IMG/VR virus record: IMGVR_UViG_3300027777_000116
Span: 1-28,347 of that record
Reading direction: 5' to 3' (one strand)
DNA length: 28,347 nucleotides
Origin: a virus
This document shows positions 1 to 28,347 of the stretch, in pieces. The translations under genes and the position numbers were made by a program. How positions within the stretch are numbered: position 1 is the stretch's first letter; the number at the start of each line of letters is the position of its first letter. The notes under the pieces are model-generated. The model had not been told where the DNA came from, did not search any database, and saw only the letters and a program-made list of their open reading frames with translations.

Positions 1-135
1 CGGGTCGAGGCGAAGCGTTGGATCGCCTCCAAGATGAAGCCCAAGGTCTACGGCGACAAGCTCGAACTCGAGGGAAATGGCGTCGTCGGCATCGCGATCC
101 AGGTCAATCTGACCCAGAACGGCGGCGATAAATGA
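1..135 (+). CDS. terS: Terminase small subunit, C-terminal end (partial)
   Basis: The window opens inside this gene; 44 codons remain before the TGA stop. The start of the fragment reads RVEAKRWIASKMKPKVYGDK, the conserved C-terminal signature of small terminase subunits of the Sf6 type, where R(V/D)xxKWxAxKxxPKxYGD precedes a short variable tail. The small subunit binds the packaging start on phage DNA and brings in the large subunit. The large terminase gene about 330 bases downstream supports the call. The stop overlaps the next ATG as ATGA. The DNA-binding N-terminus lies outside the window, so its fold cannot be checked. Confidence 0.75.
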   Translation, partial: RVEAKRWIASKMKPKVYGDKLELEGNGVVGIAIQVNLTQNGGDK

Positions 136-470
136 CCGCTTTGGAGAAAAAGCTGGAGAAAGCCCCCTGCCGTCCCAGCAATAACAACGACTTGGAGGCT
201 AGAACCATCTGCTCAGAAGACAGATGTTCATCCGGCGGCGGCATCCTGATCGCCATCCTCGCCCCGTTCATCCTCCCTTTCGCGGTGCTCGCCGGGGCGC
301 TGGCCGCTGCCTGGCGAGCCGCCTCGGCCCAGCTTTCAAGGTGGCGCTCAAGATCGAGGGCCGGGGGGGTGGGGGGGGCGAACGCCGGGCGGCGGCGAGT
401 GGGCTCCCCCTTCCCACCTAAAACTGGTCAAAAAATATCTGCCGTCCTCCCACCTTGGGGGCGTTCTTGA
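132..470 (+). CDS. Small putative membrane protein between the terminase genes
   Basis: An ORF of 112 codons whose ATG overlaps the TGA of the small terminase (ATGA), an arrangement typical of translational coupling. Residues about 36-60 (starting GGILIAILAPFILPFAVLAG) look like one transmembrane segment, followed by an Arg/Ser-rich stretch. The last 40 codons are low-complexity Gly/Arg/Pro and cross G-tracts near 360-380, so the C-terminus looks less protein-like. It overlaps the likely start of the large terminase by 4 bases. I do not recognise a family. It may be a real accessory gene, or an open frame over a packaging-site spacer. The coupled start and the hydrophobic segment favour a gene. 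Confidence 0.4.
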   Translation: MTALEKKLEKAPCRPSNNNDLEARTICSEDRCSSGGGILIAILAPFILPFAVLAGALAAAWRAASAQLSRWRSRSRAGGVGGANAGRRRVGSPFPPKTGQKISAVLPPWGRS

Positions 471-1864
471 GCAACGTGATCGCGATCAACTACACGCCTC
501 CCGGCCCTGTTGTGAACAGCTTCCTATTATCTGACGCTTTTTTCCGTGGGCTCATGGGACCGTTCGGCTCCGGCAAGTCCACCGCCTGCATCATCGAGAT
601 CCTGCGTCGTGCGTCGGAGCAACGCATCGGCACGAACGGCAAGCGCAACAGCCGCTGGGCGATCATTCGCAACAGCTACCCCGAGCTGAAGACGACGACC
701 ATCAAATCCTGGCACCAGTGGGTTCCTGCGTCGGTTGGGCGTTGGATCGACCAGGGTCCGCCGTCCCACCGTATTACTGAGGGCGATCTTGATCTCGAGG
801 TAATTTTTCTGGCGCTCGACCGCCCCGACGACATCTCGAAGCTCCTGTCGATGGAGCTGACGGGCGCCTGGTGCAATGAGGCGCGAGAGATCCCCAAGCA
901 GGTGCTTGATGGCCTGACGGGCCGCGTCGGTCGTTTCCCATCTGTGATGATGGGCGGGTGCGAGTGGTCTGGAATTATTTGCGATACCAATCCGCCTGAC
1001 AACGATCACTGGTGGTATCGGATGGCTGAGGAGGAGAAGCCTCTGGGCTGGGATTTTTTTAGACAGCCTGGCGGTTTGGAGGCGAATGCGGAGAACGTCG
1101 AGAATCTCCCTGTCGATTATTATAAGCGCCAGCTTGCGGGCAAAGACGATGATTGGATAAATGTTTATGTCCACGGCCAGTATGGTTTTGTGCGCGACGG
1201 CAAGCCTGTCTATCCGGAGTTCAAGGACCGGGTGCATGTCCGCGAGTTCGACATCATCGAAAAGTGGCCGATTTATATTGGGATTGATTTCGGGCTGACG
1301 CCTGCTGCGGTATTTGGTCAGAAGTCCCCGATGGGTCAGTGGCGCTGGCATAGCGAACTGGTGACGCAAGACATGGGTGCGAAGCGTTTCACTGAGCTGC
1401 TGCGCGCTGCGATGCACGAGCGTTATCCTGGATTTACATTTGCGTCGATCACTGGCGACCCCGCTGGCATGGGGCGTTCGCAGACTGATGAGACGACGCC
1501 GTTTCAGATCTTACAGGCTGGTGGCGTGATGGCTCGTCCTGCGCCCACTAACGATTTCATGAAGCGCCGGGAGTCGGTTGCTATGTGCTTGTCCCGTTTG
1601 ATCGACGGCGAGCCTGGTCTTTTAGTTCATCCGTCTTGCACGATGCTCCGCAAGGCGATGGGTGGTGGGTATGCGTACAAGCGTATCCAGGTGAGTGGTG
1701 AGGAGCGTTACCGTGATGTTCCGGACAAGGGTCATTACAGCCATGTGGCTGAGGCGGGTCAGTATATGTTGATGGGTGCTGGCGAAGCCAGGACGTTAGT
1801 TAAGCGCGATCGGCAGATGTCGGATCGTAAATCTGTGGCGACCGTGGAGTACGCGGTCATATAG
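467..1864 (+). CDS. terL: Terminase large subunit (packaging ATPase/nuclease)
   Basis: This is the motor ATPase and nuclease that packages phage DNA through the portal. From a TTG start at 467 the protein is 465 aa, normal for the family. The Walker A motif is GPFGSGKST (residues about 31-39). A Walker B-like segment, LTGAWCNEAREIP, follows about 100 residues later with its acidic pair. The C-terminal nuclease domain begins at YIGIDFGLTPAAVFG, where the Asp is a metal ligand, and continues to GDPAGMGRSQTDE. The 467 start is chosen because a GGGGG run sits 5 bases upstream; TTG at 455 lacks a ribosome site, and GTG at 476 is another possibility. Codon use is richer in T-ending codons than the downstream ejection genes, suggesting mosaic origin. 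Confidence 0.9.
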   Translation: MSNVIAINYTPPGPVVNSFLLSDAFFRGLMGPFGSGKSTACIIEILRRASEQRIGTNGKRNSRWAIIRNSYPELKTTTIKSWHQWVPASVGRWIDQGPPSHRITEGDLDLEVIFLALDRPDDISKLLSMELTGAWCNEAREIPKQVLDGLTGRVGRFPSVMMGGCEWSGIICDTNPPDNDHWWYRMAEEEKPLGWDFFRQPGGLEANAENVENLPVDYYKRQLAGKDDDWINVYVHGQYGFVRDGKPVYPEFKDRVHVREFDIIEKWPIYIGIDFGLTPAAVFGQKSPMGQWRWHSELVTQDMGAKRFTELLRAAMHERYPGFTFASITGDPAGMGRSQTDETTPFQILQAGGVMARPAPTNDFMKRRESVAMCLSRLIDGEPGLLVHPSCTMLRKAMGGGYAYKRIQVSGEERYRDVPDKGHYSHVAEAGQYMLMGAGEARTLVKRDRQMSDRKSVATVEYAVI

Positions 1865-1877
1865 AGGGAATGAAAAC

Positions 1878-2093
1878 ATGGGTGGTTTGTTTGGTGGCGG
1901 CGCTCCTACGATTCCTCCTCCTGTTGTTCCTCCGGCTCCTGTACCGGCTCCGACGATTGATGCGGCTCGACAATCGCAACAGGCGAATGATGTCACCTAT
2001 GCGCGCAAGGGCCGTGCTGCGAGCATCTTGACGAGTTCGACGGGCGATCTGGCGACGCCTACGACATCCACGAAGACACTTCTCGGAATGTAA
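1878..2093 (+). CDS. Small Gly/Pro-rich protein, copy 1 of a tandem pair
   Basis: A 71-aa protein starting MGGLFGGGAPTIPPP, followed by a Pro-rich linker and a conserved tail ending TSTKTLLGM. Small proteins with an MGG-F-GG start and a (K)TLLG end commonly sit between the large terminase and the connector in T7-like phages of Proteobacteria, but their function is not established. A GAGGGAA ribosome site lies about 10 bases before the ATG. The next gene is a diverged duplicate: the last 22 residues match at all but about two positions, while the N-terminal Pro-rich region differs more. No membrane segment or enzymatic motif is seen. A role in head assembly or portal placement is guessed from position only. 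Confidence 0.75.
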   Translation: MGGLFGGGAPTIPPPVVPPAPVPAPTIDAARQSQQANDVTYARKGRAASILTSSTGDLATPTTSTKTLLGM

Positions 2094-2145
2094 TGGCTCA
2101 AGATTCGGTTTTGGAATGGACGCTTCAAATAGAAGGACTGAACTA

Positions 2146-2370
2146 ATGGGTGGTTTCTTTGGTGGTATTACTCCACAAAATATCGTCCATCAGGTTCCTC
2201 CTCCTGCTCCGGCTTCTGTAGCAGCTCCGACGATTGATTCGACGCGACAATCGCAACAGGCGAATGATGCCTCTGCTGGCCGTCAGGGCCGTGCAGCGAG
2301 CATCTTGACGAATGCGACGGGTGATTTAGCGACGCCTACGACATCCACGAAGACACTTCTCGGGATGTAA
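2146..2370 (+). CDS. Small Gly/Pro-rich protein, copy 2 of a tandem pair
   Basis: A 74-aa paralogue of the preceding gene, starting MGGFFGGITPQNIV and ending in the same tail, TSTKTLLGM. The ATG at 2146 is preferred because AGAAGG precedes it at good spacing. An in-frame ATG at 2116 would add MDASNRRTEL; that extension resembles the portal start (MDAQDKV) and is explained as a leftover of the duplication. Both copies are intact, so both are probably translated. Function is unknown. The differences lie in the N-terminal Pro-rich linker, and the C-terminal half is nearly identical, suggesting that the C-terminus carries the conserved interaction. Confidence 0.7.
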   Translation: MGGFFGGITPQNIVHQVPPPAPASVAAPTIDSTRQSQQANDASAGRQGRAASILTNATGDLATPTTSTKTLLGM

Positions 2371-2392
2371 TTGTTCAGGATTGGGGTTTGGA

Positions 2393-4054
2393 ATGGACGC
2401 TCAAGATAAAGTCACGGGGTTACTCAAGCGGTTCGCCGAGATGGAATCGGGTCGCGCTGTTTTCAATGCTCACTGGCGAGAGATCGCCGAGCGCATTATG
2501 CCGCGCTCTGATTACTTTCAGATCAATCGCCAGCCTGGTGACAAGCACACGGAGAAGATCTTCGACAACACTGCGACGCTGGCCCTCGATCGCTTTGGTG
2601 CTGCGATGGAGTCGATGCTAACGCCACGAACTAAGCGGTGGCATGAGTTATATACGACTGATCCCGATCTGATGAAGAACGCCGAGGTGCAAACTTATCT
2701 CGATGCAGTGACGGATGAGTTGTTTCAATGCCGCTATTCTCCGAAAGCAAACTTCGCGTCGCAAGCTCATGAGGTGTATTTGTCTCTCGGTGCGTTTGGT
2801 ACTGGTGCAATGTATATTGATGACCTGGTGGGGCATGGGATCAGGTATAGGTCAATCCACCTTTCAGAAATATATATTCAGGAAAACCATCAAGGCATCA
2901 TCGACACGGTGTTTCGTAAGTTTCTACTGACGGCCCGACAGGCTGTGCAGAAATTTGGTGCGAAGAACGTCGATGAGAAGACGCTCGATAAGGCTGAGAA
3001 GAATCCGGATGGCACGTTGGAATATATCCACACGGTTCATCCTAATACCGATCAGCTTTACGGACGCAAGGATTACAAGGGTATGCCCTGGTACTCTTGT
3101 TATATCGCTTTGGAGGGCCGCAAGATAATCTCCGAGGGCGGTTACAATGCGATGCCCTATGTTGTGGGTCGCTATGTGACCGGGCCGAAAGAGATCTATG
3201 GCCGTTCTCCCGCGATGACCGTCCTGGCTGATGTCAAGATGCTGAATGAAATGTCGAAGACTGTCATCCGTGCGGCGCATAAAATTGTCGATCCGCCTTT
3301 GCTGCTTCAGGAAGACGGGGCTCTTGCCGCCTTCGATCTTCGACCCGGTGCTTTGAACTATGGCGGCGTGTCGGACCAGGGCAACCAGTTAGTCCACGCT
3401 CTTCAGACCGGGGCGCGTATCGACATTGGCCTTGATATGATGGAGCAGCGCCGCAAGACGATCAACGATGCGTTCCTGGTGACGCTGTTTCAGATCCTGG
3501 TGGAGACGCCAGAGATGACGGCGACCGAGGCTATGTTGCGGGCGCAGGAAAAGGGTGCGTTGCTGGCTCCCACGATGGGGCGGCAACAGAGTGAGTTTCT
3601 GGGGCCGATGATCGAGCGTGAGATCGACATCCTGTCCAGGGCGGGCGTTCTGCCGCCGATGCCTGATGTGCTGCGTCGGGCTGGGGGGATGATCGAGATC
3701 CAGTATCAGTCTCCGCTCAACAAGGCGCAGCGGGCTGAGGAGGGTGTCGCGATTCTGCGGACGCTCCAGGCGATCACGCCACTGGCGCAGATCGACGCGA
3801 CGGTGATGCAGGTCTTCGACCCCGAGGCGATTGTGCGTGAGTTGGCCTCGATCAACGGTGTGCCTCAGCGAGTGCTGCGGAGCCCCGAGGTTATCGCGGG
3901 CATGAAGGCCCAGGCGAGCCAGGCCGCAGCGGCCCAGCAGCTCCTCCAGGCGGCTCCTGTGGCGTCTGGTGTGGTGAAGGATCTGATGCAGTCGCAGAGC
4001 TTGGCGGCGTCCGCGCCCAACCAGCAAGCGGCGAACATGTTCGCACAACAATGA
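2393..4054 (+). CDS. Portal (head-tail connector), T7 gp8-like
   Basis: This is the dodecameric connector at the capsid vertex through which DNA passes and to which the tail attaches. The 553-aa protein has the length and signatures of the T7-type connector family (PF12236): an N-terminal WREIAERIMPRSDYF; then SQAHEVYLSLGAFGTGAMY; then the core YVTGPKEIYGRSPAMTVLAD and KMLNEMSKTVIRAAHKIVD with PPLLL; and a C-terminal Gln/Ala-rich tail (from about residue 505). The ATG at 2393 is chosen over TTG at 2381 because a GGGG run stands 7 bases upstream and because the duplicated upstream copy preserves the same ATG. Next to the terminase and scaffold genes, it belongs to the head module. Confidence 0.92.
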   Translation: MDAQDKVTGLLKRFAEMESGRAVFNAHWREIAERIMPRSDYFQINRQPGDKHTEKIFDNTATLALDRFGAAMESMLTPRTKRWHELYTTDPDLMKNAEVQTYLDAVTDELFQCRYSPKANFASQAHEVYLSLGAFGTGAMYIDDLVGHGIRYRSIHLSEIYIQENHQGIIDTVFRKFLLTARQAVQKFGAKNVDEKTLDKAEKNPDGTLEYIHTVHPNTDQLYGRKDYKGMPWYSCYIALEGRKIISEGGYNAMPYVVGRYVTGPKEIYGRSPAMTVLADVKMLNEMSKTVIRAAHKIVDPPLLLQEDGALAAFDLRPGALNYGGVSDQGNQLVHALQTGARIDIGLDMMEQRRKTINDAFLVTLFQILVETPEMTATEAMLRAQEKGALLAPTMGRQQSEFLGPMIEREIDILSRAGVLPPMPDVLRRAGGMIEIQYQSPLNKAQRAEEGVAILRTLQAITPLAQIDATVMQVFDPEAIVRELASINGVPQRVLRSPEVIAGMKAQASQAAAAQQLLQAAPVASGVVKDLMQSQSLAASAPNQQAANMFAQQ

Positions 4055-4062
4055 GGTAGCGC

Positions 4063-4362
4063 GTGATTAGTCGATTAACGGATGCCGTCCGCAATGTTCT
4101 GAGCCGCAAGCAGTCTTACCGGCGCACGTTCATGAACGACCAGGGGGATCTGACCAGGGACGGCGAGGTGGTGCTGGCGGATCTTCGCCGGTTCTGCCGC
4201 GCCTCCTCCAGCACGGCGATAGTCTCGCCGATCTCCAAAACGATCGACCCGCTGGCGATGGCGATGGCCGAGGGGCGGCGGGAGGTGTTCCTCCGCGTCG
4301 CGGCCCATCTCTATATCAACGAAAAACAAGTGTTCAGTCTCACAGATGAGGACAAGCTATGA
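4063..4362 (+). CDS. Bbp19-like small phage protein
   Basis: A 99-aa protein with the features of the Bbp19-like family found beside the connector in BPP-1-type podoviruses: a basic N-terminal YRRTFMNDQGDL, VLADLRRFCRAS, and a C-terminal EGRREVFLRVAAHL helix. The start is GTG at 4063, with GAGGTA upstream overlapping the end of the portal gene. The stop TGA overlaps the ATG of the scaffold gene (ATGA), so the two are probably translationally coupled. The molecular role is not established; the conserved position between connector and scaffold suggests head assembly. No membrane or signal segments are seen. Confidence 0.7.
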   Translation: MISRLTDAVRNVLSRKQSYRRTFMNDQGDLTRDGEVVLADLRRFCRASSSTAIVSPISKTIDPLAMAMAEGRREVFLRVAAHLYINEKQVFSLTDEDKL

Positions 4363-5234
4363 GTGATGCAGGATCAGCGACAGCGATGCTTTCCGCCGAG
4401 GCGGCTCCCCCACCGGCTGACCAGGGCCAGGCCTCCGGCCAGGTGGTCGGCGGCGACCAGGGTACTCCACCCCCTGCCCCGGCACCTGGTGGCGACAACT
4501 GGTATGCCAAGGTCACGGACGCAGACCTGCGCGGCTATATAGAGAACAAGGGCTGGAAAGATCCGGCTGACGTTGCGACCGGCTACAGGAACCTCGAGAA
4601 GCTGGTCGGCTCCGAGAAGGTGCCGCTCCCGAAGAACAGCGAGGATCTCGAGGGCTGGAACCGGGTCTATGACAGCCTGGGGCGCCCAAAGACCGCCGAG
4701 GACTACAAGCTCCCCGTCCCCGAGGGCGACCCCGGCACGTTTGCCAAGGCGGCGGCGGCTGAGTTTCATAAAGCCGGGATCTCGCAGGGCCAGGCTGACA
4801 AGCTCTCCGCCTGGTGGAACCAGACCCAGACGGCCAAGATGCAGGAATTCCAGCAACAGGCATCCCAGAAGGCCGAGGCCGATGTGTCGGCGGTGCGCGC
4901 CGAGTGGGGCGGCGCATATGCCGAGAACCTGGAGCTGGGGCGCCGGGCCGCTCGAGAGTTTGGGCTGGACGGGGCGAAGCTCTCGGCGATGGAGAACGGG
5001 CTGGGCACGGGCGAGATGCTGCGGCTCCTGGCGAAGATCGGGCGGGCCACCACCGAGCACGGCTTCGAAGGCGGCAAGACCAGCGGCTCGTTCGGGATGA
5101 CGCCTGACGCGGCGAAAAACCAGATCTCCACCCTCCAGGGGGATCGCGAGTGGGCGTCGAAGTATATCAACGGGAATGCTGACGCTCGGGCTGAGATGTC
5201 CAGGTTGATGGCGCTCGCCTATCCGGAAAGTTGA
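4359..5234 (+). CDS. Capsid assembly scaffolding protein
   Basis: A 291-aa acidic protein with a long disordered N-terminus rich in Ala, Pro, Gly and Gln (residues 1-45), the motif WYAKVTDADLRGYIENKGW (about 47-65), then PADVATGYRNLEKLVG. This N-terminal pattern, with helical Gln/Lys/Glu-rich middle and KIGRATTEHGF near the C-terminus, is typical of scaffold (capsid assembly) proteins of podoviruses that lie just before the major capsid gene. Scaffold guides capsid subunits into a prohead and then leaves. The ATG overlaps the previous stop (ATGA). No protease motif is seen, so the scaffold is probably released without an encoded maturation protease. Confidence 0.8.
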   Translation: MSDAGSATAMLSAEAAPPPADQGQASGQVVGGDQGTPPPAPAPGGDNWYAKVTDADLRGYIENKGWKDPADVATGYRNLEKLVGSEKVPLPKNSEDLEGWNRVYDSLGRPKTAEDYKLPVPEGDPGTFAKAAAAEFHKAGISQGQADKLSAWWNQTQTAKMQEFQQQASQKAEADVSAVRAEWGGAYAENLELGRRAAREFGLDGAKLSAMENGLGTGEMLRLLAKIGRATTEHGFEGGKTSGSFGMTPDAAKNQISTLQGDREWASKYINGNADARAEMSRLMALAYPES

Positions 5235-5238
5235 TCTG

Positions 5239-5505
5239 ATGGCTAATCCGGTGTACAAGACACATAACGGAGGCGATCTAAGGCTCGAGTGCCTCAAGCT
5301 TGCCTGCCGCCCTGGCCTGGGGCCGTCGGAGATTACAGCAATCGCCGATCATTATCTGGGCTGGATCGTAGACCGGGGAACCCGTCGCGGGTCCGGACAC
5401 AGTGACGAGCCTCGGGCAAGCCCTTCGAGCCCCGATGACAGCCGGAAAGACGGCGACGACGACGAGGCCCCGGTCACGCGGACAAGCCCAAAGAAGATCC
5501 TCTGA
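5239..5505 (+). CDS. Hypothetical small protein between scaffold and capsid
   Basis: An 88-aa protein with a short helical N-terminal half (DLRLECLKLACRPGLGPSEI, then ADHYLGWI) and a disordered, charged C-terminal half rich in Ser, Asp, Arg and Pro. A GGAAAG ribosome site sits about 9 bases before the ATG. Small proteins with an LRLEalKLA...YL pattern are common near the scaffold and capsid genes of such phages, without known function. It does not resemble a decoration protein and has no membrane segment. Placement in the head module is the only clue to its role. Confidence 0.6.
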   Translation: MANPVYKTHNGGDLRLECLKLACRPGLGPSEITAIADHYLGWIVDRGTRRGSGHSDEPRASPSSPDDSRKDGDDDEAPVTRTSPKKIL

Positions 5506-5529
5506 TCCTCACATTTTGGAGCTTTCCCC

Positions 5530-6486
5530 ATGTCCGTCAACGTCTCAACAGCCTTCGTCCAACAGTATTCTGCCAATGTGCAGATGCTTCTCCAGCAGCA
5601 GGGCTCCCGCCTTCGCAGCACCGTCACCTCGCTCCAGTTTCAGGGCAAGGCCGCTTCGATGGCCGAGCAGTTCGGCTCCGTGTCGCCTGTTCGGAATCAG
5701 TCGCGTCACTCTGATACGCCGCTGATCTCGACCCCCCAGGACAAAAGATGGATTTATCCCAACGATTACGATTGGGCTGATCTGATCGACAACCAGGATA
5801 AGCTGCGGATGCTGATCGACCCGACATCCAGCTATGCGATGGCTGGCGCTTGGGCGATGGGCCGCGCGATTGACGACGAGATCGTCAGCGGCATCCTGAA
5901 CTCGAACAACACTGGCGAGAACGGCACGACCACGACCGGCACCCTGTACGCCTACAACAGCAACTCTCAGTCTGTTGCGGCGACCACGGGCGCGTCGGCT
6001 GCGACCGGCCTTAACATCGCCAAGCTGCGCGCCGCCAAGCGCATCCTGCTCCAGGCTGAGGTTGATGTGGACAACGACCAGTTGTTCATGGCGATCACTG
6101 CCCGCCAGCATGATGATCTGCTGAACGAGGCGCAGGCGATCTCGCTCGAGTACAACAGCAAGCCGGTCCTGGTTGATGGTCGCATCAACTCCTTCATGGG
6201 GTTCAACTTCATCCACTCCGAGCGCATCCCTGGCGGCGCTTCGTTCAATACCGCCATCAACACCGCGATCGCTACCGGCTCCTCTGACGGCACCTACACG
6301 ACCGGCACCCGCTACATGGTCCCCTTCTGGGCCAAGTCGGGAATGGCGCTCGGCATGTGGAATGATGTCATGACCAGCATCGACCGCCGCCCTGACAAGC
6401 GGAACTCTTACCAGGTGTACGTCACCGGCACGTTCGGCGGCGCTCGCATGGAAGAGAAGAAAACCGGCCTCATCAACTGCGTCTAA
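5530..6486 (+). CDS. Major capsid protein
   Basis: A 318-aa protein with the profile of the phage capsid family of BPP-1-type podoviruses (PF19821-like). The N-terminus is helical and Gln-rich (VQQYSANVQMLLQQQGS), the middle has KRWIYPNDYDWADLIDNQDK and MAGAWAMGRAIDDEI, and the later part has AKLRAAKRILLQAEVDVDND, FMAITARQHDDLL and INSFMGFNFIHSERIP before a C-terminal basic patch, DRRPDKRNSYQVYV. The DDE-type helix and the FxFxxSERIP strand are what one expects of an HK97-fold shell subunit of this family. A GGAG motif precedes the ATG. It follows the scaffold and is probably the most abundant virion protein. Confidence 0.9.
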   Translation: MSVNVSTAFVQQYSANVQMLLQQQGSRLRSTVTSLQFQGKAASMAEQFGSVSPVRNQSRHSDTPLISTPQDKRWIYPNDYDWADLIDNQDKLRMLIDPTSSYAMAGAWAMGRAIDDEIVSGILNSNNTGENGTTTTGTLYAYNSNSQSVAATTGASAATGLNIAKLRAAKRILLQAEVDVDNDQLFMAITARQHDDLLNEAQAISLEYNSKPVLVDGRINSFMGFNFIHSERIPGGASFNTAINTAIATGSSDGTYTTGTRYMVPFWAKSGMALGMWNDVMTSIDRRPDKRNSYQVYVTGTFGGARMEEKKTGLINCV

Positions 6487-6498
6487 GGAGCCCCCAAA

Positions 6499-6951
6499 AT
6501 GGCAACGTATCTTTCAAACGAACTGGCGGGCACCACAACCGGCACCACCACTGCCGCTGCGGTCGGCTACAAACCCCGCGCTACCGTGTACGGGGGCCGC
6601 GTAAAGCGGCTCCGCGCCACGATCACCCTGGCGACCCAGACCACCAGCGACATCCTTGCGCTGGGCAATCTGCCCGCTGGATCGGTGTTCGCGTATGGCG
6701 TCATCACCTCGACCGTTTCGCTCTCCACTTCGACCGTGGCGGTGGGGATCTCCGGCACGACGGGCAAATACCGCACCGCCGCGACGTTCACCGCGACCGA
6801 TACGCCGACGATGTTCGGCAATGCGGCCCAGGTGGCGGCGAGCGATGCGGGCTCGACCGCTGAGGAAGTTGTGATCGGGACCATCGCCACGGCGAGTTTG
6901 CCCGCCTCTGGCACCCTCATCATCGACCTCTACTACTCGATCCCGAGCTAA
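6499..6951 (+). CDS. Putative capsid cement/decoration protein
   Basis: A 150-aa Thr/Ala/Gly/Ser-rich, beta-type protein directly after the major capsid gene, with a strong AAGGAG ribosome site 8 bases before the ATG. The sequence has short alternating hydrophobic strands (RLRATITLATQTTSDILALG, VFAYGVITSTVSLSTSTVAV) and ends in LIIDLYYSIPS. Size, composition and position match decoration or cement proteins of BPP-1-like phages (Bbp16 type). The match is by position and style; no decisive motif is visible. The strong ribosome site implies high copy number, as expected for a shell component. Confidence 0.6.
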   Translation: MATYLSNELAGTTTGTTTAAAVGYKPRATVYGGRVKRLRATITLATQTTSDILALGNLPAGSVFAYGVITSTVSLSTSTVAVGISGTTGKYRTAATFTATDTPTMFGNAAQVAASDAGSTAEEVVIGTIATASLPASGTLIIDLYYSIPS

Positions 6952-6999
6952 GATTGGTGGGTGGAGGACGTAAAATCCTTCACCTTCCCAAGCCCCGGC

Positions 7000-7034
7000 G
7001 GGTGGCTGGCTTCGAGGCCGATCATCCGCCACCC
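7000..7034 (+). terminator. Stem-loop after the capsid genes (possible weak terminator or RNA-processing hairpin)
   Basis: GGGTGGC (7000-7006) pairs perfectly with GCCACCC (7028-7034) across a 21-base loop that could form a small inner GGC/GCC stem. It lies in the 104-base gap between the cement gene and the next small gene, the longest plus-strand gap among the structural genes. No U-run follows, so a classic intrinsic terminator is unlikely. It could lower read-through or protect the 3' end of capsid mRNA. This is inference from sequence alone. Confidence 0.3.
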
Positions 7035-7055
7035 AACCACACGGGAGTTTGAGAC

Positions 7056-7247
7056 ATGCCTACCTATTTCTTCGGCATCAATGACGGCGCTGGCTCGATG
7101 GGCAACATCACCGAAAGCGCGACCACCACCTCTAAGGACATCGAGGTGGTCATCAACACGACCGCGAATGTCCCGACCAAGACCGAGCTGCTCCTGGCGC
7201 TCGAGAAGCTTGAGGACTACATCACCACCGCCTCTAAGAACTGGTGA
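7056..7247 (+). CDS. Small conserved-type structural-region protein
   Basis: A 63-aa protein with a beta-strand start, MPTYFFGINDGAGSMGNIT, then SKDIEVVINTT and a C-terminal helix, ELLLALEKLEDYI. Proteins starting MPTYFFGxNxG with DxEVVxN and a LLAxEKL helix occur in head modules of related podoviruses, with no known function. A CGGGAG ribosome site precedes the ATG. The stop lies only 10 bases before the next ATG, so both are likely made from one message. No catalytic or membrane features are seen. Confidence 0.65.
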   Translation: MPTYFFGINDGAGSMGNITESATTTSKDIEVVINTTANVPTKTELLLALEKLEDYITTASKNW

Positions 7248-7257
7248 GGAGCGCGCC

Positions 7258-7575
7258 ATGTCACAGAAGCGCGGAGACGACAACTCCTACACCCTCCTTT
7301 CCAGCGGCTCCGCGACCGGGTCCACTACTGCAATTCGAGGCGGCGAATACATCGTTTTCTTCGACGGCACGATCGGCGGGGCCACCGTGGCGCTTCAGAT
7401 TCAATCGCCGTCTGGGACTTGGATGAGCGTTGAAGTTTTTACGGGGGCGGCTATCTCGTACACCGTTCTTCCGCGATCCCAGACGGGGGTTAATCTCCCC
7501 GCTGGAAATGTCCGCGCCGGTGTTATCGGCGGCTCGCCGAGCGGCTTAAACGTGTACCTGGTTGGTCTCGGCTAA
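7258..7575 (+). CDS. Small beta-rich virion-type protein
   Basis: A 105-aa protein beginning MSQKRGDDNSYTLLSSGSAT, then GGEYIVFFDGTIGGATVALQ, SPSGTWMSVEVFTG and SYTVLPRSQTGVNLPAGNV. The strand-and-turn pattern, with a Gly-Gly-Ala-Thr-Val strand and a Pro-Ala-Gly-hydrophobic turn, is typical of small Ig- or jelly-roll-like virion proteins. Function is not recognised. The ATG at 7258 is chosen because GAGGAG lies 6 bases upstream; the same frame stays open back to 6961, but that part overlaps the preceding real gene. It lies between the head genes and the gp11-like tail gene, so a head-completion or decoration role is possible. Confidence 0.65.
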   Translation: MSQKRGDDNSYTLLSSGSATGSTTAIRGGEYIVFFDGTIGGATVALQIQSPSGTWMSVEVFTGAAISYTVLPRSQTGVNLPAGNVRAGVIGGSPSGLNVYLVGLG

Positions 7576-7587
7576 CGGAGGCACAGC

Positions 7588-8187
7588 ATGGCCTCCGTTA
7601 TCCAGATTGCCAATCGTGCGCTGACCAAGCTGGGCGCGGCGCGTATCATCTCCCTGAACGACGACATCAAGGCGGCGCGCTCGATCCTGTCCTGCTTCGA
7701 GGATCTGCGCGACGATGAGCTTCGCCGCAATAGGTGGAGCTTCGCCCTGAAACGCACGACCCTGGCGGCGCTCTCAACCGCTCCGGCGTTCGGATACGAG
7801 TACCAGTATCAACTCCCGGCTGACTGCCTGCGGGTCGATATGGTCGATGACCGTTTTCCCGATGTGGTGATGGATAATTACGTCAACGCCGAATATGTCG
7901 ATTGGGTGCTTGAGAACGGTCTGATCCTGACCGACATCGCCGCGCCTCTGAGCTTGCGATACCTGGCGCAGATCACCGATCCGACGCTTTTCGACCCGAA
8001 TTTTCGCGAGGCTTTGGCCTGCCGCATCGCTGCGGAGATCTGCGAAGACCTGACGCAATCCATGCCTAAGCGAGAAATGGCCTGGAAAGAATACGACCGA
8101 GCGATCAGGGCCGCGATCAAGGGCAACGCAATCGAGCGCCTCCCGATGCAGCCGCCTGACAATAGCTGGATCATCTCAAGGATATGA
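7588..8187 (+). CDS. Tail tubular protein A (T7 gp11-like, adaptor)
   Basis: A 199-aa protein with the hallmark start of tail tubular protein A, IQIANRALTKLGAARIISLN, followed by the DDIKAARSI, RDDELRRNRWSFALKRTTLA and EYQYQLPADCLRV signatures and the C-terminal FREALACRIAAEICEDLTQ helix. The family forms the dodecameric adaptor ring between connector and tail nozzle. A GGAGG ribosome site lies 10 bases before the ATG. It ends one base before the ATG of the gp12-like nozzle gene, the standard order in T7-like virions. Confidence 0.9.
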   Translation: MASVIQIANRALTKLGAARIISLNDDIKAARSILSCFEDLRDDELRRNRWSFALKRTTLAALSTAPAFGYEYQYQLPADCLRVDMVDDRFPDVVMDNYVNAEYVDWVLENGLILTDIAAPLSLRYLAQITDPTLFDPNFREALACRIAAEICEDLTQSMPKREMAWKEYDRAIRAAIKGNAIERLPMQPPDNSWIISRI

Positions 8188-8188
8188 A

Positions 8189-10603
8189 ATGCCGAGAGCA
8201 TCAACGATCCGTGCGACGTTCAATGCGGGTGAGCTTTCCCCGCTCATGGACGGTCGCGTTGATGTCGCTAAATACAACAACGGCGCAAAGGTAGTCGAGA
8301 ATTTCATCCCGTCCGTTCAGGGTCCAGCCGTCCGGCGCCCTGGCTTCCGTTACGTCGCTGAAGTCAAAAACTCGGCTCAACAGACTTGGCTTGCGAAATT
8401 CGAGTTCAACAACTCCCAGAGCTTCATCCTGGAGTTTGGCGACTATTACGTTCGTTTCTACACGAACCACGGCGAAGTCCTGACCTCTGGCGTCGCCGCG
8501 TATAACAATGCAACCCCCTACGCAATCGCGGACCTTGTTACGAGCGGTGGGACAACCTATTACGCTATCGCTGCGACGACCGGCCACGCGCCGCCGAATG
8601 CTACCTATTGGTACGCGCTGACCGGCTCGATCTACGAAATTCCGACCCCATATGCCTCGGCGGATCTGACCGACACCAATATGACTTTCAAGCTGTCGAT
8701 GGTTCAGTCGGGAGACATCATCTACATCGCGCATCCCTCCTATGCGCTCCAGGCGCTTTCGCGCTACGGAAACACGGATTGGACCATTGCGGCGGCAGCT
8801 CTCACCAATGGCCCATTCAAAACCCAGAATACTGACAAAACGATCACAGTCTCAGCCAGTGCTGCGACAGGAACGATAACCCTCACCGCCAGTTCGGCGA
8901 TCTTCAAGGCGTCGCATGTCGGCTCCTTCTTCTACCTCGAGCCCGCAGACCTCTCGGCGATCAAGCCCTGGACGGCTGGGCAGGAGTTTGCAACGGCTTC
9001 CTCCGCTGGGACGATCTATCGTCGCTCAGACGGAAAGACCTATCTCTGCCAGACTGCGATCAGCCCCTCAGCGGGCAAGGTCTGGCGCACGGGTCCGGAC
9101 AAGCCGATCCATACCTACGGCACCCAGGACGATGGCGACGGTCAGGCAATCTCCGGAACAACATGCGAGCATCAGGGCCTAAGCTGGCAGTTCATCGACG
9201 CTGGCTATGGTTACGCAAAAATCACCGCATACACCAATTCCACCCATGTGACGGCTGTGGTTCAGGGGGATTGGGGCTTTCCGTCTGGATGTGTCGGCAC
9301 GGGCTCCTTCCGCTGGGCACATGCGGCGTTCTCTGGCGTCGAGGGCTACCCGTCAAAAGCGACGTTCTTCCGCGAACGGCTGACCCTCTCGGCTGGGATC
9401 AAGATTTACTTTTCTTGCGCGGGTGATTTCCTGAACTTTGCGGCGAAAGATGATTCCGGCAACGTCGTCGCCGACAAAGCTATCGAAGTGACGATTTCCT
9501 CCTCCCAGGTCAACACAGTCCAGTGGCTTGCGCCCGCCCAGGCGCTTCTAATCGGGACGTCCGGCTCAGAGTTTGCCTGCCAGGAGAATACAACGAACCA
9601 AGCGTTCGCGCCTGGAAACGTCAAAATCGAGCAGCAAACAACTGACGGCTGCAAGAGCGTAACGCCTGCGACGGTGGGTTACTCGATCCTGATGGTTCAA
9701 GCGTCAGGCCGAAAGTTAAAAGAAGTAGCCTACAATTTTCAGCAAAACGGCTATGTTACGGCGGACCTGACGGTCCTCTCCGAACACATAACCACGGGCG
9801 GCATCGTCCAGATGACCTGGCACAAGGAGCCCTACGTCGCGCTTTGGGTCGCTCGCGGCGATGGGATGCTGGTCGGGTTCACCTTCAATAAAGAACAGGA
9901 CGTTGTGGGATGGCACCGCCACCCTGTCGGCGGCAGCGGGATTGTCGAGAGCGTTTGCACCATGCCCGCGCCTTCTGGCGACCGTGATGAGCTGTGGACG
10001 ATCACCAGGAGAACGATCAACGGCACGACCCGCCGATATGTCGAGTATCTCGAGCAAGGCTACCAGGCGGGCGGCGCGCAAAGTGATTGCTTCTATGTGG
10101 ACGCGGGCGCCACCTATTCCGGCTCCCCCACGACGACGATCAGCGGCCTGTCCTACCTCGAGGGGATGACTGTTCAGATCCTGGCGGACGGCGCGTCGCA
10201 TCCTGATCGGGTGGTGACGAGCGGAGCGATCACGCTTCAGGTTGCCGCCTCCACGGCTCAGGTCGGCCTTGGCTACACTTCCATCCTCCAGACCAACCGG
10301 GTCGAGGGCGGGGCTGCGGACGGCACCAGCCAGGGCAAGATGAAGCGGATCAACAAGGTTGTGCTGCGGTTCTACAACACGCTGGGCGCAAAGGCTGGGC
10401 CTTCCACGGCGATCTTAGACGAGATCCAATTCCGAACCGGCTCTGACCCTATGGATGCGCCGCCCCCCCTCTTCACTGGCGACAAGCTGGTGGAGTGGCC
10501 GAATGGCTATGACTTCGACGGCTGTATCACCATCCAACAAGACCAGCCGCTCCCGATGACGCTTGTCGCCATCATGCCTCAGACCACGGTTTTCGACCGA
10601 TGA
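8189..10603 (+). CDS. Tail tubular protein B (T7 gp12-like nozzle) with inserted carbohydrate-binding-like segments
   Basis: An 804-aa nozzle subunit. The N-terminus carries the family signature TFNAGELSPLMDGRVDVAKY and VENFIPSVQGPAVRRPGFRY. The middle has the RLTLSAG and LNFAAKDDSGNVVADKAIEV strands and WLAPAQALLIGTSGSEF, all typical of the gp12-type beta-propeller. Two segments, about residues 105-148 (NNATPYAIADLVTSGGTTYY) and 256-310 (PWTAGQEF to TYLCQT), look like short CBM5/12-type modules with W/Y-x-x-G and YxC/YYA strands inserted into the propeller. T7 itself has no such inserts as far as I recall. The protein forms the distal tail tube and may touch surface sugars. Confidence 0.85.
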   Translation: MPRASTIRATFNAGELSPLMDGRVDVAKYNNGAKVVENFIPSVQGPAVRRPGFRYVAEVKNSAQQTWLAKFEFNNSQSFILEFGDYYVRFYTNHGEVLTSGVAAYNNATPYAIADLVTSGGTTYYAIAATTGHAPPNATYWYALTGSIYEIPTPYASADLTDTNMTFKLSMVQSGDIIYIAHPSYALQALSRYGNTDWTIAAAALTNGPFKTQNTDKTITVSASAATGTITLTASSAIFKASHVGSFFYLEPADLSAIKPWTAGQEFATASSAGTIYRRSDGKTYLCQTAISPSAGKVWRTGPDKPIHTYGTQDDGDGQAISGTTCEHQGLSWQFIDAGYGYAKITAYTNSTHVTAVVQGDWGFPSGCVGTGSFRWAHAAFSGVEGYPSKATFFRERLTLSAGIKIYFSCAGDFLNFAAKDDSGNVVADKAIEVTISSSQVNTVQWLAPAQALLIGTSGSEFACQENTTNQAFAPGNVKIEQQTTDGCKSVTPATVGYSILMVQASGRKLKEVAYNFQQNGYVTADLTVLSEHITTGGIVQMTWHKEPYVALWVARGDGMLVGFTFNKEQDVVGWHRHPVGGSGIVESVCTMPAPSGDRDELWTITRRTINGTTRRYVEYLEQGYQAGGAQSDCFYVDAGATYSGSPTTTISGLSYLEGMTVQILADGASHPDRVVTSGAITLQVAASTAQVGLGYTSILQTNRVEGGAADGTSQGKMKRINKVVLRFYNTLGAKAGPSTAILDEIQFRTGSDPMDAPPPLFTGDKLVEWPNGYDFDGCITIQQDQPLPMTLVAIMPQTTVFDR

Positions 10604-11028
10604 TCGTCCCATACGAGCCCGAGCACCTCACCAGGCTAAATCTGCAAAAAGCGCAAGCGATCATGCAGCCGATGCTAATTGACCCGATCTATGCCCAAAG
10701 CCTCAAAGATGCTGGCTACGCCTACTCCCTCGTCATCGACGACAAAGTTCATGCCTGCATGGGCCTTGTGAAGCAATGGGACGAGCGCGCAATCGCCTGG
10801 GGGCTCATCGGCGAGGACAGTGGCCGGCATTTCCAGAAGATCCACCGGGCCGTCCTGGCGACTATGGAGATGCACCCGTTTCGCCGGATCGAGACGAGCG
10901 TCACATGCAACTTCCCCAACGGGCGGCGCTGGGCTGGGCTTTTAGGTTTCGTTCTCGAGGGCACGATGAAGGCTTACACCCCCAATGGCCTCGATTGCGA
11001 TCTCTATGCAAAAGTGAGGGCTGCATAA
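10600..11028 (+). CDS. GNAT-fold phage protein, T7 gp13-like
   Basis: A 142-aa protein resembling the gp13-like (DUF2833) family, which has a degenerate GNAT acetyltransferase fold: YAYSLVIDDKVHACMGLVKQ, AIAWGLIGEDSGRHFQKIHR, RIETSVTCNFPNGRRWAGLL and GFVLEGTMKAYTPNG. The NFPNGRRWAGLLGF piece corresponds to the acyl-CoA-binding helix turn seen in GNAT enzymes that act near the cell envelope. Whether it acetylates anything is unknown; in T7 the protein is needed for virion morphogenesis. The start overlaps the previous stop (ATGA) and the stop TAA overlaps the next ATG, so it is translated as part of the ejection-protein operon. Confidence 0.75.
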   Translation: MIVPYEPEHLTRLNLQKAQAIMQPMLIDPIYAQSLKDAGYAYSLVIDDKVHACMGLVKQWDERAIAWGLIGEDSGRHFQKIHRAVLATMEMHPFRRIETSVTCNFPNGRRWAGLLGFVLEGTMKAYTPNGLDCDLYAKVRAA

Positions 11029-11588
11029 TGGAATCTATCCTACTCGCAGCGGGTGCTTCGGCAGGCGTTGCGTCTGGTGTCTCGACCGCAATGGCCGCAA
11101 TCGGAACAATGGTCTCCGCTGTCGGCGCGATCTCCCAGGGCAATCAGCAGGCCGAGGCGATGCGCGCCCAGGCGACCGCGAACGCCCAGGCCCAGGAGTA
11201 CAACGCCACGGTCGCCCGCAACAATGCCTTCCTTTCCTCAAGTCAGGCGAACGCGAAGGAGGAAGCGCAGCGGCGGCACTTCGCGCAGCTCCAGGGCCAG
11301 GCGGTTGCGGGCGTCGCTCAAAGTGGCACGGGGTTCGAGGGATCGAACTATGATCTGCTCAAACAGAATGCCGTCAACAATGAGCTGGATTCGCTGACGA
11401 TCCGATACCAGGGCCAGAACCAGGCCAATGGTTTGATCGCCCAGGCGCAGCTCGATGAGAGCAACGCCAAGGTCGCTCGCCAGATGGGCGAGATGAACGC
11501 ATCGAACTCGGAAACTGGCGGCTACTGGAACGCGGGCGCTGCGCTCATGAACGGCCTGACCAAATACAAATACATGAAACCAGACTAG
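11028..11588 (+). CDS. Internal virion protein, T7 gp14-like
   Basis: A 186-aa Ala/Gln/Asn-rich helical protein with a hydrophobic Gly/Ala N-terminus (about residues 6-38) that could insert into a membrane, then a long Q/A/N-rich coiled segment (NQQAEAMRAQATANAQAQEY). Size, composition and position after the gp13-like gene match the T7 gp14 type. In T7, gp14 forms the outer-membrane part of the DNA-ejection channel. The ATG at 11028 shares a base with the previous TAA stop (TAATG); an in-frame upstream extension to 10776 is only overlap with the gp13-like gene. Confidence 0.75.
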   Translation: MESILLAAGASAGVASGVSTAMAAIGTMVSAVGAISQGNQQAEAMRAQATANAQAQEYNATVARNNAFLSSSQANAKEEAQRRHFAQLQGQAVAGVAQSGTGFEGSNYDLLKQNAVNNELDSLTIRYQGQNQANGLIAQAQLDESNAKVARQMGEMNASNSETGGYWNAGAALMNGLTKYKYMKPD

Positions 11589-11596
11589 GGGCAAAA

Positions 11597-14461
11597 ATGG
11601 GCATCGTCATCCCGCAATATGAAGATCGCCTTTCGCCTGAAGGGCTGATGAACATCCGCGCCACCGCGCCTGACATGAGCGTGAACCCCGCGAACACGAA
11701 GGGGATGCAAGCGTTCGGCGAGGCGATGGGCACCCTCGGGGCGACGCAATCCCATTTGCAGCGGCAGCAGGCTAATGCTGACGCGATGACAGGGGCCTAT
11801 GCTGATCTGGCAAAGATTAAAGACGAAACTCAGCAGGCGCTACAAGCCGGTATTGATGGCATGGCCGAGGGGGCGACACTCCCCAATCCGACGACCGGCG
11901 AGGCCACACCCTTCAGTGATGTGATGAAGGCGGATGTCCAATCTCGTTATTCCGCTCTCGCGGCGAAGTATGCTAACGCGACGCCAGAGGTGAAGAACTT
12001 CGTCGGCAGGCAGATCACCGAGGCACAATCCGGCTGGAATACTACGATCAACACGGAGCATGAAAGGGGCGCTGTGGTAACGCGCCTCAAGACATACGAG
12101 GAGGGCGTGAAGGGTTCGGTGAATGATGCCGCTGCTCATCCAGAAAACTTCCAGAGCTACCTCGATGCTAACAAGTCGGCGACTGCTAATCTCGCGATCT
12201 CGTCCGACGCACGTTATCAAAAATTCCTAGAGAGCCAGGGCAGAATTCTGGATGCGGCGCTAGCAAAAGCCCGTGACAATCCAAACACCAGTCAGGAACT
12301 CAAAGATGCTTTAGAATCCCGCGCTGGAAATTACAAAGATCAACCCAATCCATTTCGTTCTATTGGGCAAGTAGCTGGGGGGCTTGCAACTAGCACTGAC
12401 GTTGAGGCAATCATCCCCGCGATCGCGGGTGCTGAAGGTACGGGCAAGAATGGAAGTTCTTCTGCAAACAATTTATATCAGTTTGTCGATGGTACTTTCA
12501 TCGCTCAAGCTAAAGCATCATTCCCAGAGCTTAAAGGTAAATCAAAGGACGAAATTCTTGCGCTCCGTGGGACCATTTACAATGGTAAGCCCATCGAAAG
12601 TATCATGGGTCCGGACCATATCAGGGCTAATGCTGAGGCGCTTAAACTCGAGCATCTGGATGCGACAGGCACCAATATCTATCTTGCTCATTTCCTCGGT
12701 ATTGGTGGGGCCATCGGTGTTCTGAAGGCAGATCCGAACACACCCATAAGGGATCTAACCGACGAGAAGGCTCAAAAAGCAAATGCGATTTTGCGCCGCC
12801 CAGGCGCGACCGCCCAAGACATCATCAACTGGGCTGGCAATACGATCAACGGCCAGGCGGGACGGTCAACAACAGCAGTCGCAACAGGCACCGCAGGACA
12901 GCCTGGGGAGCCCGTATCGGCACAGACCCCTCGCAGGGAGATCTCGCCTTGGGTCCAGGATCTCGTTAATGCCGTCCCCGGCAATAAGGTCGAGGCGGCG
13001 CTGATGCAGTCGGTGGCTGCGGTCAATACCCAAGCGACAAGCGGAATGGCTCTGTTCAACAGGGATCTTGGCGACCACCAGGCACTTGCCGAGCAAGGTA
13101 TGGGTGTCCAGCATCCAAAGACGCTTGCGGATTTTCAGCAGCACTTCCCAAACGGTAACGAGGCGGTGGACCAATACAACAATTACGCTGCGAACCTCGA
13201 TGCTGGTCAGAAGATAGCCGCATTCAAAACTATGTCCCCACAGGAAGCGCAAGCAGCTATCAATTCTTACGCTCCAAATCTCGACGCGCCTGGATCAAAA
13301 CAAGCGGGCTTGCGCCAGAATGCAATGATCGAGCAATATCATAAAGTGGAGACGGAGCGGCACGCCGACTCAATGTCATACGCGATTCAGAATAAGATCG
13401 GTGGCGCACAGCCTATTACGGATTCTTCCCCGATGGGGATTGCTCAAGCTCTTAAATCCCGATTGGCTGTCGCTGATGTTATGGCGTCGAAATTCAACAC
13501 AGACAGATCTGCGCTCTTCACGAAGAATGAGGCGCTATCATTCCAGAAGGCATACGAGAGCTTCCCCTATGATAAGCGCCTTGAGTATCTCGAGGCGATA
13601 AGGGGCGTAATTAAAGACCCTGCTCAGTTTATTCAGACGATCCAAAAGATGACGCCGGATCATCCTGTCGCTGCTTTGCAGGCCGCACTGATGACGAAGA
13701 CAACCACGGCCCCAATCACCAGTAACATGATCGCTGCGGATAAGCGGATTGATCCAACCTTCGTCGCCAGGCAAATCGGCAAGGGTGAGGAATATCGTAA
13801 CCCTACAAACGAAGCAGCAAAGAAAGATGGAAACAAACAATCGTTTTCGATGCCGGATGACAAACTGTTTAAGCAGGCGTTTGAGGATGAAACTGGAACC
13901 GTTTTCCGTGGTTCGAGTCCGATAATACGCGATACGATCTATCAGGGTGTTCTCGATTACTACATCGCCAAAAGGGTCGATAATGGATTGCAGGGGAAGC
14001 CGGAAGTAGACGGCGATCTGGTCGCTGAATCCGTCCGCGCTGTTACGGGTGGAATTGATAAGAGCACAGGCCATAACGTCATAATGCCCTGGGGAATGGA
14101 TAAGGGCGAATTCGGGAACCGATTGAAAGCGAAATATCTGGAAACGATGACCAACGCAGGGCTTGGCAAACAGGTCACTGGGAATGAGACGATTAATATC
14201 AATCCCCTTGGGGATGGGACTTATACGGTCACCGAAACCACAGGACGGCCTATCATCAATCCCAAGACAAACCAGGCTATGGTGCTCGATCTCAACAACT
14301 ACAACGCTCCGAACAGGAGCCAACTCAACAACGCGTTCGATCAGCTAAATCAGACGCCACCTCCCCCTGTTCAGGGTGCTCCAGCTCCTGCGGCTCCAAT
14401 CCCAGGGGCGACCGCCGCCTCGCCGCCTAAAAATCCCAAGCCAGTTAGAGGGGGCCTTTAA
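11597..14461 (+). CDS. Internal virion protein with lytic transglycosylase domain
   Basis: A 954-aa ejection protein. Residues about 268-415 form a lysozyme-like transglycosylase domain: IIPAIAGAEGTGKNG with probable catalytic Glu280, then NNLYQFVDGTF, and the family's TNIYLAHFLGIGGAIGVL segment. This enzyme opens a local hole in peptidoglycan for DNA entry. N-terminal residues 1-260 are helical. The long C-terminal part is helical with repeated Ala-Asn segments and ends in a Pro/Ala-rich tail. An AGGGGC site precedes the ATG; the stop TAA overlaps the next ATG. Bases about 12280-12560, which carry the catalytic part, look lower in GC than the flanks, hinting at a swapped domain. It plays the part of T7 gp16's enzyme domain but is encoded upstream in a separate protein. 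Confidence 0.85.
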   Translation: MGIVIPQYEDRLSPEGLMNIRATAPDMSVNPANTKGMQAFGEAMGTLGATQSHLQRQQANADAMTGAYADLAKIKDETQQALQAGIDGMAEGATLPNPTTGEATPFSDVMKADVQSRYSALAAKYANATPEVKNFVGRQITEAQSGWNTTINTEHERGAVVTRLKTYEEGVKGSVNDAAAHPENFQSYLDANKSATANLAISSDARYQKFLESQGRILDAALAKARDNPNTSQELKDALESRAGNYKDQPNPFRSIGQVAGGLATSTDVEAIIPAIAGAEGTGKNGSSSANNLYQFVDGTFIAQAKASFPELKGKSKDEILALRGTIYNGKPIESIMGPDHIRANAEALKLEHLDATGTNIYLAHFLGIGGAIGVLKADPNTPIRDLTDEKAQKANAILRRPGATAQDIINWAGNTINGQAGRSTTAVATGTAGQPGEPVSAQTPRREISPWVQDLVNAVPGNKVEAALMQSVAAVNTQATSGMALFNRDLGDHQALAEQGMGVQHPKTLADFQQHFPNGNEAVDQYNNYAANLDAGQKIAAFKTMSPQEAQAAINSYAPNLDAPGSKQAGLRQNAMIEQYHKVETERHADSMSYAIQNKIGGAQPITDSSPMGIAQALKSRLAVADVMASKFNTDRSALFTKNEALSFQKAYESFPYDKRLEYLEAIRGVIKDPAQFIQTIQKMTPDHPVAALQAALMTKTTTAPITSNMIAADKRIDPTFVARQIGKGEEYRNPTNEAAKKDGNKQSFSMPDDKLFKQAFEDETGTVFRGSSPIIRDTIYQGVLDYYIAKRVDNGLQGKPEVDGDLVAESVRAVTGGIDKSTGHNVIMPWGMDKGEFGNRLKAKYLETMTNAGLGKQVTGNETININPLGDGTYTVTETTGRPIINPKTNQAMVLDLNNYNAPNRSQLNNAFDQLNQTPPPPVQGAPAPAAPIPGATAASPPKNPKPVRGGL

Positions 14462-17400
14462 TGTTTGGCCTAGACCCGCTCAACGAACAGAACTTGTTGG
14501 ATGATGCCACGCGACGCGGGCATGAGAATAATCCAGATCCGGGGTTGTTTGGTGGTCTTTGGTCCGCACCACTTTCGGGTGCTGCCGAGGGAGCTTACAA
14601 GGCTGCATCGCTTTTCAACCGGGGGGTCTTAGCTCCTGTCGCCAAGACGTTTGTCGGCCCTGTTGACTCGATGATGGGCTTCCCCGTTGCAAACTGGATT
14701 GACGATCAGAATAACAAACGCGCAGCCATGCTGGACCTGGTGAAGCCTGATCCGCTTACGACCGGCGCGCTCGCCAAGGGGGTGCATGGGATCTTCACCC
14801 AGGCTCCCCTGATGGCGGGGCTTGTAGCTACAGGTGGCCTCGCTGGTCTTGCCGCTCTCCCAGGGTGGGCGGCTGGCGTCGAGGGCGAATCCGCTTTTCA
14901 GGAAGCCAGGCATAATAAGCTCGACCCCGGCACTTCGTTCGGGATGGGCGCGATCACCGCCCTGTCCACTTGGGCCGGGATGAAGGTTCCAATGCACACA
15001 AGCGCCTACCTCCCGGCGTTCACGGGCGCGACGGGCATCACGATCAAGGAGGGCATACTCCCCAGCCTGGTGGCGGGTGCTGCGGCGAACGTCCCCGTTG
15101 GGATGATTACGCGAGGCGCTACCGGAGATTGGCTGCGGTACAACGGCTTCCCCGAGATGGCCGACAACTTCAAGACGTTCGACCAGGAGGCGATTGTCTC
15201 CGATCTCGTCATGGGTGCCGGGTTTGGTGCTCTGGGCCATTATGGACCGTTGGCATATGACCGCTATCAGAAATGGCGGAAAGGTTCCGCCTTGCTGGAC
15301 TCGGACCAGGATGCCGCTTTCACGATCAACAATAATCACAGTTTAGAGCGAGGCCCCGCGATCCCGACCGATCCGGCGACGCGGGCCGCAAACTACGAGG
15401 CGAAGCTTGGCGCTCTTCGCGCCGCCATAGAAGGCAAGCCGTTCATCGTCGGTGATGGGATCACAAATGGTAATTGGCTTCACGATCCATCTAACGAGCA
15501 TATAAGCCTCCTCGGCTCCATCGGCATCGCCGAACATATGAAGGGCTCGAATTGGGACGCCGATCATACAGGCCTCATCACAGAGGCGGAACGGCTTGGG
15601 ATCGACACCAGTCCGCTCACGGGCGGCGGCGAATACCAGGGGCCGCGTGGCGAGCCAGGCGCACAAGCCTCTAAGTCTGCAAATCAAATCGCCTGGGAGG
15701 CTTCACCGGAACACGCAGATGCCGTCAAGTTTCTGACGGAAAAATGGACCCGCGAGGGTATGTCGCCAGAGGAAGCGGCGCGTCAGGCTAAGGAGACGAT
15801 TGATAAATCCGGGCCGCATCAGGACACAGCTGGAGCCCCCGGCCTGAACATCCCTGGCGCGGTGCTTGGGCATATGAGCCGGATCAAGGTTGAAGGGATC
15901 TACCATCCCGCGCAGTTCATCCTAGTCGATGCGGCGCAGCATCAGGCGACGATGAACAAGGGCGAAAATCAATTCCGCTCCAGGCAGGACAAGGTATCGC
16001 AGGCCCAGATCGAGGGGATCGCCAACGCTCCGGACGTCAATATGTTGCTGGATAGCCCCCTAATGGATTGGGGCGCCCCAACGATGGACCGACACGGCAA
16101 CATCGTAGGCGGCAACGGGCGCGTCGAGGGCCTCTCCAGGGCCTATGACAGAGGCAACGGGCACGAGTATTCCGAGCCGCTGAAGCAGCTCCTGCCCCGC
16201 TTCGGGATCGACCCGGCTGCTGCGGACGGCATGAAGAAGCCCGTCCTGATGCGGGCGTTCGTAAATGAGATGGACATCAAGCGGACTGCTATGGCCTCCA
16301 ACGAGGGCGGCGGTCTCCGAATGACCGATTACGGGCAGGCAGGCGTCGATGCGGAACGCCTCCCAGATATTCGCGGCCTGGTGCTAAAAGACAACGGCTC
16401 GATCAACTCGGCGTCGAACCGGGTGGCGATCAATGAATGGGCGCGCAAGTTTCCGTTGATCGAGGCGAACACGCTGGTCAACGGGCGTGGGGAATTATCT
16501 ACTGGCGGCGAGCGGCGCTTTCAGAACGCGATCCTGCATAGGGCATTTGGGGACAGCCCTACCCTGGAGATGCTAATCGAAACCCGAGACCCCGAGATTA
16601 AGAACGTCGCCCTGGCGCTGACGCGATCCGGTCCACATATCGCGGCGGCAAAGGCGATGATCGAGGCGGGCGATCTCCACCCCCTCGACATTACGTCAGA
16701 CCTTACTGCGGCGGTCGAGAAGATGGCCGAGCTTCGACGGTCTGGGACGACCGTCAGAGATTATCTGAACCAAAGCGAGATGTTCGCCGCGAACCAGCTT
16801 TCGCAGGAAGCTCGCAAGATCCTGTTGTTCCTGACCGAGAATAACCGTTCGGTCAAAGCAATGTCGGAGATGGTGAATAGCTTCTTTGACCAGGTGCAGG
16901 CGACGGGCAAACCGAACGCCCCGAACGCCTTCGACACGGCCCCCCCCAGCAAGGCCGAGATACTGGATCGGGCAATCGCGGCGACCGGCAGGCGTGTGAA
17001 GAGCGGCGAACTGGTCGAGACGGCTCCGGCTGCGGACCAACAAGCTTCTGCCGATACTCTTGGCTTTGCCGCTGATGCTGCCTATGCGGCGCATGATAAT
17101 GAGCAGTCCATCGTCAATCCAATCGACCCTAATGCGACGCCAAATGAGAAGGTGAGGCAGCTCAATGCGCTGACGGAGGAGAACCGTCCGGTTGTCCAAG
17201 ACCTTATGGACAAGATCGATGGGGAGGTTGGCACCACCAGCGGCTCCAATAAGAAAGCTGACGACAAGATTATTGAGAAGTCTCTGCGCCCCTCGATCTT
17301 GGATGAAAAGCCCTGGTATCGCGCCGAGCATATCCGCGACAGTTTCCGCTTCAAGACAGTCTTAGATAGCATCGATCAACTTCCCAAGGCTGTCGCGATA

Positions 17401-18231
17401 CTGCGCCAAGAGCTAGATCGCATTGGCGGTGAGATTATTAAAGCGGATCTGGAGAAGATGGTTAGCCCGAAAGAGTTCGGGTGGCGTATCGCCGTCTTCG
17501 ATCTGAAAATGCCTAATGGTCAATTAGTAGAGTATTACTTGCCCCTGAAACGGATGGAGGAAGCGAAGAAAAATGGCGGACACCAGATCTTCGAGAGCGT
17601 CCGCAACCTAGAAGTGACGCCAAAAACCCTCCCTGAAATCAGCGCGGCTTGGGACAAAAGCACTGAGCACTACAACCAAGCTTTCAACGAGCAGCTCGTC
17701 CATGAAGGCAAGACGATGGCTGACGTTCGGGCGGCGGTTGATGAGACTCAGGCTGGTTTGTCTAAGCCAAGCTCAGAGCGGGCTTCGGCAAGCAGCGCGT
17801 CGGCTTCGGGGCCTTTGACGCGGGAGTACCCGTCTTCGAAGTCGCCTGCCTTGGATGCTGGGGCAGGAGATCTCCAATTCCCCCGTAAGGATCTGACTGC
17901 TGAGAAGTCGCCTGGGCCAAATAGCCAGGCTACCTTAGAGCCGGTGTCAGATCTAAACGCGATGAATAACCCCTCGGACATAACGTCCTCCTCAGCGCGC
18001 ATTTTACAGGGTGGCGCGGAATCTGGCAAGGGGATTGCATCGGACCAGGCGATAGTCGCCCAGGCGGTCGAGACCCACGGAACCCTGCCCGTCCCGGCGG
18101 ATACCGGCCTGGCCGAGCCCCAGATCCTGCCCGCCGCCGAGGCATTCAAGAACGCCGTGGCGAACGAGGCAGAATCCAAGAACAACGCCCAAGCCTTCGA
18201 GGCGGCGATCACCTGTCTTTTGAGGGGCTGA
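14461..18231 (+). CDS. Large polyvalent virion protein with DdrB-like ParB domain and RelA/SpoT-like segment
   Basis: A 1256-aa protein in the ejection module. N-terminal residues 1-290 hold Gly/Ala-rich hydrophobic stretches (for example PLMAGLVATGGLAGLAALPG) suited to membrane passage. Residues about 472-650 match a DdrB-like ParB domain: IYHPAQFILVD, then RSRQDKVSQAQIEGIAN, IVGGNGRVEGLSRAYDRG and AMASNEGGGLRMTDYGQAG. Residues about 950-1050 look like a RelA/SpoT-type nucleotidyltransferase fold (SFRFKTVLDSIDQLPKAV, FGWRIAVFDLKMPNGQLVEY, GGHQIFESVR). The C-terminal 180 residues are Ser/Ala/Pro-rich. ParB-like domains of this type are known in 'polyvalent' proteins that phages inject with DNA to act early in the host. 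The RelA-like call is my inference. Confidence 0.75.
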   Translation: MFGLDPLNEQNLLDDATRRGHENNPDPGLFGGLWSAPLSGAAEGAYKAASLFNRGVLAPVAKTFVGPVDSMMGFPVANWIDDQNNKRAAMLDLVKPDPLTTGALAKGVHGIFTQAPLMAGLVATGGLAGLAALPGWAAGVEGESAFQEARHNKLDPGTSFGMGAITALSTWAGMKVPMHTSAYLPAFTGATGITIKEGILPSLVAGAAANVPVGMITRGATGDWLRYNGFPEMADNFKTFDQEAIVSDLVMGAGFGALGHYGPLAYDRYQKWRKGSALLDSDQDAAFTINNNHSLERGPAIPTDPATRAANYEAKLGALRAAIEGKPFIVGDGITNGNWLHDPSNEHISLLGSIGIAEHMKGSNWDADHTGLITEAERLGIDTSPLTGGGEYQGPRGEPGAQASKSANQIAWEASPEHADAVKFLTEKWTREGMSPEEAARQAKETIDKSGPHQDTAGAPGLNIPGAVLGHMSRIKVEGIYHPAQFILVDAAQHQATMNKGENQFRSRQDKVSQAQIEGIANAPDVNMLLDSPLMDWGAPTMDRHGNIVGGNGRVEGLSRAYDRGNGHEYSEPLKQLLPRFGIDPAAADGMKKPVLMRAFVNEMDIKRTAMASNEGGGLRMTDYGQAGVDAERLPDIRGLVLKDNGSINSASNRVAINEWARKFPLIEANTLVNGRGELSTGGERRFQNAILHRAFGDSPTLEMLIETRDPEIKNVALALTRSGPHIAAAKAMIEAGDLHPLDITSDLTAAVEKMAELRRSGTTVRDYLNQSEMFAANQLSQEARKILLFLTENNRSVKAMSEMVNSFFDQVQATGKPNAPNAFDTAPPSKAEILDRAIAATGRRVKSGELVETAPAADQQASADTLGFAADAAYAAHDNEQSIVNPIDPNATPNEKVRQLNALTEENRPVVQDLMDKIDGEVGTTSGSNKKADDKIIEKSLRPSILDEKPWYRAEHIRDSFRFKTVLDSIDQLPKAVAILRQELDRIGGEIIKADLEKMVSPKEFGWRIAVFDLKMPNGQLVEYYLPLKRMEEAKKNGGHQIFESVRNLEVTPKTLPEISAAWDKSTEHYNQAFNEQLVHEGKTMADVRAAVDETQAGLSKPSSERASASSASASGPLTREYPSSKSPALDAGAGDLQFPRKDLTAEKSPGPNSQATLEPVSDLNAMNNPSDITSSSARILQGGAESGKGIASDQAIVAQAVETHGTLPVPADTGLAEPQILPAAEAFKNAVANEAESKNNAQAFEAAITCLLRG

Positions 18232-18232
18232 C

Positions 18233-20875
18233 ATGAAAGACCGCTGCGTCACCGCCGTCGAGGGCGTCCTGAACCGCCGGATCACCAATGCCGAGGCGAA
18301 CGGCATCGAGGATCGGATCACCAAGAACATGCGCTTTGCGGCGCAAAACGATCCTGCCTACGCCTCGATGACGCGGGAGCAGCAGCTCATGGAGGGGGCG
18401 AAGAGGTCGGCTCTGGAGCTGATGAGCGACGCGGCGGACGCCAGGGCGAAGATCGTGATGACGATCCAGGCCCACGATCGGATCAACAACGGGATCGCCG
18501 AGGCCGAGGCTCGCGGCATGAACGGCCTGGAACACTTCCGCCGCCTGCTGGTGGCGGTCGCCGATGCAAAGTCTAACGTCATCTCGCATGAGGTGAACGC
18601 CCAGGCGATTGAACGCAACGCGATCCGGACTGCCCTCGACGCCTTCATAGCGGTGGAGCCCCGGTTGCTCGGCCTGTTTGAGGACAAGGAGGGCATCGCG
18701 CTGATGGTGAAAGCCATGCACGGGGAGCCCACAGGTAACGCCAAGATCGACGCCGGGGCGAAAGCCTGGCTCGCCACGACCGAACAGCTTCGGCTTCAAT
18801 TCAATCAATCGGGCGGCAAGATCGGCCTTCTCGAGAATTGGGCGCTCCCGCAGCACCACGATCAGATGAGGGTGAACCAGGCGGGCGTCGATAAGTGGGT
18901 GCGGGATGTCTTCGACATGCTCGACCGCAAGAAGTACGTCAACGACGACGGCACGAAGATGTCGGACGGCCAGGTGATGACCTTCCTCAAGGAAGCCTGG
19001 CAGACGATTGCGACCGACGGCGTGAACAAGATCGTGCCAGGCCAGGGCAATGGTGGCGGCGCGGTGTCGAACGACCACGCCGAGAGTCGGTCGATCCATT
19101 ACAAGGATGCCCAGGCGTACCTGGATTACCAGGCGGCATATGGCGACAAGTCCCTCTGGGGCGTGATGACCGGGCACATCCGGAAATTGTCCAAGTCCAT
19201 CAGCCTTCTGGAAACCTTTGGGCCGAATCCGGATCACACAGTTAGCCTGATAACGGACCAGCAGCTCATGAAGCTGACAAGGGCAGATCCCAGCAAGGCC
19301 GATGAGTTCAAAGAGCAGGCCGCTTATGTGAAAAAACTTTATGAGTTTTCCACAGGCAAAAGCGACAGTATTTCCAATAGGTTACTGGCGCAGTCCTTCG
19401 ACACGCTCCGGAATTGGCTAGTCACGTCGCGCCTGGGCTCTGCCGCGATCACCGCCCTGGCGGACGAGGGCACGATGCACATGACCGCACTTGCCAATGG
19501 GTTGCCTCAAGTTGAACTGGTTCGCAATGAGTTGGCGACTTTGAACCCTTTGAACAAGACCGAGGAAAACCAGGCGCATCGAGCCGGTCTCGGGCTCGAC
19601 ACCATGCTCAACCATCTGAACCGTTGGGGCCAGGACAACCTCGGCCCCACCTGGTCGAACAAGATGGCGGCGACGGTCATGCGCGCATCGGGGATCGAGG
19701 CGCTGGACGGTGGTCGTCGCCGCGCCTTTGGGGTGACGATGATGTCGGGGCTCGGCGAGACGGTTCAAAACCATGCCACGATCGCGGCGATCCCCGCTGA
19801 CAGCCGCAACATCCTGACATCGAAGGGCGCCACCGAAACCAACTTCGCCGTCTGGAAACTCGCGGAACTGGAGAAGTGGGGCGCGGGCAACGGGGTGCTG
19901 ACGCCTGAAGCAATCCAGCGCATCCCTGCCGCGACCCTCGATCCGGTGGTGAAGGCCGAGCAGGCCAGCATCGCGCAGGAGAAACAGGACAAGATCGACT
20001 CGATCAACAAAGCCCCCATGAACGCGGGCCAGAAACAACAGGCGATCAACCTCTGGTCCAAGACCTTTGACGATCAGATCGCCCAGGTTCCAGACAAGAT
20101 CCGGCGTGACGCAATCATGAGGCTCCTGGGGATGACGCTCGAGGAAACCAACATGGCAGTCATGAAGCCTGGCGTCGAAACGCAGATGATGTCCCGCGTT
20201 GCTGGCGGCAAGGGCACCTGGAGCGGCGAGCTGTACAACTCCATCTTCCAATTCAAGTCCTTCCCCATCGCCATGTTCCAGAAACATATCGCGCAGAGGG
20301 GCATGGGCCAGGAGACGGTCGGCGGCAAGGCTGCTTACATCGCGGGGCTGATGGCGATGACGACCGTCTTCGGCGCGCTGGCGCAGTCCGTGAACGATCT
20401 GGTCAGTGGCAAGGACATCCGCAACTACAACCCAATGTCCGAGTTCGGCGGGAAGAACTGGATCGGGGCGTTCCTGAAGGGTGGAAGCCTCGGGATTTAC
20501 GGCGACTTCCTCTTCTCCGCTACCACCCAGCACAATGACCAGGGGCCTATGTCGGCGCTGCTGGGGCCGACTGCTGGGTTAATAGACGACGCCTACAAGC
20601 TGACGGCGGGCAACCTCTACAAGGCGGCTGAGGGCAAACATACGAACTTCGGCACGAACCTGGTGAGTTTCATCAAAGGGAACACACCGGGGGCGAGCCT
20701 CTGGTACGTCAAGGGCGCCCTGGATCACCTGATCGTTCACAACCTTCAGGAGGCGGCGCGGCCTGGCTACCTCTCCACCATGCAGCAACGGGCGCGCAAG
20801 GAGTTCGGGCAATCCTATTGGTGGAGCCCTGGCAAGGGGCCAGAGGGAATGCGCGCCCCTGGGGTCGCAAGGTGA
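18233..20875 (+). CDS. Large internal virion (ejection) protein
   Basis: An 880-aa mostly helical protein, the last of the ejection set. Recognisable parts are ISLLETFGPNPDH (about residue 322), the helical LRNWLVTSRLGSAAITALAD, the conserved-type segment NSIFQFKSFPIAMFQKHIAQ (about 663-682), one hydrophobic helix after it (YIAGLMAMTTVFGALAQ) and the C-terminal RPGYLSTMQQRARKEFGQ with a basic end. Proteins with these C-terminal signatures close the ejection block of many Proteobacteria podoviruses and occupy the place of T7 gp16. GAGGGG stands 6 bases before the ATG, which begins one base after the previous stop. No enzymatic domain is recognised, so a channel or scaffold role in DNA ejection is inferred. 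Confidence 0.75.
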   Translation: MKDRCVTAVEGVLNRRITNAEANGIEDRITKNMRFAAQNDPAYASMTREQQLMEGAKRSALELMSDAADARAKIVMTIQAHDRINNGIAEAEARGMNGLEHFRRLLVAVADAKSNVISHEVNAQAIERNAIRTALDAFIAVEPRLLGLFEDKEGIALMVKAMHGEPTGNAKIDAGAKAWLATTEQLRLQFNQSGGKIGLLENWALPQHHDQMRVNQAGVDKWVRDVFDMLDRKKYVNDDGTKMSDGQVMTFLKEAWQTIATDGVNKIVPGQGNGGGAVSNDHAESRSIHYKDAQAYLDYQAAYGDKSLWGVMTGHIRKLSKSISLLETFGPNPDHTVSLITDQQLMKLTRADPSKADEFKEQAAYVKKLYEFSTGKSDSISNRLLAQSFDTLRNWLVTSRLGSAAITALADEGTMHMTALANGLPQVELVRNELATLNPLNKTEENQAHRAGLGLDTMLNHLNRWGQDNLGPTWSNKMAATVMRASGIEALDGGRRRAFGVTMMSGLGETVQNHATIAAIPADSRNILTSKGATETNFAVWKLAELEKWGAGNGVLTPEAIQRIPAATLDPVVKAEQASIAQEKQDKIDSINKAPMNAGQKQQAINLWSKTFDDQIAQVPDKIRRDAIMRLLGMTLEETNMAVMKPGVETQMMSRVAGGKGTWSGELYNSIFQFKSFPIAMFQKHIAQRGMGQETVGGKAAYIAGLMAMTTVFGALAQSVNDLVSGKDIRNYNPMSEFGGKNWIGAFLKGGSLGIYGDFLFSATTQHNDQGPMSALLGPTAGLIDDAYKLTAGNLYKAAEGKHTNFGTNLVSFIKGNTPGASLWYVKGALDHLIVHNLQEAARPGYLSTMQQRARKEFGQSYWWSPGKGPEGMRAPGVAR

Positions 20876-20900
20876 CGTACAAGACACAATACGATATAAG
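20872..20900 (+). promoter_or_regulatory. Putative sigma70-type promoter before the tail fibre
   Basis: GTGACG (20872-20877, 4 of 6 match to TTGACA) and TATAAG (20895-20900, 5 of 6 to TATAAT) are separated by exactly 17 bases, just after the stop of the ejection gene. Transcription would start near 20907 and give a short leader with GAGGG 8 bases before the tail-fibre ATG. It could boost fibre and lysis genes from the host polymerase. Late read-through from upstream is an alternative, and one such match by chance is not improbable. Confidence 0.4.
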
Positions 20901-20918
20901 CGAACAGAGGGCCTCCAC

Positions 20919-23045
20919 ATGACCGTTTCGTCCACCACCACGAAAACAAGTTACGCGGGGAACGGGTCAACACTGGCCTTCTCCTGCCCGTTCTATTTCA
21001 TCGCCAACGCCGATCTAAAGGTCACGGTTCGCTCGGCGACCGGCACCGAGATCGTCAAGACCCTGACCACCCACTACACGGTCACGGGTGCAGGCGTCTC
21101 CGCTGGCGGCACGGTGACGATGGTCACGGCTCCTGCGGCGGGTGAGACCCTAGTGCTCCAGCGCAACGTCGCCCTGACCCAGGAAGTCGACTACCAGGCG
21201 AATGACCCCTTCCCTGCGAACACCCATGAGCAGGCGCTCGACAAGCTGACGATGGAAGCCCAGCAGATCAATGAGGCGGTGGGCCGTTCGCTGAAGATCT
21301 CCACCACCAACACGATGACATCCACCGAGTTCACGGTGGACGCGGCGGCCAGGGCGAACAAGGTCTTGGGCTTCGATAGCGCAGGCGAGTTGAGCGTCGC
21401 CCAGGAGCTTGGGAACTATCGTTCAGCCTGGGCGAGCGGCACAAGCTATGTCCAGCGCGACATCGTGAAGGACGGCTCGAACAGCAACATCTATATCTGC
21501 GTCACAGCTCACACGGCGAGCGGGACGACCCCAATCTCTTCAAATGCTGACGTTGCTAAGTGGGGCCTCCTGGTTGATGCCGCCACTGCTTCGGCCTCAA
21601 GCACATCTGCGGCGGCAAGCGCCGCAACTGCGACCACACAGGCCGGAATTGCAACGACACAAGCTGCAACCGCGACCACCCAAGCCTCCAACGCCTCGAC
21701 ATCTGCGACATCAGCGGCATCAAGCGCGACAGGTGCATCTGGATCAGCATCGTCCGCCCTTGCCTCCTACAACGATTTCCGAGGCCAGTATTACGGAAAC
21801 CTCTCGGCGAACCCGACGCTTGACCCGCTTGGCAATGCGATTGGGACCGGCGATCTGTATTTCAATACGACCACGAATGTGATGATGGTCTACAGCGGGT
21901 CGGCGTGGGTCGCTGCATATGCGTCGTCAAGTGGCGCGCTGCTCGGTGCAAACAACCTAGCAGACGTTGCCAGCGCGGCGACGGCCCGCACCAATCTCGG
22001 TCTCGGCGCTTTGGCGACGGCTGCAAGCGCCACCGTAGCGCAGGGCGGCACAGGTCAAACGACCCTCGCCGCAAACGCTGTTCTCATTGGCAATGGCACG
22101 GGCGCGGTTGCTGCGGTTGCACCTAGCACGGTGGGCAATGTGATGACCAGCAATGGGACGGCGTGGACGAGTGCTGCGCCCAGCGCCACCGTAGCGCAGG
22201 GCGGCACTGGCGCTGCTACACTGGCCGCGAACGCTGTCCTCATTGGCAACGGAACTAGTGCGGTCACGGCTGTGGCCCCCAGCACCGCAGGCAATGTCCT
22301 GACCAGCACCGGCAGCGCATGGGCATCGACTGCGCCCACCTCCACCGGAATCAATCTCCAGACGTTCACCTCATCCGGCACATGGACAAAGCCGTCCCTT
22401 GCGGCTGGCTCTCGCGTCCTCATTCAGGCGTGGGCTGGTGGCGGAAGTGGGTCAAAAACTACGGCTGGTGGCGGTATTGGTGGTGGCGGCGGTGGATATA
22501 ACGAACGATGGCTCAGTCTTTCTGCTATGGGCGCAACTGAGACAATTACCATTGGTGCTGGCGGCACTGCGGTTACGACAAATGCCTCTGGGAATAATGG
22601 CGGCAACTCGTCAGCGGGATCGTTAATAACGGGATATGCCGGTGCTGGCGGTGCGGCTGGAGGTGGTGTTGGTGGTGGAGGCCAATTAGGTGCGGCATCG
22701 GGAACTACCGCAGGAAGCCCTGCAATCATGGCTTCAACCACTACTAATATTTGCAGTGGTTTTGTTGTTCAAGTTAACAATATCTTTGTAGGTCAGGCCG
22801 GTTATCCCGGCGTCTTGCATGGTGGCGGTACTGCAACAGCCAGTGTCTGGGGCGGCGCAGGGGGTGGTTTTGCTGGCAGCGGAGGGGCCACATCATCCTT
22901 TGGCGGCAATGGCGGCGCTGGCAATTTAACAACCAGCGGCGTAGCTGGTTCACAGCCGGGTGGCGGCGGTGGCGGCACGAATACCGGCACATCTTCCGGC
23001 GCAGGTGGCGCTGGTCAGATCATCATCACCGTTTTCCCGGCGTAA
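20919..23045 (+). CDS. Tail fibre with glycine-rich receptor-binding tip
   Basis: A 708-aa fibre. Residues 1-130 match the T7-type tail-fibre N-terminal adaptor (TSYAGNGSTLAFSCPFYFIA, then QEVDYQANDPFPANTHEQAL). Residues about 166-220 look like a CBM5/12-type module (AWASGTSYVQRDIV, YICVTAHTASG). Residues about 220-282 are Ala/Ser/Thr/Gln repeats, probably a trimeric coiled rod. Residues about 370-473 are two 52-residue repeats (ATVAQGGTG...). From about residue 507 to the end the chain is very rich in Gly, in GGG and GGAGG runs, like polyglycine-helix tips of phage adhesins. A GAGGG site precedes the ATG. It determines host range; the receptor is unknown. Confidence 0.88.
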   Translation: MTVSSTTTKTSYAGNGSTLAFSCPFYFIANADLKVTVRSATGTEIVKTLTTHYTVTGAGVSAGGTVTMVTAPAAGETLVLQRNVALTQEVDYQANDPFPANTHEQALDKLTMEAQQINEAVGRSLKISTTNTMTSTEFTVDAAARANKVLGFDSAGELSVAQELGNYRSAWASGTSYVQRDIVKDGSNSNIYICVTAHTASGTTPISSNADVAKWGLLVDAATASASSTSAAASAATATTQAGIATTQAATATTQASNASTSATSAASSATGASGSASSALASYNDFRGQYYGNLSANPTLDPLGNAIGTGDLYFNTTTNVMMVYSGSAWVAAYASSSGALLGANNLADVASAATARTNLGLGALATAASATVAQGGTGQTTLAANAVLIGNGTGAVAAVAPSTVGNVMTSNGTAWTSAAPSATVAQGGTGAATLAANAVLIGNGTSAVTAVAPSTAGNVLTSTGSAWASTAPTSTGINLQTFTSSGTWTKPSLAAGSRVLIQAWAGGGSGSKTTAGGGIGGGGGGYNERWLSLSAMGATETITIGAGGTAVTTNASGNNGGNSSAGSLITGYAGAGGAAGGGVGGGGQLGAASGTTAGSPAIMASTTTNICSGFVVQVNNIFVGQAGYPGVLHGGGTATASVWGGAGGGFAGSGGATSSFGGNGGAGNLTTSGVAGSQPGGGGGGTNTGTSSGAGGAGQIIITVFPA
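22026..22337 (+). repeat. Two 156-bp direct repeats inside the tail-fibre gene
   Basis: Units 22026-22181 and 22182-22337 each encode 52 residues with the pattern SATVAQGGTG...LAANAVLIGNGT...VAPST.GNV.TS. The first 24 bases of each unit are identical and the rest has scattered differences. They form a modular shaft before the glycine-rich tip. Recombination between them could change shaft length, in frame. Confidence 0.8.
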
Positions 23046-23054
23046 GGAGCGATC

Positions 23055-23516
23055 ATGTCAATCTTTGCAGTTATCGACAACGCCACCGGCATTTGCGACA
23101 ATATCATCGTGCTGGACGAGGGGGCTACATGGGCTCCCCCATTCGACCACTATATCGTCAACATCGACGGTTTGGAGGTTGGTATCGGCTGGCACTACAA
23201 CCCCAATTCAGGCGTCTGGGTTGGGCCTCCGTCTGCCAGCGCATCATTTAGCCCCAGCCCGATCTTTGTGGGCCAGACGACGACCTTGAGTTGGGACTGC
23301 GCTGGCGCGGACACTGTGACGATCAGCAGTCTGCCGTTCCAGACATTCCCCGCCAGTGGGTCATATGCTTTTACCTACGACGCTGTTGGCTCCCAGACCG
23401 TGACTGTGACGGGGACCAATGTGGCGGGATCAGCCACGGCTACGGCGACTGTGCGGGTCTATGCAACTTCTGCTGAGTTAGAGAGTGCGACGACCTTGCA
23501 GGCGACGGTCATCTAA
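23055..23516 (+). CDS. Tail-fibre accessory protein with Ig-like domain
   Basis: A 153-aa protein right after the fibre gene with a GGAG ribosome site. The first 55 residues (MSIFAVIDNATGICDNIIVL, then DGLEVGIGWHYNPNSGVWVG) resemble short phage tail-assembly or fibre-chaperone proteins that begin YAVI-x-G-x-V-x-N and contain IG-x-x-Y. Residues about 58-140 form a PKD/Ig-like beta domain (SFSPSPIFVGQTTTLSWDCA, YAFTYDAVGSQTVTVTGTNV). Ig-like domains on phage virions often give weak adhesion to cell surfaces or glycans. It could be a small second adhesin or a chaperone; context supports a tail role. Confidence 0.65.
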   Translation: MSIFAVIDNATGICDNIIVLDEGATWAPPFDHYIVNIDGLEVGIGWHYNPNSGVWVGPPSASASFSPSPIFVGQTTTLSWDCAGADTVTISSLPFQTFPASGSYAFTYDAVGSQTVTVTGTNVAGSATATATVRVYATSAELESATTLQATVI

Positions 23517-23517
23517 C

Positions 23518-23784
23518 ATGTTGCAGACCATGCCCATCAGCTACGGCATCCTCAATGGGGCAGTCTACGACTTCCCTGAGATCGGCGACGTGCTGCCCAT
23601 GCACACGCACACCGAGGCTGACGTGCATATCTCCATAGTCGCCAAAGGCTCCTTCAGGGCGCACGGGGTCGATTGGGAGAAGGTGCTGGTGTGCGGCAAC
23701 GTCATCGACTGGCCCGCCAACTACCCGCATGAGTTCATAGCGTTGGAGCCTAATAGCCGCCTCGTAAATATCCAGAAGGGCTAA
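23518..23784 (+). CDS. Mini-cupin protein
   Basis: An 88-aa protein with a one-domain cupin pattern: VLPMHTHTEADVHISIVAKG carries the His-x-His and downstream Glu/His of cupin motif 1, and GNVIDWPANYPHEFIALEP is motif 2 with Pro-x-x-x-H. The ATG at 23518 lies just after the previous stop; the frame extends upstream only into the previous gene, and 23530 is a second possible ATG. The metal-ligand residues look intact, so it may bind a metal or a small sugar. Small cupins near tail-fibre genes are seen in several phages, but their role is unknown. It could be a fibre-tip subunit or a sugar-modifying enzyme. Confidence 0.65.
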   Translation: MLQTMPISYGILNGAVYDFPEIGDVLPMHTHTEADVHISIVAKGSFRAHGVDWEKVLVCGNVIDWPANYPHEFIALEPNSRLVNIQKG

Positions 23785-23787
23785 CCC

Positions 23788-23979
23788 ATGACCGACGCCA
23801 CCAATGAGATCGTCCGCGCCATTGGCGACACTGCGTCGGTCGCTACTGTTGTCGGGACACTGAGCGGTTATATGCCATCACTCGCTGCGCTATTTACAAT
23901 CATCTGGACCGGCATCCGCATCTACGAAACCAACACCGTGCAGGCTTGGATTAAGCGGCGCAAGGATTGGGGCCAATGA
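23788..23979 (+). CDS. Putative holin
   Basis: A 63-aa protein with one hydrophobic segment (about residues 18-46, with SLAALFTIIWTGIRIYET inside) and a basic C-terminus, KRRKDWGQ. The pattern L(P/A)SLAAL..IWxGIRIYETxTVQ is common in short phage proteins placed just before endolysins of alphaproteobacterial phages and usually annotated as holin. The charged tail is holin-like. GAAGGG precedes the ATG. The stop overlaps the next ATG (ATGA). It would permeabilise the inner membrane and time lysis; the function is assigned from context and shape. Confidence 0.65.
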   Translation: MTDATNEIVRAIGDTASVATVVGTLSGYMPSLAALFTIIWTGIRIYETNTVQAWIKRRKDWGQ

Positions 23980-24374
23980 GATCCATCGTCATCGCCCTGG
24001 CGCTCTGCGCCGCCGCCCCTGCCTGCGCTCTGGAATGCTCCTGGGCCGCGCCTGATAACACGGGCCGCGTCTACGCCAGGGATGATCGCTGCCTGGTGAC
24101 CGTGCGCTCCTACTCGCTCAGTGAGGCGGCAGGAACCGAGATCATCGTCGGCGCTCGCGATGCCTTCTGGTCGATCTCTGGCAGCGTCGGGCGCCACATC
24201 ATCTCAGGCTACACCTGGACGAAGGGCGGCGGCTGGGCTCGCGACGCAAGCCGGGATCAGGTGATCTGGTCTGGGTCGGTAAAGCCGACCAGCGCGCCCT
24301 GTCACGCGGACGGCAGGGGCGTTGTCGGCGGGTGGGATTTTTCCAACGGTATGAGGATCTGCACGGGGCGCTGA
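23976..24374 (+). CDS. Secreted Cys-containing protein of unknown function in the lysis cassette
   Basis: A 132-aa protein with a clear signal peptide (MRSIVIALALCAAAPACA, likely cut after Ala18). The mature part has four Cys (C21, C39, C109, C129), an even number that could form two disulfides, and beta-rich Trp/Gly segments (FWSISGSVGRHIISGYTWT, GGGWARDAS). It would act in the periplasm. The start overlaps the holin-like stop (ATGA). I recognise no family. It lies between two membrane proteins of the lysis region. Possible roles include a lysis regulator, a superinfection factor or a lysogenic conversion product; none is proven. The overlap makes co-expression with the holin likely. Confidence 0.65.
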   Translation: MRSIVIALALCAAAPACALECSWAAPDNTGRVYARDDRCLVTVRSYSLSEAAGTEIIVGARDAFWSISGSVGRHIISGYTWTKGGGWARDASRDQVIWSGSVKPTSAPCHADGRGVVGGWDFSNGMRICTGR

Positions 24375-24375
24375 C

Positions 24376-24840
24376 ATGGACCCACTTACACTTTTAGCCG
24401 CAGCCAAAGTTAGTTACGAAGCCCTCAAGGCGGGCATTGCTGTTGGCAAAGAACTGCAAGGCATGGCGGCTGATCTCGGCTCCTTGTTCGAGAGCGTGGC
24501 GGGTATCACGCGGGCTGCGGCTGACCCCAAGGGTGATCTGCTTGCAGGTAAGTCGGCCCAACAGATCGCGATGGAAGCCTATGCCGCCAAGGCAGAAGCC
24601 AACGCGATGATGGCTGAATTGAAGAACCACTTCATCGGCGAATTCGGGATTGCCGCATGGGATCAGGTTCTCTCAGCGACAACGCAAATCCGCAAAGACC
24701 AAAAGGCGGCGGCCCTTCAAGCTGAGAAAGACCAAGCCGAATTCATGAACAGCGTGATGGTTTGGGGCTCGGCATTTCTCGCCTTGGTTGTGGCGGTGGG
24801 TTGCCTTGTTCTGATCGCCATCGGTCTTGTCCACAGGTAG
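24376..24840 (+). CDS. Tail-anchored membrane protein of the lysis region
   Basis: A 154-aa protein with an N-terminal amphipathic Ala/Lys-rich helix (MDPLTLLAAAKVSYEALKAG), a helical middle with Lys/Gln/Ala coiled-coil character (about residues 70-125) and one C-terminal membrane segment (about 130-150, GSAFLALVVAVGCLVLIAIG). Proteins starting MDPLTLLAxAKxSYxAxxAG occur beside holin and lysozyme genes in several podoviruses, with no established function. It could be a holin partner, a pinholin-like protein or a lysis timing factor. GGGGC precedes the ATG one base after the previous stop. Confidence 0.65.
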   Translation: MDPLTLLAAAKVSYEALKAGIAVGKELQGMAADLGSLFESVAGITRAAADPKGDLLAGKSAQQIAMEAYAAKAEANAMMAELKNHFIGEFGIAAWDQVLSATTQIRKDQKAAALQAEKDQAEFMNSVMVWGSAFLALVVAVGCLVLIAIGLVHR

Positions 24841-24849
24841 GAGCCACAC

Positions 24850-25581
24850 ATGCAGATGTCCGACGCTGGCCTCGACGCCATCTTAAAGAAATTCGAAGGG
24901 TGCAAACTCAAATCATACAAATGCCCCGCAGGCATTCTCACGATTGGCTTCGGCCACACCTCGGCGGCAGGCGAGCCGACTGTGACAGCGGGCGCGACCA
25001 TCACGCAGCAACAGGCCCTCGACATCCTGCACCGGGATCTTCGGGCCTTCGAGGCGGGCGTCGAGAAGCTGGTGAAGGTGGATCTGACCCAGAACCAGTT
25101 CGATGTCCTTGTCGATTTTGCCTATAACGCTGGCGTCGGAAACCTTGCGAAGAGCGGCGTTCTGCGGGCCGTCAACGCCAGGCAGTTCGACCGTGTGCCC
25201 GACGAGCTTGCCAAATGGACGCGGGGCGGTGGCAAGATCCTACCCGGCCTGGTCAAGCGATGCCAGGCCAGGACGACCTGGTGGCTGGCGCATGAGAGCC
25301 ACCCAGATGACGACCAGGACCACCGCACCGAGCCGGACCCCGTGCCGGTGAAGACGATGGCTGATAGCAAGCAGGCGAACAGCGCGGTGGCTGTCGGGGT
25401 GCTTGGGTCGGTCGGCGCGGCCAAGGAGATCACCGCCCAGGTCCAGGACGCCAATGATCTGTTCGGCACGATCATGGGGCTGGTCAGCAACCCGCAGTTC
25501 CTGATGATGGCGGCGATCGTGGGCTGCGGCGTCGCGATCTGGATCTGGCGCAAGCAGCACATGGAGGCGCACGGTGTTTAG
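24850..25581 (+). CDS. Endolysin, GH24 lysozyme with C-terminal membrane segment
   Basis: A 243-aa muramidase that cleaves peptidoglycan for cell lysis. The N-terminal GH24 domain (residues 5-150) has KKFEGCKLKSYKCPAGILTI and GFGHT, with Glu16, Cys25 and Thr31 spaced as E-x8-C-x5-T. Cys replaces the usual Asp; this Cys form is known in other lysozymes and kept activity in T4 lysozyme D20C studies. QNQFDVLVDFAYNAG is the second conserved helix. An unusual C-terminal extension adds a charged linker, then a membrane segment (about 217-235, FLMMAAIVGCGVAIWIW). Such an anchor may hold the enzyme at the inner membrane until release. An AGGAG site precedes the ATG. Confidence 0.9.
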   Translation: MQMSDAGLDAILKKFEGCKLKSYKCPAGILTIGFGHTSAAGEPTVTAGATITQQQALDILHRDLRAFEAGVEKLVKVDLTQNQFDVLVDFAYNAGVGNLAKSGVLRAVNARQFDRVPDELAKWTRGGGKILPGLVKRCQARTTWWLAHESHPDDDQDHRTEPDPVPVKTMADSKQANSAVAVGVLGSVGAAKEITAQVQDANDLFGTIMGLVSNPQFLMMAAIVGCGVAIWIWRKQHMEAHGV

Positions 25582-25804
25582 CCTCTTGTTCAGCCCCCTG
25601 GGCCGCTACCTGGTGGTGGCCGTCCTCGTCGTCGTCACCCTGGGCGGCGTCTATTTCAAGATCAGGGCCGACGCCATCGCCGAGGTCGAGGCGGCTGCGA
25701 CGGCTGACGTACTGAGGAGGACGCAAAATGCGGTTCATGCTGGCGACGCTGTTGATACTTCCCCTGATGGGCTGCTCAAGTCGGACGGCCACCGTCGCGA
25801 CTAA
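25574..25804 (+). CDS. Rz: Inner-membrane spanin (Rz-like)
   Basis: A 76-aa protein with an N-terminal membrane segment (about residues 9-28, GRYLVVAVLVVVTLGGVYF) and a short periplasmic Ala/Glu/Arg-rich helix, the layout of i-spanins. GTG at 25574 has GGAGG 8 bases upstream and overlaps the endolysin stop. The protein is short for an Rz. The Rz1-like gene begins inside it in another frame, which is the diagnostic arrangement for spanin pairs. Together the two span the periplasm and fuse the inner and outer membranes at the end of lysis. Confidence 0.75.
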   Translation: MFSLLFSPLGRYLVVAVLVVVTLGGVYFKIRADAIAEVEAAATADVLRRTQNAVHAGDAVDTSPDGLLKSDGHRRD

Positions 25805-25922
25805 CGGCTCGGTCTGCCAGGTCTGGCGCGATGTGTCCTGGTCGTCCAAGGACACCACAGCCACGATCATCGAGGTCAAGCAGTCGAACGCCCGACGTGA
25901 GGGCTGGTGCGCCCTGCCCTAG
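25728..25922 (+). CDS. Rz1: Outer-membrane spanin lipoprotein (Rz1-like)
   Basis: A 64-aa lipoprotein: basic start MRF, hydrophobic core and lipobox LMGC (Cys16), then a short periplasmic domain with two more Cys (CQVW and the final WCALP). It starts within the Rz-like gene in a different reading frame and runs past its end, an overlapped Rz/Rz1 arrangement. GAGGA lies 8-12 bases before the ATG. Lipidated at Cys16 and placed in the outer membrane, it would bind the C-terminus of the i-spanin. The stop is 3 bases from the convergent minus-strand gene. Confidence 0.75.
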   Translation: MRFMLATLLILPLMGCSSRTATVATNGSVCQVWRDVSWSSKDTTATIIEVKQSNARREGWCALP

Positions 25923-25925
25923 ACA

Positions 25926-26555
25926 CTAGCCCCGGCGCTTCCTCATGGCACCCGCAATCCGCGCATGGATCACGGGGAGGCGGCGGTCCACCCCCAGGCG
26001 GGCGTAGCCTGGGCCGTGGTAGCCCATAGCGAAGGCCTTCCACTCCAGCGCCGCCAGTTCGTCGGTCAGGTTGAGGGCGATGATGTAGGTCACCATCTGA
26101 TAGAGCTGGTTCGCCTCGCTCTCCTTCGCCTCCTCGACCATCTGCTCGACGGAGCGGCAGCGGCAGATCCGGAAATTGTAGCCCATGATCTGCCCCATGC
26201 CCCAGGCCGTCGAGAGAAGCGCCGCCTCCTGGTCGATCTGGCAGGCTCTCTCGATCTCGTCATAGGTCTGGTCGCTGGCCGTGGCCGGGGGCGCCATACC
26301 CCACTGGGGATAGGCCAGACCCTCGGCGACGGCTCGAGCGCGCAGCTTCGGCTGGTCCGTTAGCTGGGCGTGGAAGATGTGGCGCTCGAACCGCGCAGTG
26401 GGACGGCCAGCCTGGTCGAAACCAGAGCTGTCCGTCTCCACCTCCAGCACCGCCTGGAACACCGAAAGCGGTAGCTCCAGATGGAAGGCTGTCGCGATGA
26501 CATCATCCCGGTCACAGGGCTTGGCGGCTCCTGTGAACTTTATGGGGTCGTTCAC
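25926..26555 (-). CDS. N-acetylmuramidase (PF11860/DUF3380 type), second cell-wall hydrolase
   Basis: A 209-aa protein consisting of one N-acetylmuramidase domain. AVLEVETDSSGFDQAGRPTA includes Glu38/Glu40, RFERHIFH has Glu57, and the C-terminal core has TAWGMGQIMGYN, NQLYQMVTYI and AFAMGYHGPGY, all family signatures. These enzymes cleave the glycan chain. The GTG at 26555 overlaps the exonuclease stop as GTGA with GGGGGAGG upstream; an in-frame extension to 26681 lies inside the exonuclease gene. No signal peptide is visible. Its opposite orientation to the lysis cassette and its coupling to a recombination gene are odd. It may be a reserve endolysin brought by recombination, or an enzyme used early or in another process. 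Confidence 0.82.
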   Translation of the reverse strand: MNDPIKFTGAAKPCDRDDVIATAFHLELPLSVFQAVLEVETDSSGFDQAGRPTARFERHIFHAQLTDQPKLRARAVAEGLAYPQWGMAPPATASDQTYDEIERACQIDQEAALLSTAWGMGQIMGYNFRICRCRSVEQMVEEAKESEANQLYQMVTYIIALNLTDELAALEWKAFAMGYHGPGYARLGVDRRLPVIHARIAGAMRKRRG

Positions 26556-27553
26556 GCCTCCCCCTCGGTTTTGCCATCGGCGCTCTGGACCGTGATCCCG
26601 AGGGTCTTGCGGCGGATCGAGTAGGCAGGCTTGCCCAGGGTCGTCTTGTCGGCGGTCGCCTTGTAGTTGATCGTCGGCCACTTCACCGTCCAGGTGGTGC
26701 CGTCGCTGTCGCGGGCCACCCCTGCATCGTGGTTGCCCAGGAGCCCCATCAGGGCGCTGGTGGTCTCCTCGATGGTACGCTCGGCGATCTTCAACAGCTT
26801 CTTGGCGGCGATCAGCTCGTCACACAGCGCGATGGCGGCGCGGTCCAGATCGACGGGCGGGGCTCCGGTCTCGGCCCGCGCATAGGTCCGGATCCCATCG
26901 GCGGGATTGGCCGGGACGTAGTAGTCCGGACCCCGCTTGCGCCGCTCGAACTCCTCCACCGCCTCCTTGATTATGGAGATCATCTTCTCGTCGCGGGCGA
27001 AGACAAAGATCCTAAGCTCGATCCCCTGGTAGAGCACCCCGACAGCGCCCCACTTGAAGCCCGAGCACAGGAGCTGACCCTGGAGCTGGATCGGCCCTCG
27101 GTGTGGCGCCGGGGCGTCCTCGGCGTGGTTGCTGGTGAGCTTGCACTCGAATGCGCCGTTGCCGCTGAGGGTGATCTCGCCGCTCTCGGTCATCACATAG
27201 ATGCCCTTGTCGGGGTCGGTCTTGATGACCTTCTTGCGGTCCACCGGGATCATCCCAGCCACCCCATCCAGCGATCCGCTGAGGGCAATCCCAGGCGGCG
27301 CATGGAACGGCGCGTCTGGCTTGAGCAGGACATCCATGCCCAGCCGCTGCCGCATCAGCTCGAGGATGATCGGCTCCATTGTGTCGCCCATGCGGGTGGC
27401 TTCGTTGCCTTCCCAGGGCTTCGCGGCGATCCCGTTCAGAGCGGCATAGCTCTTTTGCAGCTCGTCGTTCGGGCTCGACCAGGGGCTCAATCCCATCAAG
27501 GCCGGGAGACGCGAGCAGGACATTTGATTATCGTTTGTGAGCTTGCCAACCAT
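26552..27553 (-). CDS. YqaJ-type phage recombination exonuclease
   Basis: A 333-aa protein whose N-terminal part matches the YqaJ/lambda-exonuclease nuclease fold. SRLPALMGLSPWSSPNDEL is the entry motif, GDTMEPIILELM holds Glu60, SGSLDGV holds Asp96 and FECKLT holds Glu136-x-Lys138, the expected metal-binding set; QLQGQLLCSG follows as the next helix. Such exonucleases resect 5' ends for single-strand annealing with a phage annealase, which is not in this window. The C-terminus has a Lys/Glu helix and a basic end. ATG at 27553 is preferred because a GGGGGG run stands 7 bases upstream; TTG at 27583 would add 10 residues. It probably forms an operon with the muramidase. Confidence 0.85.
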   Translation of the reverse strand: MVGKLTNDNQMSCSRLPALMGLSPWSSPNDELQKSYAALNGIAAKPWEGNEATRMGDTMEPIILELMRQRLGMDVLLKPDAPFHAPPGIALSGSLDGVAGMIPVDRKKVIKTDPDKGIYVMTESGEITLSGNGAFECKLTSNHAEDAPAPHRGPIQLQGQLLCSGFKWGAVGVLYQGIELRIFVFARDEKMISIIKEAVEEFERRKRGPDYYVPANPADGIRTYARAETGAPPVDLDRAAIALCDELIAAKKLLKIAERTIEETTSALMGLLGNHDAGVARDSDGTTWTVKWPTINYKATADKTTLGKPAYSIRRKTLGITVQSADGKTEGEA

Positions 27554-27637
27554 TGTGTTTCCCCCCAAAAAAGTGTTCTTCAAAAACCACGTAACCCATT
27601 GATGTTCGGGTCCGAGATTCCTGTCGTTCTTCAGGGT

Positions 27638-27740
27638 TTCTTCAATGATTTCAGAGGATAAGCTCGGCTTTGGGAGCAGAGGGTCGCAGGTTCGAATCCT
27701 GCTGCCCCGACCAAGTTAACCTACTGAAATCACTGAAGAA
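27638..27740. repeat. Inverted 17-bp repeats flanking the att core
   Basis: TTCTTCAATGATTTCAG (27638-27654) and CTGAAATCACTGAAGAA (27724-27740) are inverted copies, 16 of 17 bases complementary, placed on each side of the tRNA-Pro core about 11-12 bases from it. The shorter TTCTTCA word recurs at 27576-27582 and 27627-27633. This is the expected layout of arm-type binding sites for a tyrosine integrase or an excisionase. Confidence 0.75.
27667..27713 (+). other. attP: Phage attachment core (attP) matching the 3' half of tRNA-Pro(UGG)
   Basis: The 47 bases cover the anticodon loop TTTGGGA, the GCAGA stem arm, the T-arm with GGTTCGAATCC, the acceptor strand and CCA of an alphaproteobacterial tRNA-Pro with UGG anticodon. 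No 5' half is present: the bases before (AAGCTCG) do not complete the anticodon stem or D-arm, so it is not a working tRNA gene. Integration by the nearby tyrosine integrase at the tRNA-Pro gene would restore the tRNA 3' end. Phage genes flank both sides, so it reads as attP rather than attL/attR. Confidence 0.8.
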
Positions 27741-27753
27741 TTTCCCTGGGCCT

Positions 27754-27801
27754 TGTAGAACAAACCCGGACTAAAAGGTTCTTTCTACAAAATTTTCTAC
27801 A
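27754..27801. repeat. TTCTACA repeats on the integrase side of att
   Basis: TTCTACA occurs at 27783-27789 and 27795-27801, 12 bases apart, in a T-rich stretch, and its complement TGTAGAA at 27754-27760. Clustered between the att core and the integrase gene, these are candidates for a second set of arm-type sites or an excisionase or repressor operator. The T-rich segment also lies just after the stop of the integrase, read on the minus strand, so part of it could act in transcript ending. Confidence 0.5.
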
Positions 27802-27825
27802 TTTTATGCAGAAATTTCGGATCTT

Positions 27826-28347
27826 TTATTCACCGAATGTTCTCTGCAACTTCGCTATTCCCGACTCGGCCAGGGCCGGATCGCGACTCAGATAATGGGC
27901 GTCCAGGATCTCGCGGACGGACTGCAAGGAGTGGCCGGTGATCGTCGCGATCTCCGCTTCCGTACATTCTGACAACGCCAGGCGGGTGACTGCCGTGCCG
28001 CGCAGATCATGGAAGGTCAGCCCCTCAATCCCAACCTTGGCGCACCCGCGCCGCCACACGCTCTTGAACCCGCCCGTGGTGTAGGGCGTGTCCTTGCCGC
28101 TTAGGATGATCTGAATCCCCTTTCGCGGCAAAGCGTCTAGCATCTCCTTCAAGAGTCCACCCACCGGGATGGTCATCGCCCGCCCGCTCTTGCGCTGGCG
28201 GAACCGGAGCTTGGAACCGTCGTAGGCTGACCACGGCATCGTCAGGATGTCGCCCTGGCGCTGGCCGGTCCAGATCGCAAAGACGAAGGGCAGCACCATC
28301 GTGTCGGGGGCGCGCTTGAGGAATTCTGTCTCATCCGCACGGGTCCA
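27826..28347 (-). CDS. int: Tyrosine integrase, C-terminal catalytic part (partial)
   Basis: The frame is open to the window edge, so the gene is cut at its 5' side; 173 codons remain. It carries the catalytic residues of a site-specific tyrosine recombinase: Arg in WTGQRQGDI, the HDLRG motif (His-x-x-Arg), the later His in ITGHSL and the nucleophile in AHYLSRD. The upstream WTRADETEFLKRAPD is the usual lead into the catalytic domain. It integrates and excises the phage at the tRNA-Pro core, which lies 113 bases from its 3' end. The N-terminal arm-binding and core-binding domains are outside the window. Confidence 0.92.
   Translation of the reverse strand, partial: WTRADETEFLKRAPDTMVLPFVFAIWTGQRQGDILTMPWSAYDGSKLRFRQRKSGRAMTIPVGGLLKEMLDALPRKGIQIILSGKDTPYTTGGFKSVWRRGCAKVGIEGLTFHDLRGTAVTRLALSECTEAEIATITGHSLQSVREILDAHYLSRDPALAESGIAKLQRTFGE

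Follow-up and report, generated by a model that had tools for sequence, protein, structure and literature searches.

A probable immunity gene nested antisense within the gene for a RelA/SpoT-type ejection protein of an epsilon15-like podophage

In the 28,347-nt stretch of viral DNA analysed here (the window), the gene of a large polyvalent protein, P0001, carries on its opposite strand a small gene, IMM, which encodes 77 amino acids. Judging from sequence comparison, IMM is probably the immunity gene of a virion-delivered RelA-type toxin that forms part of P0001. The existence of the nested antisense gene is well supported by homology and by its predicted expression signals; it was not recorded in the preliminary description of this DNA, which dealt with P0001 alone. 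The features discussed below are listed in Table 1.

Table 1. Features of the P0001 gene, the nested IMM gene and the adjoining virion gene (window coordinates)
Feature	Position	Strand	Evidence
Ejection-type polyvalent protein P0001, 1256 aa	14461..18231	+	Frame open throughout
Epsilon15/phiV10 gp16-type N-terminal region, residues 1-327	14461..15441	+	phrog_1145, E=3.2e-36
DdrB-like ParB domain, residues 482-599, GGNGR motif	15904..16257	+	Pfam PF18763, E=4.2e-21
Extended DdrB homology, residues 502-835	15964..16965	+	tblastn, E down to 2e-65; phrog_5143, phrog_2299
RelA/SpoT-fold pyrophosphokinase-like domain, residues 906-1094	17176..17742	+	AF2, PDB fold search, hhalign, conservation
IMM, nested antisense gene of 77 aa, predicted immunity partner	17748..17981	-	Profile, position, phase, AF2
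Shine-Dalgarno sequence AGGAGG, 5 nt before the IMM ATG	17987..17992	-	Sequence
Sigma70-like promoter TTGCCA-17-TAAAAT for IMM	18001..18029	-	Sequence; 10/12 match
C-terminal tail ending AFEAAITCLLRG	18181..18228	+	Alignment; type common to phiV10 gp19 and L064
Epsilon15 gp17-type virion protein, next gene	18233..20875	+	phrog_684, E=1e-239

The virion module of the window starts with genes for a terminase, a portal-type head-tail connector (phrog_332), a major head protein and a tail tube, followed by those for a nozzle (phrog_376), an internal virion protein (phrog_418) and a 954-aa protein with a transglycosylase-type stretch; the P0001 gene, the epsilon15 gp17-type gene and a tail fibre gene come next. 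The gene order of phiV10 is the same, and the succession of nozzle, RelA protein and gp17 is kept in many relatives. Both the N-terminal homology of P0001 and its place between the nozzle and gp17 genes are those of the epsilon15 gp16-type protein, whose family gives a full-length match to phiV10 gp19. In addition, the tail AFEAAITCLLRG of P0001 resembles FDVAVACFLRG of phiV10 in the alignment, and the next gene shows 42% identity to phiV10. Neither Pfam nor phrog revealed a MuF N-terminal domain in P0001. In the corresponding protein of Alcaligenes phage Piluca, gp47, the gp16 frame bears both a transglycosylase stretch and a DdrB-ParB domain, and the comparison of P0001, phiV10 and Piluca therefore indicates that extra domains were inserted between the gp16 N-terminus and the conserved tail. 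In agreement with the preliminary description, which had placed the gene within the virion-ejection block, sequence homology and gene order establish P0001 as an ejection-type protein that occupies the gp16 slot of an epsilon15-like podophage and has gained DdrB-ParB and RelA-type domains. On the basis of synteny, P0001 is presumably a virion component that is ejected with the DNA. Matches of P0001 to HEPN_DZIP3 and to DNA ligase were weak and were set aside as noise.

Several other features of the window were noted. Two ORFs in different frames overlap by about 250 nt at 10600-11588, and the internal virion protein gene, listed with a start at 10776, probably begins further downstream. Endolysin-type genes were found on opposite strands, at 24850-25581 (plus) and 25926-26681 (minus), the latter encoding an N-acetylmuramidase (PF11860). 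A YqaJ-type recombinase gene lies at 26552-27583 (minus), and an integrase fragment at 27826-28299 (minus), at the end of the incomplete record; from this fragment the phage is probably temperate.

The DdrB-like ParB domain, previously proposed at residues about 472-650, was recovered at 482-599 with a PF18763 score of 75.8 bits against a gathering cut-off of 27.6. The extended homology downstream is common to phage P1 DdrB, Piluca gp47 and polyvalent proteins. According to Iyer et al. 2017 (PMC5512222), DdrB-ParB domains are predicted to have an NTP-regulated DNase activity, and P1 DdrB is processed and packaged in the phage head.

The RelA-type domain is detectable only with a profile. P0001 alone gave no RelA match in Pfam, NCBIfam or PDB sequence searches, and a sequence scan of the single protein would therefore miss the segment; P0001 stayed below the gathering score of PF04607, only 2 of 11 close relatives matched that family (best E=0.024), and a scan of IMG/VR with full-length P0001 returned no match. 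A faint tblastn match (E=0.1) was found in Bordetella phage PHB04, whose protein scores 30.6 bits against Pfam RelA_SpoT (cut-off 27); relatives one ring out from P0001 match PF04607, PHB04 above the cut-off. A profile of four phage domains resembling Pfam RelA_SpoT, with the query left out, matched the lone query in hhalign with E=4.6e-8, and its best PDB sequence match was Tas1 (6ox6; E=5e-14), followed by RelA/SpoT synthetases. The subfamily profile of 11 close relatives (A5, query included) matched the four-domain profile with E=8e-16, and its three best PDB sequence matches were SAS/RelP enzymes (E=0.0014). An AF2 model of the domain, built without templates, reached a pLDDT of 88.2 and a pTM of 0.82. 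When it was searched against the PDB, the 44 best matches were all of RelA/SpoT type (alarmone or tRNA pyrophosphokinases; best E=4.1e-7, TM up to 0.64) and included exported SAS, RelP, SAS1, Tas1 and CapRel; the best matches in a viral fold library were phage proteins, several of them annotated as DdrB-like, RelA/SpoT or ART-PolyVal. The RelA fold of P0001 is thus well supported by modelling and profile comparison. The motifs quoted in the preliminary description are all present (DSFRFK at 960, FGWRI at 1006, GQLVEYY at 1020 and GGHQIF at 1039), and its RelA/SpoT-like reading held in the HMM-HMM comparison and the fold search, but the domain extends over residues of about 906-1094 rather than about 950-1050. 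Among named phages and plasmids, the P0001-type subfamily was not found beyond the distant PHB04.

Conservation was assessed after reducing the 72 domains to 52 non-redundant ones (median pairwise identity 46%); adding 905 to the domain numbering gives that of P0001. K27, K35, R38, W47, D55, D91, G102, N114, Q116, E119, H136 and R143 are invariant in all 52, and the predicted active-site positions in P0001 are K932, K940, R943, D960, W1008, E1024 and H1041. In FaRel2, the ATP phosphates are held by R64/K66 and S70/K74/R77 (PMC11782079). In an alignment to YwaC, K27, K35 and R38 correspond to K66, K74 and R77 and are identically spaced, and the R64 position is mostly Asn or Ser in the RelA-domain relatives. 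D55 aligns with the Asp of DxxGxR and E119, in an alignment with the wider ring, with the Glu of ExQ; because the loci were collected with two motif patterns spanning D55 and E119, the full conservation of these two residues is partly selected, while K27, K35, R38, W47, D91, H136 and R143 lie outside both patterns. Classical synthetases have Tyr, Ser and His at the acceptor site, and these are not retained: GYR.S.H has become GWR and EIQ has become EYY, the G-loop Tyr that stacks on the acceptor base is replaced by Trp in 49 and Phe in 3 of the 52, and the Q of ExQ is Gln in 5 and Tyr in 47. These altered motifs and the missing equivalent of Arg64 would fit a catalytically dead domain that serves the ejection protein as a structural or nucleotide-binding module. 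However, the Asp, the Glu and the Lys/Lys/Arg set are invariant in copies from many protein contexts, and a dead domain would have no need of an immunity-like partner, so that we regard this explanation as very improbable. The invariance of the Lys/Lys/Arg set and of the two acidic residues speaks against the earlier caveat that catalytic residues may be degenerate; it is the acceptor side that differs. We read the domain as one with a putatively active donor site and a changed acceptor site.

Thirteen bacterial MAG loci carry the RelA-like domain. In most of them it either forms the last ~195 aa, at the C-terminus, of a longer protein (L053-L059) or is close to a stand-alone protein (L048-L051). 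These eleven are cellular copies, from MAGs titled Obscuribacterales, Melainabacteria or Cyanobacteria, and the domain with its ~82-aa neighbour probably constitutes a bacterial toxin-immunity pair in them. Three of the MAG loci share the ~82-aa downstream gene (49-60% identical), and with a profile of these three genes additional copies adjoining the domain were recovered in the other MAG loci, while antisense ORFs within phage genes gave weak matches. A MAG-only profile was then rebuilt from ten bacterial stand-alone copies, all of which lie clear of the toxin frame. Nine phage contigs had antisense ORFs that matched it (E 7e-10 to 0.006), each located roughly +530 to +820 nt from where the domain begins, and reversed decoys gave no match. 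After iteration, the partner gene was found in 72 of 72 RelA-domain loci, so that, as expected of a toxin-immunity pair, a cognate small gene always stands beside the toxin domain. Nested antisense copies account for 61 of these (the window, viral contigs and the two MAG contigs L047 and L052); the 11 separate copies lie upstream in divergent orientation or downstream in convergent or tandem orientation, or are fused to the next gene. Away from these sites, no E-value below 0.2 was obtained in 18,459 frames, DdrB proteins lacking RelA (L002-L005) had no partner gene, and two scans started from the partner revealed no orphan copy, the matched contigs all carrying the RelA domain.

In the window, IMM runs on the minus strand from an ATG at 17981 to a stop at 17748, and its plus-strand counterpart is a Ser/Ala-rich linker that follows the RelA domain. 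Its promoter is the best match within the 3.77-kb P0001 gene. A profile of 27 other loci, with the window left out, matched IMM with E=7.4e-8; the bacterial-MAG-only profile gave E=43 and the next step a weak 0.1, and the assignment of IMM in the window rests on the iterated profile, its position and its signals. AF2 returned a compact alpha/beta model of the 77-aa product (pLDDT 78), and the predicted fold had no match in the PDB. The best PDB sequence matches of the partner were to unrelated proteins, with E=0.0026 at best, and were rejected.

The partner has the same position and phase in 61/61 nested copies, and the plus frame is open through 60 of the 61. In this phase the wobble positions of both strands coincide, and the substitution pattern therefore cannot show which strand is constrained; observed/expected amino-acid changes were 0.45 for the minus and 0.52 for the plus strand, and equal in distant pairs. 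The antisense ORF could accordingly be taken for a by-product of a conserved, GC-rich plus strand in the wobble-facing phase, and the equal constraint on both frames is in keeping with this. However, the profile that found the phage copies was built from separate MAG genes outside the toxin frame and had zero decoy matches, the partner also occurs in tandem, divergent or convergent orientation in bacterial loci, and expression signals are enriched far above control. A Shine-Dalgarno sequence of at least 5 nt precedes the start in 36 of 42 non-redundant nested copies, compared with 0.9% of minus-strand NTG codons, although the partner starts were picked partly by this sequence from a few candidates. 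A promoter matching at least 9/12 positions lies within 80 nt of the start in 11 of the 42 (control, 2.1%), and in most of these the ATG follows the -10 box at a distance of 16-22 nt. A by-product is the least probable of the alternatives weighed here, and we retain the reading of IMM as a gene.

A virion-ejected RelA-type toxin with a nested antisense immunity gene is a likely joint explanation, in which we infer toxicity, substrate, delivery and neutralisation. P0001 would enter the recipient cell together with the phage DNA, and its RelA domain would transfer pyrophosphate from ATP to an acceptor, either a nucleotide, as with Tas1 and Apk2, or tRNA 3' ends, as with FaRel2 and CapRel, and so stop growth of the recipient. 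The IMM product would act as an immunity protein that neutralises the RelA domain. It would be expressed from its own promoter in lysogens, where the late operon is silent, and would also be made soon after phage entry; lysogens and productively infected cells would then survive and non-immune competitors would be hit. The nested position may follow from the internal position of the toxin domain, since an immunity gene right behind it cannot avoid overlapping the remaining part of the reading frame. Support for a toxin-immunity pair comes from the small gene beside the C-terminal domain in most bacterial MAG loci, and from the small genes and HD_4 hydrolases behind domains of the wider family, as in MuF-Apk2 with IapK/Aph1 (PMC12226406).

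Alternatively, an active alarmone synthetase could reprogram the phage's own host, towards a stringent-like state or lysogeny, with the antisense gene as a regulator or modulator. A shift in host transcription and translation has been proposed for polyvalent RelA domains by Iyer et al. (PMC5512222), and many phage contigs bear the domain within polyvalent proteins. However, a dedicated partner accompanies every copy, including those in bacterial loci where the domain is C-terminal as in polymorphic toxins, an association that fits immunity better than modulation. We consider host reprogramming unlikely, and the toxin-immunity reading is followed below.

RelA-type toxins carried in virions and RelA domains in polyvalent proteins have been described before. 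MuF-Apk2 of temperate phages (PMC12226406) likewise couples a RelA/SpoT-type pyrophosphokinase domain in a head-associated protein to a small immunity gene, and fusions of RelA/SpoT domains to MuF are described by Iyer et al. 2017 (PMC5512222). In contrast to MuF-Apk2, the carrier of the domain in P0001 is an epsilon15-type ejection protein with a DdrB-ParB domain, the RelA domain is internal, the locus is without an HD_4 hydrolase, and the partner is nested antisense and not downstream; from 18233 on, no immunity or hydrolase gene was found behind the P0001 gene. Polyvalent proteins of Helicobacter prophages with DdrB-ParB and RelA/SpoT (PMC5512222) have the same domain types adjoining virion genes. 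P0001 differs from the polyvalent proteins treated in the passages of that paper cited here in its Pfam-invisible RelA subfamily, its podophage gp16 slot and its antisense partner, which those passages do not mention. The epsilon15/phiV10 gp16-type protein and Piluca gp47 resemble P0001 in N-terminus, tail and position, but the RelA domain is missing from both the phiV10 protein and gp47, and so is the antisense gene. The toxic synthetases Tas1 (6ox6), FaRel/FaRel2 and CapRel share the fold of the RelA domain, whereas the G-loop residue of P0001 is Trp (Trp or Phe in relatives) instead of Tyr, and its delivery would be by the virion. The immunity gene of pore-forming (ionophoric) colicins is located behind the colicin gene, not inside it. 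It is encoded on the other strand and has a promoter of its own (PMC9517006), an arrangement shared with P0001, whose partner, however, lies inside the P0001 gene.

In the literature searched, no antisense immunity gene of the IMM kind is described, and a conserved immunity gene hidden opposite inside a toxin gene would be new there. If the reading is correct, it implies an expression logic in which the toxin is late and the antidote comes from its own opposite promoter, explains the odd Ser/Ala-rich linkers of RelA-type polyvalent proteins, indicates that overlapping genes on opposite strands can be both ancient and conserved, and offers a route to hidden antidotes in phage genomes. Should the layout be general, nested antidotes would presumably escape ordinary gene callers.

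In the P0001-type RelA subfamily, HD_4 hydrolases were found in 0 of 43 records (the window included; many are fragments), and they occur only in the wider ring, in PHB04, L042 and L044. Where the domain is C-terminal in the wider ring, a small gene follows in tandem, in these three cases with HD_4; in L032 the tandem layout behind the domain was judged by eye. PHB04-type RelA proteins adjoin the portal gene. Behind the domain, at 6492-7276 of L001 and in L032, L042 and L044, comes a small gene (consensus M-I-x-IENEGALFRGPAR) together with an HD_4 hydrolase, a set that resembles the Apk2/IapK/Aph1 arrangement in phages. Homology of the IMM partner to the small genes behind wider-ring domains was considered and was unsupported by hhalign.

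Antisense ORFs led by a Shine-Dalgarno sequence were also observed at 6354-6563 of L008, 6426-6602 of L017 and 6354-6581 of L038 (all minus). Each lies directly behind the RelA_SpoT-type domain, of a more distant RelA subfamily, in a polyvalent protein of ~3000 aa, is in the same phase as IMM, and is unrelated in sequence to the IMM partner; L018 has no such ORF behind its domain, and ORFs of this kind also occur elsewhere in wider-ring loci. The layout tracks the position of the domain, C-terminal or embedded, and nesting may therefore be an answer to an embedded toxin domain, which we offer as a lead. A general layout, in which a toxin embedded in a phage virion protein has its antidote encoded antisense within that protein's gene and transcribed from a separate promoter, has slightly better than an even chance of being correct. 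In the polyvalent proteins of L019 and L027, the RelA-like domain and an inorganic pyrophosphatase domain (PF18823) occur in one polypeptide; possible roles of the latter are the removal of pyrophosphate and an action on the same pool.
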